Below are positions 1 through 36,216 of a DNA stretch of 36,216 nucleotides, in pieces. The notes below the pieces were generated by a model. It worked only from the letters and a program-made list of their open reading frames with translations, made no database searches and was not told where the DNA came from. A program made the translations under genes and the position numbers. The stretch is taken from positions 1-36,216 of the IMG/VR virus record IMGVR_UViG_3300014933_000243; one strand, written 5' to 3'. The stretch comes from a virus. How positions within the stretch are numbered: the stretch's first letter is position 1; each line of letters opens with the position of its first letter.

Positions 1-76
1 CTACAGACCCCTCGCCCCCGCTTCGAATAAACATGCTCAAAATTACGAAATGGGCTTGACGCGATAGGATTTTGAT
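1..76. other. Left-end non-coding segment before TerS
   Basis: No gene is seen here. The first 25 bases are clearly more GC-rich (cccctcgcccccg) than the AT-rich right end of the window. Because an HNH endonuclease gene lies at the right end and TerS starts here, this may be next to a cos packaging site, but no terminal repeat between the two ends was found. An AGGA at 66-69 can serve as the ribosome binding site of TerS. Confidence 0.4.
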
Positions 77-535
77 ATGGGAAGACCTCCGAAACCAGCT
101 GAGATCAAACGAGCGACCGGTCGCACGCCGGGCCATGACTCAGGCGGACGTCCGTTGCCCGAACTTGCGAACGTTACGATCCTGCCGATGGCTGAGATCA
201 AACCTGAAGCTCCAGCAATGCTTGGGGAAGATGGCAAGTTGTTCTGGAATAGGATCTGGGATAACGCAATAACTTGGCTTTCTCCCGTCTCTGATCTGAG
301 CGCAATTGAGAATGCCGCCAAGCTTGCTGATGCCGTGACTGCGGCCCGGACCAAGTACATGGCAACCCTTGAATCTGCGGACGGTCGAGCTTATGTCCAG
401 ATCAATAAAGCTTTCACTGACTCACTCGCGTCGCTTGGATTTGATCCGGTATCGCGATCACGCCTTGGAGTAGCTGAAGTGAAGCGCGTAAGCGCCATCG
501 ATCAGCTTCTCGAAAAGAGGTTGAATAGAAAATAG
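77..535 (+). CDS. terS: Terminase small subunit, P27-like
   Basis: 152 aa. The small terminase subunit recognises phage DNA and directs the large subunit to it during packaging into the prohead. The N-terminus reads GRPPKPAEIKRATGRTPG, the hallmark opening of P27-family small terminases, followed by a mostly helical body; the length fits the family. It lies directly before TerL with an 8-bp gap, the standard order. The ATG at 77 is the first start that includes the conserved opening. DNA-binding function is inferred from family and position. Confidence 0.88.
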   Translation: MGRPPKPAEIKRATGRTPGHDSGGRPLPELANVTILPMAEIKPEAPAMLGEDGKLFWNRIWDNAITWLSPVSDLSAIENAAKLADAVTAARTKYMATLESADGRAYVQINKAFTDSLASLGFDPVSRSRLGVAEVKRVSAIDQLLEKRLNRK

Positions 536-543
536 GGGAAATC

Positions 544-2082
544 ATGGGGAAACAAATTAAGGGCTGGCCGCCGCGTTATGTTTCACCACTGACCCCGGCG
601 GATCTTAAAAAGACTCGCGGCGATGACATCATAGATTTCAGCGAAGCTCTTTGTTCGATTACAAAAGATTCAGTTGCCGGAGCAGCCGGAGAACCTTTAA
701 TCTTTAGAGACTGGCAAAAAAATTTAACTCGAGGTTTATTCTCGGTAAAACAAGATGGATCGTTAAAGCACAAGCGTGCACTGATCGGTCTTCCTCGCAA
801 GAATGGAAAGTCCGCATGGCTATCTGCTCTTGCTCTTGAACATTTAGTTCTTGGTCCTACTGGCGGAGAAACATATTCCTGCGCAGCGGAAAAAGAACAA
901 GCAAAAATTGTGTTTGGCACTGCCAAGCGCATGGTTGAAATGCAGCCCGAATTATCAGAGATGCTCGATGTATATCGAGACGCAATCTACAATCCAAAGA
1001 CCGGATCGGTCTATCGGGCGCTTTCAGCGGAAGCATTTACAAAAGAAGGTTTGTCGCCGACATTTGTGGCTTTCGATGAGCTTCACGCTCAGCCAAACCG
1101 TGAACTTTTTGATGTTATGTCTCTCGCAATGGGTGCTCGCCGCGAACCTCTCCTGGTGGCGATTACCACTGCGGGAGTTAAAACTGATACTTCCGGAAAA
1201 GATTCTTTATGTTACCAGCTTTATGAGTACGGTAAAAGAGTTGCGAGCGGTGAAGTTGTTGATCCTAGTTTCTACTTTGCATGGTGGGAAGCAGATCCTG
1301 AATTAGATTTTCGAGATAAAAAATCTTGGGAGTCCGCAAATCCAGGATTCAACGATATCGTTGCGCAAGACGACTTTGCTTCAGCGGTGCTGCAAACACC
1401 GGAAGCTGAATTTAAGACAAAGAGATTAAATGTTTGGACTTCGACGTCTGATGCGTGGCTCCCTCATGGCGCTTGGGATTCTTGTCTTGATTCACGTACT
1501 CTCACAGAAGGCGGTCAAGTTGTACTTGGCTTCGATGGATCATTTAACGGAGACTGCACCGTAATTGTTGCGGTAAGCTGCGATGAAATTCCTCATATTG
1601 TTCCGCTTTATGTCTGGGAAAAACCAGAAGAAGCCGGGGCAGATTGGCAAGTTCCAATCCTTGATGTTGAAGATGCAATAAGGGAAGCTTGCAAGAAGTA
1701 TGAAGTTTTAGAAATAGCCTGCGATCCTTATCGTTGGGCCAGAACGTTTCAGATCCTTGAAGAAGAAGGTTTGCCAGTGGTAACCTTTCCACAAACAGCT
1801 TCAAGAATGACGCCAGCAACAACTCGTTTTTACGAAGCTGTTGTTAACAAATCAATAACTCATGACGGTGATCCTCAAATGTCACGTCATATTGCTAACG
1901 CAACTCTTCGAGTAGATCAACGCGGATCACGTCTTGCAAAAGAAAAACGTGGATCAACTCGTAGGATTGACTTAGCTGTGTCGGCTGTAATGGCGCTTGA
2001 ACGCGCCGTTTGGTGGCACGCACAGGGTGGGAATCTTCCCATGATCTTTGATCCGTGGACTATGGAGGACAACAATGCTTGA
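544..2082 (+). CDS. terL: Terminase large subunit (TerL)
   Basis: 512 aa, full length. It is the ATP-driven packaging motor and genome-cutting nuclease. Visible motifs are Walker A GLPRKNGKS (residues 82-90), Walker B FVAFDELH (174-181, acidic D178/E179), a coupling motif ITTAG (207-211), and a C-terminal RNase H-like nuclease starting at LGFDGS (about 329), with further Asp residues in ACDPYRWA and RRIDLA. This pattern fits the HK97-like Terminase_1 family, many of which package from cos sites. The start has a strong GGGGAAA ribosome binding site at 535-541. The 3' end overlaps the next small gene by 8 bp. Confidence 0.95.
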   Translation: MGKQIKGWPPRYVSPLTPADLKKTRGDDIIDFSEALCSITKDSVAGAAGEPLIFRDWQKNLTRGLFSVKQDGSLKHKRALIGLPRKNGKSAWLSALALEHLVLGPTGGETYSCAAEKEQAKIVFGTAKRMVEMQPELSEMLDVYRDAIYNPKTGSVYRALSAEAFTKEGLSPTFVAFDELHAQPNRELFDVMSLAMGARREPLLVAITTAGVKTDTSGKDSLCYQLYEYGKRVASGEVVDPSFYFAWWEADPELDFRDKKSWESANPGFNDIVAQDDFASAVLQTPEAEFKTKRLNVWTSTSDAWLPHGAWDSCLDSRTLTEGGQVVLGFDGSFNGDCTVIVAVSCDEIPHIVPLYVWEKPEEAGADWQVPILDVEDAIREACKKYEVLEIACDPYRWARTFQILEEEGLPVVTFPQTASRMTPATTRFYEAVVNKSITHDGDPQMSRHIANATLRVDQRGSRLAKEKRGSTRRIDLAVSAVMALERAVWWHAQGGNLPMIFDPWTMEDNNA

Positions 2083-2233
2083 CATTATTACCAGTGTTGC
2101 AGAAATTATCGGAGCAATTCTTATTGTTGCGGGTATTTTTATTCTTGCTGGAACAGGGGCCGGATTGATTTCAGCAGGAATTTCAATCTTTATCTTGTCA
2201 TATCTCGCATCAGAACCGGAGCCTAAGCAATGA
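2075..2233 (+). CDS. Small membrane protein between TerL and portal
   Basis: 52 aa. The start at 2075 is preferred over an in-frame ATG at 2048, because GGAGG at 2064-2068 sits at the right distance. The protein is almost entirely hydrophobic, with two closely spaced Ile/Leu/Gly-rich stretches (about residues 4-25 and 29-43) and a charged tail SEPEPKQ, so one or two membrane segments are expected. It overlaps TerL by 8 bp and the portal by 4 bp, so translation is coupled. Function unknown; position does not show whether it is structural. Confidence 0.7.
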   Translation: MLDIITSVAEIIGAILIVAGIFILAGTGAGLISAGISIFILSYLASEPEPKQ

Positions 2234-3447
2234 GTTTAATTAAGCGCGCAGGAATTGTTGGTCGCTATCCGCAATTCAACAACTACGTTGCGCCTCTTTC
2301 TCAGCTTTACGGTCAGACTAATATTACGTCTGCTGCCGGTGAGCGCATTGATGAGTGGACAGCTCTTGGAGTAAGTGCAGTTCTTGGATCTGTATCGCTT
2401 CTTGCTGACGCTGTAGCTTCACTTCCTCTTCGTGCATATCGCACTGCAAATGGAACACGCGAAGCAATTCCTCTTCCAGATATTATTTCAAATCCAGATC
2501 CGGAATCAAATTCATATGAATTAATTCACCAAACTATGGCGTCTCTTGCTCTTCACGGCAACGCTTATATTCATATTGATCGTGATCGATCAGGTAATGA
2601 GATTGGTTTAGTACCTCTTCACCCTTATCAAATGCAGGTTTTACCTACTGGAGATCAGATTGGTCGCAAGTATTTGCACCTTGGGAACCCAATTGATGCA
2701 CAAGATTTGATTCATATTCGTTGGTTTACACCTCCTCAGTCACTTGTTGGTGTATCTCCAATGATCCAAAATCGCAATTTGATCGGTATCGCGCTTGCTA
2801 TGGATCGTCACATTTCACAATTTTATGCTGAAGGTGCAACACCTTCCTCAGTATTAGAGACAGATCAGAAGCTTACTTTAGATCAGGCTCGTACAATTCA
2901 GGGTACATGGGAAGCTACTCATCGTCGTCATCGTCGTCCCGCTGTGCTTTCCGATGGTCTTAAATGGAAACCAGTTGCAGCATCAGCAACAGATCAGCAA
3001 ATGATTCAAACTCGTGAACAATTAATCCGAGATATTGCTCGCATATTTAGAATTCCCTCACACTTAATTGGCGCAACTGGTGATGCTCAGACTTACCAGA
3101 ACGTTGAACAAGCTTCTTTGAATTTCTTGGTTCACACAATCATGCCGTGGCTTCGTCGTTTAGAAGTTGCGTTTAGTCGATTGCTTCCACCAGGAACAGA
3201 CGTTGCTTTTGATACTTCTGCTCTTCTTCGTACTGATGCTCTTACACGCGCTGAGGTTGGAAAGATTCTTGTATCAACCGGACAACGTACACCAAACGAA
3301 TTAAGAAATCTTGATGGCTTTGAGTCTTATGAAGGCGGAGATGTATTCCACCAAGCATTCCAAGGAACGGCGTTAGCGGGTGGCGAATTGCCACCTCTTG
3401 GCACCGATTCAGATCCTTCAACACCAGTCATGGGAGTAATCGAATAA
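2230..3447 (+). CDS. Portal protein, HK97-like
   Basis: 405 aa. It forms the dodecameric ring at one capsid vertex through which DNA enters and leaves. The sequence follows the HK97/Phage_portal (PF04860) pattern: an N-terminal segment with SAVLGSVSLLADAVASLPL, a central HLGNPIDAQDLIHIRWFTP region, and the clip/stem part with IARIFRIPSHLIG. It sits between TerL and the maturation protease and uses ATGA coupling with the upstream gene. The C-terminus is acidic and flexible (about 375-405). Confidence 0.93.
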   Translation: MSLIKRAGIVGRYPQFNNYVAPLSQLYGQTNITSAAGERIDEWTALGVSAVLGSVSLLADAVASLPLRAYRTANGTREAIPLPDIISNPDPESNSYELIHQTMASLALHGNAYIHIDRDRSGNEIGLVPLHPYQMQVLPTGDQIGRKYLHLGNPIDAQDLIHIRWFTPPQSLVGVSPMIQNRNLIGIALAMDRHISQFYAEGATPSSVLETDQKLTLDQARTIQGTWEATHRRHRRPAVLSDGLKWKPVAASATDQQMIQTREQLIRDIARIFRIPSHLIGATGDAQTYQNVEQASLNFLVHTIMPWLRRLEVAFSRLLPPGTDVAFDTSALLRTDALTRAEVGKILVSTGQRTPNELRNLDGFESYEGGDVFHQAFQGTALAGGELPPLGTDSDPSTPVMGVIE

Positions 3448-4859
3448 TGGCCGAGATGTATCGAGTACCAAAAGCATTACGTGAGCAGGTAGAAATTCTT
3501 GATACTGATCTTGCGTTAACCATTAGGGGAAATGAAACTGTAACTTTAGAAACTGTCGTTGAAATCCGCGACGCATTTGATAGCTCATGGGCTAAAGAAA
3601 TCTGCGACAAGGTTACAAGAGACGCCGCGATAGTTTCTCAAATACCTAAGGAGACACGCATGGCACCCGAAGGAACACCCGATCTAATTGAGGAATTAAC
3701 CGAATGCCTCGGTGATGTTGTCTCAATTTACTTCCGCGCTCATGGAGCTCACTGGAATGTTAAAGGTCCAGACTTCAGCGAATACCATAATCTCTTTGCT
3801 GAGATTTATGAAGACATTTATTCAAGCATTGATCCAATTGCTGAGAATCTTCGCAAGCTTGGAGCTGCTGCTCCTTTCAAATTAGCGGACTTTATGGCTC
3901 TCTCTGAGCTTCCAGATGCCAATGTTGGATCTGATGCACGCGCTTTAGCTGCGGATCTACTTGCAGTAAATGACATTGTTCTTGATCAGCTTTCAGATGT
4001 TTTTGAATGTGCGACCAATGAAAACCAGCAAGGAATTGCAAATTTCATTGCAGAACGTCTTGATATGCATCAAAAATGGAAATGGCAACTATCTTCTTCT
4101 CTTGGAGTTGACATCGTAGAGCCAAATCCAGATCCTCTTGATCCTTCTGGAGTAGATCCAGATGACCAAGAAGGTGCAGCAAAAGACTGGACAGCACCAG
4201 ATTTAATGCCTCGTTCAGAAGAAATCACCGTAGAAACTCAGGGTAATGAGGAGTTAACGATGCAAGAAGAGCGTAAAGTAGCAATCGCATCAGCTGAAAG
4301 AATCACCATGAACGCCGAAGTTCGTGCGGTTTCTTCTGAAGATGGATCGCTTCGCGTTGCCGGATATGCTGCAACATTTAATTCTGAAGCAACCGGACTT
4401 AATTTTCGTGAAGTAATTGCTCCTGGAGCTTTTACTCGTACGCTTCAATCTGGAAATCCCGTCTTCCTTCTTGTCAATCACGATATGGAAGCAATTCCAT
4501 TAGCGTCAACACAATCTGGAACTCTTCGTCTATCTCAGGACAAAATTGGTCTTCGTATGGAAGCTGACCTTGATCCTGCAAACCCTAAGGCGCAGGAATT
4601 GGCTTCAGCTTTGAAGCGTGGAGATGTTGACAAGATGTCTTTTGCTTTCTCAGTAGGTCCAGATGGTCAAACTCGCGAAGAGGGTCTTCGTACTCTTACT
4701 GATCTTGATCTCTTTGAGGTCTCAGTTGTGACATGGCCAGCGTATGACTCAACATCAGCATCAATGCGATCCGCAGGCGAAGAGGATCTTGATCTTCGTA
4801 AGCGTCAACTTGCATTGAAATTTAATCAATATTCCCTTCGCAAGAAGCGTAAGGGTTAA
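3447..4859 (+). CDS. Dps/ferritin-like domain fused to HK97-type prohead protease
   Basis: 470 aa. Residues 1-71 are of unknown type. Residues about 76-220 are a Dps domain: AHWNVKGPDF (101-110), YHNLF (113-117) and SIDPIAENLR (127-136) place H102, H114, D129 and E133 at the spacings of the Dps inter-subunit ferroxidase ligands. Residues 221-271 are an acidic Asp/Pro-rich linker. Residues about 285-440 are an HK97-type prohead protease: VAGYAATFN, FREVIAPGAFTR, NHD with H345, KMSFAF with S398, and LFEVSVVTWPAY. The C-terminus is basic. It lies between portal (TAATG overlap) and major capsid protein, where the maturation protease belongs. The protease should cut the capsid delta domain; the Dps part may bind iron, protect DNA or act as scaffold (inference). 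In-frame starts with good ribosome binding sites exist at 3660 and 4260. Confidence 0.9.
   Translation: MAEMYRVPKALREQVEILDTDLALTIRGNETVTLETVVEIRDAFDSSWAKEICDKVTRDAAIVSQIPKETRMAPEGTPDLIEELTECLGDVVSIYFRAHGAHWNVKGPDFSEYHNLFAEIYEDIYSSIDPIAENLRKLGAAAPFKLADFMALSELPDANVGSDARALAADLLAVNDIVLDQLSDVFECATNENQQGIANFIAERLDMHQKWKWQLSSSLGVDIVEPNPDPLDPSGVDPDDQEGAAKDWTAPDLMPRSEEITVETQGNEELTMQEERKVAIASAERITMNAEVRAVSSEDGSLRVAGYAATFNSEATGLNFREVIAPGAFTRTLQSGNPVFLLVNHDMEAIPLASTQSGTLRLSQDKIGLRMEADLDPANPKAQELASALKRGDVDKMSFAFSVGPDGQTREEGLRTLTDLDLFEVSVVTWPAYDSTSASMRSAGEEDLDLRKRQLALKFNQYSLRKKRKG
3648..3662 (+). promoter_or_regulatory. Internal ribosome binding site and ATG before the Dps domain
   Basis: AAGGAG (3648-3653) followed after 6 bases by ATG (3660) lies in the same frame as the 470-aa gene, at codon 72 (MAPEGTPDL). 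Initiation here would give a 399-aa Dps-protease protein without the N-terminal 71 residues. Spacing is ideal; use is inferred. Confidence 0.6.
4248..4262 (+). promoter_or_regulatory. Internal ribosome binding site and ATG before the protease domain
   Basis: GAGGAG (4248-4253), again exactly 6 bases before an in-frame ATG (4260, codon 272, MQEERKVAI). Initiation here would give a 199-aa protease alone, close to the usual size of HK97-type prohead proteases. It marks the linker between the two domains. Confidence 0.6.
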
Positions 4860-4913
4860 CCCTCGGCGCGAACGCCCCGACGGTCTTCACACACATCAAT
4901 AGAAAGGGACAAA

Positions 4914-6257
4914 ATGTCTCTAGCAGCAAAGCTCATTGAGCAGCGTGACGGTCTTGTCGCCGAGGTTGAAACAACTCTCGCGGCAGAAGACGTTACAGCA
5001 GAAGCTCTTGATGCAGCATCAGTAAAGCAAGATGAAATTGCTAAACTTGATGAGCGCATCGCAGTTGCACAAACAAATGAAAAGCGTACAGCTGAACTTG
5101 TGGAATCACGCAAGGAATCAAAGGTCGCAACATTTGGCGGAGCAACAGTAACTCGCGAAGCAATGACATATGACCGCGATGGAAAGAATTCTTTCGTTCG
5201 CGACATGATCAACGCTTCACTTCGTAACGATTCTGATTCATGGTCTCGTTTGCACCGTCACCAAGCTGAAGTCGCAGTTGAAACTCGCGACATCAACCGC
5301 ACCGACACATCTGGTGGAGATTTTGTACCACCAATTTACCTTACAAACGAATACGCAGAGTTTGCTCGTGCTGCTCGCGTAACCGCTGATCTTCTTACTG
5401 GAATGGCTCTTCCGTCCGGCACAGATTCGATCAACATTCCCCAGATTTCTACCGGATCGCTTTCAGCGTTCCAGGCATCTGATAACTCAGCGACAACAAC
5501 TCGCGATCTTGTAACTTCAACAGTTACAGCGCCTGTTCGTACGATCTCTGGTTACGAGAATGTTTCTATTCAGCTTGTTGAGCAAAGCCCTCTTGCTGGT
5601 GGTCTCGATCGTATGATCTTTGGCGACCTCATGAAGGATTACGCACTTCAGTTGAACACAGCAGTTGTTGGTAACGGCGATGGAACATCAGGTACACTTC
5701 GTGGCTTGATTAACCTTGGCGCAGATACTACAAACGGCATTCCTACAACATGGACCGAAACAACACCTTCAGCAACAGGCGGCTTGACTGCAATGGCTAA
5801 GGCAATTTCTAAGGTTGTTACAAACCGTTACCAGGACGTGGAAGCAATTGTTATGCATCCAGCAACTTGGTACTGGTTCATGAGCCAGGTTGATTCTTCA
5901 TCACGTCCACTCGTGGTTCCTGTTGCAGCTGGTCCATTTAACGCTAACGGCGTTGTTGACGCACCAGGCGCATCAAAGGGTCTTGTTGGAACAATGCACG
6001 GCGTAAAGGTTTACGTTGATGCAACACTTCCAAAGAACTACGGCGCATCAACAAACCAATCTCCAATCTTGGTTGGTAAGTTTTCAGATAGCTACTTGTT
6101 TGAATCAGGTGTTAAGACTCGTGTACTTCCAGATGTATTGTCAGCTAACTTGACAGTGCGTTTCCAGGTTTATGGTTACACAGCGCTTGCTCATCGTTTC
6201 AACAAGGCAGTTACAACAATTGCCGGAACCGGTACAGTTGCACCTTCAGGATACTAA
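4914..6257 (+). CDS. Major capsid protein, HK97 fold with delta domain
   Basis: 447 aa. Residues 1-70 are highly charged and helical (EIAKLDERIAVAQTNEKRT), typical of the delta/scaffold domain removed during maturation. The rest matches the HK97-type capsid protein: GGDFVPPIYL near 130, IPQISTG, an E-loop region, VVGNGDGTSGTLRGLIN, and AIVMHPATWYWF in the A/P domains. Located after the protease, as expected. Upstream (4860-4913) is GC-rich with a small GGCG-CGAA-CGCC hairpin; the ribosome binding site is AAAGGG. The gene is followed by a very stable hairpin rather than an immediately adjoining gene. Confidence 0.93.
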   Translation: MSLAAKLIEQRDGLVAEVETTLAAEDVTAEALDAASVKQDEIAKLDERIAVAQTNEKRTAELVESRKESKVATFGGATVTREAMTYDRDGKNSFVRDMINASLRNDSDSWSRLHRHQAEVAVETRDINRTDTSGGDFVPPIYLTNEYAEFARAARVTADLLTGMALPSGTDSINIPQISTGSLSAFQASDNSATTTRDLVTSTVTAPVRTISGYENVSIQLVEQSPLAGGLDRMIFGDLMKDYALQLNTAVVGNGDGTSGTLRGLINLGADTTNGIPTTWTETTPSATGGLTAMAKAISKVVTNRYQDVEAIVMHPATWYWFMSQVDSSSRPLVVPVAAGPFNANGVVDAPGASKGLVGTMHGVKVYVDATLPKNYGASTNQSPILVGKFSDSYLFESGVKTRVLPDVLSANLTVRFQVYGYTALAHRFNKAVTTIAGTGTVAPSGY

Positions 6258-6270
6258 TTATCCTAGCTTT

Positions 6271-6304
6271 GACGCTGGCTCTACCTTCGGGTAGGGTCAG
6301 CGCC
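6271..6304 (+). other. Strong RNA hairpin with UUCG loop after the capsid gene
   Basis: A 13-bp uninterrupted stem (6273-6285 with 6290-6302, two G-U pairs) closes on a C(UUCG)G tetraloop at 6286-6289. One more pair lies beyond an A-C mismatch. No T-run follows, so it may be a weak or T-less terminator, an attenuator, or a 3' end stabiliser of the capsid message. Confidence 0.75.
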
Positions 6305-6329
6305 TTAGCGCAACATTTAAGGGGAAATT

Positions 6330-6476
6330 ATGCAATCAATTTTTTTAGAAGGTTTAACTACAGCAAGAGATTTAGTTAAACAAAAAGGAATTGAAGCTCT
6401 TGAAGCTTTGATCCTAGAACATGAAAAAGGTGTGATTGAGACCGCCGCTGTAGATCCACGAGTGGAAATACGATGA
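6330..6476 (+). CDS. Small helical protein after the capsid gene
   Basis: 48 aa (MQSIFLEGLTTARDLVKQ...), with a strong GGGGAAA ribosome binding site at 6321-6327 and ATGA overlap with the next gene. It appears to form one long amphipathic helix (LVKQKGIEALEALILEHEK). Function unknown. It is the first gene of the block between capsid and connectors, so it could be a minor capsid or decoration-related protein, but nothing in the sequence proves it. Confidence 0.65.
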   Translation: MQSIFLEGLTTARDLVKQKGIEALEALILEHEKGVIETAAVDPRVEIR

Positions 6477-7189
6477 AAATTAAAGACAAAGTTGCCATAG
6501 GAATGGTGAACGACGGATCAATTAATGCAAATTTAGTGATTGATTTGATCCAGATCTCACGAAAGAGATCAGACAGATTTGATTCTTTTGTTCAAGTTTC
6601 CAATATAGGACTTCTTACAAGGTCTCGAAATCTTTTAGTTAAAAATTTTTTAGATCAGACTTCAGCTTCCTGGCTGCTTATGATTGACTCAGATGAACGT
6701 TTAGAATTAGAAACGTTTGATAAATTGGTCAATGCGGCTCATGATAAGGATCGCCCGGTAGTATCAGCGCTGGTATTTGCTGCCTTTTTTGATGATGATA
6801 ATCATCTTCGGCCCATTCCTACCATTTATCGCGATCTTCCTGAATCTGGTCTTCAAGCAATGGACGATTATCCAATTGATGAAGTGATTAAGGTCGATGC
6901 TGCCGGAACTGGCTGTCTTTTGATCCACCGATCAGTCTTACTTGAACTTCAGAGCAAAGCTACAGAGAATCAGGGTCCAGATTGGGCTTGGTTTGTAGAT
7001 GGAGCAATTGCCGGACGTTGGTTTGGTGAAGATCTGCTTTTTTCCAAGCGTTTAGGATCTCTGGGAATTCCGATCCATGCGCACACTGGCGCAATCTGCG
7101 CACACAATAAAACTTTTTGGCTCGATCAGCGTCATCACAAGCCGTTTCGCGAGGCGGCTTTGGAAAGTAAATCTAAAGCATCGGACTAG
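6473..7189 (+). CDS. GT-A fold glycosyltransferase-like protein
   Basis: 238 aa. The features of a family-2-like sugar transferase are present: TRSRNLLV (49-56), WLLMIDSDERLE (67-78) carrying the metal-binding DSD at 72-74, a mid-protein acceptor loop with GTGCLLIHR (146-153), GEDLLFSKRLGSLG (185-198) and a late His-rich part (H202, H204, H211). No membrane segment is seen, so it acts in the cytoplasm. It lies next to the collagen-like fibre gene and is paired with another glycosyltransferase at 12172, which suggests that it decorates a virion protein. The sugar donor cannot be read from the sequence. Confidence 0.8.
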   Translation: MKIKDKVAIGMVNDGSINANLVIDLIQISRKRSDRFDSFVQVSNIGLLTRSRNLLVKNFLDQTSASWLLMIDSDERLELETFDKLVNAAHDKDRPVVSALVFAAFFDDDNHLRPIPTIYRDLPESGLQAMDDYPIDEVIKVDAAGTGCLLIHRSVLLELQSKATENQGPDWAWFVDGAIAGRWFGEDLLFSKRLGSLGIPIHAHTGAICAHNKTFWLDQRHHKPFREAALESKSKASD

Positions 7190-7218
7190 TTGTTACCCCC
7201 TGGCAGCTAGTCCGATGC
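7178..7218 (+). other. 18-bp hairpin between glycosyltransferase and collagen-like fibre
   Basis: The arms gcatcggactag (7178-7189) and ctagtccgatgc (7207-7218) are perfect inverted repeats. Pairing continues inward to 7195/7201 with three G-U pairs, leaving a CCCCC loop. The stop codon of the glycosyltransferase lies in the left arm and the fibre ribosome binding site starts 12 bases after it. No T-run follows. It is likely an RNA processing, attenuation or stability element. Confidence 0.8.
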
Positions 7219-7241
7219 CTCTATAAATCAAGGAGATCCTA

Positions 7242-9317
<2,076 letters not shown>

Positions 9318-9339
9318 CCCACGGTAAAAGAGGAAAAAC

Positions 9340-9879
9340 ATGACATCACGTCTACAACAACGCCGCGACACTGCAGCTAACTGGACATCAAACAATCCAA
9401 CTCTTGCTGCTGGCGAAATCGGTTATGAAACTGACACCGCAAAGTGGAAAGTTGGTAACGGATCAACAGCTTGGGCTTCTCTTGCTTATGCTTACACGGC
9501 TGGCGCGGCAGGAGCTACCGGCCCAACAGGTCCAACAGGTCCAACAGGTACAACAACCGGATTACTTGGTTTTGATCCTCAAACTGGAACTACATACACT
9601 CTTGTTGCGGCTGATGCAAATAAATTAGTTACAGCTTCAAATGCATCTGCAATTACAATTACAGTTCCGCCTTCAGTATTTTCTGCAAATGACGTAATTA
9701 ATGTTCAACAAATTGGTGCGGGTCAAGTTACATTTGCAGCCGGATCTGGAGTAACAATTACATCAAATGGAGCAACATCTGCCGCTCCTAAACTTCGCGT
9801 TCAATATTCCGCATGTTCAATTATTTGTTCTGTAGGAGGCGCAACACCTTCATTTACAATTATTGGAGATATTGCCTAA
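9340..9879 (+). CDS. Short fibre protein with Mtd-N-like head domain
   Basis: 179 aa. The N-terminal 50 residues (QQRRDTAANWTSNNPTLAAG, then EIGYETDTAKWKVGNGSTAW) match the small beta domain seen at the N-terminus of major tropism determinant and many phage fibres (Mtd_N, PF18454). A short collagen patch ([13 protein letters not shown], about 59-71) follows, then a beta-rich C-terminal domain. It probably attaches to the virion and works with the preceding collagen-like fibre and the following glycine-rich protein, to which it is coupled by TAATG. Receptor or decoration role is inferred. Confidence 0.8.
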   Translation: MTSRLQQRRDTAANWTSNNPTLAAGEIGYETDTAKWKVGNGSTAWASLAYAYTAGAAGATGPTGPTGPTGTTTGLLGFDPQTGTTYTLVAADANKLVTASNASAITITVPPSVFSANDVINVQQIGAGQVTFAAGSGVTITSNGATSAAPKLRVQYSACSIICSVGGATPSFTIIGDIA

Positions 9880-11597
9880 TGCCTATTCTTGGAATTATGA
9901 GTTCGCAAATAACTGGACACTTAAATATTGTCGCAGATATTCTTCTTGTTGCCGGCGGTGGTGGTGGACAAAGTTCATCTAACTGGAACGGTAATGGGGC
10001 TGGCGGTGCTGGTGGATTAATTTACAAATATTCAACAACGTTACCTTTAAGCACAAATTACATTGTAAATATTGGCGCAGGTGGCACTTCTGATAGCAAT
10101 GGTTCAAATTCTATCTTTGGTTCTATGATTGCTTTTGGCGGCGGCTCAGGCGGCGGCGCAAATGGCGGATCTGGTGGTGGCGGAACTGGTCGCGGTGTTC
10201 CTGCACCTGTTGGTGGTACATCAACACAAACAAACAACGATAGCGGTACGGGTAAAGGTAACGCTGGTGGTACTGCAACATACGGAGATAACGGCCCATA
10301 CACAAACGCAGGTGGTGGTGGTGGTGGCGCTGGCGGAGCAGGAGCAAGCGCATCTGGATATACCGGCGGTACTGGCGGTGTAGGTTTTTACGATTCAACT
10401 ATTGATGCTATGGGTGCAGCAACATCTTCAGGAGATTTACAAGGCGGCCATTATTATTTTGCTGGTGGAGCCGCTGGTGTTTCTACAAATGGCACAAACC
10501 CCGCTGGTGGCTATGGTGGTGGTGGTAAATCAGATTATTCAGGTAGCGTTTCGGGAACTTCTTACAATGTAAAAACTGCTGGAACTGCTAATACTGGCGG
10601 TGGTGGTGGATCTGCGCAAAATTCTGCGGGTGGAGATTCAAATGGTAAGCAAGGTGGATCGGGAATTTCTATTGTTCGTTATCTAGGTTCGCAAAGAGCT
10701 CAAGGTGGAACTGTTGTAACAACCGGTGGATATACTTATCATAAATTTAATTCATCGGGTATTTTTAATACTTCAAATGCTCCAAGTGGATCAAAAGCAA
10801 CCGGTGGAACTATTTTACAATCCGGCTCATATATTTATCATGCATTTTTAGGCTCAGGAACATTAACAACAACTTCATCATTTAGCGCAGATGTTTTTGT
10901 TCTTGCTGGTGGTGGAGGTTCAAGTTCCGATAACTCAGGTGGTGGTGGTGCCGGTGGTGCTCTTGCTTTTGCTTCGCAAACATTAAATGGAACTTACACA
11001 ATTACCATTGGCGCCGGTGGTTCGCCTTATGCTAATGGAAATAATTCTCAATTTGGTGCTTTAACTGCAGCCGTTGGCGGCGGTCGTGGTGGTGGATATT
11101 TTTATGCAGTAGGAAGTGGCGGCTGCGGCGGTGGTTCGGGTTCTTCCGGGGGAACAGGCAACGGAGTGGGTACTGGAAGTCAAGGATATAACGGCGGATC
11201 TAGTAGTGATAGTTCCGCTGGTGCCGGCGGCGGCGGAATGGGTGGAGGGGGTTATTCTCCTCCTTCGGGCGCACACGGTGGTAATGGTGGGGTTGGTATT
11301 AGTTCAATAACAAACTTCTCTAATCTTTCTGCAACTTTAGCTTTAATTGGTATTGGTCAAAATGTAAGTGGAACTTATTATGTTGCCGGTGGTGGTGGAG
11401 CAGCTGGACGAACTAATCCGGGCAATTCAAGTTATGTGGGCGTTGGTGGATATGGCGGCGGCGGCACCGGTGGTTCATATACTCAAATTGCAGCAACAAA
11501 TGGTTTAGCATTTACTGGTGGTGGTGGTGGAGGTTCAGATTTTGCAGCAGCAACACTAGGCGGTTCGGGAGTTGTAATTGTTCGATACGCAATCTAA
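9879..11597 (+). CDS. Glycine-rich phage adhesin, two tandem modules
   Basis: 572 aa. The ATG at 9879 is chosen because it overlaps the previous stop (TAATG); an upstream ORF extension to 9813 lies inside the preceding gene. Two homologous glycine-rich modules are seen, each opening with ADILLVAGGGGG or ADVFVLAGGGG and closing with GISIVRYLG or GVVIVRYAI. They are joined by the paired strands GGYTYHKFNSSGIF and GSYIYHAFLGSGTL. Long GGGG, GGAGG and SGGG runs recall the polyglycine-II adhesin tips of phages, so host-surface binding is the likely role. Codon use is AT-rich except in the Gly runs (GGT, GGC). Confidence 0.82.
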   Translation: MPILGIMSSQITGHLNIVADILLVAGGGGGQSSSNWNGNGAGGAGGLIYKYSTTLPLSTNYIVNIGAGGTSDSNGSNSIFGSMIAFGGGSGGGANGGSGGGGTGRGVPAPVGGTSTQTNNDSGTGKGNAGGTATYGDNGPYTNAGGGGGGAGGAGASASGYTGGTGGVGFYDSTIDAMGAATSSGDLQGGHYYFAGGAAGVSTNGTNPAGGYGGGGKSDYSGSVSGTSYNVKTAGTANTGGGGGSAQNSAGGDSNGKQGGSGISIVRYLGSQRAQGGTVVTTGGYTYHKFNSSGIFNTSNAPSGSKATGGTILQSGSYIYHAFLGSGTLTTTSSFSADVFVLAGGGGSSSDNSGGGGAGGALAFASQTLNGTYTITIGAGGSPYANGNNSQFGALTAAVGGGRGGGYFYAVGSGGCGGGSGSSGGTGNGVGTGSQGYNGGSSSDSSAGAGGGGMGGGGYSPPSGAHGGNGGVGISSITNFSNLSATLALIGIGQNVSGTYYVAGGGGAAGRTNPGNSSYVGVGGYGGGGTGGSYTQIAATNGLAFTGGGGGGSDFAAATLGGSGVVIVRYAI

Positions 11598-11608
11598 CAG
11601 GGAGAAAA

Positions 11609-11809
11609 ATGACAAAAAATAATATAACTTCAATTAAACAAGAGAAAAAAACACAGTGCTTTAGCTTTGAAGTAACAATGCTAGTTCATATCATTGCAGA
11701 CAATGAAACAATAGCAAAAGCACAGCTTGATGAAAAGGGCGGAATTGTCACTAAGCGCAACGTGAAATTACTAAACTCAGTAACACTTTACGGTGAAGAA
11801 AAGGAATAA
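11609..11809 (+). CDS. Hypothetical 66-aa protein
   Basis: 66 aa, with a GGGAGAAAA ribosome binding site just upstream and only a 2-base gap to the next gene. It is charged, with a central beta-like stretch (CFSFEVTMLVHIIADNE) and a C-terminal segment with alternating hydrophobics (VKLLNSVTLYGE). No family recognised. The location among fibre genes suggests a virion accessory or fibre chaperone, which is a guess. Confidence 0.6.
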   Translation: MTKNNITSIKQEKKTQCFSFEVTMLVHIIADNETIAKAQLDEKGGIVTKRNVKLLNSVTLYGEEKE

Positions 11810-11811
11810 AA

Positions 11812-12153
11812 ATGGGTCATTATGCAAAAATTGAAAATGGAATAGTCACGCAAGTAATTGTTGCGGATGGTCCTGATTGGTGTGAGCAAAATTTAGGTGG
11901 AGAATGGGTTCAAACTTCATATAACACTTATGGTGGTGTTCATGCAAACGGTAAATTTCCAATTCATAAAAATTATGCCGGCATTGGATTTTCATTTGAT
12001 GGAATAGGTTTTGCAGCACCACAACCTTATTCATCTTGGACTCTTAATTCAGAAACATATCTTTGGGAAGCACCAACGCCATACCCAACCGACGGCAAGC
12101 TATACCAGTGGGTCGAAGCCGACCTCAACTGGCAATCAATTCCAACCGAATAA
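11812..12153 (+). CDS. Conserved fibre-associated protein of the cyanophage/pelagiphage type
   Basis: 113 aa. The pattern MGHYAKIENGIVTQVIVADG, then FPIHKNYAGIGFSFDG, APQPYSSWTLNSETYLWEAP, and a Trp-rich end resembles a small protein found beside tail-fibre genes in many marine and freshwater phages. It is usually unnamed and possibly a fibre chaperone or small structural protein. The repeated Trp/Tyr-Pro turns suggest a compact beta fold. It ends the fibre cluster and precedes the second glycosyltransferase. Confidence 0.75.
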   Translation: MGHYAKIENGIVTQVIVADGPDWCEQNLGGEWVQTSYNTYGGVHANGKFPIHKNYAGIGFSFDGIGFAAPQPYSSWTLNSETYLWEAPTPYPTDGKLYQWVEADLNWQSIPTE

Positions 12154-12171
12154 CCAAAGCCGGGGGGCAGC

Positions 12172-13224
12172 ATGAAGATCGCCGTATATACAATTGCACT
12201 GAACGAGGAACAATTTGTAGATCAGTGGTATGAATCAGCTAAAGAAGCTGATGTTTTACTGATCGCAGATACTGGATCAACGGATCAAACTAGATCCAAA
12301 GCTGAAGCTTTAGGCATAACTGTAGTAAGTGTTCAGATCTTGCCTTGGCGCTTTGACGATGCTCGAAATGCTGCTTTGGCGGCCCTTCCTCTTGATATTG
12401 ATTACTGCGTTGCTCTTGATATGGACGAAGTTTTGCTGCCGGGTTGGAGATCTGAGCTTGAATCTTTAGATCAAAGCGTAAATCGACCTCGATACAAGTA
12501 CACCTGGTCCTGGAATCCCGACGGATCTCCTGGATTGACCTACGGCGGAGACAAGATTCACGCTCGAAAAGGGTTCAGATGGAAACACCCGGTTCATGAG
12601 GTTCTGACCTGCCAGGATCAAGAAAATCAATTATGGACCAAGCTAGAGATTCATCATCACCCCGATCAGAGTAAATCTAGGGGTCAATATTTTCCTCTTT
12701 TAAGATTAGCTATACAAGAAGATCCAACCGACGATCGAAATACCTTTTATTATGCCCGGGAACTCTTCTTTCACAATCACTACACCGAGGCGATTGCTCA
12801 GTTTAAGCGTCACTTAGCCCTTCCCAAAGCTGTTTGGAAACCAGAACGCGCCGCTTCCATGCGATACCTTGCCAAGATGGAAGATCAGGATCGGGAAAGC
12901 TGGCTTTTTAAAGCTATAGCAGAATCGCCGATCAGCCGAGAACCTCGGGTGGATCTTGCCGAGCATTATTACTCCGAAGGTCGTTGGATTGAATGTTATG
13001 CTATGGCCCAATCAGCGCTTCGAATTACACAGCAACCACTGGAATACCTAGTAGAATCGGATTCTTGGGGATACTTGCCTCACGATTTGGTTGCGATTTC
13101 AGCATATAACCTTAACAACTATTCAGAAGCTCTTGAGCATGGCAAAAAAGCCGTTGAGCTTGCTCCCTGGATTGATCGTCTTCAAGAAAACCTTAAACAT
13201 TATGAAGGAGCTATAAGTGAGTGA
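12172..13224 (+). CDS. Family 2 glycosyltransferase with TPR-like C-terminus
   Basis: 350 aa. The N-terminal half has the signature of SunS/TPR-type GT2 enzymes: LNEEQF (10-15), IADTGSTDQT (31-40), WRFDDARNAAL (59-69) and ALDMDEVL (81-88) with the metal-binding DMD. A His-rich segment HARKGFRWKHPVHEV follows. The C-terminal half (about 190-345) is helical with TPR-like repeats (NTFYYARELFFHNHYTEAIA; NLNNYSEALEHGKKAVEL). It should transfer a sugar from a nucleotide-sugar to a protein or glycan. Base usage is more GC-rich than in the fibre genes. It may work with the glycosyltransferase at 6473 on the Thr-rich collagen fibre. Confidence 0.87.
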   Translation: MKIAVYTIALNEEQFVDQWYESAKEADVLLIADTGSTDQTRSKAEALGITVVSVQILPWRFDDARNAALAALPLDIDYCVALDMDEVLLPGWRSELESLDQSVNRPRYKYTWSWNPDGSPGLTYGGDKIHARKGFRWKHPVHEVLTCQDQENQLWTKLEIHHHPDQSKSRGQYFPLLRLAIQEDPTDDRNTFYYARELFFHNHYTEAIAQFKRHLALPKAVWKPERAASMRYLAKMEDQDRESWLFKAIAESPISREPRVDLAEHYYSEGRWIECYAMAQSALRITQQPLEYLVESDSWGYLPHDLVAISAYNLNNYSEALEHGKKAVELAPWIDRLQENLKHYEGAISE

Positions 13225-13414
13225 TATTCAACCTCGCGTAGTTGCTGCTCCATCTATGAATTGGCGCGAATCGCATGATGCGTCTCAATTTCACTATCGT
13301 TACAACCAAACTGGTGTGATGTATAACGAACCTTTAATTATTTACAACTATTACACAAACCGCGGTGACATGGGTATTCGAGTCGTTGCGACAACAAATA
13401 TGAAAGGCAGATAA
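13217..13414 (+). CDS. Hypothetical 65-aa protein before head-tail connector
   Basis: 65 aa, GTG start at 13217 with AAGGAG at 13205-13210, overlapping the glycosyltransferase end by 8 bp. It is Tyr/Asn-rich (FHYRYNQTGVMYNEP, YNYYTNRGD). No family recognised. It stands 2 bases before the connector gene, so it is probably a small virion protein, but this is position only. Confidence 0.62.
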   Translation: MSDIQPRVVAAPSMNWRESHDASQFHYRYNQTGVMYNEPLIIYNYYTNRGDMGIRVVATTNMKGR

Positions 13415-13416
13415 TC

Positions 13417-14262
13417 ATGGCAGTTTATGATTTAGGCGATGTTGTTGCTCTTGGCGTAACAATTACCGATGCGGCAGGATCACCAGCAAACGCAACTACC
13501 GTTGTTGCAACCGTTGTTGCTCCAGATGGATCTTCTACAACTCCATCGGTAACTAATTCTGGAACTGGTCTTTATGACATTAGTTACACACCAACAACTT
13601 ATGGTCGTTACACAATCCGTTGGGTAGCAACTGGAACAAACGCAAGCGCTTATGCTGATGAATTTACTGTTCGCAATTTTGCAGATCTTGGAATTGTTTC
13701 ACTTGATGAAGTTAAATCTCATCTTAATATTCCAGTCGCCAATACAACAAGCGATGACGAACTTCGTCGTTTTATTGATGCTGCTACTGATCTTTGTGAA
13801 GGCTATCTTGGCGTTGTTCTTGGTCGCCAGACATTTACTAGTGAAAAATATGATGGCAACGTAGATCACTTGCGTCTTCGTAATCCTAAGGCAATGAGCA
13901 TTATTTCAATTTATGAAAATGATCTTCTTCTTGCTTCAACCGATTACGTTTTAGATCCAACCGGTCAGCGCATATATCGAGTAACTACCGGAGCAATTTC
14001 TAGTCCAAGTTACTTTGGAATCTTTGCTCCCGGAGCCAATAATATTGTTGTAAGCTATATTTCTGGATTTGTTAATCCTCCACCCGCTGCAAAGCAAGGT
14101 GTTCTTGAGACAATTCGTCACTTGTGGCAGACTCAACGAGGCGCTGCAAATGTAATCTCTCGTAACCAAAGTGGAGACGATTTCTATCCAGCATCAACAT
14201 ATTCATTGCCACGTCGTGCAATGGAACTTCTTGATCCTCTCTCCCTTCCTGGACTTGCCTAA
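13417..14262 (+). CDS. Head-tail connector (gp6-like) with N-terminal Ig-like domain
   Basis: 281 aa. Residues 1-88 look like an Ig/invasin-type beta domain (TVVATVVAPDGSSTTPSVTN, then GTGLYDISYTPTTYGRYTIR). Residues 90-281 match the HK97 gp6-like connector: IVSLDEVKSHLNIP, DDELRRFIDAATDLCEGYLG, VVSYISGFVNPP, LETIRHLWQTQRG. Such proteins dock under the portal. The extra Ig-like domain suggests that it also projects from the neck. It overlaps the next gene at TAATG. Confidence 0.85.
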   Translation: MAVYDLGDVVALGVTITDAAGSPANATTVVATVVAPDGSSTTPSVTNSGTGLYDISYTPTTYGRYTIRWVATGTNASAYADEFTVRNFADLGIVSLDEVKSHLNIPVANTTSDDELRRFIDAATDLCEGYLGVVLGRQTFTSEKYDGNVDHLRLRNPKAMSIISIYENDLLLASTDYVLDPTGQRIYRVTTGAISSPSYFGIFAPGANNIVVSYISGFVNPPPAAKQGVLETIRHLWQTQRGAANVISRNQSGDDFYPASTYSLPRRAMELLDPLSLPGLA

Positions 14263-14720
14263 TGACAACGGTTGCGCTGCCGCAGCTGATCGATGGCATT
14301 AAATCAGCTTTAACTTCAGCGGCTTCTTTATCTGGCGTTCGGATCTTTGACGGGCCAGAAATTGATGAGTCATATCCCGGAGATGCGATTTGCGTTGGTC
14401 ATGATGGATCTGAAGACGGTGAAGTAGCCGCCGGATCTGCGGTCAATGATTGGAATCTTGTTGGCGCTAAGAAAATGTTTGAACTTGGTGCTATTAATTG
14501 CTTCCTTTGGTCTTGGGACGGCGATACAGATATTTCTGCGCGTCGTACACGAGCTTATGCTCTTCTTTCTGCGGTGGATACTGTGATCCGTGCCGATCCA
14601 AGTTTTGGTGGAGTTGTTCTTTACTCAGGTTTAGAAACGCATTCACCAACCTACCGCCAGACTAACGCTGGCGCTGTAGTGGTAATTAACTTTACCATCG
14701 CTTATCACGCCCGTACTTAA
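14262..14720 (+). CDS. Tail terminator / tail completion protein
   Basis: 152 aa. The opening LPQLIDGIKSALTSAASLSG with VRIFDGPEID, the middle MFELGAINCFLWSWDGDTD with RRTRAYALLSAVD, and the C-terminal VVINFTIAYHAR fit small neck proteins encoded between connector and tail tube. Position and size support a tail terminator that caps the tail tube. Coupled to the connector by a one-base overlap. Confidence 0.7.
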   Translation: MTTVALPQLIDGIKSALTSAASLSGVRIFDGPEIDESYPGDAICVGHDGSEDGEVAAGSAVNDWNLVGAKKMFELGAINCFLWSWDGDTDISARRTRAYALLSAVDTVIRADPSFGGVVLYSGLETHSPTYRQTNAGAVVVINFTIAYHART

Positions 14721-14733
14721 CAAGGAGAATCTC

Positions 14734-14940
14734 ATGGCGCAAATTAAGAATGTCTCACCACTTGGCGACTTATCTGTCCCCGCTTTAGGCTTAACTGTTA
14801 AGGCTGGCGATGTCGTTGAAGTTTCAGTAGAAGCAGCAGCATCGCTTCTTGAACAAACAGAAAATTGGGCCGCAGCTGATCAAGCCGCAGCTTCAGTAAT
14901 CCCAACCCCAGCAGCGCCGGATTCACCGGCTGCCGAATAG
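14734..14940 (+). CDS. Small virion-region protein, 68 aa
   Basis: 68 aa with an AAGGAGAA ribosome binding site. A compact beta-like segment (GDLSVPALGLTVKAGDVVEV) is followed by an Ala/Pro-rich flexible tail. Similar small proteins precede the tail tube gene in other actinophages, but the role is not known. It could be a minor neck or tail component. Confidence 0.65.
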   Translation: MAQIKNVSPLGDLSVPALGLTVKAGDVVEVSVEAAASLLEQTENWAAADQAAASVIPTPAAPDSPAAE

Positions 14941-14949
14941 GAGAACAAC

Positions 14950-15897
14950 ATGGCAATCGGTTCCGGTATAGGTTCGCAGCTCGGCATTGCTACCGAGACA
15001 ACCTTTAACAGCTCCGTCACTGTAACTCGTTTTTACGAATTCACTGACGAATCAACTCAATACAATAAGAAGATCAGCGAAGGCATGGGGCTTCGTGCTG
15101 GTGGACTTCTTCCTCGTTCGCAGCGTCGTGTTGTTACAACATTTGATGCTACAGGCGACATTAATTTAGATCTTCCAACAAACGGTCTTGGACTTCTTCT
15201 TGCTCACGCAATGGGATCATTTCCAACTAAAAGCGGATCGTCTTTCACGTTTACTCTTGGTGACACTTATACAAAGAGCTTTACTGCTCAGGTTGGTGTT
15301 CCTCAGTACGGCGGAACTGTTACTCCAAAGACTCTTACGGGTTGCAAAATTTCATCATTTGAACTTGGCGTAGGAGCTGGAGAACTTGCCGTTGGTAAGT
15401 TCAGCGTTGATGCCGCGGGTCTTACAACCTCAACATCTCTTGCAACAGCTTCTTATCCAGCAAACGGATCTATCTTCCACTTTGCTCAAGGCGCAATTAC
15501 TCTTGATGGATCTGCAATTGCTAACGTTAAAGACTTCTCGGTAACCGTTGATAACGTTATCAAGACTGATCGTTACAATCTTGGAGCTTCTGGTGCTAAG
15601 GCTGAGCAAGTTATTAATGGTTTCCGTAAAATCACTGGTAAGCTTACCGCTGAATTTACAGATACAACACTTCTTGCAAAGTATCTTGCTGATACAACAG
15701 CTGCGGTTGCTTTAACCTTTACTGGAGCTGCCGGATCTGCGCTTTCAATCACTCTTTCAGCGGTCAAATTTGATGCTGATACTCCAAAGGTTCCTGGCCC
15801 TGGCGTAATCGATCTTGCGATGACTTTCACCGCATACGATAACGGTTCAGATGCACCAATGACCGTTGTTTACACAACTTCGGACTCTTCTCTCTAG
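14950..15897 (+). CDS. Major tail protein (tail tube)
   Basis: 315 aa, with a TAGGAGAAC ribosome binding site. It polymerises into the tail tube. The sequence is beta-rich and typical of siphovirus tube proteins: IGSGIGSQLGIATETTFN at the N-terminus, TLTGCKISSFELGVGAGELA in the middle, VKDFSVTVDNVIKTDRYNLG, and a C-terminal LAMTFTAYDNGSD. It lies in the expected place between neck proteins and tail chaperones. Length suits a single tube domain plus a small extra domain. Confidence 0.85.
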   Translation: MAIGSGIGSQLGIATETTFNSSVTVTRFYEFTDESTQYNKKISEGMGLRAGGLLPRSQRRVVTTFDATGDINLDLPTNGLGLLLAHAMGSFPTKSGSSFTFTLGDTYTKSFTAQVGVPQYGGTVTPKTLTGCKISSFELGVGAGELAVGKFSVDAAGLTTSTSLATASYPANGSIFHFAQGAITLDGSAIANVKDFSVTVDNVIKTDRYNLGASGAKAEQVINGFRKITGKLTAEFTDTTLLAKYLADTTAAVALTFTGAAGSALSITLSAVKFDADTPKVPGPGVIDLAMTFTAYDNGSDAPMTVVYTTSDSSL

Positions 15898-15898
15898 A

Positions 15899-16432
15899 GT
15901 GTCCAAAGACATTGAGATCTCTTCTCAGGATCTCCTTAACTTCTACCGTCAGGTAAAAGAAGCCGATCCTCTGATCGGTAAGGAGCTTCGAAAGACTCTT
16001 GTCAAGTTGTCAAAAACCATTGTTGGCGAAGTCCAGCACGCAGCCCTTGATCTTCCATCATCTGGAGAAAAACATTCAGACGGAAAGATGGGTTTGCGTG
16101 CTGGAATCGCAGCAGCAACAGAGACAAAGATTAACCAGAGTAACCGAAGCGGATTTAGTATCCGTATTCGAGTCTCCGGAACAAAGTTTCAAGCAAAAAC
16201 CGGAAAGTATAAAAAACTTCCGCGCTATGTTGAAGGTCTTTCTAAAAAACATTGGCGTCACCCTGTTTTTGCAAGCAAAGGATCTATAAACGGAACTTGG
16301 GACGGTAATTGGGTTGATCAAAAATCAACTCCATTCCTTCTTCGCACCGTACTACCTCACAAAAAAGAACTCAGAGAAGATGTATATGCAGCTTTTCTGG
16401 CAGCACTAAAAAAATCGCACGCACTAGATTAA
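15899..16432 (+). CDS. HK97 gp10-like head-tail/tail protein
   Basis: 177 aa from a GTG at 15899, two bases after the tail tube stop. A longer TTG start (15866) lies inside the previous gene and lacks a ribosome binding site, so the coupled GTG is preferred, with moderate certainty. Features: RQVKEADPLIGKELRKTLVK, many basic residues, GLRAGIAAATETKINQ, and FLLRTVLPHKKELRED near the end. This resembles HK97 gp10/minor neck proteins, though here it follows rather than precedes the tail tube gene. Confidence 0.65.
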   Translation: MSKDIEISSQDLLNFYRQVKEADPLIGKELRKTLVKLSKTIVGEVQHAALDLPSSGEKHSDGKMGLRAGIAAATETKINQSNRSGFSIRIRVSGTKFQAKTGKYKKLPRYVEGLSKKHWRHPVFASKGSINGTWDGNWVDQKSTPFLLRTVLPHKKELREDVYAAFLAALKKSHALD

Positions 16433-16442
16433 GGGGAAAATA

Positions 16443-16760
16443 ATGGCACTTGTACTTCGTGGTGAAAATTATCCAATGCCAGGAGAAGATAATCAACCGG
16501 GACCAACGGGTCGCGAGATTATTCAAATTGAAGACGGCTTCGGACTTGATGGTCTGACTCTTCTTAGTATTCTTGGAGAAGATGAACCACATCCAAACCC
16601 AAAATATTCAAAGGTTAAAGCTCTTTATGCTTTGACTTGGATCTGTTTAACTCGCGCTGGGAAAATTCTTTCAATTGACGACGTTCTTAATACGTATTCA
16701 ATTGAAGAAATTGGTGTTGAGGACCCTGATCTAAAAAAATCGGTAACCGCCGAGCTTTAA
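16443..16760 (+). CDS. Tail assembly chaperone, zero-frame product
   Basis: 105 aa with a GGGGAAAA ribosome binding site. It ends ...DPDLKKSVTAEL. It sits between tail tube and tape measure, the normal place of the G/GT-type chaperones that coat the tape measure during tail assembly. It is acidic with a helical middle (YSKVKALYALTWICLTRAG). The slippery site near its end allows a longer form. Confidence 0.8.
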   Translation: MALVLRGENYPMPGEDNQPGPTGREIIQIEDGFGLDGLTLLSILGEDEPHPNPKYSKVKALYALTWICLTRAGKILSIDDVLNTYSIEEIGVEDPDLKKSVTAEL

Positions 16761-16903
16761 TCAGAGGCGGAACAAGACAAAAGATCCGCCAAAATATGGC
16801 GCTTCTATGTCATAACTATCCAGGAATTACACCGTTTAATGTCTGGGATATTGATATTGATATTATTAATGATCTTATTGCAGCTATTCCTCAAAACGAT
16901 TAG
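16443..16903 (+). CDS. Tail assembly chaperone, -1 frameshift fusion
   Basis: Slipping at A AAA AAA (16733-16739) moves ribosomes into the -1 frame, which is open from there to the TAG at 16901-16903. This gives a 153-aa protein: 99 codons of the short form plus 54 codons. The added part begins IGNRRALIRGGTRQKIRQ and contains YPGITPFNVWDID, the kind of C-terminal domain found in GT-type chaperones. It stops 8 bases before the tape measure start. Without frameshifting this 140-base stretch would be unused, which supports the call. Confidence 0.85.
16733..16739 (+). promoter_or_regulatory. Slippery heptamer for -1 frameshifting
   Basis: Seven A residues in the register A|AAA|AAA, following CT, near the end of the chaperone ORF. 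The two zero-frame Lys codons can re-pair fully one base back. No obvious Shine-Dalgarno stimulator was identified. Confidence 0.85.
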
Positions 16904-16911
16904 GAGAAATC

Positions 16912-18459
16912 ATGTCCAGTGATAAGTCGCTTGGCGTAAATCTGATCGGTCGTGATGTTTCTGCTTCCAAAGCATTAAAGAAAGTTGCAGATAGCGCAAA
17001 AGAAACAGGCGGGGCATTTTCTCGTATTAAAGAAATTGCTGCTGGTGTTTTTTCTGCACACTTGTTTGAAAAAGCTGGCGCAGAATTACTTAAATTTGGT
17101 AAAGAATCGTTAAACGCTTTTACAGACGTTGGCAAAGAAGTTGCAAAAACTCAACGCATGATTGGTGGCACCGTAGAAGAAGCTTCTAAGCTTCGCTTTG
17201 CGTTTATTGAATCTGGTCTTACCGTTGACAAAGCTCAAATGTCAATCAAAAAGTTTGCTCAAGCTATTGATTCTAATAATAAAAACTTCAAAGCACTTGG
17301 CGTTAATACTCGTGATGCTTCTGGGCATCAAAAGTCATTTAATTCGATCCTTCTTGATACTGCCGAAAAGTTTAAGAATATGCCAAACGGTATTCATAAG
17401 ACGGCAATGGCGGTAAATCTTTTTGGTCGCACCGGTCTTGATATGCTTAAATTTCTTAATAAGGGCAAGGTTGGTCTTCAAGAACTTGAAGATGAAGCGC
17501 AGAAGTATGGTCTTGTTCTTACTAAAGATAATATGGCTGCAATTGGTCAAAGCATTGAAGCGCATAAAAAGCTTCATGCTGCAATTTCTGGTCTTCAGGT
17601 TCAGATTGGCGCGCATATAACACCAGCATTGACCAAGCTTACTGTTGCATTTACAACCATCTTCCCAATCCTTCTGAAGTACGTTAACCCTGCATTTAAG
17701 AAGGGCGCAGAACTTATTGCGCCATATGTTAATGTTATTAAAGTTCTTATTGCGCACGTTGTTCCATTAGTACAACATTTTATTCACGCAAAAGATAGTT
17801 TGTCAAAGTTTCACGATATTGGCAAGAATGCAAAGATTATTTTCCATGAAGTTGGAGAAGTATTTAAGATTCTTCTTTCCGTGCTGAAACCAGTATGGAC
17901 GTTTATTATGAAGTATCTTGCTCCGGTCTTATTATTTCTTGTAGATGTTGTTTTTAAGGCTCTTGCTCTAGGTGCAAAAATTGTTGTTACTGCTTTGCGC
18001 TTTATTGTTGCAGTATTTAGAGACATTATTAATATTGCTCGCGGTGTTGGTCATATTATTTCTAATGTCTTTGGTTTTATTGTTAGTGGCGTTAAAACTT
18101 ATATTAATACTGTCATTGGTTTAATTAACTTTGTTATTGGAATTATTGACAAGATTCACTTTAAGATCCCTTCATGGGTTCCATTCCTTGGCGGCAAGGA
18201 ATTTGGCGTTCATATTCCAAAGATTCCGCTTCTTGCCAACGGCGGCATTGTTAACAAACCAACTCTTGCAATGATTGGTGAAGCCGGTCCTGAAGCTGTA
18301 GTTCCTCTAAAAAGAGGCGGCTTAGGTCAGGGAATGATTGTTCACGTTCACGTTGCCGGATCTGTTATTGCTGAAAAGGATCTTGCGGTTAAAGTCCGCA
18401 ATGAGATGGCCCAACTTTTACGGCGAAAAGGTCTTAATCCGGCAATTCTGGGGGTTTAA
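16912..18459 (+). CDS. Tape measure protein
   Basis: 515 aa, with a TAGGAG ribosome binding site. The N-terminal third is helical and Ala/Lys-rich (DVSASKALKKVADSAKETGG). The middle (about 245-415) is rich in hydrophobic segments such as VLLFLVDVVFKALALGAKIV and INTVIGLINFVIGIIDKI that could insert in the host membrane. The C-terminus has LLANGGIVNKPTLAMIGEAG, then PEAVVPLKRGG, a common end of phage tape measures. At about 1.5 angstrom per residue the tail would be near 75-80 nm, which is short. It follows the frameshifted chaperones. Confidence 0.92.
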   Translation: MSSDKSLGVNLIGRDVSASKALKKVADSAKETGGAFSRIKEIAAGVFSAHLFEKAGAELLKFGKESLNAFTDVGKEVAKTQRMIGGTVEEASKLRFAFIESGLTVDKAQMSIKKFAQAIDSNNKNFKALGVNTRDASGHQKSFNSILLDTAEKFKNMPNGIHKTAMAVNLFGRTGLDMLKFLNKGKVGLQELEDEAQKYGLVLTKDNMAAIGQSIEAHKKLHAAISGLQVQIGAHITPALTKLTVAFTTIFPILLKYVNPAFKKGAELIAPYVNVIKVLIAHVVPLVQHFIHAKDSLSKFHDIGKNAKIIFHEVGEVFKILLSVLKPVWTFIMKYLAPVLLFLVDVVFKALALGAKIVVTALRFIVAVFRDIINIARGVGHIISNVFGFIVSGVKTYINTVIGLINFVIGIIDKIHFKIPSWVPFLGGKEFGVHIPKIPLLANGGIVNKPTLAMIGEAGPEAVVPLKRGGLGQGMIVHVHVAGSVIAEKDLAVKVRNEMAQLLRRKGLNPAILGV

Positions 18460-19593
18460 GTGAGTGCTTTTGATGGTACAAATGGACCAACGCTTAAGGT
18501 TCAGTTCTACTTTGGCGGATCTTTCCAGACCGTTCCGGTTGCTGATCTAAGAAGCGTCGACATTAATCGAGGTCGAGCTCGCGCCGATCAGAAGATCGAT
18601 GCTGGAAATATGAGCGTTGTCTTTGATAATAAGTCAGGTGATTACGATCCTGATAACCTATCTGGACCTTGGGTATCTGGTGGCGTAACCGCGCTTCGTG
18701 ATGGTCTTCGGGCTCGAATGGTGGCTACTTGGTCGGGTACGGATTACGTTTTATTTGACGGATACCTTGAAACAACTGAGGTTGATGCAGGGTTTGATGC
18801 GTTTGTAACCATGACCTTTGTTGATGCAATTGCCAAATTCTCTAAAGTAACAGCTAAAGCTCTTAAAACAAGCGCTTATCAGGAAACAACCGCGACTCGA
18901 GTTGGTCGTATGTTGACTTATGCCGCATGGCCCTCAGGATCTTCATGGCGCAATATTTCCGGATCTGTTGTTATGCAAAAGACCGCTCAAGATCAGAATA
19001 TTACTGACATGATTAACGAGTGTGTTCTTGCTGAAGCTGGCGGATTTTATGTCAGTCGATCTGGTGTGGCAACCTTTGTTACTAATACGGAAAAATTTAA
19101 TCGTCCAACCCAGCTCTTGTTTGATGATTCTCGTGCAACAAACACCGTTGAATACAACAGTATTAAGACAACTCCCGGAACTCTTCAAGTTGTTAATAAC
19201 GCTGTTGTTACTCGTGGAAAGCTTAAGCAAAAGACTTTTACATATAAACCAAGCGTAACAAAATATGGAATAAAAACCGTAAGCGTTGAAACCACAATGC
19301 TTAGCGATATTTCGGCGCAAAAGCTTGCAACATATCTTGCTCGCAAAGATGCCAATCCAAGTACAACAATTTCTGAGATTAATTTTACGGCGTTGGCACT
19401 TGGTGCCCTATATCCGGATCTGTTAGAAACCGAATTATTGGATCAAGTAACCGTTAAAAGAACAACAGTTGATGGACGTAATTTAACTATTTATCTTGTT
19501 GTCGAAGGTATGCAGCATAAAATTACTCCAGATGACTGGAGCGTCACATATCAGACTTCACCAATGAATTCAATTCGATTAACGCTACCGTAA
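18460..19593 (+). CDS. Minor tail protein, baseplate hub-like
   Basis: 377 aa, GTG start directly after the tape measure stop, with GGGGG upstream. Features: VDINRGRARADQKIDAGNMS, FDNKSGDYDPDNLSGPW, DGYLETTEVD and NECVLAEAGGFYVSRSG. This pattern is usual for minor tail proteins encoded after the tape measure in actinophages, which build the tail tip. Whether it acts as Dit, hub or Tal cannot be settled from sequence alone. Confidence 0.75.
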   Translation: MSAFDGTNGPTLKVQFYFGGSFQTVPVADLRSVDINRGRARADQKIDAGNMSVVFDNKSGDYDPDNLSGPWVSGGVTALRDGLRARMVATWSGTDYVLFDGYLETTEVDAGFDAFVTMTFVDAIAKFSKVTAKALKTSAYQETTATRVGRMLTYAAWPSGSSWRNISGSVVMQKTAQDQNITDMINECVLAEAGGFYVSRSGVATFVTNTEKFNRPTQLLFDDSRATNTVEYNSIKTTPGTLQVVNNAVVTRGKLKQKTFTYKPSVTKYGIKTVSVETTMLSDISAQKLATYLARKDANPSTTISEINFTALALGALYPDLLETELLDQVTVKRTTVDGRNLTIYLVVEGMQHKITPDDWSVTYQTSPMNSIRLTLP

Positions 19594-19604
19594 GGGGATA
19601 GAAA

Positions 19605-21191
19605 ATGCCATTAGCTCCTCAGATTACTAATACTCCCGATGATATTCCAATTAAAAGTTTTGACATCAGTGCAGTTACTTATACTTCTTCAACAGCAACT
19701 TATACTGCAACTGCACATACTTTTGCTTCTGGAGATACTGTAATTGTTTCTGGAATTGCTCCAGATGGATATAACGGAACTTTTGTTATTACTTCTATTG
19801 CAACAAATACATTTACAATTGCTAATACAACAAATGTTGCTATAACTGATGCCGTGGGTAATGCATATTCAGTTGATAATACTGATTATGATTTATCAGA
19901 TACAGATCGAGTTTACAAAACAAGCAATGAAGATGTTGTGGATCTAACCGCTGCAATTGATGCAAATGCAACCGCTGCATATAACGCTGCAATTTCCGCG
20001 CAAGCTGATGCTACGGCAGCTCAATCTTCAGCATCAACGGCATATTCCACGGCCGTAGCAGCAAACACCGCTGCAAGTACCGCGCAAAGCACTGCTAATG
20101 GTAAAAATAAAGTTACTTATTCAACATCAACTCCAGGATCAACGTCAAATGCAGTTGGTGATATCTGGTATCAATACGGAACGTCTGGCGTAAATAATGG
20201 TCGCGTCATTGCTCAATACATGGGCGCTGGCGGTACTAGTTGGACTCAAACTACTGTTTCAGGTCTTGTTGTTGCAAATATTGATGCTGCAAGTATTACA
20301 ACCGGAACATTGGCCGTTGCTCTTGGAATCACCGGAACTAGTGGTAATTTTTCTGTTAATGCGGTTACGGGTGCGCTCAATGCTACAAGCGCAACAATTA
20401 AAGGTCAAGTAAATGCAACATCGGGATATTTTGGTGATGGTACTAATGGTTATTCAATAACTTCAAGTGGTCTTACTGGTTTAGGATCTGGTGTCATTAT
20501 TGGCGGTCAGATTCAAACAAGTACTGGAAATGAAGCTGTAGTTCTTGATGGATCTACTAATGCAATTAGATTTAAGTCTGGTGGAAGCTACGTTGGAAAT
20601 ATAGTTCCTCTTAATGTTGGTGGATCTGCTTATGGATTACTTATGCACTATGGATCAACTCCGGACGGCAGCGGTGGTACTCGTCCACAAATGTATATTG
20701 GATCTTCAAACTGCTCAATTTCAGCAAGCTCATCTTTTAGCATTGGTGTATCAACATCTGCTATAAGTTTTAATGGCGCAACGTATGCAAATAGCAATTT
20801 TTATGTCCCAAATCACACAACAACCGCTTCCGCAGCAAATGGTTATGTTAATTCTACAACTGGTTTATTAGCTCGATCTACAGCGTCTTCTCAAAGATAT
20901 AAGCATGATATTACAAATCTTGTTGATATTCCAGAATTAGATCCTAAAGCTTTATACAATTTACCAGTTAGAGCGTTTAGATTTAATAAAGATTATCTTC
21001 CAGAAACAGATGATAGATCAGAAATGTTAGTTCCTGGATTTATAGCTGAAGAAGTTGATGCAATTTATCCAGTTGCAGCTGATTATGATAATGAAAAAGT
21101 TGAAACTTGGAATGATCGTATGATTATTCCAGCTCTTCTTGCCCTTATTCAAGATCAAAATAAGCGCATTAAACAACTAGAGGGGAAATAA
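19605..21191 (+). CDS. Tail fibre with C-terminal S74 intramolecular chaperone
   Basis: 528 aa, GGGGATAG ribosome binding site. The N-terminus is beta-rich (about 15-95), then an Ala/Thr-rich helical stretch (AAYNAAISAQADATAAQSSA) and repeated beta-strand stalk segments. Residues about 425-528 are a Peptidase_S74 domain: SSQRYKHDI gives a Ser428/Lys433 dyad five residues apart, followed by GFIAEEVDAIYP and a terminal coiled coil ALIQDQNKRIKQLEGK. This domain helps the trimer fold and then cuts itself off. It is the clearest tail-located receptor-binding fibre. Confidence 0.88.
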   Translation: MPLAPQITNTPDDIPIKSFDISAVTYTSSTATYTATAHTFASGDTVIVSGIAPDGYNGTFVITSIATNTFTIANTTNVAITDAVGNAYSVDNTDYDLSDTDRVYKTSNEDVVDLTAAIDANATAAYNAAISAQADATAAQSSASTAYSTAVAANTAASTAQSTANGKNKVTYSTSTPGSTSNAVGDIWYQYGTSGVNNGRVIAQYMGAGGTSWTQTTVSGLVVANIDAASITTGTLAVALGITGTSGNFSVNAVTGALNATSATIKGQVNATSGYFGDGTNGYSITSSGLTGLGSGVIIGGQIQTSTGNEAVVLDGSTNAIRFKSGGSYVGNIVPLNVGGSAYGLLMHYGSTPDGSGGTRPQMYIGSSNCSISASSSFSIGVSTSAISFNGATYANSNFYVPNHTTTASAANGYVNSTTGLLARSTASSQRYKHDITNLVDIPELDPKALYNLPVRAFRFNKDYLPETDDRSEMLVPGFIAEEVDAIYPVAADYDNEKVETWNDRMIIPALLALIQDQNKRIKQLEGK

Positions 21192-21192
21192 A

Positions 21193-21354
21193 ATGCCGTA
21201 CCACGTTGGGGAACCTAATTCATATGGATGCAGTGGATTCCCGGTAGTTAAAGATAGTGATGGCACCGTTATGGGTTGTCATATGACCAAGCAAGATGCA
21301 ATAAAGCAACTTAAGGCTCTTTATGCCAATGAACCAGATCTAAAGGGGAAGTAA
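21193..21354 (+). CDS. Small Cys/His protein, conserved in actinophages
   Basis: 53 aa with an AGGGGAAA ribosome binding site. The pattern is GCSGFPVVKDSDGTVMGCHM, then KQDAIKQLKALYANE: two Cys, a CH pair and an A..QL.ALYA.E helix. Comparable short proteins occur near structural genes of many actinophages. Metal binding is possible; function unknown. It is too short for typical gene calling limits but is well framed between neighbours. Confidence 0.78.
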   Translation: MPYHVGEPNSYGCSGFPVVKDSDGTVMGCHMTKQDAIKQLKALYANEPDLKGK

Positions 21355-21471
21355 ATGGATCAAGAAATTGATGCTCAAGAGGTACTCAAGGGAATGAGAG
21401 AAATCATTGGATCTCAAGCTCAGGAAATTGCCGTCTTAAAAGCTTTACTTAATAAATCAACCACTAACTAG
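21355..21471 (+). CDS. Very small helical protein, 38 aa
   Basis: 38 aa starting directly after the previous stop, with AAGGGGAA 6 bases upstream of the ATG. It reads as a single acidic helix (DAQEVLKGMREIIGSQAQEI). No family recognised. Strong ribosome binding site and tight spacing support translation. Confidence 0.6.
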   Translation: MDQEIDAQEVLKGMREIIGSQAQEIAVLKALLNKSTTN

Positions 21472-21488
21472 AACGGGCAACCGCGCAA

Positions 21489-21752
21489 ATGGCAAACGTC
21501 GATACAGCAACCATCATCTATTCATATTTCTTTGTAATAGGAGCCTTGCTCGCTGGTATGGGAATAATTGCAAAACATGCAATCAAGACTCACACCGAAC
21601 ACATTGAAGATAAACTGGCTCGTATTGAATACGCGCTGTATAACGATGGAAAAACTGGACTTATTAATAAAGTCGAGGAATTGCTCACTAACCAACAGTG
21701 CATCAGAATTGATGTCGAAGTTATGAAAGCGAAAATTGATGAACGCTCTTGA
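21489..21752 (+). CDS. Membrane protein with coiled coil, holin-region
   Basis: 87 aa. One hydrophobic segment (about 9-28, IIYSYFFVIGALLAGMGIIA) is followed by a charged helix (HTEHIEDKLARIEYALYNDG) and a second helix. Such proteins sit just before the endolysin in many actinophages and are candidate holins or lysis helpers. It overlaps the endolysin start by 14 bp, implying coupling. Confidence 0.72.
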   Translation: MANVDTATIIYSYFFVIGALLAGMGIIAKHAIKTHTEHIEDKLARIEYALYNDGKTGLINKVEELLTNQQCIRIDVEVMKAKIDERS

Positions 21753-22257
21753 TGTTCTAAAAGTGGCTCAAAGCAAGATCGGCACTGTTGAAGGCGGCGG
21801 ATCTGATGGCAAGTCCGGCAATATTGTCTGGGTTTGGGACTGGTGGAAATCAGTTACTAAAGCTAACCTTCAAGGATCACCCTGGTGCGCTGGGTTTGTT
21901 TCCTGGTGCTTTGCTCAAGCTAATCTGAGTGCTCTTGTGGCAGCCGAAAATTCACACGGTTTTGTTAGCACAATTAATGGATTTAATTGGTTTAAGAAAA
22001 AGGGTCAGCTGATCGATCCTAAAACAGCTCAGCCAGGGGACGTAGTTTTCTACGACTTTGAAGGCGCAGGTCACCCTGATCATGTGGAGCTGGTTGAATC
22101 TAACGGAAAGACGTTCCTCACGACTATTGGCGGAAATACCTCAGCCGAAGGCGTCAAAGGATCGCAGAAGAACGGCGGCGGTTGTTATCGCCGGAAACGT
22201 GTTCTGGATAAGACCATTATTGGCGTCGCCCGCCCGGCGTGGCCAGCAAGTAAATAA
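21739..22257 (+). CDS. Endolysin, CHAP peptidase
   Basis: 172 aa from the ATG at 21739 (a TTG 3 bases earlier is less likely). CHAP-domain residues are clear: catalytic C50 in SPWCAGFVSWCF, H115 in HPDHVELVES, and N133 in GGNTS, with TAQPGDVVFYDF between. It cuts peptide bonds in host peptidoglycan. No separate wall-binding domain or signal peptide is visible, so it needs a holin for export. Holin candidates lie on both sides. Confidence 0.88.
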   Translation: MNALDVLKVAQSKIGTVEGGGSDGKSGNIVWVWDWWKSVTKANLQGSPWCAGFVSWCFAQANLSALVAAENSHGFVSTINGFNWFKKKGQLIDPKTAQPGDVVFYDFEGAGHPDHVELVESNGKTFLTTIGGNTSAEGVKGSQKNGGGCYRRKRVLDKTIIGVARPAWPASK

Positions 22258-22267
22258 GGAGAAAAAC

Positions 22268-22510
22268 ATGGATCTAAACAAAATCAAAAAAATCGTTGGC
22301 ACTTATGTTGTCATCGCATTGCCTTTCGTAACAGCAGCGTTCGCTACAAACGCGCCGTTGACTGTTAAAATTCTCTCTATCTTGTCAGGTGTTCTAGGGG
22401 TTACCGTACGCGGTCTTAATCCTAAAGATCCTGCTTTCGGTGTGGTCACTGTAGCTAAGGCTGAAGTGGACGCGCAGATTGCAAAAGAATCCGCCAAGAA
22501 AACGAAGTAA
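22268..22510 (+). CDS. Holin candidate
   Basis: 80 aa from the ATG at 22268, with AAGGAG at 22256-22261. Two hydrophobic segments (about 8-27 and 31-49) are followed by a charged C-terminal tail ending AKESAKKTK. Size, topology and place right after the endolysin fit a holin. The upstream membrane protein at 21489 is the alternative. Confidence 0.75.
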   Translation: MDLNKIKKIVGTYVVIALPFVTAAFATNAPLTVKILSILSGVLGVTVRGLNPKDPAFGVVTVAKAEVDAQIAKESAKKTK

Positions 22511-22538
22511 TTTAACCGATCAGGGGGACATTCTTCTA

Positions 22539-22928
22539 ATGGAAGAGAAGGAAAAGCGAAAGCGCTGTAAATACTGCGCTCGAGTTAAAGCCTTCTCTGA
22601 ATTTGGTCAGAGTTCCCGGGAAGCTGATGGGCGCCGATCTCAGTGCAGAGAATGCCGAGAAAAGCAAAGAAAAGCCGTCCGGCAAGCTGACTATGACGCT
22701 CTTCTGATCTTCCAGGATCATAAATGCGCCATTTGCGGAGTTCCGGAAGAAGTTCACGGAAAACGCTTTAGCGTGGATCATAATCATGATCTTTCGCAAG
22801 ATGCGGTTCGCGGGTTACTATGCGGTCAGTGTAATACTCTGATCGGCATGGCGGAAGACGACGTCCAGATCCTTCAGGCTGCAATAGGATACTTAAAGCA
22901 CCATAGCATTAAAATCATCGAAGAATAG
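22539..22928 (+). CDS. Endonuclease VII-like HNH nuclease
   Basis: 129 aa, GGGGGA ribosome binding site at 22523-22528. The N-terminal zinc ribbon (CKYCARVKAFSEFG, then CRECREKQR) precedes the nuclease core HKCAICG, FSVDHNHDLSQDAVRGLLCG and CNTLIGMAEDD. This is the T4 gp49/recombination endonuclease VII type, which resolves branched DNA before packaging. It lies in the late/lysis end of the genome, transcribed before the main terminator. Confidence 0.88.
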   Translation: MEEKEKRKRCKYCARVKAFSEFGQSSREADGRRSQCRECREKQRKAVRQADYDALLIFQDHKCAICGVPEEVHGKRFSVDHNHDLSQDAVRGLLCGQCNTLIGMAEDDVQILQAAIGYLKHHSIKIIEE

Positions 22929-22936
22929 GGGAAAAT

Positions 22937-23203
22937 ATGGACAGGGGAGAAATCCTAAAGGTGGCTTCGGATCTGATCTACAACGACCGCGAAGCTGAGT
23001 ATGGAACACCGCAGGAAAACTTTTATCGGATCGCAAAGCTCTGGAGTATAGTTTTGGAAACTCCAATTACTGAGCATCAGGTTGCCTTATGCATGAATCA
23101 GCTGAAGGTTGCTCGATTAGTTCAGTCTCCAGATAAACTTGATGGCTGGATCGACGGCGCGGCTTATATGGCGATCGGCGGCGAATTAGCTACACAGGAA
23201 TAA
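22937..23203 (+). CDS. DUF6378-type phage protein
   Basis: 88 aa, with a GGGGAAAA ribosome binding site. The pattern NDREAEYGTPQENFYRIAKL, EHQVALCMNQLKVARL and DGWIDGAAYMAIG is characteristic of the DUF6378 family found in many phages. Function unknown; the helical bundle look resembles MazG-like nucleotide pyrophosphohydrolases, but no full catalytic motif is obvious. It is the last rightward gene before the terminator. Confidence 0.8.
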   Translation: MDRGEILKVASDLIYNDREAEYGTPQENFYRIAKLWSIVLETPITEHQVALCMNQLKVARLVQSPDKLDGWIDGAAYMAIGGELATQE

Positions 23204-23275
23204 AAAAAGACCGCTTACGGCGGATCATGGCAACCCCTTCTGTCCATGATCTTGATCGTAGGCGGTCTCTTTTTT
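23202..23275. terminator. Bidirectional terminator between converging operons
   Basis: The stem gaccgcttacg (23209-23219) pairs with cgtaggcggtc (23257-23267), with an inner stem gatcatgg/ccatgatc (23223-23230 and 23244-23251). An A-run (23202-23208) precedes and a T-run (23270-23275) follows, so it can stop transcription from both sides. It lies exactly where the rightward late genes meet the leftward operon. Confidence 0.88.
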
Positions 23276-23429
23276 ATTGCTTGGAAGAGTAATACTCCTC
23301 CAATTGGCGCTGACGGGCGCGTTCGCATATGTAATTAAAGATGTTTTTGACTGCTCTTGGGCCAGCAAAGATTGTTGTATAGACCAAGATCAGAAACGTC
23401 CAGGACTCTAAAGGCGACATTGGGAACAT
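23274..23429 (-). CDS. Small membrane protein, last gene of leftward operon
   Basis: 51 aa (MFPMSPLESWTFLILVYTTI...). Its reverse-strand AAGGAG lies 6 bases before the ATG at 23429, inside the end of the preceding 25-aa gene. One hydrophobic segment (about 10-23) is followed by a basic/aromatic tail (NYICERARQRQLEEYY). Stop codon falls in the terminator T-run. Function unknown; a membrane-acting host-modifying peptide is possible. Confidence 0.62.
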   Translation of the reverse strand: MFPMSPLESWTFLILVYTTIFAGPRAVKNIFNYICERARQRQLEEYYSSKQ

Positions 23430-23507
23430 TTACTTCTCCTTATGGTGTTGGCATTGGCTTAATGGATACAAACAATCACCGCAAATTACTTCTTTTTCAT
23501 TGCTCAT
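23430..23507 (-). CDS. 25-aa Cys/His microprotein
   Basis: MSNEKEVICGDCLYPLSQCQ followed by HHKEK. The start overlaps the stop of the upstream gene (ATGA) and the stop directly adjoins the next start (TAAATG), so it is placed like a real gene in a tightly coupled operon. CxxC plus C and HH could bind one zinc ion. Such a short gene needs ribosome-profiling or peptide evidence. Confidence 0.5.
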   Translation of the reverse strand: MSNEKEVICGDCLYPLSQCQHHKEK

Positions 23508-23701
23508 AGCTCAGATTTACCCTTTGCTAGGAACTTGTAATAGTCAAAATTAGGATTTACCAGGGCAATTTGATCCGCAATGATGGTCGTAGCCAAATCT
23601 ATGGCAATTTCCGGAGTGTAAAGTCCGGATTGGATCACGCAAGATTTTGCCAAACTCAATGCTCCAGCGATTAATTCATAATCTTTTCTAGTCATAGCCA
23701 T
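23504..23701 (-). CDS. Hypothetical 65-aa phage protein
   Basis: 65 aa, with AAGGAGG upstream of the ATG at 23701. It is mainly helical: RKDYELIAGALSLAKS, IAIDLATTIIADQIA, ending NFDYYKFLAKGKSEL. Similar short proteins are common in actinophage early regions; function not known. It begins 2 bases after the preceding stop. Confidence 0.7.
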   Translation of the reverse strand: MAMTRKDYELIAGALSLAKSCVIQSGLYTPEIAIDLATTIIADQIALVNPNFDYYKFLAKGKSEL

Positions 23702-23703
23702 GT

Positions 23704-24012
23704 TTATGCCTCCTTATGCATGTTCATATATTCGTAAAAGCTGTAAATCCGGCGCGCAATTTCAAGATCAGATCCGGATTGAACGTATTCAAACACTCCT
23801 TCACCGTCTTCTCCAAAGCAGAAATCGTCAAAATTAGCAACATTCTTATTATCTTGAACAAATCCTGGACCCGCAGCAACCGGATACATGCCATCAGCGT
23901 CAGGAGTTCCGACGTAAATTGTCATGCAACCGCCACCGGTGTGCCACATTTCAGCATTTACTTCCGGATCGATCTTCTTAATTTCTTCAAGAATTATGTC
24001 CATGTTGATCAT
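23704..24012 (-). CDS. Hypothetical 102-aa acidic protein
   Basis: 102 aa, start overlapping the previous stop (TAATG). Acidic, with a central beta-like part (GGGCMTIYVGTPDADGMYPV), NFDDFCFGEDGEG and a helical C-terminus (LEIARRIYSFYEYMNMHK). No family recognised. Part of the five-gene leftward operon of likely early host-interaction proteins. Confidence 0.7.
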   Translation of the reverse strand: MINMDIILEEIKKIDPEVNAEMWHTGGGCMTIYVGTPDADGMYPVAAGPGFVQDNKNVANFDDFCFGEDGEGVFEYVQSGSDLEIARRIYSFYEYMNMHKEA

Positions 24013-24182
24013 TATGCAACCTTCATTTCTTTAGCAGCAAGTTTTACTGATGAATTAAATTGGCGCTGAGTACATTCTGAATAATCAATTCCAATTTCTT
24101 CTTCCATATAATCCTGAACCTTTTTAGCTTCTTCAATAGAAATATTGAGAAGTTCAGCAATTTCTTTTGTATAACCGTTCAT
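24012..24182 (-). CDS. Small HTH-like protein, first gene of leftward operon
   Basis: 56 aa, ribosome binding site AAGGG before the ATG at 24182. The stretch YTKEIAELLNISIEEAKKVQ looks like a helix-turn-helix. It could be a DNA-binding regulator of the adjacent control region, but evidence is only this pattern. It begins right beside the operator-like repeats and overlaps the next gene by 1 base. Confidence 0.55.
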   Translation of the reverse strand: MNGYTKEIAELLNISIEEAKKVQDYMEEEIGIDYSECTQRQFNSSVKLAAKEMKVA

Positions 24183-24201
24183 GTTATTACCCTTCGTTAT
24201 C

Positions 24202-24222
24202 AGCTGATCCCGTCGATCAGCT
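24202..24222. repeat. Perfect 8-bp inverted repeat AGCTGATC/GATCAGCT
   Basis: Arms at 24202-24209 and 24215-24222 around a 5-base spacer. It lies in the leader of the leftward operon, 20 bases before its first ATG. It could be an operator or a leader hairpin. Confidence 0.65.
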
Positions 24223-24232
24223 TCATAGGATC

Positions 24233-24255
24233 ATTCTACTCCCATGGAATAGAAT
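24233..24255. promoter_or_regulatory. Operator-like 23-bp near-palindrome
   Basis: Centred on 24244, 9 of 11 base pairs are symmetric (attctactcc, centre, ggaatagaat). It overlaps the TAGAAT that may be the leftward -10, the usual layout of a repressor-controlled promoter. Confidence 0.55.
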
Positions 24256-24299
24256 AAGTACACTATTTCAGCAAATTCTTTTACGTGTAAAAATTGGAC

Positions 24300-24329
24300 A
24301 TTTTGCCCTATTTTGCCTAATTTTGACTT
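24300..24329. repeat. Three 10-bp-phased direct repeats
   Basis: ATTTTGCCCT, ATTTTGCCTA and ATTTTGACTT start at 24300, 24310 and 24320, exactly one helical turn apart. This suggests side-by-side binding of a regulator or an initiator protein. Confidence 0.6.
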
Positions 24330-24429
24330 TTTTCAAAAAAGGATCTAAATCTGCTCCCGGATCTGTTCCCGTAGTGTAGCTTTATCCTTATCGATCCGGA
24401 CGAACGGGAAGGATCGGAAGGGGAAACAA

Positions 24430-24597
24430 ATGTTAAAAGTAGGTATGGCAGTCGAAGTTACTCATATTAATGGAACTGAGTTTGGTGGAATTGAATCAAT
24501 CAATTACAAGAGCGGAAAAGTTCTTGTAGCTTTTGGTTCAGGATCTTCATTAAATTTCTGCTCTTTCAACATTGATCAGGTTAAGGCGGTTGCATAA
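24430..24597 (+). CDS. Small beta-type protein, first rightward early gene
   Basis: 55 aa with AAGGGGAAA upstream. The sequence is mostly short beta strands (VGMAVEVTHINGTEFGGIES, then GKVLVAFGSG), like a small SH3 or KOW-type barrel. No family recognised. Overlaps the following gene at TAATG. Confidence 0.65.
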   Translation: MLKVGMAVEVTHINGTEFGGIESINYKSGKVLVAFGSGSSLNFCSFNIDQVKAVA

Positions 24598-24887
24598 TGT
24601 CAACATCACGTCGAGTACGAGTTGTTCTAGAGAATAATGAATATGTTTTAGTTCCAAAGTATTTAGTCAAAGATATGGTCGGAATTGACGAATCTGGAAA
24701 TCCAATTGTTCGTGAAACTGAAGCGCCATTTGCTGGAAAATTGATTGGATACACAAATTGCTGCGGATCTTCCGCAAAAGGTTGCGATGGATATATTGGT
24801 TGTCGCGATTGTTATCGCGAAGTGGAGTCATATCTTGGCGCTCCAATACCTGAATCTTACGTTTATTTGAAAGTGAAGGCGGCATAA
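24597..24887 (+). CDS. Hypothetical Cys-rich 96-aa protein
   Basis: 96 aa. N-terminal beta part (RRVRVVLENNEYVLVPKYLV) and a Cys-rich middle (NCCGSSAKGCDGYIGCRDC, five Cys within 17 residues) suggest a zinc or iron binding fold. It lacks the WhiB pattern. Overlaps both neighbours by one base, so it belongs to the early operon. Function unknown. Confidence 0.65.
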   Translation: MSTSRRVRVVLENNEYVLVPKYLVKDMVGIDESGNPIVRETEAPFAGKLIGYTNCCGSSAKGCDGYIGCRDCYREVESYLGAPIPESYVYLKVKAA

Positions 24888-25168
24888 TGTCATATACTCT
24901 TACTGAACTGATTGAAAAGCTTCAAGATTTGGCGGACGAATATCCGGATCTTGCGGATCAAGAAGTAAATGTCGCATATCAGCGCAGCTATCCACTCGCC
25001 GGGTTCATTTCAGCAGTAACTATTGTGGAAACTGATGATGAAGATTCTGACGAATGCGAATGTCCATCAACAAAAGAGTGCGAACATTGTCCTGAACCAG
25101 CAATTTGGATCGGAATTAGTGATAATTCTAGCGAACCATATGCTCCAAAGGCGGCTTGGCGCGAGTGA
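24887..25168 (+). CDS. Hypothetical acidic protein, 93 aa
   Basis: 93 aa. Helical start (LTELIEKLQDLADEYPDLAD), a beta part, then an acidic Cys cluster (DECECPSTKECEHC). The Cys/His set could bind zinc. N-terminal resembles small phage proteins of unknown role. Coupled at TAATG to the preceding gene. Confidence 0.65.
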   Translation: MSYTLTELIEKLQDLADEYPDLADQEVNVAYQRSYPLAGFISAVTIVETDDEDSDECECPSTKECEHCPEPAIWIGISDNSSEPYAPKAAWRE

Positions 25169-25380
25169 CTATTGAAGATCAGTTAAAACATTGGCACCGT
25201 GAGGTCAGAAATCACTCAAATTCGGTGACCAAGAGTAAAGAAAAGTTCCTTGAGGTGATCCTTCGGGCCAGAAATCATGGCATGACATATGCTGAGATAG
25301 CTGAGATCCTGAATCTTTCCACTTCACGGGTGCAGCAATTGGTCCGCCAGAGCGATGGTCGAAAACGATCCTCGCGATGA
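25165..25380 (+). CDS. HTH protein, sigma region 4-like
   Basis: 71 aa from the GTG at 25165, which overlaps the previous stop (GTGA); a TTG at 25156 is too close to any ribosome binding site. The C-terminal half NHGMTYAEIAEILNLSTSRV, then QQLVRQS, is a clear helix-turn-helix as in sigma region 4 or small regulators. It likely binds DNA and may regulate early or middle promoters. A basic tail (GRKRSSR) follows. Confidence 0.68.
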   Translation: MTIEDQLKHWHREVRNHSNSVTKSKEKFLEVILRARNHGMTYAEIAEILNLSTSRVQQLVRQSDGRKRSSR

Positions 25381-25808
25381 GATTAAATTGGACCGAATAT
25401 GCCCTTGCCCTGGCAGAAACGGCGGCTCTTCGCAGTGAAGATCCGTGGTTGAAAGTCGGTGCGGTTGTACTCAGACCGGATCGATCAGTGGCTAGTATTG
25501 GATACAACGGCGCGCCTTCTGGCGTCTCGTTGAATTGGGACGATCGCGAGTCCAGGCGTCCTTATGTAATCCATGCTGAAGCAAACGCACTTCGGTACGT
25601 TACGCCTTCAGACACACGCGGCGGACTTCTTGCGGTAACGCATCGGCCCTGCATGAATTGCCTTCCGCTAATCTCAGCTTATGGCATAAAAGAGGTCTTC
25701 TATTTAGGAGAAATCAACCAAGAAACATATCCACCAGATCAGCTTAATAGGATTGCAGATCGATTGGGTATCCACGTAAAGAAGTACGAAGGGGAAATAA
25801 ATGCTTGA
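25377..25808 (+). CDS. Deoxycytidylate deaminase
   Basis: 143 aa. Zinc-site motifs are present: HAEANAL with H66 and E68, and RPCMNCLPLI with C92 and C95. Substrate-region NGAPSGV also fits dCMP deaminases. It converts dCMP to dUMP, the thymidylate precursor. It is the first gene of a four-gene nucleotide operon with overlapping starts. In the T4 scheme the same enzyme works beside dCMP hydroxymethylase. Confidence 0.88.
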   Translation: MRLNWTEYALALAETAALRSEDPWLKVGAVVLRPDRSVASIGYNGAPSGVSLNWDDRESRRPYVIHAEANALRYVTPSDTRGGLLAVTHRPCMNCLPLISAYGIKEVFYLGEINQETYPPDQLNRIADRLGIHVKKYEGEINA

Positions 25809-26250
25809 CATGATTTTCGAACGTCAGTCTCAGCTCCAGCGCGAATCTTTTGGAATAGATCCGCATCGCATGGACGATGAGACAAGAAATCAGTTCATTA
25901 GGGATATGGTCCTTGCGGCTACCGATGAACTCCATGAAGCTTTAGCTGAAGTAGGTTGGAAGCCGTGGGCAACGTCCCGGCACCTGAATCGAGACGCTTT
26001 TGTCGGCGAATTGGTTGATGTCCTGCACTTCCTAGTCAATCTTTGGCTTGCTGCCGGAGCTACAGCGGAAGAGGTTGAAACTCGATACCTTGAAAAAGCC
26101 AATCGCAACATGATCCGCCAGAATAAGGGTTATGACGGCGTTTGGGGAAAGTGTACCGAGTGCGGTCGAGCTATGGACGATCCTGGAGTTCTTTGTTCTG
26201 CCGAAGAAGGCTGCGATCAATCTGAGGACTTTGGAAAGGATTGCGTATGA
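25801..26250 (+). CDS. All-alpha NTP pyrophosphatase (dUTPase/dCTPase-like) with C-terminal zinc ribbon
   Basis: 149 aa. The metal-binding motif of dimeric all-alpha pyrophosphatases is seen: E43LHE46 within ATDELHEALAEVGWKPW and E70LVD73 within GELVDVLHFLVNLW, then YLEKANRNMIRQNKGYDG. It hydrolyses dUTP, and as in T4 gp56 possibly also dCTP, to the monophosphate. A zinc ribbon (C118, C121, C132, C138) is added at the C-terminus and is not part of the usual core. GGGGAAATAA ribosome binding site; 8-bp overlap with the deaminase. Confidence 0.82.
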   Translation: MLDMIFERQSQLQRESFGIDPHRMDDETRNQFIRDMVLAATDELHEALAEVGWKPWATSRHLNRDAFVGELVDVLHFLVNLWLAAGATAEEVETRYLEKANRNMIRQNKGYDGVWGKCTECGRAMDDPGVLCSAEEGCDQSEDFGKDCV

Positions 26251-26726
26251 TCACGATCCTGGAAGGCGTTGATGGAACGGGAAAGAGTTCTCATGCGGCA
26301 TGGTTGGCACGAGAGCAGAACGCTCGGATTATTCACGCTGGAGTTCCCACTCATAGCCACTGGTTTGATGAATATATTAAGCCAATTGTTGATGTTGAAG
26401 AAGAGCAAAATCTGATCTTAGATCGCTGGCATATGGGAGAAATGATCTGGCCCACAATCTTTGATCGTCCGTCAATCTTCAAACGTCCAGAATCCTTTAA
26501 ATTATGCAATGCCATGATTGAAGAATTGGGCGCTCGTTTGATCCTTGTTTACCGCGACATTGATGCTATATCAACGACTCTTATGTTGCGCGGTGAGCAG
26601 GATCAAATTGATAATGTGATCAAAGCTCAGGATATGTTCATGGATTTAGCGGATCGTATGGACAATATTGAAATCATTAATTCCAACGACCTTGAAAGGG
26701 ATTTTCCAGATGTACCTAGAACTTGA
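26247..26726 (+). CDS. Deoxynucleoside monophosphate (thymidylate-type) kinase
   Basis: 159 aa from the ATG at 26247 (ATGA overlap, AAAGGA 6 bases upstream). P-loop GVDGTGKSS (7-15) and DRW at 59-61 match the thymidylate kinase pattern. It is shorter than cellular thymidylate kinases (about 200 aa). It should phosphorylate the product of the next gene, dTMP or a modified dCMP, to the diphosphate. Overlaps the next gene by 17 bp. Confidence 0.8.
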   Translation: MITILEGVDGTGKSSHAAWLAREQNARIIHAGVPTHSHWFDEYIKPIVDVEEEQNLILDRWHMGEMIWPTIFDRPSIFKRPESFKLCNAMIEELGARLILVYRDIDAISTTLMLRGEQDQIDNVIKAQDMFMDLADRMDNIEIINSNDLERDFPDVPRT

Positions 26727-27546
26727 TACTCCGTCCGAAGTGGTTGAATCAGCTATTGGCATGTGCTTGATCCATGGGGACAAAATCTCTCCTCGGGGTC
26801 AGGATACTCAGGAACTTACTAACGTCACTTTTAAAGTTCACCGCCCGTGGTTGATGCCTTATGAAGTGAAGTACCGGGAACTCAAGCCTTTCATTGGCGC
26901 GGTTGAAGCTCTCCAGTTGGTGGGTACTACCGTGGCACCGGAATTGGTGGTCTCCGGATCTAGTGTCTTTGCTAATTATCTGGACGGCGGTGTCTTTCAT
27001 GGCGCTTATGGTCAGCGAATCTATGGACGCCTTGAAGCTTTGGTCGATCTGCTTAAATCAGATCCGGACACGCGTCAAGCGATTCTGACTATATTTGACT
27101 CAAAGCAGGATCTTGGAGCTCAGGTTAAAGATATTCCCTGCACTCTAGCGCTTCAGTTTTTGATCAGAAACGGATCTCTTTGCATGAGAACGACCATGAG
27201 ATCCAATGACGTTTGGCTTGGTCTTCCCTACGATTTGGTCCAGTTTGCTGCCATGCAAGGCGCGGTTGCAAAAGCTTTGGATCTGCCGATGGGTTGGTAT
27301 TCTCACTCAGTCGGATCTTTGCACTTATACCATAGAGACATTGAGAAAGCTGAGCAATTGCGGGCGATTGATGATGGAACTTGGGATTATGAACCACTTT
27401 GGTCAAAAAATACTATCGAAGAAATAAGTTTAACCGCAAGAGCAATCCTTTATGGGTGGCAAGCGAACCTTTATCTGCCAGGATTGACCACCTTCGAGCA
27501 CTGGCTCGAAAGTGCTGTCTATCAAGCTCGAGAACGGATCGTATGA
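26710..27546 (+). CDS. ThyA-fold enzyme: thymidylate synthase or dCMP hydroxymethylase
   Basis: 278 aa; ATG at 26710 preferred, with GAAAGGGA upstream. ThyA-family features: nucleophile C144 in DIPCTLALQF, phosphate-binding MRSNDV (163-168), GLPYDLVQF (171-179), and VGSLHLYHRD (201-210). E. coli ThyA has Asn (N177, PFN) at the base-recognition site; here it is Asp (D175, PYD), as in T4 dCMP hydroxymethylase (D179). The CTLALQFLIR and MRSNDV stretches also look like the T4 enzyme as I recall it. The substrate may therefore be dCMP rather than dUMP. A thymidylate synthase cannot be excluded. Confidence 0.82.
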   Translation: MYLELDTPSEVVESAIGMCLIHGDKISPRGQDTQELTNVTFKVHRPWLMPYEVKYRELKPFIGAVEALQLVGTTVAPELVVSGSSVFANYLDGGVFHGAYGQRIYGRLEALVDLLKSDPDTRQAILTIFDSKQDLGAQVKDIPCTLALQFLIRNGSLCMRTTMRSNDVWLGLPYDLVQFAAMQGAVAKALDLPMGWYSHSVGSLHLYHRDIEKAEQLRAIDDGTWDYEPLWSKNTIEEISLTARAILYGWQANLYLPGLTTFEHWLESAVYQARERIV

Positions 27547-27917
27547 GTCAACATCGGAAACATCGCGGCTATGCAACTCAGAAGATAGTTGCAAACTATC
27601 TTGCTGATCATGGTTGGCCCTTTGCTGAATCTGCCGGTGCAGGTCGACAAGGGACGGATGTAACCGGGACAGTAGGAATTGATTGGGAAGTTAAAGCTCG
27701 CAGGGGATTTCCAGTCACGGAAGCTATGAATCAGGCTGCCGAAAGAATTGCCGAAGGGATTATCCCTGTGGCGGTACTTCGTCCAGATGGATTCGGACCT
27801 GCATCAATAGAGAAATGGCCAGCGATCGTCCCGCTTAAAGTCCTCGTGGAACTCCTACGAGACGCGGGTTATGGCGATCCAAGATCAGAAGGGGAAATAA
27901 ATGGCAAGGAAGAATAA
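27543..27917 (+). CDS. Holliday-junction-resolvase-like PD-(D/E)XK nuclease
   Basis: 124 aa from the ATG at 27543 (ATGA overlap). The N-terminus KHRGYATQKIVANYLADHG and core AESAGAGRQGTDVTG followed by GIDWEVKARRG give D39, E49 and K51, the restriction-fold catalytic set. Comparable small proteins in actinophages are annotated as Holliday junction resolvases or RusA-like nucleases. It likely acts in phage recombination or replication. Confidence 0.78.
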   Translation: MSQHRKHRGYATQKIVANYLADHGWPFAESAGAGRQGTDVTGTVGIDWEVKARRGFPVTEAMNQAAERIAEGIIPVAVLRPDGFGPASIEKWPAIVPLKVLVELLRDAGYGDPRSEGEINGKEE

Positions 27918-28182
27918 AAAGTTTTTGGAGGAGAGTCACGATCTCTTTACGACGGCTCACGATGAGCTCGTTCGTAAGGCATCGTTCTATCTCCCGGACC
28001 CATCGGCGGATCGAATCCGTCAAATGTTGGTGTCTGTGGATCGTGATATTTTGCTTGCAGATACTCAACGAGATGCCAATGTGGCTAAGGATCTGGAGCA
28101 CACAATGTTCACAATCGGAGTCAAATCTTTAGCAATGGTGCTTGCACTTCGCGGCGTAGCTACGGCGGACGACAATGACTAG
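27901..28182 (+). CDS. Hypothetical helical protein, 93 aa
   Basis: 93 aa with GGGGAAATAA upstream. Basic start (ARKNKKF) and long helices (AHDELVRKASFYLPD; DRIRQMLVSVDRDILLADTQ). It overlaps the nuclease before it by 17 bp and the exonuclease after it by 8 bp, which suggests a recombination-linked role. No family recognised. Confidence 0.65.
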   Translation: MARKNKKFLEESHDLFTTAHDELVRKASFYLPDPSADRIRQMLVSVDRDILLADTQRDANVAKDLEHTMFTIGVKSLAMVLALRGVATADDND

Positions 28183-28933
28183 TCCAGCGCTTGCGGTTAC
28201 TGTCGGGACTGGACGAGGTTACTCTCACCCGATCAGCGGACAAGTTGTTCCTTCGGTAACAACTGTTCTAAACGTTCTTGATAAACCTGCGCTCCCTCGT
28301 TGGGCAGCCAAAGTTGTTGCTGAATTTGCGGCAGCTAATAAGAATTCATGGATCAACCTTCCGGACGATGCAGCAATCGACATGCTCAAAGGATCTCCCT
28401 GGAGAACTCGCGACAAGGCGGCAGCTGCCGGAACTGATGCTCATGAATATTGCGAAGGTTTATTGCGTGGAGAAATTGACATTAATTCTCCGTTTGATCC
28501 TCCCGGACTAGGTGAAGCCGCAAAAAATCTTCGTTCAATTCTGAAGACCATCAAACCGCAACCGCTTTCCATCGAAGGGACTGTCTGGTCTCATTCAAAT
28601 GGTTATGCTGGAAGCTTTGACGGAATTCATATTATTGATGGAGAAGTTACTCTTGTGGATCTAAAAACATCAACTGGAGTTTACCCGGACTATTCCATTC
28701 AATTAGCGGCGTATAAATATGCTGATGTAATTTTGCGCCTTGATGGGTCAGAAGTACCGATCCCTCCAATTACTCGTTGCCAGATCTGGCATGCACCAAA
28801 AGAAGGAAATGCGTCCGTTGTAGACATGGATGTAACCGAAGCTGAGTTTGGCGTCTTCAAAGCGGCTTTGGAAGTCTTCAAATGGAAAGCTGATCGATCC
28901 AAATCGGTTATGGGTAAGAAGCAGAAAATATAA
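28175..28933 (+). CDS. Cas4/RecB-family exonuclease
   Basis: 252 aa. The RecB-nuclease motifs appear in order: AGTDAHEYCEG (H90, E91), GSFDGI (D149), VDLKTSTGVYP (D162, K164) and QLAAYKY (Q176, Y180). Proteins of this type are common in actinophage replication regions and degrade DNA ends for recombination. No recombinase of the RecT or Erf type was recognised next to it; the next gene is a likely single-strand-binding protein. Confidence 0.85.
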   Translation: MTSPALAVTVGTGRGYSHPISGQVVPSVTTVLNVLDKPALPRWAAKVVAEFAAANKNSWINLPDDAAIDMLKGSPWRTRDKAAAAGTDAHEYCEGLLRGEIDINSPFDPPGLGEAAKNLRSILKTIKPQPLSIEGTVWSHSNGYAGSFDGIHIIDGEVTLVDLKTSTGVYPDYSIQLAAYKYADVILRLDGSEVPIPPITRCQIWHAPKEGNASVVDMDVTEAEFGVFKAALEVFKWKADRSKSVMGKKQKI

Positions 28934-28979
28934 GCTTGCACATGCAAGAAACAAACAAAGAAAAAGAAAGAAGGGAACC

Positions 28980-29495
28980 ATGTTCGAACAACCAAAATCC
29001 GGCGGCGGATTCTTTAAGCCAGCGGATCACCAGGGACACCTTGTCCTCTTTACAGCCGTCAAGTCCTCTAATCGTCGTTACGACGAACTCCGTAAAGGTG
29101 ACATTGACGAATTCACCGTTGACTTCGTCGATCTCGACGGAGATCAGCAACTCAATGTCGATGTCAAAGTCGGGCACGTTGGTATCACAAACAAACTCTC
29201 AGTTGGATCAAAGAACGTCCTTGCTCGTGTTGGCACCGTCGACACAGGTAAGGGAAATCCAGCTTGGGTCCTCAACAACTTCCAAGATGCTGACGTTGCT
29301 CGCGCTCAAGCGTGGGTTGAAGCGCAAGCGAAGAAGTCTTTTGCTCAGCCAGCTGTTGCAGCCGTTCCTGCGACAGCGGCGCCGGTAGCTACAACACAAG
29401 GCACAGCAACTGCTGCGGCTCCAGTAATGGATCAAGCAGCAATTGCTTTGTTGATGCAGCAACTAGGAGCGACTCCGGTCAATCCAACGTTCTAA
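28980..29495 (+). CDS. Single-stranded DNA-binding protein candidate
   Basis: 171 aa from the ATG at 28980 with GAAGGGA upstream. N-terminal FKPADHQGHLVLF, DFVDLDGD and VGTVDTGKGNPAWVLNNFQD fit a beta-barrel DNA-binding protein of the type often annotated as ssDNA-binding in actinophages. A low-complexity Ala/Pro/Thr linker (about 125-155) leads to a hydrophobic C-terminal helix (AAIALLMQQLG). It is followed by a strong terminator, so it is the last gene of this operon. Confidence 0.65.
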   Translation: MFEQPKSGGGFFKPADHQGHLVLFTAVKSSNRRYDELRKGDIDEFTVDFVDLDGDQQLNVDVKVGHVGITNKLSVGSKNVLARVGTVDTGKGNPAWVLNNFQDADVARAQAWVEAQAKKSFAQPAVAAVPATAAPVATTQGTATAAAPVMDQAAIALLMQQLGATPVNPTF

Positions 29496-29501
29496 TCCGG
29501 C

Positions 29502-29543
29502 AGTGAGGGCCAGTATCAGAGGGACTGGCCCTCACTCTTTTTT
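29502..29543 (+). terminator. Rho-independent terminator
   Basis: A perfect 13-bp stem (agtgagggccagt, 29502-29514; actggccctcact, 29524-29536) with a 9-base loop, then CTTTTTT. Strong terminator between the replication/recombination genes and the next group. Confidence 0.92.
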
Positions 29544-29559
29544 CTCAGAAGGGGGAAAA

Positions 29560-29664
29560 ATGAAACTACTAAATATCATTAAAAAAATTGAACACAAGAA
29601 AGCAATCCGTAGAAACAACCAATGGATCGAGTTACTCAGATCCATTTATGAATCGAGGAAATAA
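29560..29664 (+). CDS. Basic micropeptide, 34 aa
   Basis: MKLLNIIKKIEHKKAIRRNN then QWIELLRSIYESRK. Strong GGGGGAAAA ribosome binding site and TAATG overlap with the next gene support translation. Strongly basic amphipathic helix; function unknown. Could be a leader peptide for the secreted protein that follows. Confidence 0.55.
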   Translation: MKLLNIIKKIEHKKAIRRNNQWIELLRSIYESRK

Positions 29665-30119
29665 TGCAACGCCTAAATCATCGCTTTATCGTGACGCTTA
29701 TGGCGTTCAGTTTAGTCTTTTTTACTGTTGGAACTTTTGCAGCTAAACCAAATGAAAAAAAGATTAAGATTGAACAACAACGTGATTTAACTCTTGAATT
29801 TGTTACAGCTTCACAAGCTAGTTTTCAGATGAATGAAGCGCGTTACCTAGCTTTTCAACTACTTACAACGCCGCAATTTAAATGCTTGGATTACGTTTTA
29901 ACCAAAGAATCCCACTGGAACCCTTTGGCAAAGAATCCAACAACAAATGCGCGCGGTATCGGTCAGCTTCTCGGCTCGACTTATCGAAATATTGGTATGA
30001 AATACTCCACAGATCCGCGTTCTCAGCTGATTGCTACGTTAGCTTACATCTCCCGATGGTACGGATCGGCGGGACCTTGCGGCGCTAAGGCGCACTGGGT
30101 AAAGCACAATTGGTATTAG
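29664..30119 (+). CDS. Secreted lytic transglycosylase-like protein
   Basis: 151 aa. Residues 1-27 form a signal peptide or anchor (FIVTLMAFSLVFFTVGTFAA). The C-terminal half resembles an SLT/goose-lysozyme-like domain: KESHWNP with candidate catalytic E82, NARGIGQLLG (95-104) and LAYISRWYGSAG, plus C74 and C139 that could form a disulfide. It would act outside the membrane on peptidoglycan. It is located among early genes, far from the endolysin, so it might serve superinfection exclusion or wall remodelling rather than lysis. Virion association is the other possibility. Confidence 0.75.
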   Translation: MQRLNHRFIVTLMAFSLVFFTVGTFAAKPNEKKIKIEQQRDLTLEFVTASQASFQMNEARYLAFQLLTTPQFKCLDYVLTKESHWNPLAKNPTTNARGIGQLLGSTYRNIGMKYSTDPRSQLIATLAYISRWYGSAGPCGAKAHWVKHNWY

Positions 30120-30126
30120 GAGAATC

Positions 30127-30303
30127 ATGTCTCAGATAGATTCAAATGAATTTTATACAATTCATGATCCAACATGGATGTGTTGCGATGAAATTCAATT
30201 TAAATATTACTGCAAAGCGCATAATAAAAAAATGGGTTGCTACTATTGCGAATTTGACTATAGCCAACCATGTGATCACGAGGAGGATCATGCCAACATA
30301 TGA
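30127..30303 (+). CDS. Cys/His-rich 58-aa protein
   Basis: 58 aa with TAGGAGAATC upstream. Cys residues at 19, 20, 29, 38, 41 and 49 and several His (MGCYYCEFD; PCDHEEDH) suggest zinc binding. It overlaps the next gene by 14 bp. No family recognised. Confidence 0.62.
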   Translation: MSQIDSNEFYTIHDPTWMCCDEIQFKYYCKAHNKKMGCYYCEFDYSQPCDHEEDHANI

Positions 30304-30460
30304 TTTTAAATGCAACGCGTGCGGCATAACCGTTGAGGTTTTTGCCAACGTTGACGATCAGGCAGCGCCAAAGTGCGACTGCGGAGAAATGATGCAGAAA
30401 GTTTACTCTGCACCAGGAATTGTTTTTAAGGGAACCGGTTGGGCCGGAAAGGGGAATTAA
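30290..30460 (+). CDS. FmdB-type zinc ribbon protein
   Basis: 56 aa from the ATG at 30290 with GAGGAGG upstream. MPTYDFKCNACG, then CDCGEMMQKVYSAPGIVFKG, is the standard FmdB/CxxC zinc-ribbon pattern. These small proteins are thought to be regulatory. The location among other Cys-rich genes suggests binding to nucleic acid or to host transcription proteins; untested. Confidence 0.82.
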   Translation: MPTYDFKCNACGITVEVFANVDDQAAPKCDCGEMMQKVYSAPGIVFKGTGWAGKGN

Positions 30461-30463
30461 GAA

Positions 30464-30682
30464 ATGCCAGGATTTTCCATGAAGGGGTCTGGGATTTATT
30501 CTGAGACCATTACTCGCGAAATCATATGCAAAGAATATTGCTATGAATGCGATGAGGAAAGCATGACGTGCAATGCGTCATGGGACGAAGATTTTGAAAC
30601 TGATGATTGGGGTAACGTTGATGAAAAGGTTACTTGTAAATCATGCAATCATTCGTTCACGTTCAAGGAAGAGCTAGAATGA
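30464..30682 (+). CDS. Zinc-ribbon-like 72-aa protein
   Basis: 72 aa with GGGGAATTAAG upstream. The motifs CKEYCYEC, C at 51 region and VTCKSCNHSFTF give paired Cys sets in an acidic background (DEDFETDDWGNVDE). Likely zinc binding. Overlaps the primase-helicase gene by 4 bp. Confidence 0.65.
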   Translation: MPGFSMKGSGIYSETITREIICKEYCYECDEESMTCNASWDEDFETDDWGNVDEKVTCKSCNHSFTFKEELE

Positions 30683-32859
30683 TGCCTGAACCAGAAGGAT
30701 CAATACAAGGTCCATATGAGCAGGCAGCAAAAGAATATCGGGCGCTTGGTTGGCTTGATGTTCTGCCACTTCCCGCAGGTAAGAAGTCTCACCCGCCAAC
30801 GGGATTTACCGGTAAGCGATTTGCGCACGTAACACCTGACGACGATCAGATCCTGAGTTGGATCAAGAATCGCGGATCTGGAAACGTAGCTCTTCGCATG
30901 CCAGCAAACGTTTTGGGTATCGATGTTGACGCATATGGAGACAAAGCCGGACTTCAAAGCTTGACACAAGCCATATCAAGTTTCGGAGCGCTTCCAGATA
31001 CGTGGCGCGTTACCTCTCGTGATGATGGCACTTCCGGGATCAGGTTTTACCGAGTTCCAGAAGGTCTGCAATGGCCCAATCAGGTGGGACCGGGAATTGA
31101 AACAATTCACCGAGGTCATCGATATGCGGTTGTTTGGCCCAGCCTTCACCCTGAGGGAAGAGTTTATCGATGGATCGGTCCCGGAAATATGAGCCATGTC
31201 GGCCCGGGTCCTTCTCCGATGATCCTTCCTGAGTTACCAGCTACGTGGGTTCATGGACTTACACGAGGTCAGGTTGCTCTGCCAGCCACCGAAAGAGCTG
31301 ACAGCAACGCGGAAGAACTCGCGGTCGCTTTTGCTGAGTGGTGCACGGCGGGAATGCCTTGCGGCTTGGTTCATAGAAAACTTGATGAACTCAATGACGC
31401 CTTATCGGGTCGACTTGGATCTCGTCATGATGCTGTACGTGATCTCATGTTGGGACTGTTGCGTCTTGGTCAAGTCGGACATCTTGGTGTTGGTTACGCA
31501 TTGCAAAAAACCGGAAACGACTTTGTCATGATTGTTGGCGCTGATCGTGGAAATCATGAAGCTGAATTAGAGTGGAAGAGAATGTTGCTTGGCGGCATTT
31601 CCATCATTCTTGCAAAAATGCAGCCACATGAAACATGTCATGGCAAAGACTGCGATGGCAAACTTAAGGGAATGGAATTTAGCGTTGAGCAATTTCTTTC
31701 TCCGGTTGATTCTGCTCCAGTAGTAGATCCAACAACGGGTGAAATTCTTGAATCTGAAGAAGTTTCTATTTACGCTGATCTCTCTTGGCTGCTTTCAGGT
31801 AAAGCTCCAGAAATTGATCCGCCAACATGGGTTACACGATCCGACGGCGCATCGCTTTTTTACCAGGGAAGAATCAATGGTGTCTTTGGCGATCCTGAGA
31901 CAGCTAAGTCATGGCTTGCCATGTGCGCCGTTGTTGAAGGATTACACAAGAATCGCAAAGCGGTTTATCTGGACGTAGACCATAACGGATCGGCAGAAAT
32001 TGCTACTCGTTTGGTTGCTCTTGGTGCTCCGATTGCGTGCGTTGCTAATCCTGATCTCTTTCGTATTGCTGAACCCGAAGACATTATCGGGCTGAGACAA
32101 TTCATTCAGGACATGCTGGAGTGGAAACCAGAAATTGCAGTCGTTGACTCACTCGGTGAAATCGTTCCAATGTTGGGACTGAAATCCACAGATAACGACG
32201 ACATCACCAAAGCTATTCGTGCGGTCTGCAAACCTCTGGCCCACGTTATTGGTGCTTGCGTGATTACTATCGACCATTTACCAAAGGGCGTTGATGCTAG
32301 ATCCTCAGGTTATGCGATTGGCGGTACTGCAAAGAAACGCGCCGTGGATGGGACTTACTTATCTGCGGAAGTTTTACTTGCTCCTGCTCCCGGAAAGCTA
32401 GGAAAGATCAGTCTTTCAATTGAGAAGGATCGCAACGGCGGACTTCGATCAGCATCACCAGGAAAACATGCAGGAACTTTTGTACTTGATTCTCAAGAAG
32501 AAGGTCGTACCAAGTGGCATATTGAAATGCCTACTTTGTCTCATGATGGTCGCATGCGGCCAACGCTCTTGATGGAACGAGCATCTCGTTTTGTTATTGA
32601 GTGGACCGGAGACGATGCGCCAACAAGAAATGAGATCGTCAAGGGAGTAAAGGGTAAAGATTCAGCGGTTGGCTTAGCCGTTGATATTCTTGTTGAAGAG
32701 GGTTATCTCTCTGAGACCAAAGACGGTGACGCAAAAAATTCTGCGCGTCGCTTCACGTCAATTAAGCCATATTCAAGTTCGCTTGATCCACTTTCAGATC
32801 AGGCACCAACATCACAATTTACTCAACCAGGGGGAAGAAATGACTTATACTTCGATTGA
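30679..32859 (+). CDS. Prim-Pol primase / AAA helicase
   Basis: 726 aa; start ATG at 30679 with AAGGAAGAG upstream. N-terminal domain (about 12-190) is an archaeo-eukaryotic-type primase-polymerase: LGWLDVLPLPAGKKSHPP, catalytic-type D82xD84 in LGIDVDAYG, and HRYAVVWPSLHP. A middle helical part contains CHGKDC (320-325). The C-terminal RecA-like ATPase has a variant Walker A GDPETAKS (404-411) and Walker B IAVVDSLG (487-493). It probably primes and unwinds phage DNA. No DNA polymerase gene was found, so host polymerase may be recruited. Confidence 0.87.
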   Translation: MMPEPEGSIQGPYEQAAKEYRALGWLDVLPLPAGKKSHPPTGFTGKRFAHVTPDDDQILSWIKNRGSGNVALRMPANVLGIDVDAYGDKAGLQSLTQAISSFGALPDTWRVTSRDDGTSGIRFYRVPEGLQWPNQVGPGIETIHRGHRYAVVWPSLHPEGRVYRWIGPGNMSHVGPGPSPMILPELPATWVHGLTRGQVALPATERADSNAEELAVAFAEWCTAGMPCGLVHRKLDELNDALSGRLGSRHDAVRDLMLGLLRLGQVGHLGVGYALQKTGNDFVMIVGADRGNHEAELEWKRMLLGGISIILAKMQPHETCHGKDCDGKLKGMEFSVEQFLSPVDSAPVVDPTTGEILESEEVSIYADLSWLLSGKAPEIDPPTWVTRSDGASLFYQGRINGVFGDPETAKSWLAMCAVVEGLHKNRKAVYLDVDHNGSAEIATRLVALGAPIACVANPDLFRIAEPEDIIGLRQFIQDMLEWKPEIAVVDSLGEIVPMLGLKSTDNDDITKAIRAVCKPLAHVIGACVITIDHLPKGVDARSSGYAIGGTAKKRAVDGTYLSAEVLLAPAPGKLGKISLSIEKDRNGGLRSASPGKHAGTFVLDSQEEGRTKWHIEMPTLSHDGRMRPTLLMERASRFVIEWTGDDAPTRNEIVKGVKGKDSAVGLAVDILVEEGYLSETKDGDAKNSARRFTSIKPYSSSLDPLSDQAPTSQFTQPGGRNDLYFD

Positions 32860-34003
32860 TTGCCAGTCGTTTGCAGGTGGATTTACGCTAGGAACCAAGC
32901 TCGCCGGTTTTGACATTATCGGTAAGCGTGAAGCTGTCGGCGGCTTTGGTGTCCCGGCTGTTGAAGGTAACAAAAAGTTACTTGGGGACTTTGAAATTGA
33001 AGTCGGGACTCCAGATTCCTGGACACCGCTTAAAGCCGATCTGGTCTTTGGAAATCCTCCGTGCTCAGGCTTCTCTAACCGATCCTCAATGGTTCGAGGA
33101 CTCAATGCCGATGGAGTTATCGAACGGATCAATTACACGGGTTATTCAGCTGAGCCAAATCAATGCATGTGGGATCTAGTCGAATATGCTGCTGCTTGTG
33201 ATCCTGAAATAGTGATCTTTGAGTCAGTTCAAGGCGCCTATAACAAGGGCCGAGACCTCATGCAGGATCTAAGAAATCATCTGGAGCTTAAAACAGGATC
33301 TAAATACAACCTTTTCCATGTCCTGCACGACGTAGCCAAGCTCGGCGGGGCGCAGGAACGAAAGCGCTACTTTTGGGTAGCTTCTAGGATCGAGTTCGGG
33401 GTAGATCCGGTCGAAAGATCAGCAACAACGGTCCAGGATCGCATCGGTGACCTTGAGAACGTTGCTCTAGGATCTATCGATGGTCACGTGATCGAAGATA
33501 CTCCTAGAGGTCGCAGAGTGGCTGAATTGGCGTCCAAAATCCAATGGGATCCCTGGGAAGTCATCGGAACGGTCTATCAGCGAGCTATGGAAGAAGGCGT
33601 TGAATTATCCGAAGAAAACTGGCCCGATCATATTCAATCTGAGAAGCGCGTTACTCAGTTCGTCCCAAAACGCCTTGATTACTCCAAGCCGTCAAACGTT
33701 CTTGCAGGTGATTGTCTTTGGATGCAGGTTCACCCAACTCTGCCCCGGACTCTGACCCATCGCGAGATTGCTCGGCTATCGGGTTACCCTGATGAATGGT
33801 CATGTGATTCTTATATTCAGAAGAAAGCTCACTCTCGATTCTGGGGAAAGGGCATATGCGTTGAAGCTGGAAAGTGGATTGCTACGGCTGCCTACGATGC
33901 CATTTCCGGATCGGCTCAGCAATATCAGGGTGAACTGATCGGCGATCGTGAGTTTCTTATCGACTTTAGTAAGTCAAAAAAGGTCAAAAATGATCAAAAA
34001 TAG
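32840..34003 (+). CDS. Cytosine-C5 DNA methyltransferase
   Basis: 387 aa, GGGGAAG ribosome binding site, overlapping the primase by 20 bp. Motif I SFAGGFTLGTKLAG (10-23), motif IV GNPPCSGFS with nucleophile C75, motif VI FESV with E128 (usually ENV), motif VIII AQERKRYFWVA (171-181), a target-recognition region of about 100 residues, and late motifs LTHREIARLSGYPDEW and WGKGICVEAGKW. It would methylate cytosine at a specific site, probably to evade restriction. No restriction enzyme partner is present. Target sequence unknown. Confidence 0.87.
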   Translation: MTYTSIDCQSFAGGFTLGTKLAGFDIIGKREAVGGFGVPAVEGNKKLLGDFEIEVGTPDSWTPLKADLVFGNPPCSGFSNRSSMVRGLNADGVIERINYTGYSAEPNQCMWDLVEYAAACDPEIVIFESVQGAYNKGRDLMQDLRNHLELKTGSKYNLFHVLHDVAKLGGAQERKRYFWVASRIEFGVDPVERSATTVQDRIGDLENVALGSIDGHVIEDTPRGRRVAELASKIQWDPWEVIGTVYQRAMEEGVELSEENWPDHIQSEKRVTQFVPKRLDYSKPSNVLAGDCLWMQVHPTLPRTLTHREIARLSGYPDEWSCDSYIQKKAHSRFWGKGICVEAGKWIATAAYDAISGSAQQYQGELIGDREFLIDFSKSKKVKNDQK

Positions 34004-34190
34004 CCTAGTTCCTCCCGCTCCTCCCAGTTCCTCCCAAGTTCCTCCCGGAGGAAGGTCTAATAACCCAAAAAGAGGTTCCTCCCGTTCCTCCCGTTCCTCC
34101 CTAAGAGGAGGAACGGAGAGGGAGGAAGCTCTTGGATTAGAGAATCAAGATTTAATCAAAAGCTCCTCCCGAGGATTTTCAAATGAGTGA
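33990..34190 (+). CDS. Low-complexity Ser/Pro/Arg ORF over the CCTCC repeats
   Basis: 66 aa if translated (MIKNSLVPPAPPSSS...SSRSSRSSLRGG...). It overlaps both neighbours and has AAAGG 6 bases before the ATG. The protein is disordered-looking and driven by the DNA repeat, so this may only be an open frame over a regulatory DNA or RNA element. Confidence 0.3.
   Translation: MIKNSLVPPAPPSSSQVPPGGRSNNPKRGSSRSSRSSLRGGTEREEALGLENQDLIKSSSRGFSNE
34008..34170. repeat. Iterated GTTCCTCCC repeats, direct and inverted
   Basis: The 9-mer GTTCCTCCC or GCTCCTCCC occurs at 34008, 34017, 34027, 34038, 34075, 34084, 34093 and 34162. Inverted relatives lie at 34047-34055, 34107-34114 and 34120-34128. GTTCCTCC (34093-34100) can pair with GGAGGAAC (34107-34114), and TTCCTCC (34039-34045) with GGAGGAA (34047-34053). 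Candidate replication iterons, protein-binding array or RNA element. Confidence 0.85.
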
Positions 34191-34494
34191 ACCCTTCAAG
34201 ACAACAGCGGTACAAGAAACGATCTGCGCCAAATGCAAAGCGGTTGTTTGGCAATGCTGGGCTGGCGGGTTTGATGTGAAGCTGGATCGATTGCTTCTCT
34301 CAAAGTTTGAGGAACTCCAGATCCACCTGCAAGGCGGATCAACGTTTAAGCTCGTGATGACCATGAGAGAAACTACGGCGAAACTCCGACTTCTCCGGGA
34401 TCTTCAAAATGGGATAAATGGACCGCAACCTTTGGTACTTTCTCTCCATGAATGCAAAAAGGAGAGCTTAGTCGATGCGCAGCTCCCGTTCTGA
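34183..34494 (+). CDS. Hypothetical 103-aa protein with Cys pairs
   Basis: 103 aa. N-terminal ETICAKCKAVVWQCWAGG and late HECKK suggest zinc binding; the middle is amphipathic helix (DRLLLSKFEELQIHLQGG). No family recognised. It follows the CCTCC repeats and overlaps the next gene by 20 bp. Confidence 0.62.
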   Translation: MSEPFKTTAVQETICAKCKAVVWQCWAGGFDVKLDRLLLSKFEELQIHLQGGSTFKLVMTMRETTAKLRLLRDLQNGINGPQPLVLSLHECKKESLVDAQLPF

Positions 34495-35080
34495 ACTGAT
34501 GACCTCGCTGATCGATGACGTGGCTCACCTAACCAAGGCTTACGATCACGAGGAGCCAATGGATAACGGTAAGACACACGTTTCTCGCCATCAGAGTCTG
34601 CTTAGACAGCTTTGGGACGAGGTTCATGAGTCTACGCCTAGCTCTAACGCTGACGGATCTTCTAAAAGGCCCCAGGCGGGTTCTAGGGCACCGATCACCG
34701 ATGAATTGATGGAGTTACTGATCACGGCGGATCGTTTAAGCATTAATCTGGTCATGATGTCCGGAGGGAAGCTTCAAACATCGATTGCTGAGAATTTTTA
34801 CCAATTACCAAGCGCTCTTCTTCACGCGACTGATGAATTGGTGGATCATGTTTCAGGTCAGGTTGCTTATTATCGAAATCAGGTCGAACTGGCCCTTAAT
34901 TGGAAAGAAAAGCCGCGCAAGATCAGTCGAGCGTGTCCTCTTTGCAATATGAGCAACGCGATTACTGTCCAGATGGATCATTACGGTCCAACGTCAGCTA
35001 AATGCACAAAATGTCATGCTGAGTGGGATAAGACGCAATTGGGACTCCTGGCAGGATCGATGAAGAAACACCCGGACTAA
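34475..35080 (+). CDS. Hypothetical protein with C-terminal zinc ribbon
   Basis: 201 aa; AAAAGGAGAG before the ATG at 34475. The long helical N-terminal part (ITDELMELLITADRLSINLV; LLHATDELVDHVSGQVAYYR) is followed by a zinc ribbon ACPLCNMSN...AKCTKCHAEW (about 154-184). Comparable proteins of unknown function occur in other actinophages. A nucleic-acid or regulatory role is possible. It is the last gene of the long rightward early operon. Confidence 0.68.
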   Translation: MRSSRSELMTSLIDDVAHLTKAYDHEEPMDNGKTHVSRHQSLLRQLWDEVHESTPSSNADGSSKRPQAGSRAPITDELMELLITADRLSINLVMMSGGKLQTSIAENFYQLPSALLHATDELVDHVSGQVAYYRNQVELALNWKEKPRKISRACPLCNMSNAITVQMDHYGPTSAKCTKCHAEWDKTQLGLLAGSMKKHPD

Positions 35081-35081
35081 G

Positions 35082-35115
35082 CAATTGTGCTTGATTTGTC
35101 CAATTGTGATATAAA
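35082..35115 (+). promoter_or_regulatory. Promoter candidate for the proteasome-like gene
   Basis: TGATATAAA (35107-35115) is an extended -10 with TATAAA. Two direct copies of CAATTGTG (35082-35089 and 35101-35108) lie 19 bp apart just upstream and overlapping it. The 98-base gene-free leader that follows contains paired GGCGAGG/CCTCGCC segments that can fold. Confidence 0.5.
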
Positions 35116-35178
35116 TGTCCTCGGCGAGGTGTCTGTTGGGGAAGGCAGCCCTCGCCATTACCTTTTCAGGGAGATCCG

Positions 35179-35778
35179 ATGACAACGTTGATTGCTTACC
35201 AGCATGATGATTGGTGCATGATCGCTGCGGACTCTCAAACTTCTTTTGGCAATTTAAGAGCTGATTGCTCGCCAATGGGAAAAATTGCAATTAATGGAAA
35301 ATACTTAGTTGCAGCAGCAGGAACAGTTCGCGGAATGAACATTATTCAACATTCATTTCGTCCACCTGCTCCGCCAAAAACAAATCTTGATTCATTTATG
35401 GTCAATAAATTTATTCCTGCATTAAGAAAAACTTTTGTTGATTCAGGATATGAAATGAAAGAAAGCGGAGAGATCGCTTCTTTTGATAATGATTTAATTG
35501 TTGCAGTAAATGGAACAATTTATTTTGTTGATGAAGTTTATGGATTAGAACGCAATAAAGAAAATTTACACGTCACCGGGACGGGACGTCAATTAGCTTT
35601 AGGCGCAGCTGTTGCTCTAGGAATTAATGAAGTTGATTCATTTGAAGAAGCAACTGAAATTTTAGAACAAGCGGTTAAAACAGCAATTAAATTTGACATA
35701 TATTCAGGGGATGCAGTACAGATTGCGATCCAGCATAAAGATGGTCGCACCTATATTGCATTACTTGACGAAGAGTAA
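35179..35778 (+). CDS. Proteasome beta/HslV-like Ntn-hydrolase
   Basis: 199 aa. After Met removal the N-terminus would be Thr (T2 in TTLIAYQHDDWCMIAADSQT), with D18, K35 in SPMGKIA, and D173...S176 in FDIYSGDAVQIAI. These correspond to proteasome T1, D17, K33, D166 and S169. VTGTGRQLALGAAVAL matches the conserved Gly loop and helix. There is no propeptide, as in HslV, and length suits one beta-type subunit. It would assemble into a ring-shaped threonine protease in the host cytoplasm. It has its own promoter candidate and its AT-rich codon use differs from the preceding gene. No ATPase partner is encoded nearby; it may use a host partner or replace host subunits. Confidence 0.82.
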   Translation: MTTLIAYQHDDWCMIAADSQTSFGNLRADCSPMGKIAINGKYLVAAAGTVRGMNIIQHSFRPPAPPKTNLDSFMVNKFIPALRKTFVDSGYEMKESGEIASFDNDLIVAVNGTIYFVDEVYGLERNKENLHVTGTGRQLALGAAVALGINEVDSFEEATEILEQAVKTAIKFDIYSGDAVQIAIQHKDGRTYIALLDEE

Positions 35779-35780
35779 TC

Positions 35781-36104
35781 ATGCCTAAGATGGCATGCCT
35801 TACCTGCGGCATACCTACTGCAAGAAGCAGATGCGATAGATGTCAGGCAATAAGAGATGCAGATCAACCACCACGCATACGCGCTACAGCGCAGCAACGC
35901 GGCTACGATTCAGCATGGACTAAGATTCGATTACAAGTCCTAGCCCGCGATGAATGGGTGTGCTATATCTGCGGCAAGAGACTGATCGGTAGAGATGCCA
36001 CGGTTGATCATGTGGTAGCGCTAGCTAATGGTGGAGCAAGACTAGATCCAAACAATCTGCGCGCGTGTTGTCTTAGTTGTAATAGTAGAAAGCAGCATCG
36101 CTAA
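35781..36104 (+). CDS. HNH endonuclease, packaging-associated
   Basis: 107 aa. A CLTCG...CDRC zinc pair at the N-terminus, then RGYDSAWTKIRLQVLARDEW, VCYICGK, ATVDHVVALANGG, DPNNLRACCLSCNSRK: a classic HNH fold with the DH core and zinc Cys pairs. In cos-packaging HK97-type phages an HNH protein next to the terminase takes part in end cutting. Here it would lie just before TerS if the ends are joined. Confidence 0.87.
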   Translation: MPKMACLTCGIPTARSRCDRCQAIRDADQPPRIRATAQQRGYDSAWTKIRLQVLARDEWVCYICGKRLIGRDATVDHVVALANGGARLDPNNLRACCLSCNSRKQHR

Positions 36105-36216
36105 TTGATGCTGATCTACCTGATCTACGAGGGCCAGGGCATCAAGCAATACCATGTATCACGCAGATAATAAATAAAATATACGCAAAAACATTTCCAT
36201 TTTTTCTGAATATAAC
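36105..36216. other. Right-end non-coding segment
   Basis: Nothing gene-like is seen. It contains a short tandem CTGATCTAC repeat (within 36114-36131) and becomes very AT-rich toward the end (cattttttctgaatataac). With positions 1-76 it would form about 190 bases between HNH and TerS, the expected place of the packaging site. Confidence 0.45.

Follow-up and report, generated by a model that had tools for sequence, protein, structure and literature searches.

In a virus record of 36.2 kb, analyzed here in full and called the window, the gene between the portal and major capsid protein genes encodes a Dps domain joined in one frame to an HK97-type prohead protease. We show by computation that this fusion has a Dps fold with conserved ferroxidase ligands, that it carries conserved internal start signals at its domain borders, and that its Dps domain falls into a clade of phage Dps linked to head genes. 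We give even chances to the explanation that this is a nested three-start head gene, whose protease delivers Dps to the capsid interior as cargo, where it would likely act on iron or peroxide near the packaged DNA.

A Dps domain precedes the protease in a phage head gene

The window shows a siphovirus-type gene order of TerS, TerL, portal, fusion, HK97 major capsid protein (MCP), tail, and replication genes, with the fusion ORF located between the portal and MCP genes. The features of this region are as follows.

2230..3447, + strand: portal protein (PF04860); the portal stop overlaps the fusion start (TAATG)
3447..4859, + strand: full fusion ORF (N-terminal module, Dps, linker, S78 prohead protease), a single open frame of 470 amino acids, about 52 kDa
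3447..3659, + strand: N-terminal module, residues 1-71, short form of the 'YRPP..WGGDAG' module (phrog_2859)
3648..3653, + strand: Shine-Dalgarno (SD) sequence AAGGAG, 6 nt upstream of the Dps-module ATG
3660..4112, + strand: Dps domain, residues 72-222, first codon internal ATG M72 (PF00210, phrog_3636, predicted fold)
3750..3752, + strand: H102 codon, ferroxidase ligand
3786..3788, + strand: H114 codon, ferroxidase ligand
3798..3800, + strand: Ala118 codon, at the nonconserved site of the fifth canonical Dps ligand
3831..3833, + strand: D129 codon, ferroxidase ligand
3843..3845, + strand: E133 codon, ferroxidase ligand
4113..4259, + strand: acidic, predicted-disordered linker, residues 223-271 (49 residues; pLDDT below 50 over most of 224-270; pI 4.05)
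4248..4253, + strand: SD sequence GAGGAG, 6 nt upstream of the protease-module ATG
4260..4856, + strand: S78/HK97 prohead protease module, residues 272-470, first codon internal ATG M272
4914..6257, + strand: HK97-fold MCP (PF05065)

The identity of the protease, claimed in an earlier note on this DNA, was borne out by a profile search, in which residues 290-441 matched Peptidase_S78 (PF04586; E value, 2.8e-41), and by a score of 112.7 bits for TIGR01543 (proheadase_HK97), above the curated cutoff of 59. H345 and S398 are invariant in the module and, judging from what is known of the family, presumably form the catalytic pair. The protease shares its position between portal and MCP, the S78 domain, and the invariant His and Ser with the HK97-type S78 proteases (HK97 gp4 and the phiC31/BT1 and SfV homologs), but in the window gene Dps and further modules, with internal starts, come ahead of it. 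The short N-terminal module was linked by alignment to the long phrog_2859 module of longer relatives.

Several further genes of the window were assigned. After the capsid genes, positions 7242 to 9317 encode a collagen-like protein of 692 codons, in which the G-P-T/G-X-Y repeats include 92 simple G-X-Y triplets; a glycine-rich, fiber-like ORF follows at 9813 to 11597. Two glycosyltransferase genes (6473 to 7189 and 12172 to 13224; phrog_34859 and phrog_13126) lie amid the head and tail genes, and both enzymes possibly modify virion proteins. At positions 35179 to 35778, a match to phrog_1040 ('peptidase HslV family'; 2.4e-22) indicates a proteasome-like peptidase in a phage.

The Dps domain keeps its fold and four ferroxidase ligands

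The earlier note placed a Dps domain at about residues 76-220. Profile matches agree with this placement (PF00210 Ferritin/Dps, residues 83-219, E value 3.1e-15; phrog_3636, residues 79-219, E value 3.9e-23), and the Dps module proper starts at M72 (position 3660). The best relative with a solved structure is Pseudomonas aeruginosa Dps PA0962 (8ff9; 1.7e-17). In an AF2 model with 27 family members in the alignment, the predicted Dps helices (residues 80-104, 110-137, 146-152, 164-191, and 195-219, with 146-152 as the BC helix) had pLDDT values above 90, and pLDDT was below 50 over residues 65-75 and most of the linker. The full-length pTM of 0.38 means that the individual domains of the model are reliable and their mutual placement is not. 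Foldseek returned target-normalized TM scores of 0.91 to 0.92 for the Dps part against HP-NAP, Dlp-1, and Brevibacillus brevis Dps. The comparison suggested in the note, for which a fold unlike Dps would have been the damaging result, thus recovered the Dps fold including its BC helix, and a chance four-helix likeness was rejected on the basis of the Dps profiles and these TM scores.

H102, H114, D129, and E133, recognized in the note by their spacings of 12, 15, and 4 residues, correspond to the Dps ferroxidase ligand set. Together with W103, they do not vary among 35 clusters of the fusion family (less than 90% identity; down to 47% identity to the window) or in any of the 106 phage Dps domains compared, whatever their context. 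The fifth canonical ligand, an acidic residue four positions after H114, is replaced by Ala118 in the window and mostly by A, Q, N, G, or L in relatives, with E in a minority. Since this position is mostly nonacidic in phage Dps generally (106-domain comparison), the absence in the window is not read as exclusion from the Dps fold family. Loss of the fifth ligand as a hallmark of head-linked Dps was considered and rejected, because free-standing phage Dps also varies there. Compared with three relatives (L001 to L003), the Dps segment has a dN of about 0.03 and a dS of 0.42 to 0.48, giving a dN/dS of about 0.06. As far as sequence comparison can tell, ligand conservation and low dN/dS together amount to strong constraint of an enzymatic kind.

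The domain thus resembles Dps proteins and mini-ferritins such as HP-NAP, Listeria innocua Dps, and PA0962 in fold, H-H-D-E ligands, adjacent Trp, and profile, but differs from them in being embedded in a capsid protease, in the mostly lost acidic residue, and in having no DNA-binding tail. Binding of DNA by a basic tail is a feature of some Dps only. In the window Dps, no such tail was found, and the segment is acidic (pI 4.27), as are its flanks. An iron-oxidizing or DNA-protecting protein had been suggested in the note; iron oxidation would be a putative activity of the domain, and the DNA-binding reading is weak, given the pI of 4.3 and the lack of a basic tail.

The fusion occurs in a family of mostly uncultured phages

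Two scans of IMG/VR recovered the in-frame joint of Dps and protease from about 100 separate contigs (44 to 97% identity), and the two domains nearly always share one frame among those contigs. The search for the same domain order in other phages, likewise suggested in the note, therefore speaks against an assembly error joining two genes, which we reject. The fusion is also present in two metagenome-assembled genomes, assigned to Betaproteobacteria and Actinomycetota; both occurrences are probably phage contigs binned with those genomes. No named cultured phage with the fusion was found in the phage and plasmid collections searched, and none of the named phage records matches beyond the protease part. 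Ranked by terminase, Pontimonas phage phiPsal1 (49%) is the nearest phage with a name; its protease lacks Dps and carries different modules at its N-terminus. The fusion family belongs to mostly uncultured phages. Two homologs from uncultured Caudovirales phage, obtained as structural matches, have been deposited under automatic names only: A0A6J7WIS1, 'Prohead protease', which aligns to the fusion over its whole length with 45% identity, and A0A6J5N5R9, 'Ferritin/DPS protein domain containing protein'. A literature search, short on subscription journals, found no paper on the Dps-prohead protease fusion, its internal starts, the head-linked Dps clade, or these deposited homologs.

The architecture varies within the family. 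In longer relatives, the 'YRPP..WGGDAG' N-module (phrog_2859) is complete, and two insertions, a TUDOR domain (PF11160) and a 'GGVDIP' module, are found at the site of the linker between Dps and protease. In the close relatives L060, L069, L079, and L144 to L147, Dps is substituted by a helical module, 'AADAAMDAAQ..QAYYLICAADAALSEVI'. Over positions 3660 to 4856, L001 and L002 have a dS of 0.03 to 0.09 relative to the window in the protease and of about 0.47 in Dps; a protease nearly identical at silent sites next to a Dps so far apart points to recombination at the Dps/protease border.

Conserved internal start signals suggest three nested products

The earlier note mentioned neither the lost fifth ligand nor the internal ribosome-binding sites of this gene. 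The ATGs at 3660 (M72) and 4260 (M272) are each preceded by a strong SD at 6 nt, and both are located in predicted-disordered joints between domains. With -9.1 and -8.9 kcal/mol, respectively, they show the strongest anti-SD pairing among 128 internal in-frame ATGs in the 32 ORFs taken as likely genes of the window, and they equal its best real gene starts. In nonredundant relatives, mean SD values were -9.7 for the Met ahead of Dps and -7.3 for the Met ahead of the protease, both biased toward stronger sites since the strongest Met in range was picked, compared to -2.0 for other internal Mets and -6.8 for the ORF start. When the protease Met was picked by protein motif alone, the SD value was -7.5, compared to -3.6 after synonymous resampling (37 different pentapeptide contexts in relatives at 44 to 75% identity, with SD statistics that ignore phylogeny); other internal Mets, used as a control, gave -1.9 and -2.3, respectively. 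Codon bias was rejected as the source of the internal SDs on these grounds. In L060, L069, and L079, an SD-ATG of -11.4 to -12.3 is found at the same border, ahead of the replacement module. Considering these strong and conserved signals at M72 and M272, we infer that gene 3447-4859 probably yields three nested products, all ending in the protease C-terminus.

A different origin of the signals would be the fusion of three neighboring genes by stop loss, with the internal SDs as functionless leftovers. The internal SD-ATG sites are indeed indistinguishable from gene starts, but SD strength exceeds that of synonymous recoding in the 37 peptide contexts, at a divergence where silent sites should have decayed, and the SD-ATG is also retained ahead of the replacement module. 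We therefore consider such a fossil of separate genes very improbable. In the HAD-Dps-S78 lineage described below, no strong paired internal starts were found, and thus nested starts are not required wherever the fusion occurs; the idea that they are a general trait of Dps-protease fusions was rejected.

The capsid protease gene C of phage lambda contains an in-frame internal start for Nu3, the two products have a common C-terminus, and the inner product is the scaffold. The gene of the window resembles C/Nu3 in its in-frame internal start signals at the domain borders of a capsid protease gene; however, the proteases are unrelated, and in the window the innermost product would be the protease and the middle one would contain Dps.

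Dps is linked to phage head genes in several arrangements

In a profile scan and its follow-up, Dps domains were found together with head proteins (i) ahead of S78, as in the window family (arrangement a); (ii) C-terminal to S78 in L085 (b); (iii) in HAD-Dps-S78 proteins of L161, L165 to L168, L177, and L178 (c); (iv) in one open frame, L217:2-2674, behind portal-like and head-maturation-protease-like regions (d; phrog_859, phrog_18402, phrog_3636); and (v) immediately downstream of phrog_776 portals, either by itself or joined to proteins of the DUF5824 type (e). The gene upstream of Dps was a phrog_776 portal in 33 of 40 cases in a scan that was seeded with members of arrangement e and is not representative of phage Dps at large. 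Two of the other seven (L194 and L220) are preceded by proteins resembling head-maturation protease, and the rest by other genes or genes without a match.

In a quick tree of 106 Dps rows, built from a short alignment, arrangements a to e formed one group of 82 rows with SH-aLRT support of 97. The other 24 phage Dps rows were separate from this group, and none was found adjoining head genes in the scan, in which contexts were partly identified. Label changes on the tree numbered six, compared to a mean of 54 after shuffling. Taken together, these sequence comparisons make the link of this Dps clade to the phage head well supported.

Two of these lineages have additional partners. The domain ahead of Dps in the S78 prohead proteases of L161, L165 to L168, and L177 is of the HAD family (Acid_phosphat_B). 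Post-portal Dps of another phage lineage (L151, L152, L157, L142, and others) is fused to CxxC-rich and DUF5824 ('YRRGAGAFSTSHRP') modules, or alternatively the next gene encodes a protein of 1750 to 2000 amino acids.

The clade bears on two other explanations. According to the first, the product counters iron and reactive oxygen in the cytoplasm of the infected cell, and the fusion is incidental. This corresponds to the published reading of phage ferritin and Dps genes in freshwater (PMC6802176) and gut phages (PMC8008677), and free-standing phage Dps exists outside the head-linked clade (group F of the tree). Stand-alone genes of this kind (phrog_3636), reported from Lactobacillus phages (PMC6669764), Gratiaviridae (PMC8008677), and freshwater phages (PMC6802176), share the phage Dps domain with the fusion but have been described as separate, host-helping metabolic genes, with no head link stated. 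In the window gene, however, no stop separates Dps from the protease, so that all Dps bears the protease until cleaved, and portal and protease genes accompany the Dps of this clade in several arrangements, which places it among late structural rather than early metabolic genes. We regard host protection as improbable for this gene.

According to the second, Dps merely oligomerizes and serves as an assembly platform that gathers protease copies, fixes prohead stoichiometry, or stabilizes the scaffold core, with iron chemistry being irrelevant. In line with this, Dps in the clade is always tied to head proteins, nested starts would permit a set ratio of free to clustered protease, and another helical module takes the place of Dps in the seven relatives named above. 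On the other hand, invariance of four ligands and the adjacent Trp in 106 domains goes beyond what packing alone should need, and the MCP appears to have a scaffold region of its own, which would be its N-terminal extension of roughly 100 residues ahead of the capsid-fold match. Use of Dps oligomerization as scaffold had been offered in the earlier note; the invariant ferroxidase ligands disfavor a scaffold-only role, which we consider possible though unlikely.

A proposed route of Dps into the capsid

We propose that translation from position 3447 would give an N-module-Dps-protease protein of about 52 kDa, translation from 3660 a Dps-protease of about 44 kDa, and translation from 4260 the protease alone, of about 22 kDa. 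The common protease C-terminus would take every product into the prohead by the usual route of HK97-type proteases. Inside, the Dps parts would dimerize and probably form Dps dodecamers. Protease activity would then degrade the scaffold and the protease itself and likely cut the acidic, disordered linker. The freed Dps assembly, too large for the capsid pores, would remain alongside the packaged genome, and its H-H-D-E centers would there bind Fe(II) and use up H2O2. The suggestion in the note that the protease may bring Dps into the prohead has gained support from the head linkage of Dps in several arrangements and lineages. Counted against this cargo reading are the usually nonacidic position 118, the missing basic tail, and the HAD-Dps-S78 lineage without strong paired starts.

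Packaged Dps might instead be ejected with the DNA, shielding the incoming phage genome or acting on the new host. The genetic evidence for packaging applies equally to such an injected effector, and other phages eject head proteins. Ejection of phage head proteins is dealt with in PMC7411985. A folded Dps oligomer, however, would hardly fit through a siphovirus-type tail channel, and no ejection signal was identified in the fusion, making an effector of this type highly unlikely.

Encapsulins are cellular shells of the HK97 fold that enclose ferritin-like cargo by means of targeting peptides. Delivery of Dps as cargo would resemble them by analogy only, in placing a ferritin-like protein inside an HK97-fold shell; here, in contrast, the shell would be a phage MCP encoded near portal and terminase, and the protease would be the carrier. 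The protease fusion, with its internal start signals at the domain borders, suggests that the phage loads Dps into its own head.

It is tempting to extend this proposal to many environmental phages, whose virions might contain an active mini-ferritin, loaded either as a maturation-protease fusion or as a post-portal head protein and detoxifying iron and peroxide around the genome, with its dose set by nested starts; we offer this generalization tentatively and with some doubt. Ferritin and Dps genes of aquatic and gut phages have so far been read as help for the host, and the capsid-tied clade points to the phage head instead. If Dps is present in the virion, particles would actively shield their DNA in water that contains iron and peroxide, with a bearing on how fast viruses decay, and fusion to a protease with internal starts would be a natural way to bring enzymes into capsids of the HK97 type.
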